Source: Pseudomonadota bacterium (lineage in GTDB: Bacteria; Pseudomonadota; Alphaproteobacteria; Dongiales; Dongiaceae). Taken from it: 64,000 nucleotides of DNA. Positions 1-64,000 of the stretch are shown here, in pieces (position 1 is the stretch's first letter; every line of letters begins with the position of its first letter). Location of the stretch: contig JACPDN010000006.1 of NCBI GenBank assembly GCA_016183985.1, positions 1,240,001 to 1,304,000 on the forward strand. Direction: 5' to 3'. The position numbers were made by a program, and so were the translations under genes. The notes beneath the pieces were generated by a model. That model was not told where the DNA came from. It ran no database searches and saw nothing but the letters and a program-made list of their open reading frames with translations.

Positions 1-199
1 CAACTGCACCAATGGCGAAAAGATCGACGCCAGCACCGCCGAGCAGGCCTTGGCCAAGTTCAAGGCTGCCGGCTACAGCGACGTCCAGATTTTGCAGAAG
101 GGCTGCGATAACTACTGGCACGCTACTGGCATCAAGGGCGGGCAGAGCGGCAACATCGTGCTCTCGCCCACCGGCGAGGTGATGCCGGAAGGCTATTAA
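1..199 (+). CDS. C-terminal part of a small PepSY-like protein (5' end outside window)
   Basis: An open frame enters from the left edge and ends at TAA 197-199, leaving 65 residues. The pattern is an acidic/Ala helix, then AAGYSDVQIL, an aromatic W-H-A strand, and a final strand reading LSPTGEVMPEGY. This is the usual layout of PepSY-type domains (helix, 'AAGY..V', W, then 'V.L.P.GEV'). Two cysteines are visible in this part. Such proteins are normally exported and bind ligands or inhibit proteases, but the signal peptide would lie outside the window, so location and role are inferred. A strong terminator follows 27 bases after the stop. Confidence 0.55.
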   Translation, partial: NCTNGEKIDASTAEQALAKFKAAGYSDVQILQKGCDNYWHATGIKGGQSGNIVLSPTGEVMPEGY

Positions 200-225
200 C
201 GCCTTCTTGTGATTTCCCCCACCGC

Positions 226-260
226 CCCTCTCCTGCCCGCAGGAGAGGGTTTTTCTTTTT
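226..260 (+). terminator. Rho-independent terminator after the PepSY-like gene
   Basis: A GC-rich stem (226-234 CCCTCTCCT paired with 241-249 AGGAGAGGG, loop GCCCGC) is followed directly by a T-rich run at 250-260. It separates the partial gene from rnhB. Confidence 0.85.
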
Positions 261-320
261 GAGCCACCGGGATGGTCCGGGCAGAATGCACCGTCTTCAA
301 TCAGCGCGTTGTGAGTCGTC

Positions 321-942
321 ATGCCCAATTGGGCCTTTGAAATCGCCGCCGGCATGGATACCGGCATGCTCGTCTGCGGGGTGGATGAGGTGGGGCGTGG
401 GCCTTTGGCCGGGCCGGTGATGGCTTGCGCGGTGATCCTCGACCCGGCACGGGTTCCGAAGGCGCTGCAGAAGCGCCTCGATGATTCCAAAAAGTTGTCG
501 GCGGCATTGCGCGACGAGTTCGCCGCCGCCTTGCGTGAGATCGCGGTCTTCTCGATCGCCGAGGCGAGTGTGGCCGAGATCGACGCGATCAACATTCTGC
601 AGGCAACGCATCTTGCGATGCGCCGCGCCGTGGAGGGCCTGGCGCAAAAACCGGCCCATGCGCTCATCGACGGCAACCGGGCACCGAAACTTTTCTGCCC
701 CACGACCTGCGTCATCGGCGGGGACGCCAAATCCCTCTCCATCGCCGCCGCCTCGATTCTCGCGAAGGTGGAGCGGGACAAGATCATGAGTCACTTGAGT
801 CTCACCCATACCGTATATGGGTGGGAGCGCAATGCGGGGTATGGAACGGCCGAGCATCTCAAGGCCATCCGGACCCATGGGATCACCCTTCATCACCGCA
901 GGTCATTTAGACCGATCTCTGAGAACATTACGATAACCAACT

Positions 943-944
<2 letters not shown>
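321..944 (+). CDS. rnhB: Ribonuclease HII
   Basis: The 207-residue product degrades the RNA strand of RNA-DNA hybrids and removes single ribonucleotides from DNA in the cytoplasm. The N-terminal block VCGVDEVGRGPLAGPV holds the catalytic Asp22-Glu23 pair, and a further acidic residue lies in ALIDGN near residue 115. Length is normal for the family. Met12 or Met16 are possible later starts, since family members often begin just before the GVDE block. The stop codon overlaps the first of three GANTC sites in front of ccrM. The rnhB-ccrM-mutY neighbourhood is common in alphaproteobacteria. Confidence 0.95.
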
Positions 945-2101
<1,157 letters not shown>

Positions 2102-2127
2102 GGACCTGGTTCAGCGCTCTCTCAACT

Positions 2128-2220
2128 TGTCATGGCCCGCGAAGGCGGGCGATCCACGAGTTTGTCGACGACATAAAGAAAGTAACTCGTGGATGCCCCG
2201 GCTAAGCCGGGGCATGACAA
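2128..2220. repeat. Dispersed palindromic repeat, copy 1
   Basis: A roughly 93-bp element fills the space between the convergent ccrM and mutY genes. Its arms are GATCCACGAGTTTG and AACTCGTGGAT, with the outer arm CCCCGGCTAAGCCGGGGCATGAC forming its own hairpin. A second copy with the same order of parts lies at 45270-45363. It would fold into a stem in either orientation, so it may double as a bidirectional terminator. Confidence 0.8.
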
Positions 2221-2226
2221 ACGAGA

Positions 2227-3327
2227 TCATTCGGCCAGCTTCGACAACCCGTGTTCGACCACTTTGCGCATGACGCTCGGCAGCGCCACGGTGCCAAGGT
2301 CATCGACGCCGACCCACTGGTAGCGCGGGTCGGGCTTCACGGTCGTCGCGGCGAAGAGCGTCAGGTGCAAAGCGAAATGGGTGAAGACATGGGTGACGCT
2401 GCCGTCGAGCTGGCGCCACTTGGCTTTCATCGGCGCCAGCGTCGCGGCGTCTTTCGCATCGAACGGCGCGCCCAGCCAATCGCTGGTGGGTACCTGCACC
2501 ATGCCGCCCAGCAGCCCCTTCTCCGGCCGCTTCTCCAAGGCAATGCGGCCTTGCCCGTCGATCATGATGAAGCAGAAGCCGAAGCGTTGCGGTCGCGCGG
2601 CTTTGGGCGATTTCTTCGGATAGACCTCCATGTCGCCGGCCGCATGTGCCGCACAATCTTCGCGCCAGGGGCAGAGGAAACATTTGGGCTTGGTCGGCGT
2701 GCACACGGTGGCACCGAGATCCATGATCGCTTGTGCGTAATCGCCTGAGCGGATGTCCGGCGTGTAGCGTGCAGCGAGAGTGCGGAGCTCTTCCTTGGCC
2801 TTCGGCAAGGGTGTCTCAACGCGGTGGAGCCGCGCCATGACGCGCTCGACATTGCCGTCGAGGATCGTGGCCTTGCGGTCGAAGGCGATGGCCGAGATTG
2901 CCGCCGCCGTATAAGGGCCGATGCCAGGGAGATCGAGCAAGCCAGCCTCGGCATCCGGGAAGCGGCCGCCATGCTCGGCCACCACGGTTTCAGCGCATTT
3001 CTTCAGATTGCGCGCGCGGGCGTAATAGCCGAGCCCTGCCCAGGCGGTGAGCACATCGTCGAGCGGTGCGGCCGCCAGATCCTCGATGCGCGGCCAGCGC
3101 GTCAGGAAATCCGTGTAGTAAGGACCGACCGTCACGACGGTGGTCTGCTGCAGCATGATCTCGGACAGCCAGACGTGATAGGGATCGGCCGTCTCGCCCG
3201 GGCCTGAACGCCAAGGGAGATGCCGACGGTGCCGGTCATACCAGGCGAGCAATCGCTCGGCATGGGTATCGACTGACGGTATTTCAGTGGCCATGGGCCG
3301 TTTGCGTGGCCCAGATTTGCTAGTCAT
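2227..3327 (-). CDS. mutY: A/G-specific adenine DNA glycosylase
   Basis: MutY removes adenine mispaired with 8-oxoguanine in base excision repair. The product (366 residues from this start) has the catalytic Glu56 in SEIMLQQT, the helix-hairpin-helix LPGIGPYTAAAI with the catalytic Asp soon after, and a [4Fe-4S] cluster in the spacing C-x6-C-x2-C-x5-C (VCTPTKPKCFLCPWREDC). The C-terminal third is the NUDIX-like 8-oxoG recognition domain. The start at 3327 has an AAGG nine bases upstream; an alternative ATG at 3294 gives 355 residues. It is divergent from the DciA-like gene, whose start is 26 bases away. Confidence 0.93.
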   Translation of the reverse strand: MTSKSGPRKRPMATEIPSVDTHAERLLAWYDRHRRHLPWRSGPGETADPYHVWLSEIMLQQTTVVTVGPYYTDFLTRWPRIEDLAAAPLDDVLTAWAGLGYYARARNLKKCAETVVAEHGGRFPDAEAGLLDLPGIGPYTAAAISAIAFDRKATILDGNVERVMARLHRVETPLPKAKEELRTLAARYTPDIRSGDYAQAIMDLGATVCTPTKPKCFLCPWREDCAAHAAGDMEVYPKKSPKAARPQRFGFCFIMIDGQGRIALEKRPEKGLLGGMVQVPTSDWLGAPFDAKDAATLAPMKAKWRQLDGSVTHVFTHFALHLTLFAATTVKPDPRYQWVGVDDLGTVALPSVMRKVVEHGLSKLAE

Positions 3328-3352
3328 GGGCCGCGACCTTAGACTGCCCCCC

Positions 3353-3880
3353 ATGAGCACCCAAGCGGAAAAACCCAAGAAGAAGGTCGAGGCGGACCGG
3401 CGCAACAGCCTGTCGGCACTGGCCAGCAATGTTCCGGCCCTCACCAAGCTTGCTTTGGGCCGCAAGGGCTTTGCCGAGGCGAGCCTGATCGGCGAATGGG
3501 CCGTGATCGTGGGGGCGGATATCGCGCGACTCTGCATTCCCGTGAAGATGCGCCTGCCCCGGGCGAAGAAGGACGAGCAGCCTGCCGCTGGCAGTGTACC
3601 GGCCAACGTAGCTGGCGGTACGCTCACCCTGCGCGCCTCGCCATCGGCGAGCCTTGAGGTGCAGCACCTGAAACCGCGCATCCTGGAACGCATCCAGCGT
3701 TATTTCGGCTACCCGCTGATCCACGAGATCAAGATCGAAATCGGCGACCGCAAGAGACCAGCAAAACCGCGCCGCCCATTGCTTGCCACCACGGGACAGC
3801 CGGACCTTTCCCGTGTGAAAGACCCCGACATCCGGGCGGCCTTGGAGCGACTCGGGGCGGCGCGCGCGAAGCGCCGGTGA
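3353..3880 (+). CDS. DciA-like (DUF721) protein
   Basis: The 175-residue protein belongs to the DUF721/DciA family, whose characterised members load the replicative helicase DnaB in bacteria lacking DnaC. The visible core is a conserved helix followed by GEWAVIVGADIARLCIPVKMR and a strand-rich part (GGTLTLRASPSASLEVQHL). The C-terminus is basic and disordered (KRPAKPRRP, ARAKRR). Position between mutY and a DsbA-like gene ahead of smc is a standard alphaproteobacterial arrangement. The family call is firm; the loader role is by analogy. Confidence 0.85.
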   Translation: MSTQAEKPKKKVEADRRNSLSALASNVPALTKLALGRKGFAEASLIGEWAVIVGADIARLCIPVKMRLPRAKKDEQPAAGSVPANVAGGTLTLRASPSASLEVQHLKPRILERIQRYFGYPLIHEIKIEIGDRKRPAKPRRPLLATTGQPDLSRVKDPDIRAALERLGAARAKRR

Positions 3881-3884
3881 CGCC

Positions 3885-3911
3885 TTAGTGAAGCCCTGAG
3901 AACATCACTAA
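3885..3911. other. Short inverted repeat downstream of the DciA-like gene
   Basis: TTAGTGA (3885-3891) and TCACTAA (3905-3911) are perfect 7-base arms with a 13-base loop. There is no T-run, so it is not a convincing terminator, and it may be an operator for the DsbA-like gene. Nothing else is recognisable in the 224-base gap up to 4105. Confidence 0.3.
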
Positions 3912-4104
3912 AACATGGCATTTCCGTGATTTTCTGGCTGGACAGGATGCGACTCGCCCGAATCCAACGGCTTATCGGACGACCTTCATAAACCATCCAC
4001 AGGCATGGCCCGCCGCCACGGAAGCCCTTCTTGCATGCCCTTCTGAATCCTGCCAAATAGCGGCGAAATCGGGTGCCTCTCCAAACGCGGGGAAGGCCCC
4101 GGAA

Positions 4105-4803
4105 ATGGAGGCAATGTTGAACGCGCGCAATCTGGTTATCGGTGTCGTGGCTCTGGCGGTGGTTGGCGTCGGCGGCTTCTATGGCTGGACGCATTATGGC
4201 CCCGGCGCCGTGCCGAGCCTTGGCGACGATCCGGCCCTGGCCGGTCTCCCCGCCCCGGTCGACAGCCCGTTCTCCAAGGTCATGGATGGCGACATGGTGC
4301 TGGGCGACGCCAACGCCCCCATCACCTTCATCGAATATTCCTCGCTCTCCTGCCCGCATTGCGCCCGCCATCACAAGGAAGTGCTGCCGGAGATCAAGAA
4401 GAACTACATCGACACCGGCAAGGTGAAGCTGGTGGTGCGCGATTTCCCCCTGAACGGCCCGGCCGTGCAGGCATCGCTGCTGGCGCATTGCGTCTCGCCG
4501 CTCGCCTATTGGGGCATGACCGAGCAGCTCTTTGCGACGCAGGCGCAATGGGTCAACGACCAGTCGCTCCCGGTTCTGGCCACCATGGCCGCCGCGGCCG
4601 GCATCAATGGTCAGGATTTCCAGCAATGCCTCAACGACAAGACGGCGAAGGACAAGATCATCGCCTCGGCCGAGAATGCCGATAAGGCCTTCAAGGTGGA
4701 TTCGACCCCGACCTTCGTCGTCAACGGCATCGTCGTGAAGGGCGAGAAGACCTACGCCGATTTCGCCAAGATTTTCGACGCCCTGGCCCCGAAGGCCAAT
4801 TGA
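4105..4803 (+). CDS. DsbA-family thiol-disulfide protein, membrane-anchored
   Basis: The 232-residue product is a periplasmic thioredoxin-fold protein with an uncleaved or weakly cleavable N-terminal hydrophobic segment (residues about 9-28). The active site is CPHC at residues 83-86 and the cis-proline loop is DSTPTFVVNG. Members act as disulfide oxidants or isomerases outside the cytoplasm. GGAAGG lies eight bases before the chosen ATG; a second in-frame ATG follows at 4114. It is 30 bases ahead of smc and probably cotranscribed. Confidence 0.88.
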   Translation: MEAMLNARNLVIGVVALAVVGVGGFYGWTHYGPGAVPSLGDDPALAGLPAPVDSPFSKVMDGDMVLGDANAPITFIEYSSLSCPHCARHHKEVLPEIKKNYIDTGKVKLVVRDFPLNGPAVQASLLAHCVSPLAYWGMTEQLFATQAQWVNDQSLPVLATMAAAAGINGQDFQQCLNDKTAKDKIIASAENADKAFKVDSTPTFVVNGIVVKGEKTYADFAKIFDALAPKAN

Positions 4804-4833
4804 TCATCCGAATTCTTTAGGGAAGCCCTAGCC

Positions 4834-7800
4834 TTGGTCCAGTTCAACAAGCTTCGCCTGACCGGCTTCAAATCCTTCGTCGAATCCACTGAATTGTCGA
4901 TTCAGGCGGGCATGACCGGGATTGTCGGTCCCAATGGCTGCGGCAAGTCGAATCTGGTCGAAGCCCTGCGCTGGGTGATGGGTGAAACCTCGGCCAAGCG
5001 CATGCGCGGCGGCGAAATGGACGACGTGATCTTCGGCGGCAGCGGCAACCGCCCGGCCCGCAACGTCGCGGAAGTGATCCTCACCCTCGACAATGCCGAC
5101 CGCCGCGCCTCGGCCCAGTTCAACGAGAGCGACGATCTCGAGATCTCGCGCCGCATCGATCGCGGCGAAGGCTCGACCTACAAGGTCAACGGCAAGGAAG
5201 CGCGCGCCCGTGACGTGCAGCTCCTGTTCCAGGATATTTCGGCCGGCGCGCATTCGACGGCGCTGGTGAGCCAGGGCCGCGTCGGCGCCATCGTCAATGC
5301 CAAGCCGACCGACCGCCGCTCGCTGCTTGAGGAAGCCGCCGGCATCACCGGTCTCCATACCCGCCGGCATGAGGCGGAGCTGCGCTTGAAGGCGGCCGAA
5401 GCCAATCTCGCGCGCCTCGACGATGTCATCATCACGCTGGAAAGCCAGCTTGGGCAATTGAAGAAGCAGGCGCGCCAAGCCTCGCGCTACCGGAACCTGC
5501 AGGATCACATCCGCCGCGCCGAAGCGATCATCTTCCACCTGCAATGGCTGGACGCGCGCCAGCGCCTGGAATATTCGGAACAGACGCTGATGGCGGCGGA
5601 AACCGCTGTCGTCTCGCTGACCTCGGCCGCGGCCATTGCCGCCACGCGCCAGACGGAAGCCGCGACGATTCTCCCCAGCCTGCGTCAGGCGGAAGCGGAA
5701 GCGGCGGCCGAATTGCAGCGCCTCACCATCGCGCGCGGTGCGCTCGACAAGGAAGAAGAGCGCATTCAGCAGGCCCGTCATGACGCCGACCGGCAATTGC
5801 GCGAGAACGAGGCCGATCACGGCCGCGAACAGGCGCTCACCACCGACGCCATCGCTGCCGCCGAGCGCCTCAATGACGAACGCGCCGCCATCGAAGCGAC
5901 CGCCGGCGAGGAAGCCGCCATCGGCGAGGAAACGCAGCGTCGGGTCGAAGCGGCGCAGGGTGAAGTCGATGAGAGCGAAGCGGAACTCGGCCGCCTGACG
6001 CAGGACATGGCCGCCGCCGAAGCCCGCGCCCAGAGCCTCACCCGCCGCCGCGATGAATTGCAGCAGCGCCGCCAGCGCCTCTCGAACCGCGCCCAGGAAG
6101 TGGATGCCGAGCGCCAGCGCCTGTCCGCCGAGATCGAGAACGATTCCGAGACGCAGGCTGCCCGTGCCGCCGTTGCCGAAGCGGAAGCAGCCCTCGAAGA
6201 AGCGCAGGCGGTCCTCGCTGAAATCGAAGCGCAGCGCAGCCTTGCCGGCGAGGCCGAGACGCAGGCCCGCGCGCAGCTGCAACAAGCCCAGGACCAACGC
6301 CAGCGTCTGAAGGCCGAAGCCGACGCGCTCTCCTCCATTTTCGCCACATCCGATTCAGAGATGTGGCCGCCGATGATCGACAGCCTGAGCGTGGCACCGG
6401 GCTATGAAACCGCGCTGGCCGCAGCCCTCGGCGACGATCTGCAGGCTTCCGCCGACCTTGGCGCACCGTCGCATTGGCGCGAAGGCGATGCCGACAGCAA
6501 CGCGCCGGGCCTTCCCGTCGGATCCGAGCCGCTCTCGCGTTTCGTCACCGGTTCGGTGGCACTCGGCCGGCGCCTCGCCCAGATCGGCGTGGTGGAGGAC
6601 GAAGCCTCCTGCCGCGCCCTCGGCCTGCAATTGAAGCAGGGCCAGCGCCTCGTCTCGAAGGATGGCGCCATGTGGCGCTGGGACGGCTTCACCATCGCCG
6701 CGGGCACGGAAACCGCGGCTGCAACCCGTCTGAAGCAGCGCAACCGCCTGCGCGAGATCGACGAGGCTCTGCAGATCGCGGAAGCGACCTTGGCCGAGGT
6801 CGAAGGACAATTCGGGTCGGCGCGTGACGAGGCACAAGGCCTCATCGACCGCGAGCGCAGCCAGCGCCAGACCCTGCAGGCCGCCTATAACACGGCCCGC
6901 CAGGCCCGCGATGGCGCAGCCCGTGTCGAGCAGCGGGCGACACAGATGCAGTCGCGCCTGGCCGCCATCGCCGAGCAGGCGGAAGCGGTTGCTGGCGATA
7001 TCGCGGAACTCGAAGGCCAGCTGGAAGCTTCCGCTGCCGAGCGCGCGGAACTGCCTGATCTCGAACAGGCCCGCCAGCAGATCAACACGCTGCGCCCGGA
7101 AGTGGCCGAGCGCCGCACGCGCCTTGTCGAAGCGCGCTCCGCCATGGATCGCCTGCAGCGCGAGGCGCAACAGCGCCAGCAGCGCCTGCTCGCCATCGCC
7201 GACGAACTGCGCTCGTGGGAAAACCGCAGCCAGCGGGCGCAAGCGCATCTCAATGAACTGGTCGAGCGCCGCGCCCATATCGAGGCGGAGATCGAGCGCC
7301 TCGCCGCCCTGCCGGAAGAAATCGCCCAGCAGCGCCTCGACCTCATGGACCTCCTCGAGACCTCCGAAGCCAAGCGCCGCGATGCCGCCGATGCGCTGGC
7401 CGCTGCCGAAACGGCTCTTAACGAGGCCGATCGCGGCTTGAAGGGCGAGGAGCACCGCCTCATCGAGGCGCGTGAACAGCGCGTCCGTGCCGAAGCCGCC
7501 ATCGCCCAGGCCAAGGAAGCTTCCGACACCCTGACCGAGCGCATCCGCGAGAAGTTGGAATGCTCGCCCGAGGACGTGCTGAACCTGGCGGAACTGGATC
7601 CGAGCGAAGCGCTGCCGGCCCGCGACGAGACCGAGCAGCGTCTCTCCAAGCTGCTGCGCGAGCGGGAAAATATCGGCCCCGTCAACTTGCGCGCCGAAAC
7701 GGAATCGAACGAGCTGGACCAGCAGCTGGCCGGGATGCAGACCGAGCGTTCGGACCTCATCAATGCCATTTCACGCCTGCGCCAGGGCATTGCCTCGCTG

Positions 7801-8298
7801 AACCGCGAAGGCCGCGAGCGGTTGCTGGCCGCCTTCGAACTGGTGAACGGGCATTTCACCTCGCTCTTCACAAGGCTCTTCGGCGGCGGCAAGGCGCATC
7901 TCCAATTGACCGAAGCCGAGGATCCGCTCGATGCCGGCCTTGAGATCTTCGCGAGCCCGCCGGGCAAGAAGCTGCAGATCCTGTCGCTGCTCTCGGGCGG
8001 CGAGCAGGCCCTGACCGCGCTTGCCCTCCTCTTCGCGGTGTTCCTGGTCAACCCGGCGCCGATCTGCGTGCTGGACGAGGTCGACGCGCCATTGGACGAC
8101 GCCAACGTCGAACGTTTCTGCAATCTGGTGCAGGAACTGGCTGAGGCTTCGGGCACGCGCTTCCTGGTCATCACCCACCACCGCCTGACCATGGCCCGCA
8201 TGGACCGCCTCTACGGCGTCACCATGGCGGAACGCGGCGTCAGCCAGCTGGTCTCGGTCGACCTCCAGGAAATCGCCGAGCTGAAGGCTGCGTCCTAG
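4834..8298 (+). CDS. smc: Chromosome segregation protein SMC
   Basis: This 1154-residue ATPase is the core of the bacterial condensin. Walker A is GPNGCGKS at residues 32-39, followed by a long coiled coil rich in Ala, Glu, Arg and Gln. A globular hinge lies at about 500-630 (DSLSVAPGYETALAAALGDD onward), then the returning coiled coil, the ABC signature LSGGEQALTALALLFA near residue 1053, and Walker B VLDEVDAPLDD near 1075. The start is TTG; no ATG in this frame would keep the N-terminal strand. Length fits the family. Partners ScpA/ScpB are not in the window. Confidence 0.97.
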   Translation: MVQFNKLRLTGFKSFVESTELSIQAGMTGIVGPNGCGKSNLVEALRWVMGETSAKRMRGGEMDDVIFGGSGNRPARNVAEVILTLDNADRRASAQFNESDDLEISRRIDRGEGSTYKVNGKEARARDVQLLFQDISAGAHSTALVSQGRVGAIVNAKPTDRRSLLEEAAGITGLHTRRHEAELRLKAAEANLARLDDVIITLESQLGQLKKQARQASRYRNLQDHIRRAEAIIFHLQWLDARQRLEYSEQTLMAAETAVVSLTSAAAIAATRQTEAATILPSLRQAEAEAAAELQRLTIARGALDKEEERIQQARHDADRQLRENEADHGREQALTTDAIAAAERLNDERAAIEATAGEEAAIGEETQRRVEAAQGEVDESEAELGRLTQDMAAAEARAQSLTRRRDELQQRRQRLSNRAQEVDAERQRLSAEIENDSETQAARAAVAEAEAALEEAQAVLAEIEAQRSLAGEAETQARAQLQQAQDQRQRLKAEADALSSIFATSDSEMWPPMIDSLSVAPGYETALAAALGDDLQASADLGAPSHWREGDADSNAPGLPVGSEPLSRFVTGSVALGRRLAQIGVVEDEASCRALGLQLKQGQRLVSKDGAMWRWDGFTIAAGTETAAATRLKQRNRLREIDEALQIAEATLAEVEGQFGSARDEAQGLIDRERSQRQTLQAAYNTARQARDGAARVEQRATQMQSRLAAIAEQAEAVAGDIAELEGQLEASAAERAELPDLEQARQQINTLRPEVAERRTRLVEARSAMDRLQREAQQRQQRLLAIADELRSWENRSQRAQAHLNELVERRAHIEAEIERLAALPEEIAQQRLDLMDLLETSEAKRRDAADALAAAETALNEADRGLKGEEHRLIEAREQRVRAEAAIAQAKEASDTLTERIREKLECSPEDVLNLAELDPSEALPARDETEQRLSKLLRERENIGPVNLRAETESNELDQQLAGMQTERSDLINAISRLRQGIASLNREGRERLLAAFELVNGHFTSLFTRLFGGGKAHLQLTEAEDPLDAGLEIFASPPGKKLQILSLLSGGEQALTALALLFAVFLVNPAPICVLDEVDAPLDDANVERFCNLVQELAEASGTRFLVITHHRLTMARMDRLYGVTMAERGVSQLVSVDLQEIAELKAAS

Positions 8299-8332
8299 CT
8301 CGACTTTCCTATTGCTTCGGACATGGTTCCCA

Positions 8333-8355
8333 ATCGCCCGCTCGCCGCGGGCGAT
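8333..8355 (+). terminator. GC hairpin after smc, possible weak terminator
   Basis: A nine-base perfect stem (ATCGCCCGC at 8333-8341 with GCGGGCGAT at 8347-8355, loop TCGCC) lies 34 bases after the smc stop. No U-run follows, so termination would be weak or factor-dependent. Confidence 0.4.
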
Positions 8356-8380
8356 GAAACATTACGCAAATTTAAGAGAG

Positions 8381-8441
8381 CCGCTTTAGGCTGAGATCCG
8401 CGCTGCCTTGATGCGGCGGGTCTTAGCCTGAGGGGAAGCGG
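8381..8441 (+). promoter_or_regulatory. Long hairpin in the leader of the chemoreceptor gene
   Basis: Positions 8388-8401 pair with 8416-8429 over 14 bases with only two G-U wobbles. An outer helix CCGCTT (8381-8386) pairs with AAGCGG (8436-8441). The purine-rich ribosome-binding region (8430-8441) sits inside the outer helix, ending two bases before the ATG at 8444. This could gate translation initiation. It does not match the c-di-GMP-I riboswitch consensus as far as I can see. Confidence 0.45.
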
Positions 8442-8443
8442 CT

Positions 8444-10711
8444 ATGTCCATCCAATCTCGATTGATCGCGGTAATGGTGACGATGCTACTCGGCACCATG
8501 CTGGTCGCCGGCTGTTTCGGGTACATCGAAACGCGCGGCGCCGTCTCGATACGCCTGATGGAGAATGAGCTGCCGGCCACGGTACGGGCCGTGCGCAACC
8601 AGATCGACAAGGAATTGCTGGTCTATCTTACCGCCTCGCAGGACATCGCCGACAACACCTTCGTACGCGACTGGATCGCCGCGGGTGAGCCGGCCGCAGA
8701 CGTCGCCAAAGTCGCAACCTATCTCACTGCGGTGCAAAAGCGGTTCGGTACCTTCAATGCCTCCGTCGTCTCCAATGCCACGCGAAGCTATTACGACCAG
8801 AGCGGCCTCAACGCCGAGGCGAGCAAGGCCATTCAGTTTTGGTTCGACGCCTTTCTGCAATCCAATGCACCCTACGAGATGGTGCTGGATCGCAATGAGA
8901 CAACCGGCAACAAGTTCAAGCTTTTCACCAATGTCCGCATGGAAGTTGACGGCAAGCTCGCTGCCGGCAGCATGGGCGTCGATGCGGAGACCCTGGCTGC
9001 TCGAATCGCCGCCATCAAGATCGGCAAGAGCGGATTCGTCTATGTCATCTCCGATAAGGGCGAGGTGAAACTGCATCGCGATACCGATTTGCTCGGCAAG
9101 ATGCTCAATGAACAGCCCGGTATCGGCGACGTCACGCCGGCGCTTCTCGACACCACCGAGGTCGATGGCGAGGCGCGCGTCAACATCGCCCGCTATACCG
9201 GCGCCAGCGGTGAGACCATCGCCGCTTCGTCCTATATACCGTCCATCAAATCCTTCGTCGTCGTCGAGATCCCGGAGGTCGAGGTTTTCGGCAGTATTCA
9301 GGATTCCTTCCTCAAGATCGGCCTCATCGTGCTGGGCATTCTGTGTCTGGCGATTGTTGCCGTTTTCTTTATCGCGCGTGGCATTGCCCGGCCGATTGCC
9401 ACCACGACACAGATCATCGACCGCATTGCCGGCGGCGACGGATCGGTGGTTGTCCCAACGGTGAAGCGCCAGGATGAAATCGGGCGCATGCTGCGCTCGA
9501 CGCAGGCGCTCAAAGACAGCGTGGTCGACGCTTTCCGGCTGCGCAAAATGGTCGAGGATCTGCCCACCAACGTCATCCTCGCCAGTCCGCGCTCAGCGAA
9601 TGCCATCCGCTACGCCAATCGAGCGAGCCTTGCAACATTCAAGCGTCTTGGCGGAAAGGCACCGGTATCCGAGTCAGAACTCGTCGGTTTCTCTGCCGAC
9701 CGCCTGTTCCCCGCAAAGGAGAACGCAGCGGCGCGCCTGGCCGATCCGGCACAATTGCCCTTCAGCACAATCACGAATTGGGGCGATGAGGTCGTGCGTC
9801 TGGAAGCATCCGCCATCCATGACGGAGCTGGCAAACATATCGACACCATTGTCGTGCTTGATGTCATCACACGGCAGGAACGGCTGGCGTCGAGTTTCGA
9901 AGCGAATGTCAAATCGGTGACCGAGGCCGCCAGCCAGGCGACTGCCGAGGTTGCCGCCCATGCCGGCACCATGGTCGATGCAGCAGGTGAATCCGTTGCG
10001 CAATCGACCGCTGCCGCCAACGCCTCCGAGATGGCCTCCAGCAATGTTCAGGCCGTCGCCACCGCGACGGAAGAACTCAGTTCATCGATCCGCGAGATCA
10101 GCCGCCAGGTCCAGCAATCGGCCGGCATTACCGGTCGTGCGGTTTCCGAAGCGAAGGCCACCGACGAAACCGTCCAGACACTTGCCCAGGCGGCAGAGAA
10201 GATCGGCGACATCGTCCGGCTCATCGATGACATTGCCAGCCAGACCAATCTTCTAGCGCTCAATGCGACGATCGAAGCTGCGCGTGCCGGCGAGGCAGGA
10301 AAGGGATTTGCTGTGGTTGCAAGCGAAGTAAAGAATCTCGCCATGCAGACCAGCAAGGCAACGGAGGAGATCACCAACCAGATCGGCTCCATCCAAAGCC
10401 AGACGGGCCAGGCCGTGGAGGCGATCCGGCGCATTGGTGAAACAATCGCCGAGGTGAACAGCATCGTTTCGGCGATCGCGGCCGCAGTAGAAGAACAGGG
10501 CGCGGCGACGGCCGAGATCGCCCGCAATGTGCAGCAGGCGTCACAGGGCACACAGAGCGTCAGCAGCAATATCAGCGCCGCTGCCCGCTCGGCCAATTCG
10601 ACGGGCGCTGCGGCGAGCGCCGTGCGTGGCAATGCCGATCAATTGACCGCGATGATGGACAAGCTGCAAACGCAGGTCGACCAATTCCTGCTGGGTATCA
10701 GGCAAAACTGA
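8444..10711 (+). CDS. Methyl-accepting chemotaxis protein with Cache-type sensor, HAMP and PAS-like domains
   Basis: The 755-residue chemoreceptor has a first membrane helix at about 8-30, a periplasmic Cache-like sensor (about 31-288, with the [16 protein letters not shown] motif), a second helix near 290-312 ([20 protein letters not shown]), and a HAMP domain. A PAS-like region follows at about 363-485 ([12 protein letters not shown] ... IRYANRASL). The methyl-accepting signalling domain has the conserved hairpin tip near 589-635 ([19 protein letters not shown]). It would signal to a CheA/CheW array, but no che genes are nearby. A PAS_5 protein follows 11 bases later and the mRNA leader is strongly folded. 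Confidence 0.93.
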
Positions 10712-10722
10712 CGGCGGCGACG

Positions 10723-11154
10723 ATGGAGACATCCGTGCCGCAGCACCCACGCATCATCGACATCATCGACTTCTGGAAGTCATGCCAGCCGCGCATCCAC
10801 GGTCTGCCCGTGCGCCAATCGGTCGATCCTTTCGCCCTGCGTCCCTGGCTCGGTCATTGCGCCATCTACGAAGCCATTGCGGGCGACGACTTCAAGGTTC
10901 GGCTGGAAGGGTCCTTCATCTCCGAGATGGGCGGCGAGAATTGGACCGGCCACCGCGCGAGCGAGATCGACAGCCGGTATCAGGCCACGTTGTTGCGGGA
11001 TCTGCGCGACGTTAGCGAGGCACGCACGTTCCGGACAGCGCAGATCTCCATCGTTCAGGCGAATTTCATCCGGATCGAACGCGCCTTGTTGCCGGTCACG
11101 CTGGGCGGCGGCGCAGTCGACCAGATTATCGGCTGCATCTACCGCATAGTTTAG
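10723..11154 (+). CDS. PAS_5-type single-domain PAS protein
   Basis: The 143-residue soluble protein has the PAS_5 (PF07310-like) pattern: an opening IIDFWKSCQPRIHGLPVRQSVDPF, then LRPWLGHCAIYEAI, GDDFKVRLEGS and a final strand IERALLPVTLGG. There is no output domain. It starts 11 bases after the chemoreceptor stop, so the two are very likely coexpressed. It may be an accessory sensory or adaptor protein for that receptor; this is inference. Confidence 0.7.
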   Translation: METSVPQHPRIIDIIDFWKSCQPRIHGLPVRQSVDPFALRPWLGHCAIYEAIAGDDFKVRLEGSFISEMGGENWTGHRASEIDSRYQATLLRDLRDVSEARTFRTAQISIVQANFIRIERALLPVTLGGGAVDQIIGCIYRIV

Positions 11155-11161
11155 CCGATAC

Positions 11162-11622
11162 TCAGAGGGACAAAGGCTTGCTCATATGCACGATCACGCC
11201 GCCGCGGAAGTCTTCCTCGCGGTCGAGCGTGTAGCCGAGCTTCTTATAGAGCGTCACATTCGCGGCGAAGAGCTTGTTGGTGTAGAGGCGGAGGCGCTTC
11301 ATGCCGGCGGCACGCGTGAGGTCCTCGGCATGTGCCACCAGGAGGCGGCCGTAGCCTTTGCCTTGATGCGCGGGATCGACCGCGACGTTCTCGATCAGCC
11401 AGTGATCGGCCTGCGGAATGAGCTCGACCAGACCGACGGCGACCTCGTCGCTGTCGATCAGGAGGTCGATGACGTGGTCATGGATGGCCTGGTCATAGTC
11501 CGCCGTCATCGGTTGGGCGGCCGGCCGATCACGGGCACCCATTTGGCATAAGCGCGGTGCGTGATCGCCTCGACCAGCACGGCATCATTCAAGCCGGCGC
11601 GGCGGAAACGATGCCCCGTCAT
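11162..11622 (-). pseudogene. GNAT-family N-acetyltransferase interrupted by a one-base frameshift
   Basis: Two reading frames together make one GNAT protein. The first starts with ATG at 11622 and encodes MTGHRFRRAGLNDAV ... AYAKWVPVIGRPPN, then hits TGA at 11506-11508 after 38 codons. The second frame continues from about 11509 as PMTADYDQAIHDHV through the acetyl-CoA loop AVDPAHQGKGYGRLL to the end at 11162. In related GNAT proteins 'IGR.P.PM.ADY' is continuous, so one C is missing in the run at 11509-11516. The upstream start is seven bases after the previous gene's stop, which supports it as the true start. It is either a genuine broken gene or a sequencing error; a shortened protein from the second frame would lack the first helix. 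Confidence 0.75.
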
Positions 11623-11629
11623 GGCCGTC

Positions 11630-11944
11630 TCACTGCCAATGAATCTGCATGGTGCAGAGGTGATAGACGCCGGCACCCCAGGCGGCGAGGCCCAGGATGG
11701 CGACAGCCCAGCCGATCTGGGTCCAGCGGCGACGGTTGGGATGGTCGCGGAACAGCCAGAGGGGCACCCGCCCCATCACCCAGGCGGTGAGCCAGGCGAC
11801 CCCGAGCGCCAGCGGCAGGAAGACCGGCGCGAAGGGATAGAGCGGATCCGTGATGAGCAGGGCAATCAGCCCCGCCAGCACCATCAACACCATACCGCCG
11901 AGGCCAATTGCTGCAGCCAGCAGCCATGCGCCCAATTTCCGCAC
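11630..11944 (-). CDS. Small membrane protein of unknown function
   Basis: The 104-residue product starts at a GTG preceded by a GGGAGAAG ribosome-binding site. It has three likely membrane helices: about 7-31, 38-60 (PFAPVFLPLALGVAWLTAWVMG) and 76-96, with a basic stretch RDHPNRRRW between the last two. I do not recognise the family. It lies seven bases upstream of the frameshifted GNAT gene and probably shares its transcript. Confidence 0.65.
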   Translation of the reverse strand: MRKLGAWLLAAAIGLGGMVLMVLAGLIALLITDPLYPFAPVFLPLALGVAWLTAWVMGRVPLWLFRDHPNRRRWTQIGWAVAILGLAAWGAGVYHLCTMQIHWQ

Positions 11945-12256
11945 CTGAGCTTCTCCCTATTCCCACCGAATCACGGCTCTCCATCCATCGGATGGCTCGA
12001 CGGGAGACTGTCGGAGAAAACGGCCAGCGCCAAGGGCGGCCGCGGGAAAGTGATTCACCCGCGGTCCGGGACGTGTCAAATGAGAACAAAGTCTTATTTC
12101 ATCGCCTATCCGTCTCGCCGGCACGAAACCCACGGCAGCTCCGCACGTTGATGCTGCAGGTGCGATTCCCAGACGTTAACAAGCGCCTTGCAGCGGCACC
12201 TTCTCCTCTTCTATTTTGTTATTATATTTCAATTAGTTAGATGCGGCCAAATCACC

Positions 12257-12285
12257 TTGACAGCCCTTAACCCCTTGCCTATGTT
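12257..12285 (+). promoter_or_regulatory. Strong sigma-70-type promoter of the F0 operon
   Basis: TTGACA (12257-12262) and TATGTT (12280-12285) are separated by exactly 17 bases. An AT-rich tract at about 12206-12240 lies upstream and could act as an UP element. Predicted transcription start is near 12292. I see nothing else nameable in 11945-12256. Confidence 0.75.
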
Positions 12286-12295
12286 GCGCGCGCTT

Positions 12296-12358
12296 CCGCC
12301 GATCCTCCGATTGGCGGGGGTAGCGGCTTGTTGCTCGGGGGATACCTTGAGGATCGGC
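12296..12358 (+). promoter_or_regulatory. Structured leader of the atp operon with two mutually exclusive helices
   Basis: Helix A pairs 12296-12303 (CCGCCGAT) with 12310-12317 (ATTGGCGG, one G-U) around a six-base loop. Helix B pairs 12298-12307 (GCCGATCCTC) with 12349-12358 (GAGGATCGGC), ten perfect pairs. Both use 12298-12303, so they cannot coexist. Helix B buries the GAGG ribosome-binding site that precedes the atpI ATG at 12363. That is the layout of a translational switch; function is inferred. Confidence 0.55.
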
Positions 12359-12362
12359 AACG

Positions 12363-12683
12363 ATGACCGAACAGCAGCCCGATAAGCTCGATCAGTTCAA
12401 CGCGAAGCTTCAAGAAGCGCGCGACCGGATCGAGGGGACGGGGACCCAGGAATTGGCTCGCGAGGGCACGTCCCTGGGATATGGCTTCCGCCTCAGCGTC
12501 GAATTGCTGGCGGGCCTGCTGGTGGGTCTGGGGATGGGCTATGTCATCGATGGATGGCTGGGTACACGTCCCTGGTTGATGCTGGTTTTCATGATCCTGG
12601 GCCTTGTTGCGGGCGTCCTGAATGTGATGCGCGTGACACGGCAGATGGAGCAGCTGGAAGCTTCCAAGAAGGATCAACGTTAA
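12363..12683 (+). CDS. atpI: ATP synthase subunit I (AtpI)
   Basis: This 106-residue inner-membrane protein is the accessory subunit that helps assemble the c-ring. It has an acidic, soluble N-terminus and two membrane helices (about 42-61 and 70-88) with the family features GYGFRLSVELLAGLLVG and GYVIDGWLGTRPWLM. It is the first gene of the F0 operon. The C-terminus is charged (EQLEASKKDQR), as usual for AtpI. Confidence 0.9.
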   Translation: MTEQQPDKLDQFNAKLQEARDRIEGTGTQELAREGTSLGYGFRLSVELLAGLLVGLGMGYVIDGWLGTRPWLMLVFMILGLVAGVLNVMRVTRQMEQLEASKKDQR

Positions 12684-12776
12684 GCGTCGACCCTTCGGAC
12701 CTGGCCTAGTGCGCGCATGCAATTCTGACTGCGCCCTGTCCTCGGTTCGCGGGCGGCATCAACCGGGGATGACATC

Positions 12777-13520
12777 GTGGCCGAAGCCCATTCACCGCTC
12801 GCCCAGTTCGAGATCAGCACGATCCAGCCGTTTCATCCGTTTGGCATCGACGCTTCGTTCACCAATGCTTCGCTGATCATGGTGGTCGTGGTCGGCCTTA
12901 TTACCCTCTTCATCGTCTCTGGCATGCGCAATGCTACCATCGTTCCCGGCCGCTTCCAGGGCATGGTCGAGTTCTTCTATGAATTCATCGCCAATCTCCT
13001 GAAGGAAAACACCGGCAGCGCCGGGAAGCAGTTCTTCCCGCTGATCTTCTCGCTGTTCATGTTCATCCTGGGCTGCAATTTGATCGGCCTATTTGGCGCC
13101 ATCACCGTCACCAGCCATATTATCGTCACCTTTGCTCTCGCCTTCATGATCATCACCATCGTGACGATCGTCGGCTTCGTGAAGCACGGCACACATTACT
13201 TCAGCTACTTCGCCCCGGCCGGCGCGCCGATGTGGCTGATGCCACTGATGATTCCGCTGGAAATCATCTCCTATCTCATTCGCCCGATCAGCCTCTCGGT
13301 CCGACTGTTTGCCAACATGGTGGCCGGTCACGTGATGCTCGGCGTCCTCGGCACCTTCGTCGTGGGCCTCGGCGGTCTCTTCTTCGCGCTCGGCGCCATT
13401 CCCCTCGTCGCGATCCCGATGATCTTCGCGCTCGAACTGCTGGTCGCCCTGCTGCAGGCCTATGTGTTCGCCATTCTCACCTGCATCTACCTCAACGACG
13501 CCATTCACCTGGCGCATTGA
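12777..13520 (+). CDS. atpB: F0F1 ATP synthase subunit a
   Basis: The 247-residue subunit a forms the proton half-channels against the c-ring. It starts at GTG. The key helix carries SVRLFANMVAGH, with the essential Arg near residue 176, and a conserved C-terminal helix ends AYVFAILTCIYLNDAIHLAH. Five or six membrane helices are visible. It is followed by atpE after a 70-base gap. Confidence 0.96.
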   Translation: MAEAHSPLAQFEISTIQPFHPFGIDASFTNASLIMVVVVGLITLFIVSGMRNATIVPGRFQGMVEFFYEFIANLLKENTGSAGKQFFPLIFSLFMFILGCNLIGLFGAITVTSHIIVTFALAFMIITIVTIVGFVKHGTHYFSYFAPAGAPMWLMPLMIPLEIISYLIRPISLSVRLFANMVAGHVMLGVLGTFVVGLGGLFFALGAIPLVAIPMIFALELLVALLQAYVFAILTCIYLNDAIHLAH

Positions 13521-13590
13521 GGCGGGTGGCCTGAGAGAAACAGTTTTCCGTCAACATCAAGCAACGTTAATCCCAAGAAAGGATCTCATC

Positions 13591-13815
13591 ATGGAACTCG
13601 AAGCCGCGAAAATGATCGGCGCCGGTATTGCAGCGCTCGCCCTCGGTGGCGCCGGTGTCGGTCTCGGTAACCTGTTCGGCAGCTACATGCAGGGTGCGTT
13701 CCGCAACCCGGAAGCCCAGAGCAAGCTGAAGGTCAATCCGATGCTTGCCTTCGCGCTGATCGAAGCCACCGGCCTGTTCGGCTTCGTCATCGCCATGATC
13801 ATCCTGTTCGGCTAA
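13591..13815 (+). CDS. atpE: F0F1 ATP synthase subunit c
   Basis: The 74-residue proteolipid forms the rotating c-ring. It is a two-helix hairpin with a Gly/Ala-rich first helix (AGIAALALGGAGVGLG), the polar loop R38-N39-P40 and the proton-carrying Glu58 in ALIEATGLFGF. The ATG at 13591 follows an AAAGGA ribosome-binding site; an upstream in-frame extension overlaps atpB and is not credible. A Glu here with no extra sodium-ligand pattern suggests proton coupling. Confidence 0.97.
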   Translation: MELEAAKMIGAGIAALALGGAGVGLGNLFGSYMQGAFRNPEAQSKLKVNPMLAFALIEATGLFGFVIAMIILFG

Positions 13816-13858
13816 GCGCCGGACCGAACGATCTGACTAACGTTGCGATATTGCGGCC

Positions 13859-13887
13859 GGCCGGCTTCCCGAAATGGGATGCCGGCC
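13859..13887 (+). other. Intercistronic hairpin after atpE
   Basis: GGCCGGC (13859-13865) pairs with GCCGGCC (13881-13887), with an inner CCC/GGG pair. No T-run follows, so it is not a simple terminator. A stable 3' hairpin here could protect the atpE message, whose product is needed in many copies per complex. Confidence 0.5.
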
Positions 13888-13923
13888 AGTCCGTAAAACA
13901 AGTTTGAAGTTGGGAGGGGAGCA

Positions 13924-14412
13924 ATGCCCCAATTCGATCCCGCCATTTTCTCGCCGCTCCTGGTCTGGCTGGTCGTGACCTTCGTGGCGCTTTATGTGCT
14001 GATGTCGAAATTCGCGCTGCCGAAAGTGGCAACGATCATCGACCAGCGCGCCGAGCGCATCGAGGGCAACCTTGCCAAGGCCGAGCAGCTGAAGTCCGAC
14101 GCCGCCGCGGTGCTCGCCGCCTATGAGAAGGCCATCGCCGACGCGAAGGCCCAGGCTCAGGCGGAACTGGCCAAAGCCGCGGCCGAAATCGCCGCCGAGA
14201 CGGCCCGTCGTGAAGCCGATTTCGGGAAGCGCCTGGCCGAGCAGACTAAAACGGCTGAAGGCCGGATCAAATCGGCCCAAGCCGATGCCATGGTCCAGGT
14301 CCGGGCGATTGCCAGCGACCTTGCCGCCGGTATCGCCGCCAAGCTGACCGGTGCCAGCGTCGATCAGGCTGCTGCCGGTGCCGCCGTCGATGCCGCGATC
14401 AAGGAGCGTTGA
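13924..14412 (+). CDS. atpF2: F0F1 ATP synthase subunit b' (second b-type subunit)
   Basis: The 162-residue product has one N-terminal membrane helix (about 11-29, LLVWLVVTFVALYVLM) followed by a long Ala/Glu/Lys coiled coil. This is the b' half of the b/b' peripheral stalk heterodimer typical of alphaproteobacteria and cyanobacteria. It comes before the regular b gene, and its stop is three bases from the chosen b start, so translation is probably coupled. Confidence 0.9.
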   Translation: MPQFDPAIFSPLLVWLVVTFVALYVLMSKFALPKVATIIDQRAERIEGNLAKAEQLKSDAAAVLAAYEKAIADAKAQAQAELAKAAAEIAAETARREADFGKRLAEQTKTAEGRIKSAQADAMVQVRAIASDLAAGIAAKLTGASVDQAAAGAAVDAAIKER

Positions 14413-14415
14413 GTG

Positions 14416-14916
14416 ATGGAACACGAAGTCGGTTTCTTCGCCAATCCGCATACCTGGGTCAATATCGGCGGCCTGATCTTCCTGGCCTTCGCCGGCCCGA
14501 AGATCTGGAAGGCCCTCGCGCAGATGCTCGACCAGCGCGCCATCAAGATCAAAGCCGATCTCGACGAAGCGCAGAAGCTGAAAGACGAGGCCCAGGCCCT
14601 GCTCGGCGAATATCAGCGCAAGCAGAAGGACGCGCTTCGGGAGGCGGCCGAGATCGTCGAGACGGCCAAGGCCACGGCGCTGCGCCAGGCCAAGGACGCC
14701 GCCGCCGGCCTCGAAGCCGCGTTCATTCGCCGCGAGAAGCTGGCTCTGGAAAAGATCGCCCAGGCGGAAGCCGCTGCGATCGCCGAAGTCCGCCGCGAGG
14801 CGGTCGACGTCGCCAGCGCCGCCGCCCGCAAGCTGATTGCCAGCAGCCTCAACGATACCCGGGCCAGCGCCCTGGTCGATGCGGCCATCAAGGATGTGAA
14901 TCAGCGCCTGCACTAA
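14416..14916 (+). CDS. atpF: F0F1 ATP synthase subunit b
   Basis: The 166-residue product is the second stalk subunit: a short periplasmic end, one membrane helix (about 14-31, WVNIGGLIFLAFAGPKIW) and a long charged coiled coil. A GTG immediately before the ATG is an alternative start. It ends the operon, and a strong terminator follows 27 bases later. F1 genes are absent, matching the split atp operons of many alphaproteobacteria. Confidence 0.92.
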   Translation: MEHEVGFFANPHTWVNIGGLIFLAFAGPKIWKALAQMLDQRAIKIKADLDEAQKLKDEAQALLGEYQRKQKDALREAAEIVETAKATALRQAKDAAAGLEAAFIRREKLALEKIAQAEAAAIAEVRREAVDVASAAARKLIASSLNDTRASALVDAAIKDVNQRLH

Positions 14917-14942
14917 GCGTCGGTTCGCCGTACTTCCTTTGC

Positions 14943-14980
14943 AAAAGGCCCGGTCCCCAAAGGACCGGGCCTTTTGTTTA
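14943..14980 (+). terminator. Rho-independent terminator of the F0 operon
   Basis: A ten-base perfect stem (GGCCCGGTCC 14947-14956 with GGACCGGGCC 14962-14971) is flanked by AAAA on the left and TTTTGTTTA on the right, so it may work in both directions. Confidence 0.92.
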
Positions 14981-15192
14981 TTCCGCACTGGCCTGGCTCA
15001 CACTCAAAAGATATTTCCAAAAATTATGGGCGCTGCGGCGTTATTCGGGTAAATTGCGACCTTGAGGACGGCTCGTGCTGAGCTTTCCTTAACTGCTTGC
15101 GGCGTAAAGCTTAAGGCGATCGGGCATTGGGCCCGCTACCCTTCGGTGCTGGCTAGCATGGGCGTGTTGCCTGCTGCCCATGCGGGGTTCTG

Positions 15193-15672
15193 ATGCTGAT
15201 GACCTTGCCCCTCGACAATTCTTCGCTGAACCAAGCGCCGGCCGGCCGCCATCCGGAATCCGACTCACCCGCCTTTGCCGAAACCCAGCGCCGGGTCGAA
15301 GAAGTGGTCGCCAACCGGGTCCGGGAACGCAGTATCAAGGACGAATTGCGCCGCGCCTTCTACCAGCGCGCAGTCGATGATGGTTTGCGGCGTTTCAACG
15401 GCACGGCTCAACCCAGCCGGCTGAAAGCAGCGGGCCGCGTCGCGGTTTGCGGCTTTGCGGCCTTCATGGTCGTCCTCTGGGCATTGGGGCCTGCGACACT
15501 CGACACGATCGGGGCCTTGGCAGTCGCTGCCGGTGCATCTATCTGTCTGGGTATCCTCAGCCTTGCCATCGCCGCCATTTGCGACCGCGCAGGAGGCCGG
15601 CATTCGGATCCCGCCGATCCCCACCCCATGCCCCGTCGCAAGGACGAGAAGGCGCTGCGGCGCCTCTTCTAG
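15193..15672 (+). CDS. Hypothetical protein with two C-terminal membrane helices
   Basis: The 159-residue product has a soluble, charged N-terminal half (about 1-80) and two hydrophobic segments at about 83-101 and 107-129. A basic tail follows (PMPRRKDEKALRRLF). I recognise no domain. Second and third in-frame starts lie close (15199). It stands alone between the atp terminator and the convergent phasin gene. Confidence 0.6.
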   Translation: MLMTLPLDNSSLNQAPAGRHPESDSPAFAETQRRVEEVVANRVRERSIKDELRRAFYQRAVDDGLRRFNGTAQPSRLKAAGRVAVCGFAAFMVVLWALGPATLDTIGALAVAAGASICLGILSLAIAAICDRAGGRHSDPADPHPMPRRKDEKALRRLF

Positions 15673-15689
15673 AAAATCGCCCTATCCCC

Positions 15690-15726
15690 AAAGAAAAACC
15701 GCCCGAAACCTGACGGTTCCGGGCGG
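15690..15726 (-). terminator. Terminator of the phasin gene
   Basis: Read on the minus strand, a 12-base stem with one mismatch (15726-15715 with 15710-15699) ends in TTTTTCT. It lies 57 bases after the phasin stop, and could also stop reading from the convergent gene. Confidence 0.75.
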
Positions 15727-15782
15727 CTTCAGCCATGAGCGCCACCGGCTTGGTTTGCCGGCGGCGCTGAAATGAGCCTTAA

Positions 15783-16289
15783 TTACTTCTTCGAGGCCTT
15801 GGCGATCGCGGCCTTCACTTCGTCGATCTGGGCGACGAAACGGCCCTGGATCAGCTCGGCAACTTCCGAACCCGACTTCTGGACGAGGTCGGTGATGTCG
15901 CGGAGGTTGGCAACGGCCTGCTCGAAGCCGGCCTTGGTGATCTCGGCCTGCTTCACGAGCTTCTCTTCGGCGCTCGTCGGGGTAGCCAATTCCTTGGCGA
16001 CCTTGCTGAACTCTTCGACGGCCTTGCGGGCGATCTCAGCCTGGCGCTGGGCCACGGCCTTGACGCCTTCGAAGGCGGCCTGGTTGGCGGCGGTCAGGAC
16101 TTCGAAGTTCTTCTTCTGGGCGGCGACGACGCTGTCGACATCGAACAGGTTCTTGCCGTTGGTGAAGGCGTTGCTGTAGTCACCGAACCACTTGCCGAAA
16201 TCGGCCTGGATCTTGGTGAAATCGAACTTCGTGAAGTCCGGGAAAGCGGCGGTCGGGGTGCTCTCAAACGTGTTCTGGGCCTTGGCCAT
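15783..16289 (-). CDS. phaP: Phasin family protein (polyhydroxyalkanoate granule-associated)
   Basis: The 168-residue product is a helical, Ala/Lys/Glu-rich phasin with the family layout: an aromatic N-terminus (FPDFTKFDFTKIQADFGKWF), then NGKNLFDVDSVVAAQKKNFE and long amphipathic helices to a KASKK end. Phasins coat PHA granules and control their number and size. There is no PHA synthase in the window. The promoter region carries two TGC-type palindromic boxes, suggesting control by a PhaR-like repressor. Confidence 0.88.
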   Translation of the reverse strand: MAKAQNTFESTPTAAFPDFTKFDFTKIQADFGKWFGDYSNAFTNGKNLFDVDSVVAAQKKNFEVLTAANQAAFEGVKAVAQRQAEIARKAVEEFSKVAKELATPTSAEEKLVKQAEITKAGFEQAVANLRDITDLVQKSGSEVAELIQGRFVAQIDEVKAAIAKASKK

Positions 16290-16335
16290 GGTGGCGTCTC
16301 CTCAGGTCAACTCGGTTTTGGGGGCAATCTGTTTA

Positions 16336-16413
16336 TTGTGCGCTGCACAATGATGGCCTCTATATGAGGCAGGGTTGCCGCGAAATCAAGCAGTTTTTTG
16401 TTGCGCTGCACAA
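16336..16413 (-). promoter_or_regulatory. Phasin promoter flanked by two PhaR-like boxes
   Basis: On the minus strand a -35 TTGATT (16389-16384) and a -10 CATATA (16366-16361) are 17 bases apart. Box 1, TTGTGCGCTGCACAA (16336-16350), covers about +4 to +18. Box 2, TTGTTGCGCTGCACAA (16398-16413), lies just upstream of the -35. The cores are 63 bp apart, six helical turns. TGC-rich palindromes of this kind are bound by PhaR in Paracoccus; the exact match is from memory. Confidence 0.6.
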
Positions 16414-16457
16414 TATACAACAAATCCATGACATACCAATGACTTAAATAAGAACCT

Positions 16458-16492
16458 CTAAAAGCAAAGCCGCCGCCCGGGTGGGGCGGCGG
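16458..16492 (-). terminator. Terminator of the sugar ABC transporter operon
   Basis: On the minus strand CCGCCGCCC (16492-16484) pairs with GGGCGGCGG (16478-16470), followed by CTTTGCTTTT. It lies about 30 bases after the ATPase gene stop. Confidence 0.85.
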
Positions 16493-16522
16493 TTTAGGTG
16501 GCCATGAAGTCGCCGGGGCCGA

Positions 16523-17614
16523 TCAGACCGGAATAACCGCCCCGCTCTCCTTCAAGAAGATGTGCATCTTGTCGGTATCGATCGGCACCAAGGCGGTATC
16601 GTCCGCCGCTGCCTTGGTCTGGGCGGCGACCTGCGCCGTGAAGGGCGCGCCGCCCGCGGTGCCGATGATGAGCGTGTGCGGGCCTAAGGGTTCGACGTCG
16701 CGGACCTTAAGTTCGATCATCGGCTGCGGCTTGCCGGCTGCCACCGTGTGCTCGGGGCGAATGCCGACAACGACGCGCTTGCCGACATGGGCACCATAGG
16801 CGGCAGCCCGCGCCTGCGGGATCGGAATGCTGATATTGCCGTCAGCGCGGAAGCCCAAGCCGCCATCACCACCGGTCAGCTCGCCCTCGATGAAGTTCAT
16901 GGATGGCGCGCCGATGAAAGCCGCGACGAACAGATTGCACGGCCTCTCATAGAGCGTGATCGGGTCGGCCGCCTGTTCGATGCGGCCGCCATTCATGACG
17001 ACGACGCGATCGGCCATGGTCATGGCTTCGACCTGGTCGTGGGTCACATAGACGACGGTGGTCTGGAGGCGGCGATGCAGCGATTTGATCTCGGTGCGCA
17101 TCTCGATGCGCAGCTTGGCGTCGAGATTGGAGAGTGGCTCGTCGAACAGGAACACATCCGGGTTGCGCACGATGGCGCGGCCGATGGCCACACGCTGGCG
17201 CTGACCGCCGGAAAGCTGTTTGGGACGACGCTGCAGATAGGGATCGAGGTTGAGGATGCGGGCTGCATTCTTGACGGCGGTGTCGATCTCGCCCACCGCG
17301 GTGCCGCGCACCTTCATGCCGTAGCCGATATTCTCGGCGACCGTCATATGCGGGTAGAGTGCGTAATTCTGGAACACCATCGAGCAATTGCGCAGGCCCG
17401 GGCGCAGGTTGGTGACATCGCGGTCGCCGATGCGGACGATACCGCTGCTGGCCGTCTCAAGCCCGGCGATCATGCGCAAGGTCGTGGTCTTGCCGCAGCC
17501 CGAGGGTCCGACCAGCACGACGAATTCGCGCGAGGCGATTTCGAGATCCAACGGCGGGATGACAGTAACGTCGCCGAAGGATTTGGTGATGCGTTCGAGG
17601 CTTACGCGGGCCAT
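16523..17614 (-). CDS. Sugar ABC transporter ATP-binding protein (CUT1, UgpC/MalK type)
   Basis: The 363-residue ATPase has Walker A GPSGCGKT at 36-43, Q-loop [10 protein letters not shown], signature LSGGQ at 134-138, Walker B FLFDEP around 158-159 and the H-loop [17 protein letters not shown]-terminal TOBE/OB region (about 240-363) places it in the MalK/UgpC family of CUT1 importers. The ATG at 17614 is preferred over an upstream TTG at 17620. It is the last gene of the deoxyribose-type cluster and would energise the two permeases upstream. Confidence 0.93.
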
Positions 17615-17714
17615 GGGCAAATTCTTCTTTGTTGGGCAATCCCGCCCCGGCTTTTCAAGGGCCGAGGCGGGACAGCGTTAGTCCAGATAGTCTAACTCAA
17701 ACGGCCTGGGCGAG

Positions 17715-19166
17715 TTACTTCGCTGGCAGGCCCATCGCGGCGCGATAGGCAGCAAGCTGCTTGTCGCGGCCGAACTCGTCGGTGAGACGGTTCCATTCCT
17801 TGGCCACGTTGTCGAGCGCTTCCTGGGCGCTCTCTTCGCCGGCCAAAGCCTTGGAGAGTTCGATTTCCACGACTTCGGTGTAGGAGAAGTAGCCCGGGAG
17901 ACGCATGTCGAGCACGACGTTCTCAGCCGCAAGCGAATCCGCCTGGGCGCCCAAATATTCCTTGGCTTCGCGCGGGCTGAACAGCTTCGACCACAGGTCG
18001 AGATTGGTCGTGTGCGAGATGCGGTAGGGGTTCACACCGGTGCCACCGGTGATCGCCGCCTTGCCCGAGACTTCCGGGCTGGAGAGGAATTCGATGTAGT
18101 TCCAGGCAGCTTCCTGGTTCTTCGAGGAAGCGGGAACCGCCGCCTGCCAACCGCCGAACGCCATGAACGGCGATTTGACGATGTGGTCGAACTTCTTCCA
18201 TTCCTTGGTCTTGTAATCATAGATCTCGTTCGAGCCCGGCAGCACGGCCGAACCGACATTCCCTGAGATCTTCGACTGCTTCGGATCCGCCGCGATGACG
18301 CCCGTGTCGCCCCAGCCGATCGACTGGGCAACCTGGCCGCCCGCAACCGCCGCGTTCACTTCACCGAACGAGAAGTTCAGTGCGTTGGGCGGGGCGAGCT
18401 TCGCGGACTTCACATATTCCTCGAGGCCGCGGACCCAGCCCGGGTTGTTGATTTCGGCATCCATCGTCTCCGGATTGAAGAACATGGCGCCCTTCTGACC
18501 CGGAATGTTGGTGTAGGAAGCCGCATGGCTGAAGAAGAACCAGAACTGCTGGCCGCCGCGACGATAGGCTTCCGCCGTGCCCCACAGGCCCTTATCCGGA
18601 CGGGTGAAGAATTCGGCGATGTCGAGATACTGCTTCCAGTCCTGCGGCACGGCGAGGTCGTAGCCATATTTCGCCTTGAACGCCTCTTTCTCCTTCGGAT
18701 CCTCGAAGAGATCGATGCGGTAGGTATAGGTGTGCACGTCACCGTCGATGGTCTGCGACAGGGTCTTGCCGTTCCACACCATCAGCTGTTCGCGGTAGAT
18801 CGGGGCGATGTCGTCCCAGGCAGCACCCTTGCGCATGGCTTCCGGCACTTCACTGAGGAAGTCGGTGAAGTCCGGCGACCATGCCGGCGCGAAGCTGATG
18901 ACATCGAAGGTCTCTTCGCCCGAGGAGAGCGAGGTGACGATCTTCGGATACAGTTCCGACCAGGGGAATTCGACCACGTTCACCTTGCCGCAGGTCTTCT
19001 TGGCCCATTCTTCGCCGGCGCTCTGCAGGGCCGAAGCGATGTAGGGACCGGTCTGCGAGGCGGCGGTCAGTGTCACGCCGGTATAATCCGGATCGCAAGC
19101 GAGTGCCGCGCCGCTGGCCAGCGAAAGCGCTGCCATCGCCGTTGCACCAAGTAGCAGTTTCCTCAT
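17715..19166 (-). CDS. Extracellular sugar-binding protein of the ABC transporter
   Basis: The 483-residue product has a Sec signal peptide (about 1-23, ending ALA before CDPDY) and a family-1 solute-binding fold. Typical features are VNVVEFPWSELYPKIVTSL, FDVISFAPAWSPDF and FGGWQAAVPASSKNQEAAWNYIEFLSSPE. At 483 residues it is longer than most CUT1 binding proteins (about 420). It lies between the permease and ATPase genes. The ligand is not readable from sequence; context suggests a pentose or deoxypentose. Confidence 0.9.
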   Translation of the reverse strand: MRKLLLGATAMAALSLASGAALACDPDYTGVTLTAASQTGPYIASALQSAGEEWAKKTCGKVNVVEFPWSELYPKIVTSLSSGEETFDVISFAPAWSPDFTDFLSEVPEAMRKGAAWDDIAPIYREQLMVWNGKTLSQTIDGDVHTYTYRIDLFEDPKEKEAFKAKYGYDLAVPQDWKQYLDIAEFFTRPDKGLWGTAEAYRRGGQQFWFFFSHAASYTNIPGQKGAMFFNPETMDAEINNPGWVRGLEEYVKSAKLAPPNALNFSFGEVNAAVAGGQVAQSIGWGDTGVIAADPKQSKISGNVGSAVLPGSNEIYDYKTKEWKKFDHIVKSPFMAFGGWQAAVPASSKNQEAAWNYIEFLSSPEVSGKAAITGGTGVNPYRISHTTNLDLWSKLFSPREAKEYLGAQADSLAAENVVLDMRLPGYFSYTEVVEIELSKALAGEESAQEALDNVAKEWNRLTDEFGRDKQLAAYRAAMGLPAK

Positions 19167-19232
19167 GTTATCACTCCCGTTCTCTTTGTTGGTTAGCTTG
19201 GTTCGACTTCTAGTGTTGAACTCTTGTCGCGG

Positions 19233-20261
19233 TCATTTAATGGCCCCGATCAGTAGACCGGACCGCATGAGCCTGCTCAGCAACGCCGCCATGACCATCA
19301 TCGGGACGATGGCAACCAAAGCGGCGGCGGAAATCGACCACCATTCGTCGCCGCGCTGGCTGTTCTGACCAGCAACGAGAATGGGGAGGGTCTGCCATTT
19401 GGCATTGGTGAGAAAGAGCGCGAAGAGGAACTCATTCCAGACGAAAGCCAAGGTGATCATGAAGGTGGCGACGAGGCCGGGGACGGACATCGGCAGGACG
19501 ATGCCGGTGAAAATCCGCCAGGACGGCACGTTGTCGACCATGGCCGCCTCTTCCACCTCGAGGGGCAAAGCGGCGAAGAAGTCGCGCATCAGCCAGACGA
19601 CGATGGGCAGGCTGAAGGCGATATAGGCCAGCACCATGCCGAAATAGGTATCGATCAGCTTGAACCCTAAACGCCCCATTTCACTGTACATCAGGAACAA
19701 GGCGAAGGCGGCGACGATCGGCGGGAACATGCGCTGGCTGACGAACCAGAAGATGATGTCCTCATTGCCGAGAATCGGCCCTGGCACGCGCAGGCGGTTG
19801 GTGACCAGCGACAGAACCAAGGCGATGGCAAAGGCGATGATCATGGAGATCGCCCGGCTGAAGCCGAACACATTGGCGCCCAGCAGGTAACCGCCACAGG
19901 CGATGACGAAGAAGACGATGCCCGAGGCGAGCTTCACCTTGAAAGGAAAGCGCACCAAGGCATAGGCCGCCATGGCGCCGATGGCGGTCGCGAGAACCGC
20001 CGAAGAGAGGCCGATGATGGTGGAGGCAATGACGTTGTTGAAGAACTCACCGCGCTCGCCGGAGAGGAGCTCCGACCAGGCCTGCAGCGAGGGGTCGAAA
20101 TCGACGAACGGAATGAACGTCGCTTGGCCGACGACCGAGATCGACGTCTTGAACGAGGTGACGATCACCCAGTAAAGCGGAAACAAGGTGAACGCCGCCC
20201 AGAACAGGATTCCGAGCAGGGCGAAATAGCGCGGCGCGCCTTTGAGAGTGCGGGTGCTCAT
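19233..20261 (-). CDS. Sugar ABC transporter permease (MalG type) with an extra ~59-residue membrane segment
   Basis: The 342-residue permease carries the EAA loop EVEEAAMVDNVPSWRIFTGI and a MalG-like start and end (LLIGAIK). Typical MalG-type permeases have about 275-300 residues. Here an insertion of roughly 59 residues (about 109-167) follows AAYALVRFPFK and precedes FWFVSQRMFPP. It contains two likely extra membrane helices (about 112-135 and 138-154). The start overlaps the preceding permease stop by three bases (20258-20260). Confidence 0.9.
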   Translation of the reverse strand: MSTRTLKGAPRYFALLGILFWAAFTLFPLYWVIVTSFKTSISVVGQATFIPFVDFDPSLQAWSELLSGERGEFFNNVIASTIIGLSSAVLATAIGAMAAYALVRFPFKVKLASGIVFFVIACGGYLLGANVFGFSRAISMIIAFAIALVLSLVTNRLRVPGPILGNEDIIFWFVSQRMFPPIVAAFALFLMYSEMGRLGFKLIDTYFGMVLAYIAFSLPIVVWLMRDFFAALPLEVEEAAMVDNVPSWRIFTGIVLPMSVPGLVATFMITLAFVWNEFLFALFLTNAKWQTLPILVAGQNSQRGDEWWSISAAALVAIVPMMVMAALLSRLMRSGLLIGAIK

Positions 20262-21130
20262 CTGTGCTTCGCCAGATAGGGTTTAAGGATCGCGAGATAG
20301 ACTACGCCGATCACCGTGATGACGATCAGGAACAGGAACGAGAGGGCCGATGTGTAGCCGAGGTTGAACTTCTTGAAGCCTTCCTGATAGGCGAACAGGG
20401 TCAGCGTTTCGGTCGAGATACCCGGCCCGCCGCCGGTCAGCACGAAGACCGTATCGATGATCTTGTAGCTCTCGATGAGGCGGATGAAGACGACGGCGGC
20501 CGAGATGGGCAGCATCATCGGGAAGGTGATGTCCCAGAACTGCCGCCAGGGGCTGGCATTCTCCAGCGAGGCCGCCTCATAGACATCATCCGGCAGGGTG
20601 GCAAGACCGGCCAGCAGCATGAGGATGATGAAGGGCGTCCATTGCCAGACCTCGACCGTGATGAGTGCGCCGATTGCCCAATGCGTCTCGGTGAGGAACG
20701 GCAAATTGGGAAAACCGAGGAAGGTCATGAACTGGTTCAATGGACCTTGCGTCGGGTTGAAGATCTGGCGCGCGATGAGGGCGACGGCGACAGGGGCAAT
20801 CAGCATCGGCAGCAGGAAGCCGACCCGGAACAGCTTTTCGCCCGGCACCTTGGCATGGAGCGCCAAGGCGACGGCAAAGCCGATCACGTATTGGATGGCA
20901 ACCGAGGTGAAGGCAATGATGCTGGTCGTCACCGTCACATGCCAGAAGCGCGGGTTGGTCAGCAGGCTGACATAATTGTCGAGGCCATTGAAACGCGGTG
21001 GCGACGGCGGCACCAGGCGGAAGCTCATGAAGCTGGTGGTCAGCGAATAGATCAGCGGAAAGATCGAGATGGCCAGCACCACGAAGAGCGCCGGCCAGAT
21101 AAAGAAATATTTGATCGGGTCGTTCCGCAT
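20258..21130 (-). CDS. Sugar ABC transporter permease (MalF type)
   Basis: The 290-residue inner-membrane protein has six likely helices and the EAA motif YEAASLENASPWRQFWDITF that contacts the ATPase. Its ATG overlaps the kinase stop by one base, and its own stop overlaps the next permease start, so the genes are tightly coupled. An upstream GTG at 21133 is an alternative start. Confidence 0.93.
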   Translation of the reverse strand: MRNDPIKYFFIWPALFVVLAISIFPLIYSLTTSFMSFRLVPPSPPRFNGLDNYVSLLTNPRFWHVTVTTSIIAFTSVAIQYVIGFAVALALHAKVPGEKLFRVGFLLPMLIAPVAVALIARQIFNPTQGPLNQFMTFLGFPNLPFLTETHWAIGALITVEVWQWTPFIILMLLAGLATLPDDVYEAASLENASPWRQFWDITFPMMLPISAAVVFIRLIESYKIIDTVFVLTGGGPGISTETLTLFAYQEGFKKFNLGYTSALSFLFLIVITVIGVVYLAILKPYLAKHR

Positions 21131-22065
21131 CACGCCACCTTGGCAAGGAGAGCGTCGATCTCGGCCCGCGACGGCATGGCTGGCGCCGTGCCGCGACGCG
21201 TCACCGAAATGCCGGCAACCGTGCAGCCAAAGCGCACGGCTTCTGCGGGTGCCACACCATTGGCGATCGCTGCGGCAAAGCCGCCGACGAAGGCATCGCC
21301 GGCACCGGCCGTATCGATGACGCTGCCGGCTGAAACCGCCGGCACATGAACGGACCCGGATTTGCTGTGCAGCAGGGCTCCGCGTTCGCCCAAAGTGATG
21401 AGCGCGTTTTTCGCCCCCTTGGCGAGGATCGCGTCACCGGCACGGCGGGCTGCTTCCAGGGAATCCAGCTGGAAGCCGACGATGGCGGCCGCCTCACTCT
21501 CATTGGGAGCGATGTAATCGCACAAGGGATAGAAGGCGTCGGGGAAACGCTCCGCCGGTGCCGGATTGAAGACCGTCGTCACACCGGCAGCGCGCGCGAT
21601 TTCCAGCCCGCGCTGCGCCGCCGCCACCGGCTGTTCGAGTTGCGTCACGAAGACCTTGGCGCCACGAATGCTGGCGGCATGGGCGTCGACATCGGCGGGC
21701 GACAGCGTGCCGGCGGCACCCGGATAGACGATGATCGCGTTCTCGCCGGTCTTGTCATTGACATAGATGAAGGCAACGCCGGTTGGATCCTGATCGGAGA
21801 TGCCGATCTCGGCCTTGATGCCTTCCTGCGCCCAGGTTTTCTGCGCCACGTCACCGAACGTGTCGCGGCCGATCTTCGAGATGAAGGTCACCTTGGCGCC
21901 GGCACGGGCAGCAGCCACGGATTGATTGGAGCCCTTGCCCCCCGGCCCCATCTTGAAGCCAGAACCGGCGATGGTCTCGCCGATCTTCGGCATCCGGTCG
22001 CCCATGAAGGCGAGATCGGCGACGAAGATCCCCAGAATGCAGACGCCCTGCTGTCCCGCGCTCAT
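21130..22065 (-). CDS. Ribokinase-family (PfkB) sugar kinase, possibly deoxyribokinase
   Basis: The 311-residue kinase has the N-terminal PfkB signature MGPGGKGSNQSVAAARAGA and the C-terminal signature with catalytic Asp in VIDTAGAGDAFVGGFAAA. NPAPAE and ITLGERGA are typical of ribokinases. The start at 22065 has AGGA upstream and sits 16 bases after the mutarotase stop. With deoxyribose-phosphate aldolase in the same operon, the expected product is deoxyribose-5-phosphate, as for DeoK, but ribose cannot be excluded from sequence. Confidence 0.9.
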   Translation of the reverse strand: MSAGQQGVCILGIFVADLAFMGDRMPKIGETIAGSGFKMGPGGKGSNQSVAAARAGAKVTFISKIGRDTFGDVAQKTWAQEGIKAEIGISDQDPTGVAFIYVNDKTGENAIIVYPGAAGTLSPADVDAHAASIRGAKVFVTQLEQPVAAAQRGLEIARAAGVTTVFNPAPAERFPDAFYPLCDYIAPNESEAAAIVGFQLDSLEAARRAGDAILAKGAKNALITLGERGALLHSKSGSVHVPAVSAGSVIDTAGAGDAFVGGFAAAIANGVAPAEAVRFGCTVAGISVTRRGTAPAMPSRAEIDALLAKVA

Positions 22066-22081
22066 GCCACTATTTCCTAAA

Positions 22082-22540
22082 TCAGTACTTAGCTTCCGGC
22101 GGAATGACGCCCTTGGTGAACATGAAGCAGCCATAGAAGCGGCGCTCACCCGTGGCGATCACGCAATAGGATTTCTTGGCGATTTCATAGAAGGCCATGC
22201 GCTCGACTGGCACCAGCGGCCAGGATTTGCCTTCGGCCTTGTCGATCTCGGCCTGCACTTCCTTCTGCACCGGTGGGATCTCGGTCGGATTGCCGACGAT
22301 TTCCATGCGCATTGCGGCATCGGGGATGAAGGTATCGAGCGGCATGGCGGAGAGAATGGCGCGCGTCGCTTCGGCTGTGGTGACACCGTCGATGCGCAGC
22401 AAGGCGCCGAGCGTCGTCTGCTTGGCAACCGATGCGCCGGGAAAATTGGTGTCGCACAATACCAGGCGATCGCCATGACCCATGGCGCGCAAGGCATAGA
22501 GCACATCCGCATTGAGCAGCGGATTGACATTCTTCAGCAC
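22082..22540 (-). CDS. RbsD/FucU-family sugar mutarotase
   Basis: The 152-residue product has the conserved opening NADVLYALRAMGHGDRLVLCDTNFPG, with the catalytic His in GHGD, and the end of the family fold (CVIATGERRFYGCFMFTKGVI). These enzymes interconvert ring forms or anomers of free sugars so that the kinase can use them. The motif is closer to FucU than to ribose-type RbsD. It directly precedes the kinase. Confidence 0.9.
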   Translation of the reverse strand: MLKNVNPLLNADVLYALRAMGHGDRLVLCDTNFPGASVAKQTTLGALLRIDGVTTAEATRAILSAMPLDTFIPDAAMRMEIVGNPTEIPPVQKEVQAEIDKAEGKSWPLVPVERMAFYEIAKKSYCVIATGERRFYGCFMFTKGVIPPEAKY

Positions 22541-22607
22541 GACTCATCCCTCCCCGTTATCCATCGCCTCACGCGGTTCACATCGCCGCGCTTCATCAAC
22601 ACTCTAT

Positions 22608-24992
22608 TCACTCGCCGTAAGGAATCCAGATGTTCTTCACCTGCACCGCATGACGCAGCAGGATCGGCCCTTCTGCGGCCGTCTGATCGAACCAATCGGT
22701 CAGAAGGCCGTGATCGGTGAGCACGCGCTTCAAGTTGCCGACCGAGAGCTTCTCGGCCAGCGTTGCGATTTCTTTGGTACTGAACGCCCAGATGGCATCG
22801 ACGTCATCATGATCGGCAAGCGTCTTGGCGAGATCCTTCGCCGCGCCCGTCACGATGTTGACGACACCCGCCGGCACATCGGAGGTTTCCAGCACCTGAT
22901 AGAAATCGGTAGCTGCCAGCGGATGGCGCTCCGACGGCACAATGACGGCGCGATTGCCCATGGCGATGACCGGCGCCAGCAATGAAATGAAAGAAAGCAA
23001 CGGCGCTTCATCGGGGCAGACGATACCGACAACGCCGATCGGCTCGTTCATGGCCAGTGCCACACCGCGCAAGGGCGGTGCGTGCACGCTGCCTTCGAAC
23101 TTGTCAGCCCAGGCGCCGTAAGCGAAGAGGCGGCCGACACTGGCCTCGACTTCCGCCGCCGATTTGGCTTTGGAGGCGCCGGTCATCGCGGCAACGCGGC
23201 CGGCGAATTCGTCGGCACGGGCCGAGAGATTTTCGGCCATGTAATAGAGGATCTGCGCACGGTTATGCGATGTGGCCTTCGACCAGCCTTCCGCACCGCG
23301 CGCGGCTGCCACGGCGTTGCGGATATCCTTACGATTGCCCTCGCCCACTTCGCCCAGGCGCACGCCCTTGGGCGACAGCACGGCACGCGAATAATTGCCG
23401 TCGGGGCGGGCCTGCTTGCCGCCGACAAAGAGCTTCGCGGTCCGGTCGAGATCGGGAAGATCGAAACCGGCAACCTTCTCCTGTGCTTCCGGCAATTCGG
23501 CCGCGACGCGCGCCTTGCGGCCAACCCAGGCCTTGGGCTTCAGATATTCATAGGCGCCTTCCTTGCCGCCCTCACGGCCATAGCCGGATTCGCGATAGCC
23601 GCCGAAACCGACCGCGGCATCGAAAAGATTAGTGGCATTGATCCAGACCACCCCGGCTTGGAGCTTCGGCGCAATGTCGAGGGCCAGGCCAATCGTCTCG
23701 CTCCAGATGCTGGCAGAAAGGCCATAGCGCGTATTGTTAGCGAGCATCACCGCTTCGTCCGGCGTGCGGAAGGTCATCGACACCAGCACGGGGCCGAAGA
23801 TTTCTTCCCGTGCCACGGTCGCCGCCGTTTGCACATGGGCGAGCAGGGTCGGCGGGTAGAAGCAACCGCCTGCGGGCAGGTCGATCTCCGGCTGGAACAG
23901 CTCGGCGCCTTCGGCAACGCCTGTTGCGACGAGCGACTTGATGCGCTCCAGCTGCACCGGCGCCACGATGGCACCCATATCGATCGCCTTGTCGAGCGGG
24001 TTGCCGACGCGCAAATTCGACATGCGGCGCTTGAGGCGGGCATGGAACTTGTCGGCAATGCCTTCCTGCACCAAAAGGCGCGACCCGGCGCAGCAGACTT
24101 GGCCCTGGTTGAACCAGATGGCGTCAACGACACCTTCGATGGCTCCGTCGATATCGGCATCATCGAAGACGATGAAGGGCGACTTGCCGCCGAGCTCAAG
24201 TGTCAGCGACTTGCCGGAGCCTGCCGTTTGCGCGCGGATGAGCTTGCCGACTTCGGAGGAACCGGTGAACGCGATCTTGTCGACCCCGCTATGACCAACG
24301 ATGGCAGCACCCGTACTGCCGTCACCCGTTACCACATTGAGGACACCGGCCGGCAAACCGGCCGCCGCCGCGATCTCGGCAAACAGCAAAGCTGTGAGTG
24401 GGGTGAATTCGGCAGGCTTCAGCACGACCGTATTGCCGAACGCCAAGGCCGGCGCCACTTTCCATGCCAGCATGAGGAGCGGGAAGTTCCACGGAATGAT
24501 CTGCCCGACGACGCCGACCGGCACCTGATCCGCCAGCTCCGTCGCCTGCAACTGCGCCCAGCCGGCGTGATAATAGAAATGGCGCGCCACCAGCGGCACA
24601 TCGATATCGCGCGTCTCACGCACCGGCTTACCATTGTCGAGCGCCTCGATCACCGCAAAGAGGCGGGCATGGCGCTGAACGGCGCGGGCGAGCGCGTAAA
24701 GATGTCGCGCACGGGCATGGCCCGGCAGCTTCGCCCAAGGGCCTTGCGCCTTCCGCGCAGCTGCAACAGCGGCATCGACATCGGCCGCATCGCCTTGCGC
24801 CACACGGCCGAGTTTCTTGCCCGTCGCGGGATCCATCGCATCGAAATGAACGCCGGCAGCCGGTTGCACGAACTTGCCACCGATGAAATGGCCGAAGCCG
24901 GATTCGTAGCGCTTCAGCCAGGCACGCGCTTCACCATCGGCCTCCGGCGCCGGGCCATAGGACATCTCGTCGAAATAGCGGGCGACACTCAT
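22608..24992 (-). CDS. Two-domain aldehyde dehydrogenase, ALDH16 type
   Basis: The 794-residue protein has two ALDH units. The first (about 1-490) is complete, with LELGGKSPF (Glu266) and NQGQVCCAGSR (catalytic Cys300), and the NAD-binding PWNFPLLM and FTGSSEVG motifs. The second (about 505-794) keeps the fold, with EPIGVVGIVCPDEAPLLSF, but lacks recognisable Glu and Cys catalytic motifs. This layout defines ALDH16. In this cluster the likely substrate is acetaldehyde released by the aldolase. AGGA lies seven bases before the ATG at 24992, only four bases after the aldolase stop. Confidence 0.92.
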   Translation of the reverse strand: MSVARYFDEMSYGPAPEADGEARAWLKRYESGFGHFIGGKFVQPAAGVHFDAMDPATGKKLGRVAQGDAADVDAAVAAARKAQGPWAKLPGHARARHLYALARAVQRHARLFAVIEALDNGKPVRETRDIDVPLVARHFYYHAGWAQLQATELADQVPVGVVGQIIPWNFPLLMLAWKVAPALAFGNTVVLKPAEFTPLTALLFAEIAAAAGLPAGVLNVVTGDGSTGAAIVGHSGVDKIAFTGSSEVGKLIRAQTAGSGKSLTLELGGKSPFIVFDDADIDGAIEGVVDAIWFNQGQVCCAGSRLLVQEGIADKFHARLKRRMSNLRVGNPLDKAIDMGAIVAPVQLERIKSLVATGVAEGAELFQPEIDLPAGGCFYPPTLLAHVQTAATVAREEIFGPVLVSMTFRTPDEAVMLANNTRYGLSASIWSETIGLALDIAPKLQAGVVWINATNLFDAAVGFGGYRESGYGREGGKEGAYEYLKPKAWVGRKARVAAELPEAQEKVAGFDLPDLDRTAKLFVGGKQARPDGNYSRAVLSPKGVRLGEVGEGNRKDIRNAVAAARGAEGWSKATSHNRAQILYYMAENLSARADEFAGRVAAMTGASKAKSAAEVEASVGRLFAYGAWADKFEGSVHAPPLRGVALAMNEPIGVVGIVCPDEAPLLSFISLLAPVIAMGNRAVIVPSERHPLAATDFYQVLETSDVPAGVVNIVTGAAKDLAKTLADHDDVDAIWAFSTKEIATLAEKLSVGNLKRVLTDHGLLTDWFDQTAAEGPILLRHAVQVKNIWIPYGE

Positions 24993-24996
24993 GGTC

Positions 24997-26019
24997 TTAT
25001 CCTGCGGCATGCCGGTTATAGGCCGAATAGCGGCCGGTCACGTGATGTTCGAGCTGGCGTTCGATATCGGCGAGCAGGCTCGAGGCGCCGATGCGGAAGA
25101 GATTGGGTTCCAGCCATTCGCGGCCCAGCTCCTCCTTCATCAGGAACTGGTAGTTGAGCACGTCCTTCGCGGCCGAGATACCGCCGGCCGGCTTGTAGCC
25201 GATCTTGAAACCGGTCCGTTCCTGATACTCGCGGATCATGCGGATCATGATCAATGTCACGGCGAGTGTCGCGTTGACGCTTTCCTTGCCGGTCGAGGTC
25301 TTGATGAAATCGGCGCCGGCCATCATGCAGACCAGCGAGGCGCGCGCGACGTTGCGCAGGGTCTTCAGATCGCCGGTCGCCAGAATGGCTTTCACATGCG
25401 CCTGGCCGCAGGCGGCGCGGAAGTCGCGCATCTCGTCATAAAGTGCCTGCCAATTGCCGGTCAGCACATGCTCGCGGGTGATGACGATGTCGATTTCTTG
25501 CGCCCCGTCTTTGACCGAAGCCTCGATCTCCTTCAGCTTCAGATCATGCGGGATGAGGCCGGCGGGAAAACCGGTCGAAACGGCGGCAACCGGAATGCCG
25601 GAGCCGGCCAACGCCTCGACCGCAATCGCCACGAAGCGGTGATAGACGCAGATCGCCCCGGTGGTGAGGCCGCGATCGGCCATGCCCAGCGCTTCAAGGA
25701 GGTCGGCGCGCACCGGCGCCTTGGCCTTGGCGCAGAGTCGCTTTACGCGCTCGGTCGTGTCATCGCCGTTCAAGGTGGTAAGATCGATGCAGGTGATGGC
25801 TTTCAAGAGCCAGGCCGCCTGGGCGTCCTTCTTCACCGTGCGGCGGCCGGGCAAGGTCGCGACACGACGCTCGGCAGCCGACAGGTTGACACGGACGCCC
25901 TGCACCCAGCCGAGATCCAGCGGCTGCGCCACATTGCGGGCAATCGCGTTATGGCCAGCCAAAACGTGATTGGCTTGCGCTGCGTGGCCACCGATGGGCG
26001 CGATCTTGAGATCAGCCAT
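24997..26019 (-). CDS. deoC: Deoxyribose-phosphate aldolase, long eukaryote-like form
   Basis: DERA cleaves 2-deoxyribose-5-phosphate to glyceraldehyde-3-phosphate and acetaldehyde. The Schiff-base Lys240 is in DFIKTSTGKESVNAT and the second active lysine is Lys276 in GYKPAGGIS. At 340 residues it is much longer than E. coli DeoC (259). It strongly resembles animal DERA, sharing blocks such as RRTVKK..QAAWLLKA, IDLTTL.GDDT and FRIGAS.LL.DIERQ..HHVTGRY. It leads the catabolic operon, 214 bases after the DeoR gene. Confidence 0.95.
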   Translation of the reverse strand: MADLKIAPIGGHAAQANHVLAGHNAIARNVAQPLDLGWVQGVRVNLSAAERRVATLPGRRTVKKDAQAAWLLKAITCIDLTTLNGDDTTERVKRLCAKAKAPVRADLLEALGMADRGLTTGAICVYHRFVAIAVEALAGSGIPVAAVSTGFPAGLIPHDLKLKEIEASVKDGAQEIDIVITREHVLTGNWQALYDEMRDFRAACGQAHVKAILATGDLKTLRNVARASLVCMMAGADFIKTSTGKESVNATLAVTLIMIRMIREYQERTGFKIGYKPAGGISAAKDVLNYQFLMKEELGREWLEPNLFRIGASSLLADIERQLEHHVTGRYSAYNRHAAG

Positions 26020-26144
26020 GCCGACACCGTCTGTTCAAGGACAGCGCTGAGGAGAAGTTTGCGACCAGGGGACAAGGATAGCGGCGCGACCCGATTGCCA
26101 AGTCCGCCCGTCTCCCTCCCATGCGTCGCGCTCTTTCCGGCGCT

Positions 26145-26160
26145 TGTTAATATTCTACCA
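26145..26160. promoter_or_regulatory. Candidate DeoR operator, imperfect site
   Basis: TGTTAA-N4-CTACCA between the regulator and deoC resembles the perfect palindrome TGTTAA-N4-TTAACA found upstream of the regulator (11 of 16 positions match). The surrounding 26136-26180 is AT-rich and is where the deoC operon promoter would be expected on the minus strand. Confidence 0.4.
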
Positions 26161-26233
26161 AATTATGATCGCTTTATGACATCGCCTGACAGACCCGTCA
26201 AGCGCCGCCCTGCGACCTTTTTGAGACCAAAAC

Positions 26234-26956
26234 TCAGGCGCCGGGCGCCTTTGCCCCGGTCTCGGTGACGATAGTCTTGAAATCATTGAGCCGTGCAAAA
26301 TAGGCCGGCTTCACAATCCCGAACTTGCTGGAATCAATCACCAGATGACTCTCAAGCGCACTGGCGATCGCCTTCTGCTTGATCGGCACTTCATGGAAAT
26401 GCGAACAGGAGGCGCCGCGTTCCACATCGACGCCGCCGGCCGAGATGAACGCCTTGTTGATGCCGAAGCGGCCGAGCGGCTCCAGCCATTCCCCGCTCGA
26501 AAACGTGGCCGAGGCGGAATGATAAAGACCGCCCAGCATGATCATGCGCAGATTGGGCTTTTGCGACAGGCGATCCGCCACGTTGAGCGAATAGCAGATC
26601 ACCGTAATGCTCAGATCTGCCGGTATTTGTTCGGCCAAATGGTCGAGTGTCGAACCGCAATCGATGAAGATCGTGTCATCCGGTACAATCATTTTGAGCG
26701 CATAGCTGCAGGCGCGGAACTTGGCGTTGGCGTGGCTGTCCGCCTCGCGCCCCAGCTCGTAACCCCCAGCGATATCGTCGGCGCTGACGATATGCCCGCC
26801 AAGATAGGCGAAACGCTCCGGATTGGCGCTGACATCGCGCCGCACGGTCATTTCAGAAACACCGAGCAGGGCCGCGGCATCTCGCAGATGCAGCACGCCG
26901 CGCTGGGCCAAGGCCTCGGCAAGCAGATTCGTGCGCTGTGACTTGCGGGTCGACAT
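26234..26956 (-). CDS. DeoR-family transcriptional regulator
   Basis: The 240-residue regulator has an N-terminal winged helix (about 5-60, LHLRDAAALLGVSEMTVRRD) and the sugar-phosphate-binding DeoRC domain with FIDCGSTLDHLAEQIP and later ISAGGVDVERGASC. Such repressors are usually released by a phosphorylated sugar; here deoxyribose-5-phosphate is the natural guess. It heads the cluster on the same strand as the catabolic genes. A perfect 16-bp palindrome lies about 115 bases upstream of its ATG. Confidence 0.9.
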   Translation of the reverse strand: MSTRKSQRTNLLAEALAQRGVLHLRDAAALLGVSEMTVRRDVSANPERFAYLGGHIVSADDIAGGYELGREADSHANAKFRACSYALKMIVPDDTIFIDCGSTLDHLAEQIPADLSITVICYSLNVADRLSQKPNLRMIMLGGLYHSASATFSSGEWLEPLGRFGINKAFISAGGVDVERGASCSHFHEVPIKQKAIASALESHLVIDSSKFGIVKPAYFARLNDFKTIVTETGAKAPGA

Positions 26957-27071
26957 GAAACCGGAAACTCCCCTGCGGCAATGCCGGCGAACCGCTGTTG
27001 GGTCGCGGGTTTGAGCTGCCTGACATCGAGCCGAGCATGCGACGGGCAGCGTCAAAACGTCAACCCGAAAA

Positions 27072-27087
27072 TGTTAAATTCTTAACA
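27072..27087. promoter_or_regulatory. Palindromic operator candidate upstream of the DeoR regulator
   Basis: TGTTAA (27072-27077), four bases, then TTAACA (27082-27087) is a perfect palindrome in an AT-rich stretch of an otherwise GC-rich region. Its position upstream of the regulator suggests autoregulation. A related imperfect copy lies at 26145-26160. Confidence 0.5.
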
Positions 27088-27180
27088 ACAATACTCACAA
27101 AACGCGTGGGAACCCGGTCCGCGACCGTGCATTGCACAGGTAACCCATTGGTGGGATTGGACTGCAGGCGGAGACCGACC

Positions 27181-27333
27181 GTGCCGGAATCGAAGAAAGT
27201 CGACGCGCATCGCGAGACCTTGCACCGGGCCGCCAAGTCCGGCCGGCGCGCTGGTCTTGCTAGTCAGGCGCCGCTCGAAGGCAAGGCCGCCCCCACCAAG
27301 CGACGCGTCAAGGTAAGGTATGTGAGGAGATGA
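27181..27333 (+). CDS. Small basic protein of unknown function
   Basis: From the GTG at 27181 the product is 50 residues, rich in Lys and Arg (PESKKVDAHRETLHRAAKSG, ending RRVKVRYVRR). There is no clear ribosome-binding site. Its stop is three bases before the next small basic gene, which argues for cotranscription. The in-frame extension upstream to 26998 has no protein-like features. I do not recognise it. Confidence 0.45.
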   Translation: MPESKKVDAHRETLHRAAKSGRRAGLASQAPLEGKAAPTKRRVKVRYVRR

Positions 27334-27336
27334 ACC

Positions 27337-27639
27337 ATGCCCCGTGGTGACAAGGACAAGTACACAACCAAGCAGAAGCGCCAGGCCGAACACATCGAGG
27401 AAGGCTACGAGAAACGTGGCATCTCGAAAGATGAGGCGGAGTCTCGCGCCTGGGCGACCGTCAACAAAATGACCGGCGGCGGCAGGAAGAGCGGCTCAGG
27501 AATCGGCAAGAAAACCAATAAGGCCCCGGCCCGCAAAGGCGGCCGCATCGGCGGTGCCGCATCGGCCGCCAGACCCAAGGCCGCCCGCAAGGCCTCTGCG
27601 AAAAAGGCAGCTGCTACCCGCAAACGGCGCGCGAGCTAA
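27337..27639 (+). CDS. Small Lys/Ala-rich protein of the 'plasmid stabilization protein' family
   Basis: The 100-residue product begins with a conserved block (MPRGDKDKYTTKQKRQAEHI, then EEGYEKRGISKDEAESRAWATVNK) and ends in a basic, histone-H1-like tail (AARKASAKKAAATRKRR). Close homologues are common on alphaproteobacterial chromosomes and are usually labelled plasmid stabilization proteins, although evidence for that role is thin. The tail suggests DNA or RNA binding. Confidence 0.75.
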   Translation: MPRGDKDKYTTKQKRQAEHIEEGYEKRGISKDEAESRAWATVNKMTGGGRKSGSGIGKKTNKAPARKGGRIGGAASAARPKAARKASAKKAAATRKRRAS

Positions 27640-27705
27640 CGCCTATCCCTGATCCCGGCTTTGCGGCAGTATGCCGCTCCCATATTGCCGCCAGACCGGA
27701 TCATC

Positions 27706-28953
27706 ATGTCCGCCCAACCGAATATGTTCTCTGTTCTCAAGAACAGGGACTTCCTCTTCCTCGAGCTCAATGCCTTCTTTGCCAGTCTCGCCGCCGAGAT
27801 TCTGACGGTCGCGATGGGTTGGCGCATTTATGAAATATCGAACGATCCTTTCGCCCTCGGCCTCGTCGGTCTGGCGCAATTCCTGCCGACGCCGCTTCTC
27901 GTCTTGCTCACTGGCACCGTGGCGGACCGCTATTCCCGCCGGCGCATCATCACCTTCTGCATGATGGTCGAGTTCGCGGCGATGCTGGGCATTGCCGCCG
28001 CCGCCCACCTGCCCGCCGCCGACATCTGGCCCATTCTCGCCTTCCTCGTCCTGCTGGGCGCCGGGCGTGCCTTCCTCGCCCCCGCGTCGCGCGCACTAGC
28101 GCCCACTTTGGTGAAGCGCGAGGAGATCGGCGCCGCCGTTTCCTGTTCCACCGCCATCTGGCAATTCTGTTCGATCAGCGGCCCCGCCTTGGGCGGCCTG
28201 CTCTATGGTTTTTCCCCTGACATCGCCTATGGAACGGCGCTCATCATGGTCTTCCTCGCCGGTCTCGCCTCGCTTTTCATTCGGCGCGCGCCGCAGAAGG
28301 CGGTGCAGGAGGAAAGCATGATCGACGCACTGCTGGGCGGTCTGCGTTACATGCGCGCGGAGAAAATCGTGCTGGGTGCCACGACGCTCGATCTCTTTGC
28401 CGTTCTGCTTGGCACGACGATCGGCCTGCTGCCGATTTTCGCCAAGGATATCCTGCTCGCCGACGCCTTCGAACTCGGCGTGCTACGCTCGGCCATCGGA
28501 ATCGGCGCGCTCGCTATGGCCTTGTTCCTGGGCGTCTTCCCAGTGCGCCGCAAAGCCGGGCCGATTATGTTCGCGACCGTTGCCGTATTCGGCCTCGGCA
28601 CGATCGTCTTCGGCCTGTCGCACTCGCTCTTCCTGTCGGTGGGCGCCCTCATCGTCATGGGGGCCAGCGACATGATCAGCGTCTATATCCGCGAAGTGCT
28701 GCTCCAGCTCTGGACACCCGATTCCTTGCGTGGCCGCGTCACCGCCGTCAATTCAGTCGCCATCTCCGCCTCCAACGAACTCGGCACCTTCCGCGCCGGC
28801 GTCTCGGCCGATCTGTTCGGCCCGGTCATCGCCACCGTTCTGGGCGGAATCTGCACGCTGGGTGTCACCTTGATGTGGATGTATCTCTTCCCCAAGCTCC
28901 GGAAAGCCGATCACCTCTCGGGGCTCGATGAGGATGGCCTCAAGGAAACCTGA
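27706..28953 (+). CDS. MFS transporter (EntS/MFS_3-like)
   Basis: The 415-residue product has about twelve membrane helices. It begins FSVLKNRDFLFLELNAFFASLAAEILTVAMGWRIYE and has the MFS loop motif GTVADRYSRRR between helices 2 and 3. This opening is typical of the MFS_3 group that contains the enterobactin exporter EntS. The substrate is unknown. The ATG at 27706 is preferred because the upstream extension is not protein-like. It converges on a MarR gene. Confidence 0.88.
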   Translation: MSAQPNMFSVLKNRDFLFLELNAFFASLAAEILTVAMGWRIYEISNDPFALGLVGLAQFLPTPLLVLLTGTVADRYSRRRIITFCMMVEFAAMLGIAAAAHLPAADIWPILAFLVLLGAGRAFLAPASRALAPTLVKREEIGAAVSCSTAIWQFCSISGPALGGLLYGFSPDIAYGTALIMVFLAGLASLFIRRAPQKAVQEESMIDALLGGLRYMRAEKIVLGATTLDLFAVLLGTTIGLLPIFAKDILLADAFELGVLRSAIGIGALAMALFLGVFPVRRKAGPIMFATVAVFGLGTIVFGLSHSLFLSVGALIVMGASDMISVYIREVLLQLWTPDSLRGRVTAVNSVAISASNELGTFRAGVSADLFGPVIATVLGGICTLGVTLMWMYLFPKLRKADHLSGLDEDGLKET

Positions 28954-28977
28954 GACAGCAGACCACCACAGGGGTGC

Positions 28978-29418
28978 TTAGAATTTCTTCAGCAAATGGC
29001 GCAGTGTCTTGAGCTCTGCTGCCGTCAGGTTCCCTGCGATGCGCGCATCATGTGCCGCGACTTCGGCGCTGGCGCTGGCAAGCCGCTTCTGCCCCAGATC
29101 AGTCAATTGCAGCTCATTGGCACGCTTGTCGCTTGCCGACGGCACCCGTCTCACAAGCTTCATCGCCGCGAGCCGGTCAAGCAGCGCCATCATGGCAGCG
29201 CGGTTGGTGCCCATGATCTGGCCGAGCCGCGATTGGTTGATGCCGGGATTGGCATCGATGAGGACGAGGGCTGCAAACAAGGGCGGCGTCAATCTGGTGA
29301 CGCTTGCATCGAAATCCTTGTAGATCCCGATCTGCGCGCGCCGGATCGCATAGCCGATAAGGTCGCCGAGCACCCCGAAATCGACATCTGCCGGCCATTG
29401 CTCGAACTTGTCCGCCAT
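28978..29418 (-). CDS. MarR-family transcriptional regulator
   Basis: The 146-residue regulator has the MarR winged helix, with NPGINQSRLGQIMGTNRAAMMALLDRLAAMKLVRR and the wing SASDKRANELQLTDLG. A TTG at 29430 is an alternative start. It is divergent from a flavin monooxygenase gene, with a 17-bp palindrome between them, so it probably represses that gene and is released by an aromatic ligand (inference). Confidence 0.9.
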   Translation of the reverse strand: MADKFEQWPADVDFGVLGDLIGYAIRRAQIGIYKDFDASVTRLTPPLFAALVLIDANPGINQSRLGQIMGTNRAAMMALLDRLAAMKLVRRVPSASDKRANELQLTDLGQKRLASASAEVAAHDARIAGNLTAAELKTLRHLLKKF

Positions 29419-29449
29419 CTCTTGACTCAAATCTCCATCGGATCAAAAT

Positions 29450-29466
29450 TGTATGATAACCATACA
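29450..29466. promoter_or_regulatory. Palindromic MarR operator candidate
   Basis: TGTATG-ATAAC-CATACA is a perfect 6+5+6 palindrome in the 68-base gap between the divergent MarR and monooxygenase genes. Spacing and symmetry suit a MarR dimer. Confidence 0.6.
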
Positions 29467-29486
29467 TAATAATCTGGGAGGCGCAA

Positions 29487-30728
29487 GTGCAGGTCGCGGT
29501 TATCGGGGGTGGCATCGGCGGGCTGGCGACGGCGCTGAGCCTCCATGCGGCGGGCATCGGGGTCGAGATATTCGAAGCGGTGTCGGACGTGAAGCCACTG
29601 GGTGTCGGCATCAATCTGCTGCCGCACGCCGTGCGGGAGTTGACGGAACTGGGCCTCGGCGATGCGCTCGCAACCATCGGCCTGCCGCCGGATGAGCTTC
29701 TCTATGTCAACAAATTCGGCCAGGAAATCTGGCGGGAGAAGCGCGGTCTCGCCGCCGGTTATCGCTGGCCACAGATTTCGCTGCATCGCGGCCGGCTACA
29801 GATGCTGCTGCTGGAAGTCGTTCGCACCCGACTGGGTTCGGAGAAAATTCACCTCGGCCAGCGCCTGCTGCGTTTTGAGACCAAGGCCGATCGCGCCACC
29901 GCCTTCTTCGAGAACGGTCCCGTCACCGCAGATGTCGTCGTCGCCGCCGACGGCATCCATTCCGCCGTCCGCGGCCAGCTCTTCCCCGAAGAGGGCCTGC
30001 CGAAATGGAACCGCCGCATCCTGTGGCGCGGGGTGAGCGAGGCGCCGCCCTTTGCCGGCGGCCGGGTGATGGTCATGGCCGGCCACCAGGCGCAGAAATT
30101 CGTCTGCTATCCGATCGGCGAGAAAGATGGCCGCGCCGAGATCAACTGGATCGCGGAGCTGAGCTTTCCGGAAGGCCATCTGTGGCGGCGCGAGGATTGG
30201 AACCGGCCGGCCGATCTTGCCGACTTTCTCCCCGCCTTCGCGGGATGGCGCTTCGATTGGCTCGATATCCCGGCCCTCATCCGCACCGCCAGCCATGTTT
30301 TTGAGTATCCGATGGTCGATCGCGACCCGCTGGAACGCTGGACCTTCGGCCGCGTTACACTTCTGGGCGATGCCGCGCATCCGATGTTCCCGATCGGCTC
30401 CAACGGGGCCTCGCAGGCGATTCTCGATGCGCGCCACATCGCACACGCCCTGGCGACGGCACCGGATATCGACGCGGCCCTCGGCACTTATGAAGCGGCG
30501 CGCCGGCCGGCCACGTCGCAGATCGTGCTGGCCAATCGCGGCAACGGGCCGGAGCAGGTGATGCAGATCGCCGAGGAACGGGCACCGCAGGGCTTCGGGA
30601 ATATCGAGGCTGTCATTCCCCGTCGCGAACTCGAGGAGATCGCCGGCCGCTACAAGCTGATGGCCGGCTTCGACAAGGATACGCTGAATGCCCGCCCGTC
30701 GCTCACGCCGCCGCGCGCCGGGGACTGA
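29487..30728 (+). CDS. FAD-dependent aromatic monooxygenase
   Basis: The 413-residue flavoprotein starts at GTG after a GGGAGG ribosome-binding site. It has the FAD dinucleotide-binding motif GGGIGGLATALSLHAAGI, the VVVAADGIHSAVR (DG) motif and GRVTLLGDAAHPMFPIGSNG (GD motif), i.e. a class A single-component hydroxylase. Overall it resembles PhzS-like and salicylate-hydroxylase-like enzymes; the substrate is unknown. Its 3' end overlaps the convergent TetR-like gene by 26 bases. Confidence 0.88.
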   Translation: MQVAVIGGGIGGLATALSLHAAGIGVEIFEAVSDVKPLGVGINLLPHAVRELTELGLGDALATIGLPPDELLYVNKFGQEIWREKRGLAAGYRWPQISLHRGRLQMLLLEVVRTRLGSEKIHLGQRLLRFETKADRATAFFENGPVTADVVVAADGIHSAVRGQLFPEEGLPKWNRRILWRGVSEAPPFAGGRVMVMAGHQAQKFVCYPIGEKDGRAEINWIAELSFPEGHLWRREDWNRPADLADFLPAFAGWRFDWLDIPALIRTASHVFEYPMVDRDPLERWTFGRVTLLGDAAHPMFPIGSNGASQAILDARHIAHALATAPDIDAALGTYEAARRPATSQIVLANRGNGPEQVMQIAEERAPQGFGNIEAVIPRRELEEIAGRYKLMAGFDKDTLNARPSLTPPRAGD

Positions 30729-31350
30729 ACATCTCGGTGAGCTTCACGGCCTGGTTGAGGCGTTTGTCGATCTCTGCCATGGTCCTGGAAAGATCGGCGC
30801 TGTCGTCGCGCCGCCAGGCATGAAGCCCCGTGAGATAGATGCCGATAAGACCCTGCAGCCGCACCAGCCCTTTGAGGCCCGAGGCGCTGATCCCCGCCGT
30901 CTCCAGCGTGAGGCTCAGCGATCGGCGCAGCTGCCTGGTGAGGCAGGCGGCCTCGAGCGGCGTCTGGGGGAGTTCATGCAATAGCGTGAGATAGGCATCG
31001 CGGTTCTGCTGCAGGCGGTCGAAGCGGCGCATCAGGAGATCGAACAGCCGGTCCTTGGCTGAGCCGTCGAGCGGGTCGGTCTTCAGCGAGCCCAGGATAT
31101 CCTCGTCATTGGCACGCGCCAGGCCGAGGAGGATCGCCGCCTTGGTGGCGTAGATGCCATGGGCCGTCGCCATGTCGAGCCCGGCTTCTTCCGTAATCTG
31201 GGCCAAAGAGAGATCGCGCCAGCCCTGCGTCGCCACAAGATGCAGCAATGCTGCCCGCAACATTGCTGCCGGATCGCTGGGCCGCGCCGCACCTCTGTGA
31301 ACCTTACGTTTTGCTGACGTGGCCTTCTTTGCCGCTGCGCGCTTTGCCAT
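30703..31350 (-). CDS. TetR-family regulator with COQ9-like C-terminal domain
   Basis: The 215-residue product has a basic leader, a TetR helix-turn-helix (about 30-75, WRDLSLAQITEEAGLDMATAHGIYATKAAIL) and an all-helical C-terminal region. The end of that region, HAWRRDDSADLSRTMAEIDKRL, resembles the COQ9/TetR lipid-binding fold. GGAGG lies five bases before the ATG at 31350, favouring it over 31365. The target is unknown; the neighbouring flavin enzymes are candidates. Confidence 0.8.
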   Translation of the reverse strand: MAKRAAAKKATSAKRKVHRGAARPSDPAAMLRAALLHLVATQGWRDLSLAQITEEAGLDMATAHGIYATKAAILLGLARANDEDILGSLKTDPLDGSAKDRLFDLLMRRFDRLQQNRDAYLTLLHELPQTPLEAACLTRQLRRSLSLTLETAGISASGLKGLVRLQGLIGIYLTGLHAWRRDDSADLSRTMAEIDKRLNQAVKLTEMFSPRRAAA

Positions 31351-31438
31351 GCCTGCCTCCGACATTCCGTCGTGTTCCCCCCATGATATAGGCTTTGGGG
31401 CAAGACCGACAAGCGACGCAACGCTCCCCGCTTCTGTC

Positions 31439-33115
31439 TTAATCCGGAAGGGACACCGGCCCGATTTCGTTAAAGACGTCGCCCGGCCCTGGGTTTTCCT
31501 TGAAAGTGTGGCCGCCGAAATGGGTCATGACGCCCCAGACGGCGTTCAAGGCCGTCTGCACGGCGCCCTCGACCCAGGCCGGAATCCACGCCACGTCGTC
31601 GCCGGCGATGAAGATGCCGCGCTCGGCCGGCGGCATATTGGCCTGCATGAAATGGCCATACATGCGGTGGTTATAGCGGTAGTGGCCGGGCAGCGCCCCC
31701 TTGAACGCACCGAGGAAATGCGGGTCCGCCTCCCATGAGACGGTGATAGGGTCGCCGATGATATGCTGAGCGATGTTGACCTTCGGATAGATCTTGGCCA
31801 GTGCCGACAGGGCCAGCTCGACACGCCGCTCGACGGGGAGCGGCAGCATCTTCAAGGCATCCGACATCCAGCTATAGGTGAGGCAGATGACGCCGGGCTT
31901 GTCCGGCCCGTTATCGAAGAGATAGGTGCCGCGCGTCAGGCGGTCGGTCAGCGTCATGCTCATCACATCGCGCCCCGTTACCGGATCCTTATCCTTCCAG
32001 AATGGCCGGTCAACCATGACAAAGGTCTTCGATGATTGCATGTAGCGCGTGCGGTCGAGTGCCATCCAGATCTTCTGCGAGAAGATCGATTCATCGGTGT
32101 CGATGCTGGTGGTCAGCAACCAGGACTGGCAGGTGGCAACCACGGCACCATAGCGCTTGGTGCGCCCCCAGCGATCGACCACGTCGAAATCGCCGTCGGT
32201 GCGGCGCCGGATATGCGCTGCCCCGGGGAGAGGCGCGCCGCCATGCAGGCCGGAGAGCGAGGTGCCTTTGGGCCAATGCTGCAGCCGTTCCGGCTGGCGC
32301 CGCCAGATGCCCTGCGGCACCTGCTCCACGCCGCCCACGATATAGCGCTGGTGGTCGTCGCATTCGGTCACGTTGACGCGCAGGATTTCCAGCATCGAGT
32401 TCGGGAAATCCGAATCCCAGCCGCCGGTGCCGAAGCCCACCTGGCCGAAGACTTCGCGGTGATGGAAGCTGAGCTTCGAGAAAGCCGACGAACGCGTCAC
32501 GAAATCATAGAAGGTGCGCTCGTCCCATTCCTTGACCAGCGGATTCCAGATTTCCTTGATGCCCTTCACATCGCGGTTGCGGATCGCCTGCTGCAGCGCC
32601 CCGTAATGCGCATGCTCTTCAAGGGCCGCGTGATAGGCGTCGGCCACGTCGCGGAAGAGCTGCGGCAGATCGTCGAGGGTGCGCGCGTAATAGGTCTCGC
32701 CTTCGAGATTGATGACCGTGGAGCCGGCCGCCGGCGTCAGCGGGTTGGGAAACGGCTTTGACTCGAGCCCCAGCCGATCGACGTAATGATAGAAGGCTGT
32801 CGACGAAACCGGAAAGCGCATGCCACCCAGTTCCGCGATGATACCGTCGGGGGCGCCTTCAAAGGCCTGCGAGCGCAACCGGCCGCCGAGCTGCGAAGCT
32901 TCGTAGACGACGGGCTTCAAGCCCATCTTCATCAGCTCATAGGCGGCAACAAGGCCGGAGATGCCGGCACCGATGACCGCCACCTCCTCGCCATGCCGGT
33001 CTGCCGGAATCTGCCCGAGCCCCGCCGGATGCTTGATCCAGTCATCGAAGGGAAACGGGAAATCAGGCCCGAAGATGGTGACCGGCTTCTGGTCCGGCAG
33101 ATGCGAGAGCGCCAT
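31439..33115 (-). CDS. Flavin amine oxidase / L-amino-acid monooxygenase (tryptophan 2-monooxygenase-like)
   Basis: The 558-residue flavoprotein has the FAD motif VAVIGAGISGLVAAYELM near residue 46, AELGGMRFPVSSTAFYHYVD, GFGTGGWDSDFPNSMLEILR and the C-terminal FAD/substrate motif IPAWVEGAVQTALNAVWGV. Length and order of these blocks match tryptophan 2-monooxygenase (IaaM, 557 residues), which makes indole-3-acetamide. Other L-amino-acid oxidases share this fold, and no amidase (IaaH) gene is nearby. It is 41 bases downstream of a DUF427 gene on the same strand. Confidence 0.82.
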   Translation of the reverse strand: MALSHLPDQKPVTIFGPDFPFPFDDWIKHPAGLGQIPADRHGEEVAVIGAGISGLVAAYELMKMGLKPVVYEASQLGGRLRSQAFEGAPDGIIAELGGMRFPVSSTAFYHYVDRLGLESKPFPNPLTPAAGSTVINLEGETYYARTLDDLPQLFRDVADAYHAALEEHAHYGALQQAIRNRDVKGIKEIWNPLVKEWDERTFYDFVTRSSAFSKLSFHHREVFGQVGFGTGGWDSDFPNSMLEILRVNVTECDDHQRYIVGGVEQVPQGIWRRQPERLQHWPKGTSLSGLHGGAPLPGAAHIRRRTDGDFDVVDRWGRTKRYGAVVATCQSWLLTTSIDTDESIFSQKIWMALDRTRYMQSSKTFVMVDRPFWKDKDPVTGRDVMSMTLTDRLTRGTYLFDNGPDKPGVICLTYSWMSDALKMLPLPVERRVELALSALAKIYPKVNIAQHIIGDPITVSWEADPHFLGAFKGALPGHYRYNHRMYGHFMQANMPPAERGIFIAGDDVAWIPAWVEGAVQTALNAVWGVMTHFGGHTFKENPGPGDVFNEIGPVSLPD

Positions 33116-33156
33116 GGCGTCGGTAACCCCTTCCGATGGATCCGTTGCGGCTTCGC

Positions 33157-33510
33157 TTAAGGGGCAATGTCGATGGAATCAACCTTGTTCGGATAAAAGG
33201 CGATATGCCCACGGATCACTTCGACGGCCGGGTATGGCGCTTCGTAGCTCCAGACCGCGTTTTCGTCGCCATCCTTCAAATTGTAATAGGCGGCGTCGCC
33301 CTTATAGGGGCAATGCGTGCTGTGGCTGGAACGCGCCAGCAGCTCCATCCGCACATCGGCACGGGGGATGTATTGCACGGGCGAATAACTGGCCTCCTTG
33401 AGGGTCAGCGCACGGGCGGTGTCGGCAATGACGACGCCTTGACGCTTGACGACGACGCGGCCCTGGGTGGGTGCGATGTCGATGGGATGCTCTGGACCGG
33501 GCAGTTTCAT
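33157..33510 (-). CDS. DUF427 domain protein
   Basis: The 117-residue soluble protein shows the DUF427 pattern: an early VVVKRQGVVIADTARAL strand pair, then YIPRADV, STHCPYKGDAAYYN and a final IRGHIAFYPNKVD. The CPYKG and FYPNKV motifs are the conserved ligand-pocket parts of the family, whose biochemical role is not settled. It is probably cotranscribed with the amine oxidase downstream. Confidence 0.88.
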   Translation of the reverse strand: MKLPGPEHPIDIAPTQGRVVVKRQGVVIADTARALTLKEASYSPVQYIPRADVRMELLARSSHSTHCPYKGDAAYYNLKDGDENAVWSYEAPYPAVEVIRGHIAFYPNKVDSIDIAP

Positions 33511-33627
33511 GACGCTCTCCCCCAGTTGGGTGGCAATGGGATGGACTTTGGCTTCGACTCTAGGAATGGCCGCCGCCGCTGTCGAGTGCTAGCCTCGGCA
33601 CCGAAAAACCTCGGGAGAAGGAAGATC

Positions 33628-34245
33628 ATGCTGAAGTTCTTTTTTGCGCCCCACACCTGCGCCCTCGCCTCGCATATCGCCCTGGAGGAAGCCGGTGCCG
33701 ACTATCAGCCCGTCCGCGTGGATTTCTCGAAGAACGAGCAGCGCGGTGCCGACTATCTGAAGATCAACCCCAAGGGCCGCGTTCCAGCGCTTGCAAGCGA
33801 TCGCGGCATCCTTACCGAAACGCCGGCGATCCTTCTCTACATCGCCCAGACTCACCCCAAGGCACGCCTCGCCCCGCTCGAGGATGCGTTCGAGCTTGCC
33901 CGGCTGCAGGCCTTCACCGCCTATCTCTGCTCCACCGTGCATGTCGCCCATGCCCATCGCATGCGCGGCACGCGCTGGGCCGACGATCCGGCGGCAATCG
34001 AGGAAATGAAGCGCAAAGTTCCGCAGACCGTGAGTGATTGCTTTGCACTGATGGAAGCGGAAATGTTCAAGGGGCCGTTTGTGATGGGTGAGACCTTCAC
34101 CATCGCCGATCCCTATCTTTTCACGCTCGCCACCTGGCTGGAGGGTGACGGCGTCGATCCCGCGCGCTTCCCCAAGATCCTCGCGCATCGCACGCGCATG
34201 TCGGAGCGGCCGGCCGTGGCGAAGGTGCTGGCGGCACATGGCTGA
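33628..34245 (+). CDS. Glutathione S-transferase family protein
   Basis: The 205-residue protein begins with a GST thioredoxin domain (MLKFFFAPHTCALASHIALE; NPKGRVPAL; ETPAILLYIA), followed by the helical C-terminal domain with the FTIADPYLFTLATWLE capping motif. The PHTCALA segment resembles the beta-class GST active site. A GGGAGAAGGAAG ribosome-binding region precedes the ATG at 33628; an upstream in-frame extension is antisense to DUF427 and is not real. Confidence 0.92.
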   Translation: MLKFFFAPHTCALASHIALEEAGADYQPVRVDFSKNEQRGADYLKINPKGRVPALASDRGILTETPAILLYIAQTHPKARLAPLEDAFELARLQAFTAYLCSTVHVAHAHRMRGTRWADDPAAIEEMKRKVPQTVSDCFALMEAEMFKGPFVMGETFTIADPYLFTLATWLEGDGVDPARFPKILAHRTRMSERPAVAKVLAAHG

Positions 34246-34396
34246 CAATCCTATCCGATTTTATTCCCGTGGCGCGAAGGCCTTTTTGGTTGCAGCCGGG
34301 CGAAGGATTGATATCAGGGCTTGCAGGGCTGGCCCGCATCGCGGCACTATGTTGCCGGGGACGAGACTTTAGACACGATTGCATCGGAGCCAGCGA

Positions 34397-35821
34397 TTGT
34401 CTGACGCAGGCAGCGCATCGATCGGTTCACTGACTGGCGTGCAAGGTGGGGATTCCCGCTTCCGCCTCGTCGTTGAAGCCTCTCCCAGCGCCATGATCAT
34501 GGTGAATGCGGCCGGCCGTATCGAGATGGTGAACATCCAGGCCGAGCGCGTCTTTGGCTATGCCCGCACGGAAATGGTCGGCCAGCCGGTCGAGATGCTG
34601 CTGCCGGAACGCATGCGGGGCCATCACCCTGCTTTGCGCGGCGCCTTTTTCGGAGATCCGCAATCGCGCCCCATGGGGATCGGCCGCGAACTCTTCGCCC
34701 GCCGCAAGGATGGCAGCGAATTCCCCGTCGAAATCGGCCTCAACCCCATCGATACCAGCGAAGGCACGATGGTGCTCTCCGCCATCGTCGACATTTCGGA
34801 GCGCAAACGCTCGGAAGAGCGTTTCCGCCTGGTGGTCGAAGCAGCACCCAATGCCATGGTGATGATCAATGCCCGGGGCGAGATCGAAATGGTCAACGCC
34901 CAGGCCGAGCGCGTCTTCGGCTATACCCGCGCCGAACTGCTCGGCCGGCCGGTCGAGATGCTGGTCCCCGAACGCTTCCGCGGCCATCATCCGGCCTTGC
35001 GCAATTCCTTCAGCGGGTCGGCCGAAGCAAGGTCCATGGGCGCGGGTCGCGACCTCTTCGCCTTGCGCAAGGACGGCAGCGAATTTCCGGTCGAGATCGG
35101 CCTCAACCCGATCGAAACCGAAGACGGCGTCATGGTGCTCTCCGCCATCGTCGATATTTCCGACCGCAAACAGAAGGAATACCGCATCGAGCAGGCCCTG
35201 AAGGAAAAGGATCTGTTGCTCGGCGAAATCCACCACCGGGTCAAAAATAACCTGCAGATCGTCCACAGCTTGCTCGATTTGCAATCGGGCCAGATCTCGG
35301 ACCAGGCCGTGCTGGCGATGCTGCGTGACGCCCAGAACCGCGTCCACTCCATGGCGTTGATCCACCAGACGCTCTATCAGTCGCAGGATTTTGCCAAGGT
35401 CGATTTCGGCACTTTCCTCGACAGTTTCGTGCCGGTGCTCATCTCTTCCTATGCGCTCCACGGCAACAACATCGCCCTCGATATATCGACGCAGGGAGTG
35501 GCATTGCCGATCAACACCGCGGTGCCCTGCGGCCTGATTGTCAACGAACTCGTCTCAAATGCGTTGAAACATGCCTTTCCGGATGGCCAGCAAGGCAAGA
35601 TTCTGCTTGAACTCCGCGCTGTCGATGATCGTAATCTTGTCCTATCCGTCAGCGATGACGGGGTGGGCCTGCCGCCCGATCTCGACGCCAGGATGGCCGG
35701 GTCGCTGGGCCTGCAACTGGTATCGACGCTCGGTGCGCAATTGCGCGGCAAGCTCGACATACATCACGGTCAGCCGACGCGTTTCATGTTGCATTTTCCG
35801 CACCCGGACGGGGGAAGGTGA
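34397..35821 (+). CDS. Sensor histidine kinase with two duplicated PAS domains (HisKA_2 type)
   Basis: The 474-residue soluble kinase has two tandem PAS domains that are clear duplicates of each other, each repeat 121 residues. Next come a HisKA_2 phosphoacceptor region (GEIHHRVKNNLQIVHSLLDL) and an HATPase domain (NELVSNALKHAFP; SDDGVGLPP). No membrane helix is present. The TTG at 34397 has GGAG seven bases upstream; 34379 is an alternative TTG. Its stop is five bases before the ATG of the next gene, a REC-PAS-histidine kinase, so the two likely form a phosphorelay. Confidence 0.9.
   Translation: MSDAGSASIGSLTGVQGGDSRFRLVVEASPSAMIMVNAAGRIEMVNIQAERVFGYARTEMVGQPVEMLLPERMRGHHPALRGAFFGDPQSRPMGIGRELFARRKDGSEFPVEIGLNPIDTSEGTMVLSAIVDISERKRSEERFRLVVEAAPNAMVMINARGEIEMVNAQAERVFGYTRAELLGRPVEMLVPERFRGHHPALRNSFSGSAEARSMGAGRDLFALRKDGSEFPVEIGLNPIETEDGVMVLSAIVDISDRKQKEYRIEQALKEKDLLLGEIHHRVKNNLQIVHSLLDLQSGQISDQAVLAMLRDAQNRVHSMALIHQTLYQSQDFAKVDFGTFLDSFVPVLISSYALHGNNIALDISTQGVALPINTAVPCGLIVNELVSNALKHAFPDGQQGKILLELRAVDDRNLVLSVSDDGVGLPPDLDARMAGSLGLQLVSTLGAQLRGKLDIHHGQPTRFMLHFPHPDGGR
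34460..35170 (+). repeat. In-gene tandem duplication encoding two PAS domains
   Basis: The unit is 363 bp (121 codons), copy 1 from 34460 and copy 2 from 34823. Blocks such as AERVFGY, MVLSAIVDIS and GSEFPVEIGLNPI are the same in both copies at matching positions. Confidence 0.85.
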
Positions 35822-35826
35822 ACCGA

Positions 35827-38139
35827 ATGAATGCACCGCGGGTCATGGTGGTCGAAGACGAGCGTATCGTGGCGCTCAACCTGTGCCGCGCCCTCAACCG
35901 CCTCGGCTACAATGCCTCGACGGTGGTTTCCAGCGGCGAAGAGGCGTTGCGCAGCATCGACGAAGTGAAGCCGGATGTCGTCCTGATGGACATCCACATC
36001 GAAGGCGACATAGACGGCATCGAGACGGCCGCCCGCATCCCGGCCAACATGATGTTGCCGGTCATCTACCTCACCGCCTATTCCGAGGATGCGACGCTGG
36101 AACGGGCGCGGCGCACCCGGCCATATGGCTATCTGGTAAAGCCCTTCTCGGAACGCGAGCTGCATGCCACCATCACCATGGCCCTGCAGCGACGCGAAAG
36201 CGATGTCGCTGTCCGCCAGAGCGAAGAACGGCTGCGCCTCGCCTTGGCCGCCGCCGAACTCGGCTCTTGGGAGATCGAACCCGATACCGGCCGCATCTAT
36301 TGCAAGGATTACGCCGGCTGGCTGACCGACACGGCACCTCGCCTCATTGCCGAGAGTTTTCGCGACTTTCTGCCGACCGTCCACGCGACCGACCAGCCTT
36401 TGGTCGCGGAAGCCTTTGGCGTCGTGACGACCCAGGCTGAATTGTGCGAGGTCGAATTCCGCCGCGACGACGTTGCCGGCAACACCCGCTGGTTCCGCGT
36501 CATCGGCAAGACGTTTACCGGCGAAATTGATCGGCGGCGGCGGCTGCTCGGCGTCGTGCGCGATATCACCACGCTCAAGGAGACCGAAGAGGAACAGCGG
36601 CATTCCGCGCAGAATTACCGCGAGCTCATTTCCACCATCAACGGCGTCATCTGGGAATCGGACCTGCAGCGCGACGTTCTCACTTATGTCAGCGACAGCG
36701 CCGAACGCGTGCTGGGCTACAGCGCCTCGGAATGGCTGACGACGCCGATGTTCTGGGAAAGCCGGCTTCATCCGGACGACCGTGCGCAGGTCATCGCGCA
36801 ATATCGCCTCGGCATCAAGGCGGGCCAATCCTATGAAGCCACCTATCGCATGATTGATGCCCGCGGCGACATCGTCTGGGTGCATGAGATCGTTTCGATC
36901 ATCGCGCTCCAGGGCCGGCCCACCTTGGTGCGCGGCGTCATGGTCGATATTAGCAGCCTGAAACGGGCGGAGATGGAGATCGAAGCGGCGAATGTTCGCC
37001 TGGCCGAAAGCGAGAAGCGCCTGGCGACCATTCTCGACACCGCCGCCGTCGGCATTCTCACCGTCGACGATCACATGCGGATCATTTCGTTCAATCGCGA
37101 AGCAGAGAAGATTTTCGGCCACAATGCCGCCGCCATGATCGGCACGACCCTCGACCGGCTGATCCCACCGGCTCAGATCTACGATCATCAGCAACAGATG
37201 CGTCAGTTCCTGAAGACCGGACGTGCCAGCCGCGATATGGGTGATTGGCGCGATGTTGCGGGTGTCGCCAGCGACGGCCGTATCGTACCTCTTGCTGTAA
37301 TCATCTCGCGGGTGGAGGTCGCCGGCAAGGTCACCATGACCGCGATCATGCGCGATATGACGGAAGCTCAGAAGGCCGAAGGCGATTTGCGCCAGTTGCT
37401 CGCCGAACGGGAACTCGCCGTGGAACGTGCCGAAGAAGCCAATCGCGCCAAGTCGAGTTTCCTTGCCGTCATGAGCCACGAATTGCGCACGCCGCTCAAT
37501 GCCATCATTGGCTTTTCCGAGTTGATGGCGCGGGAATTGCTGGGGCCGCTCGGCAACACGACCTACCGGCAATATATCGAGGATATCCATCAGAGCGGCC
37601 AGCTGTTGCTGGAGCATGTCAACGGCATCCTCGATTTGTCTCGCATCGAATCCGGCAAGCACGACCTCGAGATCGAGCGTGTCACGCTGGCGGATGCCTG
37701 GGCCTATGTCGGCAACAGCCTGTCCGCGCTGGCCGCTGCCAAGGGCATCGTGGTCAGCGTTCTTGATCCGATAGACCGGCCCGCTTTTGCCGGCGAAATC
37801 AAATCGGTCGCCCAGATCCTGAGCAACCTGGTCTCCAACAGCATCAAGTTCACGCCGGCTGGCGGGCGGATCGAGATCGGCACGCAGGATCGCGCCGAAG
37901 GCCCTGCCTTCTTTGTGCGCGACACCGGCCGCGGCATTCCCGGCGACCGCTTGACCGACGTTCTCAAGCCTTTCGTGCAGATATCCGACGCCTTCACACG
38001 CGACACCGGCGGTGTCGGTTTAGGCCTGGCCATCTGCAAATCCCATGTCGAAGCGATGTCGGGACATATCGACGTCGACAGCGAACTCGGCAAAGGTACA
38101 ACCGTCACCATCACCCTGCCCCGCTGGCTGACGAACTGA
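35827..38139 (+). CDS. Response regulator-PAS-histidine kinase (N-terminal REC hybrid)
   Basis: The 770-residue protein opens with a receiver domain (about 1-125; MVVEDE, phospho-acceptor Asp55 in LMDIHIEGD, switch Lys in YLVKPF). Three PAS regions follow (about 140-250, 260-380 and 395-515), then HisKA with His551 in VMSHELRTPLNAIIGFSELM and an HATPase domain (LVSNSIKFTP; RDTGRGIPG; GGVGLGLAICKSHVEAM). No membrane segment or output domain is visible. The start uses a GGGGGAAGG site eight bases upstream. Input probably comes from the kinase encoded just upstream. Confidence 0.92.
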   Translation: MNAPRVMVVEDERIVALNLCRALNRLGYNASTVVSSGEEALRSIDEVKPDVVLMDIHIEGDIDGIETAARIPANMMLPVIYLTAYSEDATLERARRTRPYGYLVKPFSERELHATITMALQRRESDVAVRQSEERLRLALAAAELGSWEIEPDTGRIYCKDYAGWLTDTAPRLIAESFRDFLPTVHATDQPLVAEAFGVVTTQAELCEVEFRRDDVAGNTRWFRVIGKTFTGEIDRRRRLLGVVRDITTLKETEEEQRHSAQNYRELISTINGVIWESDLQRDVLTYVSDSAERVLGYSASEWLTTPMFWESRLHPDDRAQVIAQYRLGIKAGQSYEATYRMIDARGDIVWVHEIVSIIALQGRPTLVRGVMVDISSLKRAEMEIEAANVRLAESEKRLATILDTAAVGILTVDDHMRIISFNREAEKIFGHNAAAMIGTTLDRLIPPAQIYDHQQQMRQFLKTGRASRDMGDWRDVAGVASDGRIVPLAVIISRVEVAGKVTMTAIMRDMTEAQKAEGDLRQLLAERELAVERAEEANRAKSSFLAVMSHELRTPLNAIIGFSELMARELLGPLGNTTYRQYIEDIHQSGQLLLEHVNGILDLSRIESGKHDLEIERVTLADAWAYVGNSLSALAAAKGIVVSVLDPIDRPAFAGEIKSVAQILSNLVSNSIKFTPAGGRIEIGTQDRAEGPAFFVRDTGRGIPGDRLTDVLKPFVQISDAFTRDTGGVGLGLAICKSHVEAMSGHIDVDSELGKGTTVTITLPRWLTN

Positions 38140-38168
38140 GCCGGTCGAAACAGTCGCACAGCAACCCT

Positions 38169-39476
38169 TCAATGCTCCGATTTCGCCACGCGCAATTCGT
38201 GGGCGAGGCGCATCTTTGCGATCATCGTGAAGAACGGGCCAGTCGGAACCCAGCTTGGCCTTTCTTGGCGGAGTGCACTCTCGACGAGGGGCGATGTCTC
38301 GCCGCTGGCATGCTCGGCCATCAGCTTGCCGAGTAGCGTGCCGCGCGCGAGGCCGGCGCCGTTATAGCAACCGGCGGCAAACACACCCTGCGACAATTCC
38401 TCGAACACGAAGCTCCAATTGCGGCTGGCGCACATATGCCCGGACCAGGTGAATTCGATGGCATCTTTAGGCAGGAACGGGAAACGGTGCGCCAAGCCCA
38501 TTTCATGCCATGCGCGGCGCTTGGCCAGCATGGTGGCGCTGATGCCATCCGGTTCATATTCCGCCGTGTTGCGCATCAGGATGCGCCGGTCACTGGTGAG
38601 GCGCACGGTGGCGCCACCTTCGATCGGACAAAGCCCGCCCCAGGGTGCTGCGCGACCGATCGCGTCTTCCTCCGATGGCGTCAGCGGCCGGGTCAGACTG
38701 GCCGTGAGCGAGATCGGAAACACCCGCCCCTGTTTCAGCCCGAGACGTGGCATGAAGGCATTGAGACCGACGATCACCCGCTCAGCGCGGATATGACCAT
38801 CACGCAAAGCAACGGTGGCGCCACCGCCCGGTTCGTGAACGATCTTCACCGCCTCGGTGTTTTCATAGGCCTCTACACTTGCCGGCAGCGTGTCGATAAG
38901 GCCCTTGGCAAAGCGCGCCGGCTGCAGCAATGCGTTGCCGCCGCCGAGCCACAGGCCATGATTATAGAAGCTGATGCCGAGCCGGCTTTTAAGCGCCGCT
39001 GCGTCGAGAATCTTGGCGTCGCCGCCCAGCTCGTTGATCGCCTTGGCACGTTCTTCGAGCCCCTTGAATTTCGGCCGTTCGCGCACCGCGAAGATATAGC
39101 CGTTGGGGTCGTAATCGCAGTCGATCTTGAGCTCGGTGACGAGGCGCTTCACTTCGGCGCCGGCCGCCCGATGGATCTCGGCCTGCGCAAGATACGCAGC
39201 ACGGCTGGACGGTTTGTCGAGTTCGCCCGCTCCGGGCATTTCGCGGCTGACGGCGAAGCCCGAATTGCGCCCGCTGGCACCCTGCCCCAGCTTCCTGCGG
39301 TCGATGAGGATGATGCGGTCGCTGGGATGCAGTTCCGCAATCCGCCGCGCTGCCGCCAGGCCCGTGAAGCCGCCGCCGATCACCAGCCAATCCGTTTTGA
39401 TATTGCCGGCCAGCGCCGGGAACGCCTTGTAGTCTCCGGCGAGGGCTACCCAGCCGCTGCGATCCGTCACCTGCAT
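38169..39476 (-). CDS. FAD-dependent oxidoreductase (DAO family, PuuB-like)
   Basis: The 435-residue flavoprotein has TDWLVIGGGFTGLAAARRIAEL and the DAO-family loop GQGASGRNSGFAVS where FAD often attaches. Its C-terminal FAD contact is GCYNGAGLARGTLLGKLM. The pattern is closest to gamma-glutamylputrescine oxidase and related amine oxidases; substrate unknown. ATG 39476 has AAAGG seven bases upstream; ATG 39482 overlaps the upstream stop. It is translationally coupled to the YbaK-like gene. Confidence 0.87.
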   Translation of the reverse strand: MQVTDRSGWVALAGDYKAFPALAGNIKTDWLVIGGGFTGLAAARRIAELHPSDRIILIDRRKLGQGASGRNSGFAVSREMPGAGELDKPSSRAAYLAQAEIHRAAGAEVKRLVTELKIDCDYDPNGYIFAVRERPKFKGLEERAKAINELGGDAKILDAAALKSRLGISFYNHGLWLGGGNALLQPARFAKGLIDTLPASVEAYENTEAVKIVHEPGGGATVALRDGHIRAERVIVGLNAFMPRLGLKQGRVFPISLTASLTRPLTPSEEDAIGRAAPWGGLCPIEGGATVRLTSDRRILMRNTAEYEPDGISATMLAKRRAWHEMGLAHRFPFLPKDAIEFTWSGHMCASRNWSFVFEELSQGVFAAGCYNGAGLARGTLLGKLMAEHASGETSPLVESALRQERPSWVPTGPFFTMIAKMRLAHELRVAKSEH

Positions 39477-39478
39477 GA

Positions 39479-39946
39479 TCATGCCTTTACATCGGCCACC
39501 TGGCCGCCGGTGACGCCGACCAGTTCGGCCGGCGTCAGGCGGAAGACGGCATTGGGCGCGCCGGCGGCGGCCCATATCTCGGGGAATTGCTGCAGATCGG
39601 CATCGATCAGCAAAGTGACGGCACCCGTATGCCCAACCGGCGCCACGCCACCGATGGCAAAGCCGGTCTCGGCCCGCACGAAATCGGCATCCGCCTTGCC
39701 GATCTTCTCGCCGATCAATTGGCTGAGCTTCTTCTCATCGACCCGGTTGGTGCCCGACGCGATCACCAGCACCGCCTTGCCGCTGTCCTTCGCCTTGAAG
39801 ACCAGCGATTTGGCGATCTGCGCTTGGGTGCAGCCGATCGCTGCCGCGGCCTCCGCCGAGGTGCGGGTCGAGGCGTCGAATTCCCTGATCTCCGCGTTCA
39901 AGCCCGCAGCCGTCAGGGCGCTGCGCACCCGCTCGACGCTGCTCAC
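39479..39946 (-). CDS. YbaK/EbsC-type aminoacyl-tRNA deacylase
   Basis: The 155-residue single-domain protein removes mischarged amino acids from tRNA (Cys-tRNA-Pro in YbaK). Family marks are SAEAAAAIGCTQAQIAKSLVFK with the conserved Lys, TNRVDEKKLSQLIG and GFAIGGVAPVGH. It overlaps proC by four bases upstream and abuts the FAD oxidoreductase downstream, so all three are one operon. Confidence 0.9.
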   Translation of the reverse strand: MSSVERVRSALTAAGLNAEIREFDASTRTSAEAAAAIGCTQAQIAKSLVFKAKDSGKAVLVIASGTNRVDEKKLSQLIGEKIGKADADFVRAETGFAIGGVAPVGHTGAVTLLIDADLQQFPEIWAAAGAPNAVFRLTPAELVGVTGGQVADVKA

Positions 39947-40770
39947 CCCGCCAATTCCTTCGACCGGCGCGTTGCAGCGGCGATGGCGCGGTTCATCAGC
40001 GGCTGGATGCCGTCATCGGCCATCAGTACATTGATCGCTTCAAGGGTGGTGCCCTTGGGGCTCATCACCGCCTGGCGCAGGGCCGTTGCCGATTCTGAGG
40101 ATTGGTAGGCAAGCTCACCTGAGCCGCAGACGGTCGAACGCGCCAGCTGCATCGCGAGATCGGCCGGCAGGCCGTTGACGCGCCCAGCTTCGGCCAGCGC
40201 CTCGATGAGGAGGAACACATAGGCCGGACCGCCGCCGGAGACGGCCGTCACCTGGTTCAAGAGCTGCTCGTCATCGATCCAGGCCACCTCGCCCACGGCC
40301 GACAGAAGCTGGCCGCAGAGATCCAGGATATTGGCCGGCACGCAGCTGTCGCGGCAGATCACCGTCATGCCGCGGCTGACGGCCGCCGGCGTGTTCGGCA
40401 TCGAGCGCACGATGAGCGCGTTCTCGCCCAGCATGCGCTTGAAATAGGCGACCGTCTTGCCGGCCGCGATCGAGAGATAGGTGGTGTGGGGGCCGGCGTA
40501 TTTTTTGTAATGCGCCAGCGCCTCATCCATGAATTGCGGCTTCACCGCGAGGAGAATGATGGCGGGCTTGAGGTCTGCCGGCAATTGATCGGGAGAGGTG
40601 AGGATATGGACGCCGGCAGCCTTGACGTCGTCGAGGTCTTTGGGGACGAGATCCACCACATAGACCGATTTCGCAGCGACCCCTTGCTTCAGCCAGCCCC
40701 GGAGCAGCGCGCCGCCCATCTTGCCGCAGCCGACGAGCAGCAGCGCGCCCGGTAATTCAAGTTTCGCCAT
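39943..40770 (-). CDS. proC: Pyrroline-5-carboxylate reductase
   Basis: The 275-residue enzyme carries out the last step of proline synthesis with NAD(P)H. The dinucleotide-binding motif is LLVGCGKMGGALLRGW at the N-terminus. ILLAVKPQ, RSMPNTPAAV and the signature GGGPAYVFLLIEALAEAG are all present. The final stretch AVMSPKGTTLEAINVL is typical. It is first in a minus-strand operon with the YbaK-like gene (four-base overlap). Confidence 0.95.
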   Translation of the reverse strand: MAKLELPGALLLVGCGKMGGALLRGWLKQGVAAKSVYVVDLVPKDLDDVKAAGVHILTSPDQLPADLKPAIILLAVKPQFMDEALAHYKKYAGPHTTYLSIAAGKTVAYFKRMLGENALIVRSMPNTPAAVSRGMTVICRDSCVPANILDLCGQLLSAVGEVAWIDDEQLLNQVTAVSGGGPAYVFLLIEALAEAGRVNGLPADLAMQLARSTVCGSGELAYQSSESATALRQAVMSPKGTTLEAINVLMADDGIQPLMNRAIAAATRRSKELAG

Positions 40771-40812
40771 GTCATCCCCGCCCGTTTTGTCTTCTTTCGG
40801 GCGGTGATGAAA

Positions 40813-41316
40813 TCAGGCCGTGCCGACTGTGTCGAGCAGCGCCGCTTCGACCGCCTCCTGCGGTTTCTTACCGCCCCACAGCAGGAATTGGAAGGCGGGG
40901 TAGAAGCGCTCGCATTCGTTGATCGCCGCCTCCATCAGGTCTTCCAGCTGCTCGGCCGAAACGCCGGCCGTGCCGCGCAGCAGGATGGTGTGGCGAAACA
41001 TGGGGGCAAGCTCCTCCGAGCACAGATCGAAATGACCCAGCCACAGGCGCTCGTTGATATAGCTCAGCAATTCGGCAACCTGGGCGCGCTTCCCCGCCGT
41101 GATCTTGGTATCGAAGAGGCACGAGAAATAAAGCGCCCCCAGATCTTCCTGCCAGACGAAGAACATGCGGTATTCGCACCACTGGCCGGTGAATTCGACG
41201 ATCATCTCCTCGTCGGTCGAACGATCGTAGCGCCATTCATTGGCGTTGACCAATTCTTCCATCATGTCGAGGGGGTTAGACGTCGGGGCCAGGGTCGATT
41301 CGTGGTTCAATTGCAT
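40813..41316 (-). CDS. YbjN-domain protein
   Basis: The 167-residue cytosolic protein has a YbjN / type III secretion chaperone-like fold: DMMEELVNANEWRYDRST, then EYRMFFVWQEDLGALYFSC, AELLSYINERLWLGHFDL and a C-terminal YPAFQFLLWGGKKP. That last motif is conserved in alphaproteobacterial homologues. Function is not established. The ATG at 41316 is preferred, because the longer upstream frame is Ala/Arg/Pro-rich and not protein-like. Confidence 0.85.
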   Translation of the reverse strand: MQLNHESTLAPTSNPLDMMEELVNANEWRYDRSTDEEMIVEFTGQWCEYRMFFVWQEDLGALYFSCLFDTKITAGKRAQVAELLSYINERLWLGHFDLCSEELAPMFRHTILLRGTAGVSAEQLEDLMEAAINECERFYPAFQFLLWGGKKPQEAVEAALLDTVGTA

Positions 41317-41540
41317 CGGAAGCGCCCTCCATGCGGGTGACTGCCGGGCTGGCCCGGCCGTCCGTGATCGACCAGCATTCGCTGCCGTTGGAGCCGCCAC
41401 TCATGGGGTGCGCGACCCCTAAGGCTTGATGGGATTGGTTAATTTCCCACCACATTTAGAGTCGCAAATTTACCGGTGCAGTGCAAGAGACATTTACGAA
41501 GTTTAATGCGCCTGTCGCATTTCGAGTACCGGAATCACCC

Positions 41541-41568
41541 GCTAAACGTTTAGCTAATCGTTTAGCTC
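41541..41568. promoter_or_regulatory. 14-bp palindrome plus a third half-site upstream of the YbjN gene
   Basis: GCTAAACGTTTAGC (41541-41554) is a perfect palindrome with a central CG, and CGTTTAGCT recurs 12 bases further on (41559-41567). This shape suits a LacI-type repressor, but no such regulator is in the window. It lies between the ubiK-like stop and the YbjN gene on the minus strand. Confidence 0.45.
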
Positions 41569-41577
41569 AGCCCCATT

Positions 41578-41838
41578 TTACCCCTGGCCCCTTTCGGCCA
41601 GTTTGGCCTCGATCTCCTGGAGGCGCCGCTCGAGCTTGATCTGCTCCTCGCGCGCCGCTTGGGCCACCGACTTCATGGTCTCGAATTCCTCGCGGCTCAC
41701 CAGGTTCATCTTGGAGAGCAGGCGTTCGAGCTGCTGCTGGACCTTGGCCTCGATCTCGGAGCGGAGGCCCGTCAGTGACCCCAGGGCCCCGGTTGCCACC
41801 TTGGCCATGTCGTCGAGAATACGGTTGTCGCTCTGCAT
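41578..41838 (-). CDS. BMFP/UbiK-like accessory factor
   Basis: The 86-residue product has an N-terminal amphipathic helix (RILDDMAKVATGALGSLTGL) and a C-terminal coiled coil (LVSREEFETMKSVAQAAREE onward). This is the layout of UbiK/YqiC, which binds membranes and assists ubiquinone synthesis, and of Brucella BMFP, a membrane-fusogenic protein. It is divergent from lgt. Confidence 0.85.
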   Translation of the reverse strand: MQSDNRILDDMAKVATGALGSLTGLRSEIEAKVQQQLERLLSKMNLVSREEFETMKSVAQAAREEQIKLERRLQEIEAKLAERGQG

Positions 41839-41916
41839 GATCGTCTTACCTCAAGCTTGTGGGCCGTCCCCAGGGGCCTATATAACCGAGCCAACGTCCC
41901 CTGACGAGTGGTGAGA

Positions 41917-42723
41917 ATGTCGCCGGAATCCAACTATTTCATCTTCCCCGAATTCGATCCGGTCGCCATCGCCCTGGGCCCCGTCGTCGTACGCTGGTAT
42001 GCGCTGGCTTATATCTTTGGCATCCTCATCGGCTGGCGCTATATGCTCTACCTCGCCAAGAAGCCGCCGGCGATCGTGAAGCCCAACCATTGCGAGGACA
42101 TGATCACCTGGGCGACGCTCGGCACCATCATCGGCGGGCGCCTCGGCCATGTGCTGCTGTGGGATCCAGGCTATTATTTCAGCCACCCGCTGGAAATCCT
42201 GATGGTCTGGAAAGGTGGCATGGCCTTTCATGGGGGCCTCGTCGGCGTCATCGTGGCGATGATCATCTATAGCCGCCGCGCCGGCATTCCTTTCTTCGCC
42301 CTTTCCGACCTTGCCGCCGCGGCGACGCCGATCGGCTTGGGGCTCGGGCGCTTTGCGAACTTCATCAATGGCGAGCTGGTGGGGCGCAAGACCGACGTTC
42401 CCTGGGCGATGATCTTCCCCCATGTCGACAACCTGCCGCGCCATCCCAGCCAGATCTATGAGGCTCTCACCGAGGGCGTGCTGCTGTTCGCGATTCTCGC
42501 TTTGCTCGCCCACCGGCAGAAGATTCGCGAGCGGCTTGGGACACTTTCCGGCGTGTTCCTCATCGGCTACGCCCTTGCCCGCATGTTCTCGGAAATGTTC
42601 CGCGAACCCGAGACCCTCACCGGCACATTGATCGAAACGACCTGGGGCCAATGGCTTTCGGTGCCGATGCTCGTCTACGGCCTCTATCTGGTCTGGCGCG
42701 GTCGCCGGACGGCAGCAGCCTGA
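41917..42723 (+). CDS. lgt: Prolipoprotein diacylglyceryl transferase
   Basis: The 268-residue inner-membrane enzyme transfers diacylglycerol to the lipobox cysteine of prolipoproteins. Key motifs are GGRLGHVLLWDPGYY, GGMAFHGGLVGV, the signature GRFANFINGELVGR and PRHPSQIYEALTEG. About seven membrane helices are visible. A GTG at 41908 is an alternative start. It leads the lgt-midA-pgeF operon. Confidence 0.96.
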   Translation: MSPESNYFIFPEFDPVAIALGPVVVRWYALAYIFGILIGWRYMLYLAKKPPAIVKPNHCEDMITWATLGTIIGGRLGHVLLWDPGYYFSHPLEILMVWKGGMAFHGGLVGVIVAMIIYSRRAGIPFFALSDLAAAATPIGLGLGRFANFINGELVGRKTDVPWAMIFPHVDNLPRHPSQIYEALTEGVLLFAILALLAHRQKIRERLGTLSGVFLIGYALARMFSEMFREPETLTGTLIETTWGQWLSVPMLVYGLYLVWRGRRTAAA

Positions 42724-42732
42724 CATAAGATC

Positions 42733-43815
42733 ATGCATCCCGCCCTCCAGAGCATCCGCCGTCGCATCGTGCTGGAAGGGCCATTGACCGTTGCCACGGT
42801 GATGGAAGAGGCGCTGGCGGGCCGCAACGGCTATTACCGCGATCACGACCCGCTGGGGCCGGAGGGCGATTTCATCACCGCGCCCGAAGTCTCACAGATG
42901 TTCGGCGAACTCATCGGCCTGTGGTGCGTCGACACCTGGCAGCGCCTGGGCGCGCCGGAACACTTCCATCTCGTCGAAATGGGACCGGGCCGTGGCACGC
43001 TGATGGCCGATGCCTTGCGCGCGGCCCGCGTCTCCGCCGCTTTCCTCAAGGCCAAGCAGCTGCATCTGGTGGAGATCAACGCGGCGCTCAAAGCCAAGCA
43101 GGCCGAGCGTCTGGCCGATCATCATCCCACCTGGCATGAAAGCCTCGATGGTGTTCCGGCCGGGCCGATGATCCTCATCGCCAATGAGCTCTTCGACGCC
43201 CTCCCCATCCATCAGCTGCAGATGACGGCGCAAGGCTGGCGCGAGCGCGTGGTGGCGCTGGATGGCGAGCATCTGCAATTCGGCCTCGCAGCACCCAGCG
43301 CTGCCTTGGGTCTGCTGCGGCCGGCACATAAGCAAGCGGTGGATGGCGCCATCGCCGAAGTCAGCCCCGCTTCCATCGCCCTCGTCGATGCGATCGCCCA
43401 GCGCATCGTCACCGAGGGCGGTGCCGCCCTCATCATCGATTACGGACCGGCGGAAAGCGGGCTTGGCGATTCCTTCCAGGCGCTGAAGCGGCATAAATAT
43501 CACCTGCCGTTGGAATCCCTGGGCGAGGCCGACCTTACCGCCCATGTCGATTTCGGCGCCCTCGCGGCCGCGGCCGTTGAAGCGGGCGCCCAGGTCTTCG
43601 GCCCCACGGCGCAAGGCGATTTCCTGCGCGCCCTCGGCATCGAACTTCGCGCCAATATGCTGGCGCAGAAGGCGGACGCGGCGACGGGCGAGCTGCTGCA
43701 CGCCCAGGTGCACCGCTTGATCGCGCCCGAACAAATGGGCAGGCTGTTCAAGGTGATCGGCCTCGCCGGTCCGCAGCTTGACAGCGAACGCCTGGGAGGA
43801 TTGGCCGGATTATGA
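42733..43815 (+). CDS. MidA-family SAM-dependent methyltransferase (NDUFAF7-like)
   Basis: The 360-residue product has the family opening GPLTVATVMEEALAGRNGYY, then GDFITAPEVSQMFGELIG, the SAM site LVEMGPGRGTLMADALRA and ILIANELFDALP. The eukaryotic homologue NDUFAF7/MidA methylates an arginine of a complex I subunit. The bacterial substrate is unproven. It starts nine bases after lgt and overlaps pgeF by four bases. Confidence 0.93.
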   Translation: MHPALQSIRRRIVLEGPLTVATVMEEALAGRNGYYRDHDPLGPEGDFITAPEVSQMFGELIGLWCVDTWQRLGAPEHFHLVEMGPGRGTLMADALRAARVSAAFLKAKQLHLVEINAALKAKQAERLADHHPTWHESLDGVPAGPMILIANELFDALPIHQLQMTAQGWRERVVALDGEHLQFGLAAPSAALGLLRPAHKQAVDGAIAEVSPASIALVDAIAQRIVTEGGAALIIDYGPAESGLGDSFQALKRHKYHLPLESLGEADLTAHVDFGALAAAAVEAGAQVFGPTAQGDFLRALGIELRANMLAQKADAATGELLHAQVHRLIAPEQMGRLFKVIGLAGPQLDSERLGGLAGL

Positions 43816-44576
43816 TCGTGACCGTCGATGAATTTGGCCGCCTCAAAGGCATCCGTCACGGCTTCCTGACCCGCAAGGGCGGCGTCAGCGACGGCATCTA
43901 CGATTCCTTGAATTGCGGCCTCGGCACCACGGACGACCGCGCCCATGTAATGGAGAACCGCGCCCGTGCGGTGAAGGCGGCGGGCCTTTCCGACAACCAG
44001 ATCAACACGGCCTATCAGGTGCATTCCGCCAAGGTGCTGGTGGTGGACCAGCCACTCGACCAATCGAACCGGCCGCAAGTCGACGGCCTCGTCACCAAGA
44101 CGCGCGGCATCAATCTGGGCGTCCTCACCGCCGATTGCGGACCGGTGCTCTTTGCCGATCCGCAAGCCGGTGTTGTCGGTGCCGCCCATGCCGGCTGGAA
44201 AGGTGCGGTGGGCGGCGTGCTGCAGGAAACGGTGCGCGTCATGGAAGACCTAGGCGCCAAGCGCCAGAACATCGTCGCCGCCATCGGCCCCTGCATCGGC
44301 CAGGAATCGTATGAAGTCGGCACGGAATTCCCGGCACCCTTCATCGAACAAGATCCCGCGAATGCGCGGTTCTTCGCCGCCAATGCCTGCCGCAAGTTCC
44401 AGTTCGACCTTGCCGGCTATTGCCAGGCGCAACTGGAGAAGCTGGGGCTTGGCGCCGTCATCGTCACCGGCCACGATACCTGCGCGTTGGAAGACGATTT
44501 CTTCAGCTACCGCCGCAAGACCAAGCGCAATGAGCCGGATTACGGCCGGCAAGTCTCGGTGATCGGCCTCGTCTGA
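43812..44576 (+). CDS. pgeF: YfiH/PgeF-type purine nucleoside phosphorylase-like copper-fold protein
   Basis: The 254-residue protein of the DUF152 (laccase-domain) family is linked to peptidoglycan editing and to purine nucleoside phosphorylase/deaminase activity. The metal-ligand motifs are visible: YQVHSAKVLV, TADCGPVLFAD and GAAHAGWKGAVGG. AIGPCIGQESYEVG and HDTCALEDDFFSYRR follow. It overlaps midA by four bases. Confidence 0.92.
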   Translation: MIVTVDEFGRLKGIRHGFLTRKGGVSDGIYDSLNCGLGTTDDRAHVMENRARAVKAAGLSDNQINTAYQVHSAKVLVVDQPLDQSNRPQVDGLVTKTRGINLGVLTADCGPVLFADPQAGVVGAAHAGWKGAVGGVLQETVRVMEDLGAKRQNIVAAIGPCIGQESYEVGTEFPAPFIEQDPANARFFAANACRKFQFDLAGYCQAQLEKLGLGAVIVTGHDTCALEDDFFSYRRKTKRNEPDYGRQVSVIGLV

Positions 44577-44595
44577 GGCACCAAGGGGGAGCGAT

Positions 44596-44958
44596 ATGTC
44601 TGGCGCACACGAAGAATGGAAGCCTGGCCGACACATCATCCACACGAAGGCGAAGCCGTTTGCGCCTTACGACATGGAAGGGCCGATCCAGGCCGACATG
44701 TCGGTGATCGAGCTCTCATATAACCGCGATGACCGCCAGGGCGCCTATCTCATCCGCATGGAACCGGGCGCCCAAACCATCGCCCATGAGCACCCTTTCC
44801 GCGAGGAATTCATCATCCTGGAAGGCGAACTCATCGAAAGCGACGGCACCGTGCTGAAGACCGGCGATTTCGTGATGTACGAGCCGGGGACTTTTCACAA
44901 CAGTCGCACCGAGAAAGGGTGTTTGCTGTTGGGGATCGATTGGAAGCGGCAGGGGTGA
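44596..44958 (+). CDS. Cupin-domain protein
   Basis: The 120-residue single cupin has both metal-binding motifs: HEHPFREEFIILEGEL and the second His in YEPGTFHNSRTEKG. It could be a ChrR-like or small dioxygenase-type protein; no specific function can be read. It is 19 bases after pgeF and likely in that operon. Confidence 0.85.
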   Translation: MSGAHEEWKPGRHIIHTKAKPFAPYDMEGPIQADMSVIELSYNRDDRQGAYLIRMEPGAQTIAHEHPFREEFIILEGELIESDGTVLKTGDFVMYEPGTFHNSRTEKGCLLLGIDWKRQG

Positions 44959-44962
44959 GGAA

Positions 44963-45139
44963 TTGACCAGCCGCCTGCTCTGGATTCTGGGCTCTCTTTT
45001 GGCTTTCGTCTGCGGCTATGCCTTGCTGTGGATTGCATCGTCGGCGAGCCTCGCGATGACGGCATGCAATAATGAATTCAGCCTTTTTCACGAGGACTTT
45101 CGCTGCCGCCAACCCGATCTCGCCGCATATTGGCAGTAA
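44963..45139 (+). CDS. Possible 58-residue single-span membrane protein
   Basis: A TTG start four bases after the cupin stop follows a GGTGAGGAA ribosome-binding site and opens 58 codons. The product has one membrane helix (about 5-25, LLWILGSLLAFVCGYALLWI), then a soluble tail with two Cys (ACNNEF, FRCRQPDLAAYWQ). The middle (codons 26-34) overlaps repeat-like DNA, so it could be chance. I do not recognise it. The rest of 45140-45269 shows nothing I can name. Confidence 0.4.
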   Translation: MTSRLLWILGSLLAFVCGYALLWIASSASLAMTACNNEFSLFHEDFRCRQPDLAAYWQ

Positions 45140-45269
45140 CGTCACTTATGGCGGCCGTGCTGTCGTTTTGGCTCGCGTGGCGGAAACGAGACAAGGTCAA
45201 GCGGCAAGATTAATTGTCATCCCCGGCGCAGCAGGAGCATGCCAATTGAGTGCAGAGCTTCCCATTTCC

Positions 45270-45363
45270 GTCATGCTCGCACTTGGTGCGGGCATCCACG
45301 AGTTTGTTTCGGCGGATTAATGAGTAAGCAACTCGTGGATCCCCGGGCCAAGCCCGGGGATGA
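45270..45363. repeat. Dispersed palindromic repeat, copy 2
   Basis: This has the same order of parts as 2128-2220: GCATCCACGAGTTTG, a short spacer with AGTAA, AACTCGTGGAT, then CCCCGGGCCAAGCCCGGGGATGAC. It again lies just past the 3' end of a gene (the minus-strand LysE gene at 45402-46016) in an intergenic space. Confidence 0.8.
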
Positions 45364-45401
45364 CGATCTAGTTTGTACTCGTATTCTGCGCCGCTTCCCC
45401 C

Positions 45402-46016
45402 TCACCCGCGCGAGAGCAACAGCCGCAAGCCCGCATAGCTGAAGAGGCAGGCGAGCGAGCCTTCGATCCAGCGGCGCATCCGGGTATAGGCGCGAACCAT
45501 CGGTGCGGTGGAAAAGAGAACGGCATAGCCGCCGAAGATCGCGATACCGAGTGCGGCGCAGCCGGCGAGGATGGCGGGCAGGATGAAACCAGGCGAATCC
45601 GGCTGTAGGCCCAGCGACATCACGGCGAGCCAGGACATGATTGCCTTGGGGTTGGTGAGATGCATGAGGAGGCCGCGCCGGTAGAGTGCCGCATTCGGTG
45701 CCACGATGGCGCCCTTCCCCGCCGGACGCAGGGCCGCACGGCCGGATTTCCAGGCAAGATAGAGCAGATAGAGCCCGCCGCAGATCTTGATGGCGAGGAG
45801 TGCGTCGGCATAGGCCGCGAGCACCGCCGAAAGGCCGGTCGCCGCGATGGCCGCCCAGCTCAACGACCCGGTCATGACACCCGCCGCGAGGGTGAGCGCC
45901 GAGCGTCGGCCATATTGCATGGCGACGGCCATGATCGTCATGTTGCTGGGGCCGGGGCTCGCCGTGCCAATGACATAGACGGCATAGACCATCAGGAGAT
46001 GATGCAAGTAATCCAT
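45402..46016 (-). CDS. LysE/RhtB-family amino-acid exporter
   Basis: The 204-residue inner-membrane protein has about six helices and the family motif TASPGPSNMTIMAVAMQYGRR, followed by ALTLAAGVMTGSLSW and LLMHLTNPKAIMSW. These are typical of the LysE/RhtB superfamily that exports amino acids and homoserine lactones. The substrate is not predictable. It stands alone on the minus strand. Confidence 0.9.
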   Translation of the reverse strand: MDYLHHLLMVYAVYVIGTASPGPSNMTIMAVAMQYGRRSALTLAAGVMTGSLSWAAIAATGLSAVLAAYADALLAIKICGGLYLLYLAWKSGRAALRPAGKGAIVAPNAALYRRGLLMHLTNPKAIMSWLAVMSLGLQPDSPGFILPAILAGCAALGIAIFGGYAVLFSTAPMVRAYTRMRRWIEGSLACLFSYAGLRLLLSRG

Positions 46017-46165
46017 GGGGCGCCCTCCGATCCAGCGGGATGAGCGATGCTAGCCGTTGCCGCCAAACGGCCAAAGCCGAATCATGTCGGGGGACAATGC
46101 GGGCGGAGGGTTTGACGGGGCGCGCGTTTCTGAGAAGATGGCGGAGAGAGAACGAAGGTGGTAAG

Positions 46166-46202
46166 CCCCCTCCCTACCCTCCCCCTGAAGGGAGAGGGTT
46201 TT
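46166..46202. repeat. GC-rich hairpin repeat (family 2), copy 1
   Basis: The core TACCCTCCCCCTGAAGGGAGAGGGTT forms an imperfect stem followed by T residues. Near-identical copies occur at 51789-51828 and, inverted, at 51862-51907. A further GC hairpin sits at about 46232-46262. No gene is seen in 46017-46341. Confidence 0.65.
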
Positions 46203-46341
46203 CCGGCGAGGCTGTTTGTTCGAACGAGGTGCCAAAGCCCCGCTCCTTTTAGGGGGCGGGCCCGCTGGCGAAGGTCGGCTTCGCTTCCCGGGGGAAAGGG
46301 CAACAAGTGACGGGTCTATTGAGAGAGGATTCACAACAAGC

Positions 46342-47073
46342 ATGACCGGGAATTTCCTCTCTTACATCGGCTGGACCGTCGCCACTTTGCTGCCGATCAT
46401 CAATCCGATTTCGGCCGCAGGCATGCTGATCGGCATTACCGGGCAGCTCACCATTGCCGAGCGGAACCGGCAGATCACCATGGCCTGCATTTACATGACC
46501 GGCATCCTGCTCGCCTTCCTGCTGGCCGGCGTGCTGATCATGGATCTGTTCGGCATTTCGATCCCGGGCCTGCGCATCGCCGGCGGCATGATCGTGGCAT
46601 TCCTCGGCTTTCGCATGCTGTTCCCGCAGGAGAATACGCTCGATACCGATTCCGATATCGAGGCGCGCCAGAAAATGGATATCTCGTTCACGCCGCTTGC
46701 GATGCCGGGCCTTTCCGGCCCCGGCTCCATTGCCCTTGTCATCACCATGTCGACCACGGTGCAACAATCGGGCGAGCTTTCCACGCCGATGACCTATGTC
46801 GTCATCTCCATCGGCATCATCATCACGGCAATTGTCATCTGGTTCTGCCTGCGCGCCGCCGGCCTCCTCAACCGGCTGCTGGGCGCCAATGGCATTGCCG
46901 CCATGTCGCGCATCATGGGTTTCCTGATGGTCTGCATCGGCGTGCAGTTCGTCATTAACGGGATCCAGGATCTGCTGCACGATCCGGATTTCTGGCCGAC
47001 AAGCTTTCCACCGGCGGCTTCTTCCCCGATGACGTCTTCACCAGAAACGTCTCCACCGGCGACGGCGCAGTAG
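46342..47073 (+). CDS. MarC-family (UPF0056) membrane protein
   Basis: The 243-residue product has six membrane helices and the MarC features TLLPIINPISAAGMLIGITG, GLRIAGGMIVAFLGFRML, PLAMPGLSGPGSIALVITM and MSRIMGFLMVCIGVQFVING. The molecular function of MarC is unknown. An unusual Pro/Ser/Thr tail (FPPAASSPMTSSPETSPPAT) is added after the last helix. The last 119 bases, coding for that tail, overlap the 3' end of the convergent GH15 gene. Confidence 0.9.
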   Translation: MTGNFLSYIGWTVATLLPIINPISAAGMLIGITGQLTIAERNRQITMACIYMTGILLAFLLAGVLIMDLFGISIPGLRIAGGMIVAFLGFRMLFPQENTLDTDSDIEARQKMDISFTPLAMPGLSGPGSIALVITMSTTVQQSGELSTPMTYVVISIGIIITAIVIWFCLRAAGLLNRLLGANGIAAMSRIMGFLMVCIGVQFVINGIQDLLHDPDFWPTSFPPAASSPMTSSPETSPPATAQ

Positions 47074-48913
47074 CGGTCGCACCGTGCCCATCCTGGGCGC
47101 GCTGGGTTGCCGGGTTCTGCGCGCGGGTCAGATTGAGGGCCGAGTTGATCAGTGCCACATGCGAGAAGGCTTGCGGGAAATTGCCGACCTGACACCGGTT
47201 ATGAGGATCGTATTCTTCCGATAGCAAGCCCAGATCGTTGCGCAAGGAGAGCAGCCGGTCGAAGAGCTCGGTGGCTTCGTCCTGCTTGCCCTGCAGGATG
47301 AGATTGTCGACCAGCCAGAAGGAACAGGCGAGGAAGACGCCTTCGTCGCCCGGCACGCCATCGCGCGTTTCATCGGTGTCGTAGCGCAGGACAAAGCCAT
47401 CCACCACGAGCTTCTCACGGATGGCGGCAAGCGTGCCGATGATGCGTGGATCGTCGGCGGGCAGAAAGCCCACCAGCGGCAGGAGCAGCAGGCTGGCATC
47501 GAGTGCCTTTCCGTCATAGACCTGCACAAAACTGTTCTGTTGCGCGTCGAAGCCGCGCGCGCAGATTTCAGTATGAATTTTTGCGCGAATCTCGCGCCAA
47601 TGCTGCAGCGGGCCGGTGCCATGGCCTTTCTCGACACTGGAGACGGCGCGGTCGAAAGCCACCCAGGCCATCACCCTTGAAAAGGTGAAATGCTGGCGCC
47701 CGCCGCGCACCTCCCAGATGCCTTCATCCGATTCCGGCCAGACGCGCTCGAGATGGTCGGTCACGGCCCGCTGCAATCCCCAGGCGGTCTTATCGAAAGC
47801 GAGGCCGCCTTCGCGCGCCTGATAGAGCGCATCCATGAGCTCGCCATAGACGTCGATCTGCAATTGCGTTGCTGCCGCATTGCCGACGCGGACCGGCCGG
47901 GAGCCTTCATAGCCCGGAAGCCAAGGCACTTCCCATTCGGCTAGGCGCCTTTCGCCGGCAATGCCGTACATCATCTGCATTTGCGCCGGTGCCCCAGCCG
48001 CGGCGCGCACCAGCCAATGCCGCCAGGCCTCGGCCTCGTCGTAATAGCCGGTGTGCATAAGCGAGAGCAGGGTGAGCGTCGCATCGCGGATCCAGCAATA
48101 GCGGTAATCCCAATTGCGCGGGCCGCCGATTCTCTCAGGCAGGGACGTCGTGGGTGCCGCGACGATGCCGCCGGTCGGCCGATAGGTGAGCGCCTTCAGC
48201 GTAAGGAGCGAGCGCATCACCGCCTCCCGCCACGGCCCCTGGTAATTGCAGCGCGCCGACCAATCCTTCCAGCCGGAGAGCGTCTGCGTGAGCGATTTCT
48301 CGGCATCGATGTTCTCGGCCAATGGCAGATGCGAGGGTTGGTGGGTGAGGACAAAGGGAATGCGCGAGCCGGCCTCTATCGTGAATTCCGCGGTGGTGCA
48401 CTTCTCCTTGCCGTGGAGCGGAACGGGCGTGCGCAGAATGACTCGGTCCGGCCCGGCAACGGCGGAGAGGCCGGGTTCGTCCTTGAGTTTTTCCACCCAG
48501 GGGATCGAGGCGCCGTAATCGAAACGCAAAGTGAGATCGACACACATCGCGACTGTGCCGCGGCGGCCTTCGACGATGCGCACCAGATCAGAGAGGTCGA
48601 TGCCGGTCTCGTCATGATAGGGCGGCATGAAATCGATCACTGCCACCTCGCCATCTGGCCCTGAGAAGACTGTTTCCAGCACCAGGCTGCAGCCGAGATA
48701 GCGTCGGGTGACGTGATAGCCATCATCCTTCGGCGCGATGCGCCAGCGGCCGTTCTCGGGCGAGCCGAGGAGTGCTGCGAAACAGGCCGGAGAATCGAAA
48801 CGCGGCCAGCACAGCCAATCGACCGAGCCGTCACGGCCGACCAGCGCCGCCGTCTCGCAATCGCCGATCAGGGCGTAATCTTCGATACGCCGGACTTTAG
48901 GGCGCTGGGACAT
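46955..48913 (-). CDS. Glycoside hydrolase family 15 protein (trehalase/glucoamylase-like)
   Basis: The 652-residue protein begins with the GH15 N-terminal beta domain (YALIGDCETAALVGRDGSVDWLCWPRFDSPA). The (alpha/alpha)6 barrel follows, with GGPRNWDYRYCWIRDATLTL and the C-terminal LLSEEYDPHNRCQVGNFPQAFSH carrying the likely catalytic Glu. Bacterial proteins of this group hydrolyse trehalose or related alpha-glucosides in the cytoplasm. The ATG at 48913 gives the normal N-terminus. The last ~40 residues are low-complexity and overlap marC. Confidence 0.92.
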   Translation of the reverse strand: MSQRPKVRRIEDYALIGDCETAALVGRDGSVDWLCWPRFDSPACFAALLGSPENGRWRIAPKDDGYHVTRRYLGCSLVLETVFSGPDGEVAVIDFMPPYHDETGIDLSDLVRIVEGRRGTVAMCVDLTLRFDYGASIPWVEKLKDEPGLSAVAGPDRVILRTPVPLHGKEKCTTAEFTIEAGSRIPFVLTHQPSHLPLAENIDAEKSLTQTLSGWKDWSARCNYQGPWREAVMRSLLTLKALTYRPTGGIVAAPTTSLPERIGGPRNWDYRYCWIRDATLTLLSLMHTGYYDEAEAWRHWLVRAAAGAPAQMQMMYGIAGERRLAEWEVPWLPGYEGSRPVRVGNAAATQLQIDVYGELMDALYQAREGGLAFDKTAWGLQRAVTDHLERVWPESDEGIWEVRGGRQHFTFSRVMAWVAFDRAVSSVEKGHGTGPLQHWREIRAKIHTEICARGFDAQQNSFVQVYDGKALDASLLLLPLVGFLPADDPRIIGTLAAIREKLVVDGFVLRYDTDETRDGVPGDEGVFLACSFWLVDNLILQGKQDEATELFDRLLSLRNDLGLLSEEYDPHNRCQVGNFPQAFSHVALINSALNLTRAQNPATQRAQDGHGATATAPSPVETFLVKTSSGKKPPVESLSARNPDRAADPGSR

Positions 48914-49033
48914 GAGGATGGCGGCACGGAGATTTTGGCATCGCCGGATATAACAGTGCCGCGCCGATATCGTTCCGGTGCGATGGCCGCGCAACGCCTG
49001 CCCGTCATCGGGGCAAGCGCTGCGCAGCGTCGG

Positions 49034-49798
49034 TTACACGCGGTTGATGGAGAGGCCGCCATCGACCAGCGACGCGGTGCCGGTGACGAAGCTGGCGTCG
49101 TCCGAAGCGAGGAACAGGGCGGCGCGGGCGAGTTCCTCAGGCTTTCCTTCGCGCTTCAGGGCGTGAAGGCCCTTGAGGAATGTCTGCTCGGCCTCGGTGC
49201 TGTTCTTCTCGCGGTACATCGGCGTATCGACCGCACCGGGCAGGATCGCGTTCACGCGCACATTTTTGGCGCCATATTCAGTGGCGAGCGCCTGGGTGAG
49301 GCCGATGAGGCCGGACTTGCTGGCGGAATAAGCCGCCATGCCGGGGAATGACGCGGTATAGCCGACGAAGGTCGAGGTGAAGATCACCGAACCGCCGCCG
49401 CGCTTTTCCATCGCCGGGATCTGATGCTTGGCGGCGAGAAACGAACCGGTGAGGTTGACGGCGATGGCGCCATTGAAATCCGCTTCCGTTACCTCATGGC
49501 TGGGGCCGACGGGCCCAAGCGTACCGGCATTGTTGAAGGCGATGTCGAGGCCGCCGAAATGTTTCTCGGCCGCGGCGACCAAGGACTGCTGGTAGCTTTC
49601 CGAGGCCACATCGCCGGCGACGGCCACAGCCTCGCCACCGGCGGATTTGATCTCGGCGACCAGGCTGTCGAGCTCGGCCTGGCGGCGGGCGCCGACGACG
49701 ACCTTGGCACCTTCGGCGGCAAAGAGCTTGGCGGTTTCACGGCCGATGCCGGAGCTTGCACCCGTGACGATGGCAACTTTTCCTTTGAGGCGATCCAT
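49034..49798 (-). CDS. Short-chain dehydrogenase/reductase
   Basis: The 254-residue NAD(P)-dependent enzyme has GASSGIGRETAKLFA for cofactor binding, NNAG, a catalytic Ser in VIFTSTFVGY and YSASK (Tyr-x3-Lys). GARR after the second strand suggests NADPH. The substrate is unknown. It is divergent from a LysR gene, whose product probably controls it. Confidence 0.9.
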   Translation of the reverse strand: MDRLKGKVAIVTGASSGIGRETAKLFAAEGAKVVVGARRQAELDSLVAEIKSAGGEAVAVAGDVASESYQQSLVAAAEKHFGGLDIAFNNAGTLGPVGPSHEVTEADFNGAIAVNLTGSFLAAKHQIPAMEKRGGGSVIFTSTFVGYTASFPGMAAYSASKSGLIGLTQALATEYGAKNVRVNAILPGAVDTPMYREKNSTEAEQTFLKGLHALKREGKPEELARAALFLASDDASFVTGTASLVDGGLSINRV

Positions 49799-49904
49799 GA
49801 CGCAGCTTCCTGTTTCCATTTCGGCGGAACCCGATGTCCCGTCCTGATGAAGCGAAGGTAGGCCCGGGCCGGACTTGAATGAAGGCCTGGAAAGTGGTTT
49901 CATC

Positions 49905-49921
49905 ATTCAGTTTTTATGAAT
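49905..49921. promoter_or_regulatory. LysR-type palindrome between SDR and LysR genes
   Basis: ATTCA-N7-TGAAT is a perfect inverted repeat with the T-N11-A geometry of LysR boxes, 16 bases before the regulator's ATG, in the 139-base divergent gap. The sequence GAATGAA also occurs just upstream (49877-49883). Confidence 0.5.
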
Positions 49922-49937
49922 CATGGGATGTCGAACC

Positions 49938-50864
49938 ATGGACCGGCTGCGGGCGTTCGAGGTTTTCGCGACGGTGGTGGCAAGGGGCAGCTTCATCAAG
50001 GCGGCCGATGCCCTCGACACCTCGCCCGCCAATGTGACGCGCTATGTGAACGAGCTGGAGGCGCATCTCACGACCCGCCTCCTCAACCGCTCGTCGCGGA
50101 AATTGTCGCTCACTGAGAGCGGCGCGGCCCTTTATGAGCGCTGCCGCGCAATCCTCGACGATGTGGCGGAGGCCGAGGCAATCGCCTCGCATGCCACGCT
50201 GAACCCCAAGGGCAAGCTCAGGATCAATGCCGGCGTCACTTTCGGCATCAAACATCTCAGCCCGCTTTGGCCGGTCTTCATGAAGACATATCCGGAGATC
50301 GAACTGGACATCGACCTCATCGACCGCGTGGTCGATATGGTGGAAGAGGGCTATGACCTCACCATCCGCGTCTCGCAGACGGCAAGCCCTGCCAACCTCG
50401 TGGCGAAGAAGCTTGCCACGTCGCGTAACCTTGTCTGCGCGGCACCGGCCTATTTGAAAGCCCATGGCGCGCCGAAGATGCCGCAGGATCTGGGGGACCA
50501 TATCTGCCTCGGCTTTTCCTATGCCGCGACAGGGGACGAGTGGCATTTCACGGGCAAGGACGGAAAGCCGCTGCGCGTGCGCGTCAGCTGCCCCTTCCAC
50601 ACCAATAACGGCGAGACCTTGCGTGCGGCAGCGCTTGCCGGTCATGGCATCATCCGCGTCGCCGCTTTCCTGGTGGGCGAGGATATTCGCGCCGGGCGGC
50701 TGGTGCGCTTGTTGCCGGATTTTGGCATCGACGACACCGATCTGCTGGCGCTCTATCCCAGCCGCCGCCATGTCAGCGCCAAAGTGCGCGTGATGCTGGA
50801 TTTCTTGGGCAGCGCCTTCAAGGGGACGCCGCCTTGGGACCGGGAGTTGCTGCCTTATCGCTGA
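49938..50864 (+). CDS. LysR-family transcriptional regulator
   Basis: The 308-residue regulator has an N-terminal winged helix (FATVVARGSFIKAADALDTS, then RYVNELEAHLTTRLLNRSSRK) and the periplasmic-binding-like effector domain (YDLTIRVSQT, LAGHGIIRVAAFLV). It belongs to the CrgA/AaeR-like LysR group. It is divergent from the SDR and probably regulates it. The stop region overlaps the convergent EamA gene by ten bases. Confidence 0.92.
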   Translation: MDRLRAFEVFATVVARGSFIKAADALDTSPANVTRYVNELEAHLTTRLLNRSSRKLSLTESGAALYERCRAILDDVAEAEAIASHATLNPKGKLRINAGVTFGIKHLSPLWPVFMKTYPEIELDIDLIDRVVDMVEEGYDLTIRVSQTASPANLVAKKLATSRNLVCAAPAYLKAHGAPKMPQDLGDHICLGFSYAATGDEWHFTGKDGKPLRVRVSCPFHTNNGETLRAAALAGHGIIRVAAFLVGEDIRAGRLVRLLPDFGIDDTDLLALYPSRRHVSAKVRVMLDFLGSAFKGTPPWDRELLPYR

Positions 50865-51754
50865 ACTGTCGGCCCGCGGTCGAAGGTTGTCGCGATGACG
50901 CCGGCGACGATCACCAATGCACCGCCCCAGGTGGCCAGCCCATAATGCTCGCCAAGGAAAAAGGTGCCGATGATGAGCGCGGTGGCGGCCGCGACATAGC
51001 CGATCTGGCTGAGATAGACCGGCCCGCCCGCCACCTGCAGGCGGAAGAAGAGCGCAAACATCGACGCGGCGATGGCGACCTGTGCAGCGACCAGGCCGGG
51101 CGACGCCGCGAGCGCCGCGAACGGCAAGCTACCGTCGAGGATCAGTGCCGCGATGATGAGGAAGAATGCCGCCGCCGCATTGCTGCCCATGGCAAGCACC
51201 AGGGGCGCGCCACCCTCCGGCCAGTCGATGGTGCGGTAGATGTTGCCGACAGCAAGGCTCAATGGAATGACCAGGGCAGCCAGGGCCCAGGTGAGGTCGG
51301 CCGGCCGGCCAACCTGGCCTTTCGAGAAGACGACGATGAGCGCGCCCACGCAGCCGAGCAGGATGCCGAAGATTCCGAGGGCACCAGGGCGCCGCGTACC
51401 CAGCATGATCGAAAGGCTCAGCGTCATGATCGGCGACAGCGTGAAATAGATCGCCGTCATCCCGGCGCCGAGATGCGGAATGGCGGCATAGATGACGAGA
51501 TTGGGAATGACGTATGAGAGCAGCGCCGTGCCGAAATAATAGCGCAAATGGCGCCGGTTGAGATGCACCGGCTGGCGCCGCAGCAGGATGATGGCGAGCA
51601 GCACCAGCGCGCCACCACCCGCAATGGCGAAGGACCAGCCCGCCGCCGATATCCCACCTTCGCGCGCAAGCTTGCCCAGCGGCGCGTTGAGGCCGAGGAG
51701 AATGCCTGTCGAAAGCAGCAGGCGAAGGGCGAGCAGGCGTTGAGCGGGGGGCAT
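50855..51754 (-). CDS. EamA/DMT-family transporter
   Basis: The 299-residue membrane protein has ten likely helices in two EamA repeats; the first opens LLLSTGILLGLNAPLGKLA and the second ALAALVIPLSLAVGNIYRT. It belongs to the drug/metabolite transporter superfamily; the substrate is unknown. The ATG at 51754 is preferred over an Arg/Pro-rich upstream extension. Confidence 0.85.
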   Translation of the reverse strand: MPPAQRLLALRLLLSTGILLGLNAPLGKLAREGGISAAGWSFAIAGGGALVLLAIILLRRQPVHLNRRHLRYYFGTALLSYVIPNLVIYAAIPHLGAGMTAIYFTLSPIMTLSLSIMLGTRRPGALGIFGILLGCVGALIVVFSKGQVGRPADLTWALAALVIPLSLAVGNIYRTIDWPEGGAPLVLAMGSNAAAAFFLIIAALILDGSLPFAALAASPGLVAAQVAIAASMFALFFRLQVAGGPVYLSQIGYVAAATALIIGTFFLGEHYGLATWGGALVIVAGVIATTFDRGPTVQR

Positions 51755-51788
51755 CTTGGGATTCTTCGGTCGACGGCGAGGGTGGCAT

Positions 51789-51907
51789 CCCCCCACCCTA
51801 CCCTCCCCCTAAAGGGAGAGGGTTTTTAGAGCGAGGTGACGCGTTTCAATCTGCATGGCAAGCCCCTCTCCCTTCAGGGGGAGGGGTTGGGGAGGGGGGC
51901 TTTTTTT
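51789..51907. repeat. Inverted pair of GC-rich hairpin repeats (family 2), copies 2 and 3
   Basis: Copy 2 (51789-51828) reads TACCCTCCCCCTAAAGGGAG and on; copy 3 (51862-51907) is its near reverse complement and ends in a run of seven T. They flank 33 bases and lie between the EamA and grpE genes. The pair may act as a terminator on the plus strand, though no plus-strand gene ends directly before it. Confidence 0.65.
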
Positions 51908-51909
51908 AC

Positions 51910-52500
51910 TTACGCGACCGTATCAATATGGCCCGCATCGCCGGCCGGTTTCGGATCGCCTTTGGCGACGCCGACCAGGGCCGGGCGCAGCAGGCGGTCA
52001 TGCATGACGTAACCCGCCTGCAGAACCTGGACAACGGTCCCGGCTGGATGCGGCGTGCCGGGAACTTCGAACATCGCCTGGTGCAGGTTGCTGTCGAACT
52101 TCTCGCCTTCCGGCCAGATGCGCTTGATGTGCTGGCGCGTGAAGGCAGCATCGAGCTGGCGCTCGGTCGCCGAAACGCCGTCATGGAGCGATTTCAGCGC
52201 TTCGTCCCCGGCCAGCGTTTCGGCCGGAATGGCGGCAAGCGCCCGGTGCAGGTTGTCGGCAACGTCGAGCATTTCCTTGGCGAAGGTGGCGGCGGCGTAT
52301 TTCGCGGTCTCGTCGCGTTCGCGCGTGAGGCGCCGGCGCGTATTCTCGGTCTCGGCCACGGCGCGCAGCAGCTGGTCCTTCATGGCGAGATATTCGGCCT
52401 GGAGGGATGCCAGATCGACGGTGCCATCCGGCGCCACGGCCGCCTCTTCGGTCCCGCCGACGGGATTTTCCACAAAGTCTTTTTCTTCTGAACCCGTCAT
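51910..52500 (-). CDS. grpE: Nucleotide exchange factor GrpE
   Basis: The 196-residue co-chaperone releases ADP from DnaK. It has a long N-terminal coiled coil (LQAEYLAMKDQLLRAVAETE, NTRRRLTRERDETAKYA) and the C-terminal beta domain with LHQAMFEVPGTPHPAGTVVQ and VLQAGYVMHDRLLRPALVGV. It lies 44 bases downstream of hrcA on the same strand. A GTG at 52503 is an alternative start. Confidence 0.95.
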   Translation of the reverse strand: MTGSEEKDFVENPVGGTEEAAVAPDGTVDLASLQAEYLAMKDQLLRAVAETENTRRRLTRERDETAKYAAATFAKEMLDVADNLHRALAAIPAETLAGDEALKSLHDGVSATERQLDAAFTRQHIKRIWPEGEKFDSNLHQAMFEVPGTPHPAGTVVQVLQAGYVMHDRLLRPALVGVAKGDPKPAGDAGHIDTVA

Positions 52501-52544
52501 CACGACGTCGAACTCCTAAAATCTCGAAATAGAACGATGGCTGG

Positions 52545-53678
52545 TCAGCCGAGGATTCGGCCGATGACCTTGGCGGTATAATCCACCATGGGGATGATGC
52601 GCGCGTAATTAATGCGACTGGGGCCGATGACCCCGATGGCACCGATCAGCCGGCGCTGGCTGTCGCGATAGGGCGAAATCACCGCCGAACAGCCGGCAAG
52701 ACCGAAGAGATCGTTCTCGGCGCCGATATAGATCTGCACGCCGTCGGCCACTTCCGCCGCTTCGACCAATTTAAGCAGCTGCTCCTTGGTTTCAAGGGCG
52801 GCAAAGAGCGAGCGCAGGCGCTCGAGATCACCGATTCCCGTCACGTCTTCGAGGAGATGCGCCTGACCGCGCACGATGAGGGCACCGGTATTGTCCTCCC
52901 GCGACCAGGAGGCGAGCCCTGCCTCCACGACCTGCTTGGAGAGCGCATCGAGGGCGGCGCGCTCGCTTTCCAGCTCGACAAGGATCTGGTCGCGACCCAT
53001 GACAAGGGTGCGCCCGGAAAGGCGTGTGGTGAGATAATTGGTGGCCTCAATGAGGGCCGACGAGGGCAGACCCAGCGGCACGTCGATGATGCGGTTTTCC
53101 ACCATGCCGCCCTCGGTCACGATGACGACGAGCGCGCGGCCGGGGCCGAGATGGACAAATTCAATATGTTTCAAGGGCCTGTCGGTCTTGGGCGCCAGCA
53201 CCATGCCGGCACAGCGCGAGAGGCCGGAGAGCATCAGCGTCGCCTGGTCGAGCACTTCCGGGAGAGAGCGCCCCGTGGCGGCGCATTGCCCGTCGATCGA
53301 GGCGCGGTCGTCGTCGGTCAGCCCGCCGGTTTCCATGAGCCCGTCAACGAAGAGACGCAAGCCCAGATCCGTCGGCAAGCGGCCGGCGGAGGTATGGGGG
53401 GCAAAGAGCAGACCCAGTTCCTCGAGGTCCGCCATGACGTTGCGAATCGTCGCCGGCGAGAGCTGCCCGCCAGCCAGTTGGCCCCCCGACAGTTTTCCGA
53501 GGCGCCGAGAGAGCGTGCGCGAACCCACCGGCTCACCGGTTTCGACATAGGCTTCGACGATGGTGCGGAAAATGTCCCGCGAACGGGCTGAAAGCTCACT
53601 CAGCACCGGCCGGTGCTGCGTCGGGCCGAGCGCAGAATTTGGTCTATATTGCATGGCGTTGCCCATGGTTTCCGGCAC
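52545..53678 (-). CDS. hrcA: Heat-inducible transcription repressor HrcA
   Basis: The 377-residue repressor has an N-terminal winged helix (RSRDIFRTIVEAYVETGEPV, SPATIRNVMADLEELGLL, PHTSAGRLPTDLGLRLFVDG) and the IDD and GAF-like domains up to GVIGPSRINYARIIPMVDYTAKVIG. HrcA usually represses groE and dnaK operons through CIRCE elements. No CIRCE is visible in its own upstream region here. The start is GTG 53678 with AGGAGG 11 bases upstream; ATG 53666 is an alternative. Confidence 0.94.
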   Translation of the reverse strand: MPETMGNAMQYRPNSALGPTQHRPVLSELSARSRDIFRTIVEAYVETGEPVGSRTLSRRLGKLSGGQLAGGQLSPATIRNVMADLEELGLLFAPHTSAGRLPTDLGLRLFVDGLMETGGLTDDDRASIDGQCAATGRSLPEVLDQATLMLSGLSRCAGMVLAPKTDRPLKHIEFVHLGPGRALVVIVTEGGMVENRIIDVPLGLPSSALIEATNYLTTRLSGRTLVMGRDQILVELESERAALDALSKQVVEAGLASWSREDNTGALIVRGQAHLLEDVTGIGDLERLRSLFAALETKEQLLKLVEAAEVADGVQIYIGAENDLFGLAGCSAVISPYRDSQRRLIGAIGVIGPSRINYARIIPMVDYTAKVIGRILG

Positions 53679-53719
53679 TATCTAGGCGGCCTCCTGACCA
53701 CGTTCAACAGGCTTCCCCT

Positions 53720-53748
53720 ATTATGGCGCGTCCGCGCCCCGGCAGCAA
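53720..53748 (-). promoter_or_regulatory. Promoter of hrcA-grpE with a palindrome in the spacer
   Basis: On the minus strand TTGCTG (53748-53743) and CATAAT (53725-53720) are 17 bases apart. The spacer holds a perfect inverted repeat GGCGCG-TC-CGCGCC (53725-53738), a possible operator. It looks like a sigma-70 promoter rather than a heat-shock sigma-32 one. Confidence 0.6.
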
Positions 53749-53938
53749 ATAGCGCAGGATCCGTGTAAAGCGCGAGAGCGGCGTTAATAAACATTAACCA
53801 AACCTGGGATCGCCACGCCCGGCGCAAATTGCGGCGTATTGCCGCATTCGGCCCATGGAATTGCCCCACGACGTCGCTGATGGCGATTTCAGCGCCTTTT
53901 TTCAGGCACTTCCTGCGACAACAGGTCCGTGGGGAAGC

Positions 53939-53952
53939 TTGAGCTAGATCAA
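53939..53952. promoter_or_regulatory. FNR/FixK-type box upstream of the cytochrome oxidase operon
   Basis: TTGAGCTAGATCAA fits the TTGA-N6-TCAA consensus of FNR/FixK-family regulators. It lies about 205 bases before ctaC and could make the oxidase oxygen-responsive. The rest of 53760-53938 and 53953-54157 shows nothing else I can name. Confidence 0.6.
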
Positions 53953-54157
53953 GACCCCGTGTAATTTCAGCCTGCTTCCGGTGTATTTCCAGCACACTGG
54001 ATTCCGGAGCACGAAATCTTGTAGGGGATGCGCGATGCGGGGGCGGCCAGGGTCGGCTGTCTTTGATCGCGAGATTGATCATGCCAGGGCCGTCGGGGCC
54101 AAATCCAGCTTCAAGGATTTTAATCCCAACGCCCTAGCCACAACGGATGGGACCGAT

Positions 54158-55087
54158 ATGTTTCTCACGCGCATGAATGACTGGGTGTCCGCCACTGGAA
54201 CCCGTCTGACGATTGCCTCGGCTCTGCTGGGCACCACCATGCTGGGAGGCGCCGGTTCGGCCCTCGCCCAGGAAGCCGTCATCGGCGCCGCCAAGCCGGG
54301 GCAGATCGGCATGCAGGAGGCAGCGACCTCGATCGCGGCCGACAGCCATCATTTCCACAACATGATCCTGATGCCGATCATCACCGTCATCACGATCTTC
54401 GTGATGCTCCTGCTGCTCTATATCGTGTTCCGTTTCCGCGCCTCGAAGAACCCGGTGCCGTCGAAGACGACTCATCACACGGGCCTCGAGATCGCCTGGA
54501 CGGTCATCCCCATCCTGATCCTGATCATCATCTCGATCCCCAGCTTCAAGCTGCTCTACAAGCAGCTCGATTTGCCCAAGACCGACATCACGATCAAGGC
54601 GATCGGCCATCAGTGGTACTGGTCGTATGAGTATCCGGACAACGGCAACTTCACCTTCGACGCCAACATGATCCAGACCGCCGATCTGAAGCCGGGTCAA
54701 CTGCGTCTCCTCGAGACCGACAACGAAGTGGTCGTGCCGGTCGGCAAGAACATCCGCATCCAGATCACCTCGACCGACGTGATCCATTCCTGGACCGTGC
54801 CCAGCTTCGGCATCAAGCACGACGCCGTGCCGGGCCGCATCAACGAAAGCTGGTTCAACGTCGATGCCGACAAGCCCGGCATCTATTACGGCCAGTGCTC
54901 GGAACTGTGCGGCACCGCCCATGCGTTCATGCCGATCAAGATCCGCGCCGTGACCGACGCCGAATACCAGGCCTGGGTCGCCGAAGCGCAGAAGAAATTC
55001 GCCAAGGTAGACGGGGTCACCGCCCCGGGCAGCAATCCGACGGATGTCGCGATCGCCGCCCCGGTCGCGGCCCAGCCGGCCAATTGA
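54158..55087 (+). CDS. ctaC: Cytochrome c oxidase subunit II
   Basis: The 309-residue subunit carries the CuA centre that accepts electrons from cytochrome c. It has a signal peptide ending ALAQ (about residue 38), two membrane helices (MILMPIITVITIFVMLLLLY; GLEIAWTVIPILILIIISI), the aromatic GHQWYWSYEYPD and the CuA motif YGQCSELCGTAHAFMPI. ATG 54158 is chosen because the frame upstream is not protein-like. It leads the aa3-type oxidase operon. Confidence 0.96.
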   Translation: MFLTRMNDWVSATGTRLTIASALLGTTMLGGAGSALAQEAVIGAAKPGQIGMQEAATSIAADSHHFHNMILMPIITVITIFVMLLLLYIVFRFRASKNPVPSKTTHHTGLEIAWTVIPILILIIISIPSFKLLYKQLDLPKTDITIKAIGHQWYWSYEYPDNGNFTFDANMIQTADLKPGQLRLLETDNEVVVPVGKNIRIQITSTDVIHSWTVPSFGIKHDAVPGRINESWFNVDADKPGIYYGQCSELCGTAHAFMPIKIRAVTDAEYQAWVAEAQKKFAKVDGVTAPGSNPTDVAIAAPVAAQPAN

Positions 55088-55095
55088 GAACATAG

Positions 55096-56742
<1,647 letters not shown>

Positions 56743-56754
56743 GCGTAACGAAGC

Positions 56755-56781
56755 GGGCGGCGGAGCAACCCTCCGCCGCCC
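56755..56781 (+). other. Strong intercistronic hairpin between ctaD and ctaB
   Basis: GGGCGGCGGAG (56755-56765) pairs perfectly with CTCCGCCGCCC (56771-56781) around CAACC. A loose T-rich stretch (GATTGGTTTTG) follows, so it may act as a partial terminator that lowers assembly genes relative to the structural subunits. Confidence 0.65.
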
Positions 56782-56808
56782 GATTGGTTTTGAACGGAAA
56801 TTTCTGCA

Positions 56809-57777
56809 ATGCCTAAAGTGCGCCACAACGCGCTCGATATGTCGCTTGAGAGCGAGGCTGCATCGGAACTGGTGCTGGCCGGCGCGCGCGTGGGCGATTT
56901 CTGGGCCCTGTTGAAGCCGCGCGTCATGTCGCTGGTCGTCTTCTCAGGCTTCGCCGGGCTCTACGTGGCCCCTGGACATATTCATCCGCTGATCGGCGCC
57001 GTCGCCGTTCTCTGTATCGCCGTTGCCGCCGGCGCCTCGGGCGCCATGAACATGTGGTATGACCGCGACATCGACAGCGTCATGAGCCGCACCTGCGGCC
57101 GCCCCATTCCGAAGGGATATGTGGCGCCGGAACAAGCCTTGGCTTTCGGCCTGACCCTGTCCATTTTCTCGGTGATGCTGATGGGCCTTGCGGTCAACCT
57201 GGCCGCGGCTGGGCTCCTCGCCTTCACCATCTTCTTCTATGTCGTCATCTATACGATGTGGCTGAAGCGCCGCACGCCGCAGAACATCGTCATCGGCGGC
57301 GCCTCCGGCGCCTTCCCGCCGATGATCGGCTGGGCGGCCGTGACCGGTCGCATCGACATCGCCTCGATCGCCTTGTTCCTGCTGATCTTCATGTGGACGC
57401 CGCCGCATTTCTGGGCCCTGGCCCTGTGGCGCAACCCGGATTACGCCAAAGCCGGCGTGCCGATGATGCCGGTGGTGGCCGGCATGCAATCCACCAAGAA
57501 GCAGATGCTGGTCTATACGCTGCTGTTGGCGCCGATCGCGCTTGCACCGGTATTCCTGGGCGTTGCCGGGTGGATCTACGGCGCCACCGCGATCGCGCTC
57601 AATGCCGGCTTCATCTATCACGCCGTGCGCGTGCTGAAGTCTGACGACATGAAGTGGCCGAAGCGCATGTTCGGCTTCTCGCTGCTTTACCTGTTCCTCC
57701 ATTTTGCCGTCCTGATGATCGACCGCGCGCCCGGTCTGATTCCGGGCCTGGTCGCCCTCCTCGGCGGGAGTTTCTGA
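56809..57777 (+). CDS. ctaB: Protoheme IX farnesyltransferase (heme O synthase)
   Basis: The 322-residue membrane prenyltransferase adds farnesyl to heme b for the aa3 oxidase. It has about nine helices with the two Asp-rich motifs [20 protein letters not shown] and the cytoplasmic [20 protein letters not shown] region, plus [13 protein letters not shown]. Met11 (56839) is a possible later start. It lies within the oxidase operon after ctaD. Confidence 0.95.
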
Positions 57778-57779
57778 TC

Positions 57780-57914
57780 ATGACCGATGCCCAAAAGATC
57801 GAGACCGAGCGCCAGAAGCGCCTGAAGCAGCGCAACTGGGCGCTGGCTGGCGCGCTTATCCTGTTCGTGGTGCTGGTCTTCGTCGTTTCCGTCGTGAAGA
57901 TGGGTGGTGCGTGA
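57780..57914 (+). CDS. Small membrane protein of the oxidase operon (CoxF-like)
   Basis: The 44-residue protein has a charged N-terminal helix (IETERQKRLKQRN) and one membrane span (WALAGALILFVVLVFVVSVV). A small protein of this kind sits between ctaB and ctaG in most alphaproteobacterial oxidase operons and is often called CoxF. Its stop overlaps the ctaG start by one base. Its exact role is not known. Confidence 0.85.
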   Translation: MTDAQKIETERQKRLKQRNWALAGALILFVVLVFVVSVVKMGGA

Positions 57915-58531
57915 TGGCCAAGACGAATTTAAGCCAGCGCAACCGCAACACCATGATGATGCTGGCCGGCGTTGTCGCCGGCATGATCGGCCTCGCTTAT
58001 GCCTCGGTGCCGCTCTACGCCCTTTTCTGCAAGGCGACCGGCTTTGGCGGTACGCCGCAGCGGGCTGCCGAGAACAAAAGCCTGGTCGGCACCCGTGACA
58101 TGACGGTGAGCTTCAGCACGGATCTCGGGCAAGGCATGCCCTGGCACTTCCAGCCGGAAGTGCGGAAGATGGAGGTGCGCACGGGCGTCACCTACAAGGC
58201 GCTGTTCATCGCCGAGAATCCGACCGACCGCACCATTACCGGTTCGGCCACCTTCAATGTTTCACCGGACATCTTCGGCCAGTATTTCGTCAAGGTGCAG
58301 TGCTTCTGCTTCGACAAGCAGGTGCTGAAGCCCGGCGAGCGGGTGGAGATGCCGGTCGTCTTCTTCCTCGACCCGAAGCTTGAGGAAGATCCCTATCTTG
58401 CCAAGCTGCGCGACGTGACGTTGGCCTACACCTTTTTCCAGGTGCCCAATGATCCGGATGTGGCGTCGGGAACAAGCAGTACGAAATCGGAAATCCAGCC
58501 GGCAGCGGCTGGCCAAGGTAGCGGCAGTTAA
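57914..58531 (+). CDS. ctaG: Cytochrome c oxidase copper chaperone Cox11/CtaG
   Basis: The 205-residue protein inserts copper into the CuB site of subunit I. One N-terminal helix (MMLAGVVAGMIGLAYASVPL) anchors a periplasmic domain that carries the copper-binding CFCF motif in KVQCFCFDKQVL and a family Cys just after the helix (LFCKATGFGG). It is translationally coupled to the CoxF-like gene. Confidence 0.95.
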   Translation: MAKTNLSQRNRNTMMMLAGVVAGMIGLAYASVPLYALFCKATGFGGTPQRAAENKSLVGTRDMTVSFSTDLGQGMPWHFQPEVRKMEVRTGVTYKALFIAENPTDRTITGSATFNVSPDIFGQYFVKVQCFCFDKQVLKPGERVEMPVVFFLDPKLEEDPYLAKLRDVTLAYTFFQVPNDPDVASGTSSTKSEIQPAAAGQGSGS

Positions 58532-58611
58532 GTAGATTATCGCGGAAATCCGGTCGATCAGGGGAAAGTTACCCGGGGTGATCGGTCGTTTTGAAAGAGA
58601 GAGTAGAAGCC

Positions 58612-59424
58612 ATGAGTGACGCGGCCCATAAGCCAAACCATCCCTACCACCTCGTCAACCCGAGCCCGTGGCCGCTGGTCGGCAGCCTCGCCGGCGGCGT
58701 GTTCTTCATGGGCATGGTTCTTTACATGCACGACAAGCTGCCGCTTTGGGCCATCGCCCCGGGTCTCGTGATGATCCTCGGCACCATGTTTGGCTGGTGG
58801 CGCGATGTCGTGAAGGAAGCCGAGGTCGACAAGGCGCATAATCCGGTCGTGCAGATCGGCCTGCGCTATGGCATGGCCCTCTTCATCGCTTCGGAAGTGA
58901 TGTTCTTCGTCGCCTTCTTCTGGGCCTTCTTCGATTCGGCCCTCTTCCCCAAGGAAGCGATCGGCAGCGTCTGGCCGCCCAAGGGTGTCCATGTCCTCGA
59001 CCCGCTGGAAATCCCGCTGCTCAACACCATGATCCTGCTGCTCTCGGGCTGCACGGTCACCTGGGCGCACCACGCTTTGCGTGAAGGCAACCGCAAGGAT
59101 TTCGTGAAGGGCCTCACCATCACCGTCGTCCTCGGCCTCATCTTCACCAGCCTGCAGGCCTTCGAGTACATGCATGCCCCGTTCGCCTTCAAGGACGGCA
59201 TCTATTCGTCGACCTTCTACATGGCGACCGGCTTCCACGGCTTCCACGTCATCGTCGGTACACTGTTCCTGCTGGTGTGCCTGATCCGCGGCATCAAGGG
59301 CCAGTTCACGCCGGACCATCACTTCGGCTTCGAAGCCGCCGCCTGGTACTGGCACTTCGTCGACGTGGTCTGGCTGTTCCTGTTCACCTTCGTTTATATC
59401 TGGGGCTCCGGCTCCAGCTATTGA
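58612..59424 (+). CDS. ctaE: Cytochrome c oxidase subunit III
   Basis: The 270-residue membrane subunit stabilises the oxidase core. Seven helices are predicted, with the family motifs RYGMALFIASEVMFFVAFFW, GCTVTWAHHALREGNRKD, YMATGFHGFHVIVGTLFLLV and the final AAAWYWHFVDVVWLFLFTFV. The ATG at 58612 gives the usual HxxHxPNPSPWPL-like N-terminus (KPNHPYHLVNPSPWPLVGS). Confidence 0.97.
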   Translation: MSDAAHKPNHPYHLVNPSPWPLVGSLAGGVFFMGMVLYMHDKLPLWAIAPGLVMILGTMFGWWRDVVKEAEVDKAHNPVVQIGLRYGMALFIASEVMFFVAFFWAFFDSALFPKEAIGSVWPPKGVHVLDPLEIPLLNTMILLLSGCTVTWAHHALREGNRKDFVKGLTITVVLGLIFTSLQAFEYMHAPFAFKDGIYSSTFYMATGFHGFHVIVGTLFLLVCLIRGIKGQFTPDHHFGFEAAAWYWHFVDVVWLFLFTFVYIWGSGSSY

Positions 59425-59462
59425 TGAACCAGCTTGAAGTCTTCGGGTGAGGGGCGGCGATC

Positions 59463-59816
59463 ATGCACCCCTCACCTATCCTCACTGGATTGGCCTGCCG
59501 TTGTCCGCGCTGCGGGCGGGGCAGGCTTTTTCGTGGCGTGCTCTCGCTCAACGAGACCTGCCCGGAATGCGGCGCCGACTTGAAATCCGCCGATAGCGGC
59601 GACGGGCCGGCCGTCTTCATCATCATGATTCTGGGCGCCATTGTCGCACCCTTGGCGATCTGGCTGGAATTCTCGGTCGAACCGCCCATTTGGGTGCATA
59701 TCCTGTTATGGCCGGTCGTCGTGGTGGGCGGGGCTATCGGCCTGCTGCGGCCGATGAAGGGCGTGCTGATCGCCCTGCAATTCCACCACCAGGCCGCCGA
59801 ACACCGTAACGAATAG
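59463..59816 (+). CDS. DUF983 membrane protein
   Basis: The 117-residue product has an N-terminal zinc-ribbon-like part (C-x2-C in CRCPRCGRGRLFRG and CPECGADL) followed by two membrane helices (FIIMILGAIVAPLAIWLEF; ILLWPVVVVGGAIGLLRPM). DUF983 proteins are regularly found between ctaE and surf1 in alphaproteobacteria, which suggests a part in oxidase assembly, possibly metal handling; not proven. Confidence 0.92.
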   Translation: MHPSPILTGLACRCPRCGRGRLFRGVLSLNETCPECGADLKSADSGDGPAVFIIMILGAIVAPLAIWLEFSVEPPIWVHILLWPVVVVGGAIGLLRPMKGVLIALQFHHQAAEHRNE

Positions 59817-59826
59817 ACTGTTTCAT

Positions 59827-60558
59827 ATGATGCGCTCCCTCCTGCCCGGCCGCTTCCAACCAGGTCTGTGGCCGACCCTTTTCACCGTGCCCGCCGTGCT
59901 GTTCATGGTGGCCCTCTCGGTCTGGCAGGTGCAGCGCCTCTATTGGAAAGAAGCGCTGATCAACGAGCGCATCGAGCGCACGACGGCGGCCCCGGTAGCC
60001 TTGCCGGCGGACGGCGCCAAGCTCGATGAAGCCGAGTTCCGTCGCGTGGCCTTGAACGGCCAGTTCGACCACGCCCATGAATTCCTGATGCCGGCGCGCT
60101 CGCAGAACGGCAATGTCGGTTTCTGGGTGGTGACGCCGTTCCACCTTGTTGTCGGCGGCGATGTGCTGGTCAATCGCGGCTGGGTGCCGGACGGCTTCCA
60201 AGACCCCAAGCAGCGCATGGGCGGACAGCTGGCTGGCGATGTCTCTCTCGACGGCATCCTGCGCCTGCCGCAGGTGAAGTCCTGGTTCCAGCCGGATAAT
60301 GAGCCCGAGAAGAACCGCTGGTTCTATCTGTCGCCGGCCGAAATGGCGAAGGCGAGCGGCCTCCCCTTCCGCACCGATCTCTATCTCGATGCGGTGAAGA
60401 CGGAGATTCCGGGGAACTATCCGCTGGGCGGACAGACCCGCATCCAGCTCCCCAATGATCACCTGCAATACGCCATCACCTGGGGTGCGCTCGCCTTGGC
60501 GCTCGCCGTGATCTATGCCATTCATGGCTTCAAGACAGGAACCAAGCCCAAGGAGTAA
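59827..60558 (+). CDS. surf1: SURF1-family oxidase assembly protein
   Basis: The 243-residue protein has one membrane helix at each end (FTVPAVLFMVALSVWQVQRL and YAITWGALALALAVIYAIHG) around a periplasmic domain with VALNGQFDHAHEFL, GFWVVTPFHL and VLVNRGWVPDG. Surf1 delivers heme a to subunit I. It closes the oxidase operon. Confidence 0.94.
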   Translation: MMRSLLPGRFQPGLWPTLFTVPAVLFMVALSVWQVQRLYWKEALINERIERTTAAPVALPADGAKLDEAEFRRVALNGQFDHAHEFLMPARSQNGNVGFWVVTPFHLVVGGDVLVNRGWVPDGFQDPKQRMGGQLAGDVSLDGILRLPQVKSWFQPDNEPEKNRWFYLSPAEMAKASGLPFRTDLYLDAVKTEIPGNYPLGGQTRIQLPNDHLQYAITWGALALALAVIYAIHGFKTGTKPKE

Positions 60559-60563
60559 GCCCC

Positions 60564-62060
60564 ATGACCAGCAACGCCTATGCCCAGCTGGAGAAACGCT
60601 TCCATCGCATGGGGAGCTTGAGCGAAGCGGCCGGCATGCTGCATTGGGACATGGCGGCGGTGATGCCCGAAGGCGGCCATGAGTCGCGCGCCGAGCAGCT
60701 GGCAACGCTCAACGTCATCGCCCACGAATTGCTGACGGCCGCGGAGACCACCGATCTCCTCACTTTGGCCCAGGATGGCGGCCTCGACGATTGGCAGCGT
60801 GCCAATCTTCATGAAATGCGGCGCGTGCATGCCCACGCCACCGCGCTGTCGCCGGATCTCGTCGAAGCCAGCACCAAAGCGCGCGCGGCCTGCGAAAAGA
60901 CCTGGCGCGAGGCGCGGCCCAAGGGCGATTTCAAACTCGTCCTGCCCAAACTGCAGAAGGTTCTGGACCTCACCCGCGAGGCGGCCGCTGCCAAGGCCTC
61001 GAAGCTTGGGCTTTCTCCTTATGACGCCTTGATGGACGAGTTCGAGCCGGGCGCCCGCGCCGTCGACATCAAGCCGATCTTCGACGATTACGCGGCCTTC
61101 CTGCCGGAATTCCTGGGCAAGGTGCTGGAACACCAGAAGCGCCAGCCGGCGATCGTCGAACCCAAGGGCCCCTTCAGCATCGAGACCCAGAAGAAGCTCG
61201 GCGAAAAGCTGATGGGCGTCATCGGCTTTGACTTCAATCACGGCCGCCTCGACACATCGCTGCATCCCTTCTGCGGCGGCACGCCGGACGACGTGCGCAT
61301 CACCACGCGCTATAACGAGGCTCAGTTTGCCGATGCGATGATGGGTGTGGTGCACGAGACAGGCCACGCCATGTATGAGCGCGGGCTGCCGGCAGCCTGG
61401 CGGCGCCAGCCGGTAGGCATGGCGCGGGGCATGGCGCTCCATGAAAGCCAGTCACTGATCATCGAGATGCAGGCGGCGCGCAGCCCCGCCTTCTGCCGCT
61501 TCCTCTCGCCCTTGCTGAATGCGACCTATGCCGGCAACGAGGCTGCGTTCGCGCCGGAGAACCTTGCCCGCTTCTATACGCGGGTCGAGCCTGGTTTTAT
61601 CCGCGTCTCCGCCGATGAGGTGACCTATCCCGCCCATGTCATCTTGCGCTATCGCCTGGAGCAGGCGCTCATTGCCGGCGACCTCAAGCTCCCCGACCTG
61701 CCGGGCGCCTGGAACGAAGGAATGAAGCAGCTCCTCGGGCTCACCGTCACCGATGACCGGGAGGGGTGCCTGCAGGATATCCATTGGTTCGATGGGGCCT
61801 TTGGCTATTTCCCCTGCTACAGCCTTGGCGCCATGACGGCGGCCCAGTTCTTTGCCGCGGCCATTGCGGCCGATTCCGGCATTCCGGCAGCCATCGAAAA
61901 GGGCGATTTCGGCCCGCTGATCGGCTGGCTGCGGACTCATGTCCATGCCCTGGCTTCGAGTCTGAGCTCGCCTGAGATCATCAAGGCGGCCACCGGCCAG
62001 CCGCTCGATGCCGGCATTTTCCGGCACCATTTGGAGCGCCGCTACCTCGGAATCCAGTAA
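60564..62060 (+). CDS. M32-family metallocarboxypeptidase
   Basis: The 498-residue enzyme has the zinc motif HETGH in MMGVVHETGHAMYERGLP, with a downstream Glu in GMALHESQSLIIEMQ as third ligand. The N-terminal MGSLSEAAGMLHWDMAAVMP and FNHGRLDTSLHPFCGGTPDDVRITTRYN are family signatures. M32 enzymes such as Thermus carboxypeptidase remove most C-terminal residues except proline, in the cytoplasm. It starts six bases after surf1, perhaps by read-through. Confidence 0.93.
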   Translation: MTSNAYAQLEKRFHRMGSLSEAAGMLHWDMAAVMPEGGHESRAEQLATLNVIAHELLTAAETTDLLTLAQDGGLDDWQRANLHEMRRVHAHATALSPDLVEASTKARAACEKTWREARPKGDFKLVLPKLQKVLDLTREAAAAKASKLGLSPYDALMDEFEPGARAVDIKPIFDDYAAFLPEFLGKVLEHQKRQPAIVEPKGPFSIETQKKLGEKLMGVIGFDFNHGRLDTSLHPFCGGTPDDVRITTRYNEAQFADAMMGVVHETGHAMYERGLPAAWRRQPVGMARGMALHESQSLIIEMQAARSPAFCRFLSPLLNATYAGNEAAFAPENLARFYTRVEPGFIRVSADEVTYPAHVILRYRLEQALIAGDLKLPDLPGAWNEGMKQLLGLTVTDDREGCLQDIHWFDGAFGYFPCYSLGAMTAAQFFAAAIAADSGIPAAIEKGDFGPLIGWLRTHVHALASSLSSPEIIKAATGQPLDAGIFRHHLERRYLGIQ

Positions 62061-62174
62061 AATCGGGGGCTTTACCCGGACAGCGCACACCTGCATCTGT
62101 AAGGTGTCCGAGAAATCACTTAATCGCTTGAGTCACCCGTCCCGCCTTGGCAGCATGGCGCGCGGACGGGATAA

Positions 62175-64000
62175 ATGAAGAAAAACGGCGGCAAATCTTG
62201 GCAGACGATTGAACCGGCACGGCGCCTTTACGTGGCGCTGCTGGTGCTTGTCAGCATCGCCTTCGCTTACCGCACCGCCTATGACATCGCCGCCTGCTGG
62301 CCGGGTATCGCACCGGTCCTTTGGGGAGCGCCGGCCTTCCTCCTGGCACCGCTGCTGCTCTTTGGCTGGCGCATGGTGCCGTTGCTGCTCGTGGCCGGTA
62401 TCCTGGCGCAATACCTCATCCAAGGTGATTGGCGCCTGGCGATCGTCGCCGGGGTGGCAGATCTTGCCGGCGCCGCCCTGGCCAGCCTTGCCTTGACGCG
62501 CTGGTCGCCCATCGATCTGCGCCTGCGCCGCCAGCGCGATTTATGGCAGTTCCTGCTCTTTGCCGCCTTGGTGGTGCCGATCGGCATCGCGGCCGCCACT
62601 GCCTTTATCGCCCCGCTGTTCGAAATCGAACTCGATCCCGTCTCCGGCTCGATGCTGCTGCTGGCCACCAATGCCGTGGCACTCCTCGCCGCTGCGCCTT
62701 TCATGCTGATCTGGACGACACAGGTGCAGGTGCGGGCACCCTATCCGGCCGAATATGCCTGGGTGATCGCAGCCGCCCTTTTCTTCCTGTGGCTCACCCT
62801 GTGGCCGCCGCTTCCCGTCATCGGCGAGTTGGTCTTTTTCTGCGCCATCGGCCTGCCTGCCGTGTTCTACGTGCTGACCCGCTATGGACGGCGCGGCGCC
62901 AGCCTGGCGGCCCTCGCCTTCGCGCTGGTGCTGGCGACCGGCGCCAATCAGGGCGCGGTGCTGTTTCACCATGTGACGGCCACCTACGAGCATGCAGCCC
63001 TGGTCATGTTCCTGCTGAGCTGCGAACTCGGCCTCATCGCCGTGGCCGTGGCGCGTTCCGAACATGACCGCCAGCAGGACCGCATCGCCGAGAATGAATC
63101 GCGCCTCAAGATCCTGATCGATAACAACAAGGTCTCGCCCTACGCGATGCCGGGGCCGGATTTCATCACCTATAGCTTCATCAGCGACCGCATCGAATCC
63201 ATGACCGGCTATTCCGTCAACGAATGGCGCCGGCCCAAGGCCTGGTTCGGTTTCATGGCGCCGGAAGACCGCATCCGCATGGAGCAGATCACCGGCCGTG
63301 ACCTGAAGTCCGAGCAGGATTACGAATGGGAATACCGCCTGATCCATCGCGATGGGTCGACCGTGTGGATCCGCGATCTGTTCCGCATCGATCGCAAGGT
63401 CGACGGCTCGATGGAGCTGCGCGGCATGATGACAGACGTCACCGTCCTGAAGAGCCGCGAACTGGCGCTGGCCCAGCGCGAACACGAATTGCAGGACGCG
63501 CGCCGCCATGCCGAACAGGCCAACCGCGCCAAATCGAGCTTCCTTGCCTCGATGAGTCACGAGCTCCGCACGCCGATGAACTCCATCATCGGCTTTGCCG
63601 AGGTGTTGAGCGCCGAGGCCTTCGGCGCGCTCACCCCGAAGCAGCGCGAGTATATCGAGGACATTGCCGAATCCGGTCAGCACCTGCTGGCCCTCATCAA
63701 CGACATTCTGGATATGTCGAAGATCGAGGCCGGCCGGTTCGAGCTCAACGAAGAACTGGGCGAATTGGGACCGCTCATTTCCGGTTCGGTCCGCCTCAAC
63801 GAACGCCAGGCCGCCAAGCGCGGCGTCACCATCGCGATCGACAATCCGGTGCGCGGCCTCGGCGTTTTCGCCGACCAGCGCAGCATCCGCCAGATCCTTA
63901 TCAACCTCATCTCCAACGCGGTGAAATTCAGCCATCCCGGTGGTGTCGTGCATGTCAGCGTCAAGCGCCCCCCGGCCGGTGCGCCGGATGGCCTTGCCAT
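62175..64000 (+). CDS. MASE1-like membrane sensor histidine kinase (3' end outside window)
   Basis: The frame from ATG 62175 stays open for 608 codons to the window edge. It has about eight membrane helices (residues 18-295) of MASE1 type (LLLFGWRMVPLLLVAGILAQ). A PAS_3-like domain follows (about 310-425; FISDRIESMTGYSVNEW, WEYRLIHRDGSTVWIRDLFR), then HisKA with ASMSHELRTPMNSIIGFAEV and the start of an HATPase N-box (ISNAVKFSHPGG). The HisKA region closely resembles that of the REC-PAS kinase at 35827-38139. The C-terminal end is not visible. Confidence 0.9.
   Translation, partial: MKKNGGKSWQTIEPARRLYVALLVLVSIAFAYRTAYDIAACWPGIAPVLWGAPAFLLAPLLLFGWRMVPLLLVAGILAQYLIQGDWRLAIVAGVADLAGAALASLALTRWSPIDLRLRRQRDLWQFLLFAALVVPIGIAAATAFIAPLFEIELDPVSGSMLLLATNAVALLAAAPFMLIWTTQVQVRAPYPAEYAWVIAAALFFLWLTLWPPLPVIGELVFFCAIGLPAVFYVLTRYGRRGASLAALAFALVLATGANQGAVLFHHVTATYEHAALVMFLLSCELGLIAVAVARSEHDRQQDRIAENESRLKILIDNNKVSPYAMPGPDFITYSFISDRIESMTGYSVNEWRRPKAWFGFMAPEDRIRMEQITGRDLKSEQDYEWEYRLIHRDGSTVWIRDLFRIDRKVDGSMELRGMMTDVTVLKSRELALAQREHELQDARRHAEQANRAKSSFLASMSHELRTPMNSIIGFAEVLSAEAFGALTPKQREYIEDIAESGQHLLALINDILDMSKIEAGRFELNEELGELGPLISGSVRLNERQAAKRGVTIAIDNPVRGLGVFADQRSIRQILINLISNAVKFSHPGGVVHVSVKRPPAGAPDGLA

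Follow-up and report, generated by a model that had tools for sequence, protein, structure and literature searches.

We propose that nine genes on the minus strand of the genome of a soil bacterium, Dongia, at 16523–27087 of a 64-kb window (the whole stretch of DNA analyzed), probably form an inducible operon that lets the cell grow on free 2-deoxy-D-ribose, with import by a CUT1 ABC transporter followed by the kinase/aldolase route. We favor 2-deoxy-D-ribose because the kinase carries a valine at the position of Asn14 in Escherichia coli ribokinase, because the cluster has operators of the deo type, and because loci with this CUT1 importer lack matches to phosphorylase and phosphopentomutase genes. 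With less assurance, we lean toward a broader interpretation in which: (i) alphaproteobacteria possess a dedicated CUT1 system for free 2-deoxyribose whose repressor recognizes the operator of E. coli DeoR, and (ii) the long-form aldolase has in bacterial ALDH16 a constant partner that clears acetaldehyde, in nucleoside and free-sugar versions of the pathway alike. All nine frames are open, and the cluster comprises a DeoR-type regulator, a deoxyribose-phosphate aldolase, a two-domain ALDH16, a FucU-type mutarotase, a ribokinase-family kinase and a complete CUT1 ABC importer; every gene named in the first-pass annotation is present, on a single strand as it had stated. The features are:

27072–27087, unstranded: putative DeoR-type operator upstream of deoR, a perfect TGTTA-N6-TAACA palindrome
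26234–26956, minus strand: deoR, DeoR-type transcriptional regulator (PF00455 and PF08220)
26145–26160, unstranded: second putative DeoR-type operator, one mismatch, between deoR and deoC
24997–26019, minus strand: deoC, 2-deoxyribose-5-phosphate aldolase, long form, 340 aa (TIGR00126, 150 bits, cut-off 117.3)
22608–25010, minus strand: ALDH16, two-domain aldehyde dehydrogenase, predicted to oxidize acetaldehyde (PF00171, two stretches)
22082–22540, minus strand: mutarotase/pyranase of the RbsD/FucU family (PF05025, 125.5 bits)
21130–22065, minus strand: ribokinase-family kinase, predicted 2-deoxyribose 5-kinase (TIGR02152, 305.9 bits, cut-off 299.65)
20258–21133, minus strand: CUT1 permease 1, MalF/UgpA-like (PF00528)
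19233–20261, minus strand: CUT1 permease 2, MalG/UgpE-like, 342 aa (PF00528)
17715–19166, minus strand: CUT1 periplasmic solute-binding protein, SBP_bac_1 (PF01547)
16523–17620, minus strand: CUT1 ATPase, MalK/UgpC-like (PF00005, PF17912, PF08402)
16470–16492, minus strand: terminator-like hairpin just past the last gene, a pattern match not above shuffled expectation

From deoC through the ATPase gene, some adjacent genes overlap and no gap between them exceeds 94 bp (counting the kinase from 22065), and because of this spacing they are likely to form one transcription unit. The kinase frame is open from a first GTG at 22149, which would make it overlap fucU; the Pfam/NCBIfam match begins at residue 35–36 of that frame, and the ATG at 22065 is the likelier start. 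The deoR frame is open from 27055, its helix-turn-helix match starts only at residue 41, and translation probably begins at the ATG at 26956 rather than at 27055. A second terminator-like hairpin lies at the deoR end (26250–26236, pattern match); the scan found 9 such hairpins against 9.3 expected in shuffles, and a promoter scan (2 found, 2.3 expected in shuffles) gave nothing above chance. An MFS-like ORF, read by eye only, adjoins the cluster on the opposite strand (27661–28953).

In the proposed pathway, the CUT1 importer would take up 2-deoxy-D-ribose, a ligand assigned from the neighboring genes only, and the FucU-type mutarotase would help the predominant pyranose convert faster into forms whose 5-OH is free. 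The kinase, lacking the asparagine that contacts O2 of ribose, would then yield 2-deoxyribose 5-phosphate, which the aldolase is predicted to cleave to glyceraldehyde 3-phosphate and acetaldehyde; ALDH16, judging from its strict pairing with the aldolase, would take acetaldehyde to acetate. By homology, the DeoR-type repressor would bind both operators, before deoR and before deoC, and leave them in response to deoxyribose 5-phosphate, like its E. coli counterpart.

The family assignment of the aldolase is well supported by its sequence: in an alignment to 1jcl/1ktn, the counterparts of the catalytic Asp and both Lys residues are kept (Asp102, Lys167 and Lys201, which we take to be the catalytic residues of the E. 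coli enzyme). A PF01791 search of the genome returned deoC as the sole DERA, the other PF01791 protein being a class I fructose-bisphosphate aldolase. For the mutarotase we claim membership of PF05025 only; its closest solved structure is 2ob5 (Atu2016), and it falls below the NCBIfam cut-offs for both L-fucose mutarotase (83.6 versus 141 bits) and D-ribose pyranase (32 versus 93 bits).

ALDH16 matches 6mvr, presumably the Loktanella ALDH16, over its full two-domain length (1012 bits, residues 7–799). It contains two tandem ALDH-like domains with the active-site Cys in the first, and its N-terminal half keeps the PWNFP, LELGGK and GQVCCAGSR motifs. To our knowledge, the physiological substrate of ALDH16 has not been established. 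Two genome samples, of 289 and 398 genomes, yielded no ALDH16 without a deoC-type aldolase, and in a class-wide sample it lies beside the aldolase at 25 of 25 loci; this strict pairing suggests acetaldehyde as the substrate. Like 6mvr the protein has two domains, and it differs in sitting in a defined pathway. Its pairing with the aldolase opens an enzyme of uncertain role to a direct biochemical test with acetaldehyde.

The kinase exceeds the TIGR02152 cut-off and stays below that of the PRK11142 ribokinase family (257 versus 341 bits). Aligned to 1gqt, it has Val at the position of Asn14, which is residue 43 counted from 22149 and residue 15 counted from the ATG; Val stands there in 76 of the 78 kinase rows aligned. 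Asn is kept at this position in the other ribokinase of the genome, and the kinase of an Agrobacterium deoC-ALDH16 cluster, 35% identical, has Met. In published work, 15 of 16 colonies picked on 2-deoxyribose from an E. coli strain with RbsK N20Y and an insertion in rbsR had also gained N14D or N14S (PMC6452873), and a computed model shows no bond from Asn14 to arabinose, the C2 epimer (PMC9604405). Pointing the other way, mutation of the homologous Asn in a plant ribokinase reduced ribose activity little (PMC9604405), and RbsK and DeoK are each active on the other's sugar (PMC13432705). Val in place of Asn14 and the DeoR-type operator are simple markers that may help separate deoxyribose from ribose operons.

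The best NCBIfam match of the regulator is E. coli DeoR (PRK10681) at 210.3 bits, the next best reaching 73 bits; since the equivalog cut-off of 244 is not reached, we call it DeoR-type only. The arms of the two candidate operators are identical to those of the E. coli K-12 deo operators, and the same arms appear in print for the latter (PMC5326754). The motif was first spotted by eye in two regions of the window, written down afterwards and then tested: allowing at most one mismatch, TGTTA-N6-TAACA occurs twice in the 64 kb, before deoR and before deoC, where 0.04 sites are expected, and the only perfect copy in the genome is that at 27072–27087. The right boundary of the first-pass annotation, 27087, is the exact last base of this palindrome. 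Each of the other three Dongia loci (L031–L033) has one site before deoR and one before deoC, and across loci the zones upstream of deoR and deoC, 39.6 kb in all, hold 64 sites, versus 11 in 1.54 Mb elsewhere. No match at one mismatch was present in 21 of 74 loci, many of them from Rhizobium and Ensifer, and an enumeration of exact palindromes in the deoC upstream regions yielded no word common to more than three regions. Elsewhere in the genome the motif occurs three more times with one mismatch; judged from sequence alone, the genes nearby are an adenylosuccinate-synthetase/hisZ-like pair, one resembling flagellin and one resembling a recombinase, and given these neighbors we do not claim a wider DeoR regulon.

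The importer has the make-up of the CUT1 family: an SBP_bac_1 binding protein, two BPD_transp_1 permeases and a MalK-type ATPase with OB/TOBE domains, which scores 469 bits against PRK11650 (cut-off 432). The nearest solved relatives of the binding protein are 5iai and 4rya, and even the best, 5iai, is distant (E 2.8e-10); we take their ligands to be ribitol and mannitol, respectively. AlphaFold models the binding protein with only moderate confidence (mean pLDDT 68.8); the best structural match of the model is again 5iai (Z 21.3, rmsd 5.3, 343 aligned), with many maltose-binding-protein rows within about two Z units. With a model of this confidence and so many maltose-binding proteins near the best Z, we read no ligand from it. 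The literature searched, open-licence papers only, gave no ligand or enzyme assay for any cluster member; the excerpts of two Sinorhizobium meliloti transport papers (PMC3454389, PMC4961836) hold nothing on the cluster locus, and that of the GapMind paper (PMC9007349) no ABC deoxyribose importer.

We analyzed the conservation of the cluster in loci retrieved via the binding protein, in which the importer is present by construction. In 72 of them, 8 kb or more of sequence precedes the gene for the binding protein; 65 of these 72 combine the aldolase, ALDH16 and the kinase with the CUT1 importer, and 58 have all nine genes. Because 65 of 72 loci share these four elements, the grouping is not due to chance. 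Its view that a CUT1 importer is unusual for this pathway holds in part: CUT1 is rare in the class-wide sample, at 1 of 25 non-Dongia aldolase loci, where relatives have other importers or none, but it is found again in Bradyrhizobium, in many Rhizobiaceae and in Dongia, where 5 of 7 genomes of the genus have the binding protein at no less than 88%. Sinorhizobium fredii NGR234 is one organism that carries the cluster. In Caballeronia, Agrobacterium and a further Phyllobacterium, deoC-ALDH16 lies beside importers that the annotation suggests are CUT2. With phosphorylase queries from one genome and a view of at most 10 kb to each side of a locus, the stretches of 80 CUT1 loci gave no match to three genes that the class sample does contain: purine nucleoside phosphorylase (13 of 25 loci), deoA (10 of 25) and deoB (11 of 25). 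The 80 CUT1 loci gave a BMP match in one and a weak BMP-ATPase match in nine. The suggestion of a self-contained route from deoxypentose import to kinase and aldolase has gained strength from Val at Asn14, from DeoR operators of the E. coli type in each of the two promoter regions and from the lack of phosphorylase and phosphopentomutase matches.

The importer is the part of this reading for which we weighed an alternative most heavily. In five Phyllobacterium loci, the same importer (binding protein 76–78% identical) is followed directly by a XylB-like FGGY kinase, without deoC and without a ribokinase-family kinase; the same FGGY kinase stands beside a full deoC cluster in an uncultured Rhizobium (L039), and a 61% relative in Marinovum is also accompanied by a XylB-like FGGY kinase. 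Only two alignment columns separate the five Phyllobacterium binding proteins from 76 others. The importer is therefore separable from the deoC pathway and may have another or broader sugar range. The enzymes would then serve deoxyribose and CUT1 would be a broad or different pentose/polyol importer, deoxyribose either sharing it with other ligands or entering the cell otherwise, which would also agree with ribitol and mannitol as the ligands of 5iai and 4rya. The occurrence of the FGGY kinase in all five Phyllobacterium loci and in L039 led us to place less weight on the dedicated importer and more on a broad one. Against a broad importer, deoC, ALDH16 and the kinase are kept in 65 of 72 loci, and the tree of binding proteins groups the five from Phyllobacterium in a single clade (100/99) nested among proteins of other loci, its neighbors nearly all deoC-linked where the contig permits a view (the tree label "deoC" is the default for every non-FGGY locus, contig-cut loci and pRL8 included). 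On balance we consider a broad or different importer unlikely, though far from negligible; it overlaps with the preferred reading, so that the two are not exclusive.

A ribose operon, in which kinase and FucU protein serve ribose while aldolase and ALDH16 serve only general nucleoside salvage, would account for the kinase score above the curated ribokinase cut-off (TIGR02152), and RbsD/FucU proteins often accompany ribose systems. It is nevertheless very improbable: Val occupies the Asn14 position in nearly all rows while the genome's other ribokinase keeps Asn, the regulator is DeoR-type with deo-type operators, and an aldolase of the DERA kind is needless for ribose 5-phosphate. About as little credence is due to deoxynucleoside salvage, with nucleosides imported and the phosphorylases encoded elsewhere. 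Frequent neighbors of the aldolase in the class are indeed a BMP-type importer, purine nucleoside phosphorylase, deoA and deoB, and nucleoside hydrolase and phosphorylase-family genes exist elsewhere in this genome; yet none of the three salvage genes was matched in the 80 CUT1 loci, the cluster's importer is CUT1 and not BMP-type, and a sugar 5-kinase and a mutarotase would be pointless for sugar 1-phosphates.

Uptake of free 2-deoxy-D-ribose thus remains the preferred reading, and the pathway it implies is already known; the CUT1 importer and the closely paired ALDH16 make this a little-described version. Deoxyribose catabolism by deoK-deoC kinase and aldolase is described for Salmonella and Paraburkholderia/Burkholderia (PMC6365646). 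Like these systems, the Dongia cluster combines, in one operon, a ribokinase-family sugar 5-kinase with a deoC-equivalog DERA that has its catalytic residues and is predicted to yield glyceraldehyde 3-phosphate and acetaldehyde; it differs in that a CUT1 ABC importer, a mutarotase and ALDH16 are built into the operon. In deoQKPX, an MFS permease and the mutarotase DeoX lie beside the kinase; the cluster does not match this arrangement, its nine genes having a CUT1 ABC importer in place of the permease and an RbsD/FucU protein in place of DeoX. The aldolase and the operator arms are those of E. coli deoCABD, and the aldolase with adjacent ALDH16 is shared with the alphaproteobacterial BMP-punA-deoC-ALDH16-deoA-deoB operon (for example L130), but kinase, mutarotase and CUT1 replace the phosphorylases, phosphopentomutase and BMP-type importer of these systems. 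The four-gene architecture and domain families of the importer are those of MalEFGK2 and UgpBAEC, whereas its partner is a monosaccharide kinase/aldolase route. The pathway enzymes are shared with a Caballeronia locus (L118) with FucU and kinase (aldolase 78%, ALDH16 67% identical) and an Agrobacterium locus (L120; 65% and 60%), the latter with an aldose epimerase and a more distant Met-type kinase, unlike the Dongia cluster; both have a DeoR-type regulator as in Dongia, and an importer that is CUT2-like as read from annotation and ATPase length.

Deoxyribose, the sugar of DNA, is freed where DNA decays, for example in soil, and its uptake is poorly described. If the proposal is true, this gap would be partly closed by an ABC importer conserved in rhizobia, Bradyrhizobium and Dongia, one open to study in tractable, harmless strains. 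Such operons are now labelled in records as "ribokinase" and "sn-glycerol-3-phosphate transporter"; we set aside the record labels "sn-glycerol-3-phosphate transporter UgpC" and "ribokinase" as family-level names.

Nine genes on the minus strand of the window form a real, conserved operon. Its best interpretation is a version of the kinase/aldolase route that serves free deoxyribose and has a CUT1 importer. The regulator, aldolase, ALDH16, FucU-like protein, kinase and CUT1 importer named in the first-pass annotation were all found on this strand:

27055 down to 16523, minus strand: in that order, DeoR-type regulator, deoC, two-domain aldehyde dehydrogenase, RbsD/FucU protein, ribokinase-family kinase and four CUT1 genes
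22608 to 25010, minus strand: the two-domain ALDH16 within this series

The aldolase and the kinase pass curated NCBIfam cut-offs, and the RbsD/FucU protein passes a Pfam cut-off only. The top match of the regulator is E. coli DeoR (210 bits vs 73 for the next), short of the model cut-off of 244. A predicted MFS-like membrane protein ORF adjoins the cluster (27661–28953, plus strand) and is probably unrelated; putative ATP-synthase-b-like ORFs and a phasin-like ORF lie just beyond it (13924–14916 and 15783–16289). Our literature search, conducted mostly outside subscription journals, found no published ABC importer for deoxyribose, nor this cluster, in the text available, which is weak evidence of novelty. 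Price and colleagues state, in the accessible part of their report, that they knew of no earlier route than the kinase/aldolase one, to which they add oxidative routes (PMC6365646).

Conservation was evaluated through the binding protein, which is at least 88% identical in five of the seven genus genomes, the window's own included. Scanning genomes with the binding-protein alignment gave 103 relatives; the analysis kept the best 80, and the importer is present in these loci by construction. Gene counts are based on the 72 loci in which the sequence upstream of the gene for the binding protein extends for 8 kb or more: aldolase, ALDH16 and kinase each occur in 66 (the kinase figure takes in the pRL8 remnant described below), the regulator in 63 and FucU in 60. 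The linkage of deoC, ALDH16 and CUT1, earlier singled out for a synteny survey, held up, as aldolase, ALDH16, kinase and whole importer occur together in 65/72 loci and the complete nine-gene set in 58/72. Hosts include Dongia, Rhizobiaceae, Phyllobacteriaceae, Aureimonas, Bradyrhizobium and Azospirillum; the full gene order is plasmid-borne in S. fredii NGR234 (pNGR234b) and Ensifer adhaerens. Rhizobium johnstonii 3841 carries all nine genes on its chromosome (locus L063), while its plasmid pRL8 (L015, 9322–14590) has FucU and the importer, a C-terminal kinase remnant only, and no aldolase. The pRL8 copy is a degraded second one and adjoins another sugar ABC operon. A FucU match is absent from a group of nine loci (L101–L106 and L108–L110; Kiloniellaceae, Roseibium, Rhodobacterales and others). 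One of these, L109, is a contig labelled Enemella evansiae (Actinomycetota) that bears a nearly full cluster and falls among alphaproteobacteria in the binding-protein tree; contamination is probable, and transfer may be the alternative.

To place the pathway in the class, we searched a sample of 289 genomes, 29 of which encode the long aldolase at E ≤ 1e-60, and compared the neighbourhoods of 25 of these 29, all of non-Dongia aldolases (7/25 stretches are shorter than the 18 kb covered for the others, mostly at contig ends). ALDH16 adjoins deoC in all 25. The other neighbours are purine nucleoside phosphorylase (13 loci), a BMP-type binding protein (11), deoB (11), deoA (10), the cluster kinase (3), FucU (3) and the CUT1 binding protein of the cluster (1), partly in keeping with the first-pass view that a CUT1 importer is unusual with this pathway. 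Neighbour queries were taken from locus L130, where phosphorylase, deoA and deoB exceed curated cut-offs and the name of the BMP protein comes from a weak match (80 bits vs a cut-off of 400). With these queries, the 80 CUT1 loci gave no match to phosphorylase, deoA or deoB, one BMP match and nine BMP-ATPase matches. From these counts, the aldolase–ALDH16 pair looks like a shared core, serving nucleosides or, in the CUT1 cluster, the free sugar. Other arrangements differ: in Caballeronia and Agrobacterium there are versions of the pathway whose importers carry CUT2-style annotation; a Phyllobacterium plasmid carries CUT2-like genes and an FGGY kinase followed by deoC–ALDH16, with no match to the cluster kinase or FucU; and a set of regulator, aldolase, ALDH16 and FucU occurs on S. 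meliloti pSymB and in Qingshengfaniella, the cluster kinase and importer being absent at that place. Elsewhere, the Dongia genome has a nucleoside hydrolase (C10:307413–308234) and a thymidine-phosphorylase-family gene next to a PNP-family gene (C13:391354–393023), which may supply (deoxy)ribose or its 1-phosphate.

Searched by its C-terminal domain (E ≤ 1e-40), ALDH16 occurs in exactly those 29 of the 289 genomes that encode the long aldolase, and the other 260 contain neither protein. In a 398-genome phylum sample, ALDH16 is found in 44 genomes and the aldolase in 45, with 44 common to both; in the 45th, the aldolase adjoins a two-domain dehydrogenase that is more diverged (41% over 801 aa). 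The two genes lie on the same contig within 3.5 kb at 28/29 and 44/45 ALDH16 places, both exceptions being matches on separate contigs of draft genomes. Some genomes are shared between the samples and relatives are not independent, so the calculated p-values overstate the case. The pairing applies at the thresholds used and to long-form DeoC, E. coli-like shorter aldolases falling outside the count; within these overlapping samples of 289 and 398 genomes, no two-domain ALDH16 was found without long-form DeoC. Bacterial ALDH16 would remove the acetaldehyde made by the aldolase, and the pairing is a strong hint, in its simplest reading, that acetaldehyde is its natural substrate. This pairing and the clean, testable predictions made for the cluster add to its interest.

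The sugar can be approached through the kinase and the importer. Aligned to 1gqt, the kinase has Val at the position of Asn14 in E. coli ribokinase. The corresponding residue of Salmonella DeoK is probably Met. Inspection of 89 loci (78 kinase rows, 11 without a row) gave Val in 76/78, including the window and Caballeronia cluster kinases; Met in one, the 35% identical Agrobacterium deoC–ALDH16 kinase; and Asn in one, the second ribokinase of the Dongia genome. Val also occurs in two deoC-adjacent kinases (52% and 46% identical) from loci without this binding protein. Loci L149 and L151 carry deoC–ALDH16–FucU–kinase sets of the Val type with other neighbours, and a second kinase in L149; these may be further importer variants. 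In the available text, 15/16 colonies of E. coli with RbsK N20Y and an rbsR insertion picked on 2-deoxyribose had gained N14D or N14S, for which the authors name oligonucleotide errors as a possible source (PMC6452873), and arabinose is unbonded by Asn14 in a computed model (PMC9604405). Against this, the accessible accounts state that RbsK and DeoK each accept the other's sugar (PMC13432705) and that a plant ribokinase lacking the homologous Asn keeps most ribose activity (PMC9604405). On the importer side, five Phyllobacterium loci (L036 10001–14155, L042, L043, L045 and L049) have an XylB-like FGGY kinase directly downstream of the importer (the last four 82–92% identical to that of L036), and neither aldolase nor cluster kinase was found there. 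L039 (uncultured Rhizobium) has the same FGGY kinase (337–1833, 78%) beside a full deoC cluster, and the Marinovum importer is followed by a relative in two pieces (50–56%). As the importer stands beside an FGGY kinase with or without the deoC cluster, its ligand range may be broader than deoxyribose, judging from gene neighbourhoods. When 83 binding proteins are placed in a tree, those of the five Phyllobacterium loci make up a single clade (100/99) nested within the rest, and the Marinovum protein is a distant outgroup; the five differ from the other 76 at two alignment columns only. The structure model of the binding protein is of moderate confidence, and its nearest relative by both structure and sequence is 5iai, whose ligand we take to be ribitol.

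Regulation is consistent with the deoxyribose reading. The operator pattern TGTTA-N6-TAACA (≤1 mismatch), chosen after inspecting the window yet equal to the E. coli operator, occurs twice in the 64 kb (27072–27087, perfect, and 26145–26160; expected 0.04). Two perfect sites precede deoC in E. coli K-12; published work, in the available text, identifies these palindromes as operators of DeoR, whose binding is impaired by the effector deoxyribose 5-phosphate (PMC5326754). The Dongia genome has five pattern places, the sole perfect one preceding deoR, and 60 places for the reversed control pattern. Across the 74 loci that have a zone for regulator or aldolase, upstream zones hold 64 sites in 39,633 bp vs 11 in 1,541,968 bp elsewhere. 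At least one match occurs in 53 of the 74 loci, and none at ≤1 mismatch was found in the other 21, which include many Rhizobium and Ensifer loci and the Agrobacterium locus. The distance between the two sites is 927 bp in the window and 905–916 bp in the three other Dongia loci, a spacing that would be compatible with looping of the kind described in E. coli.
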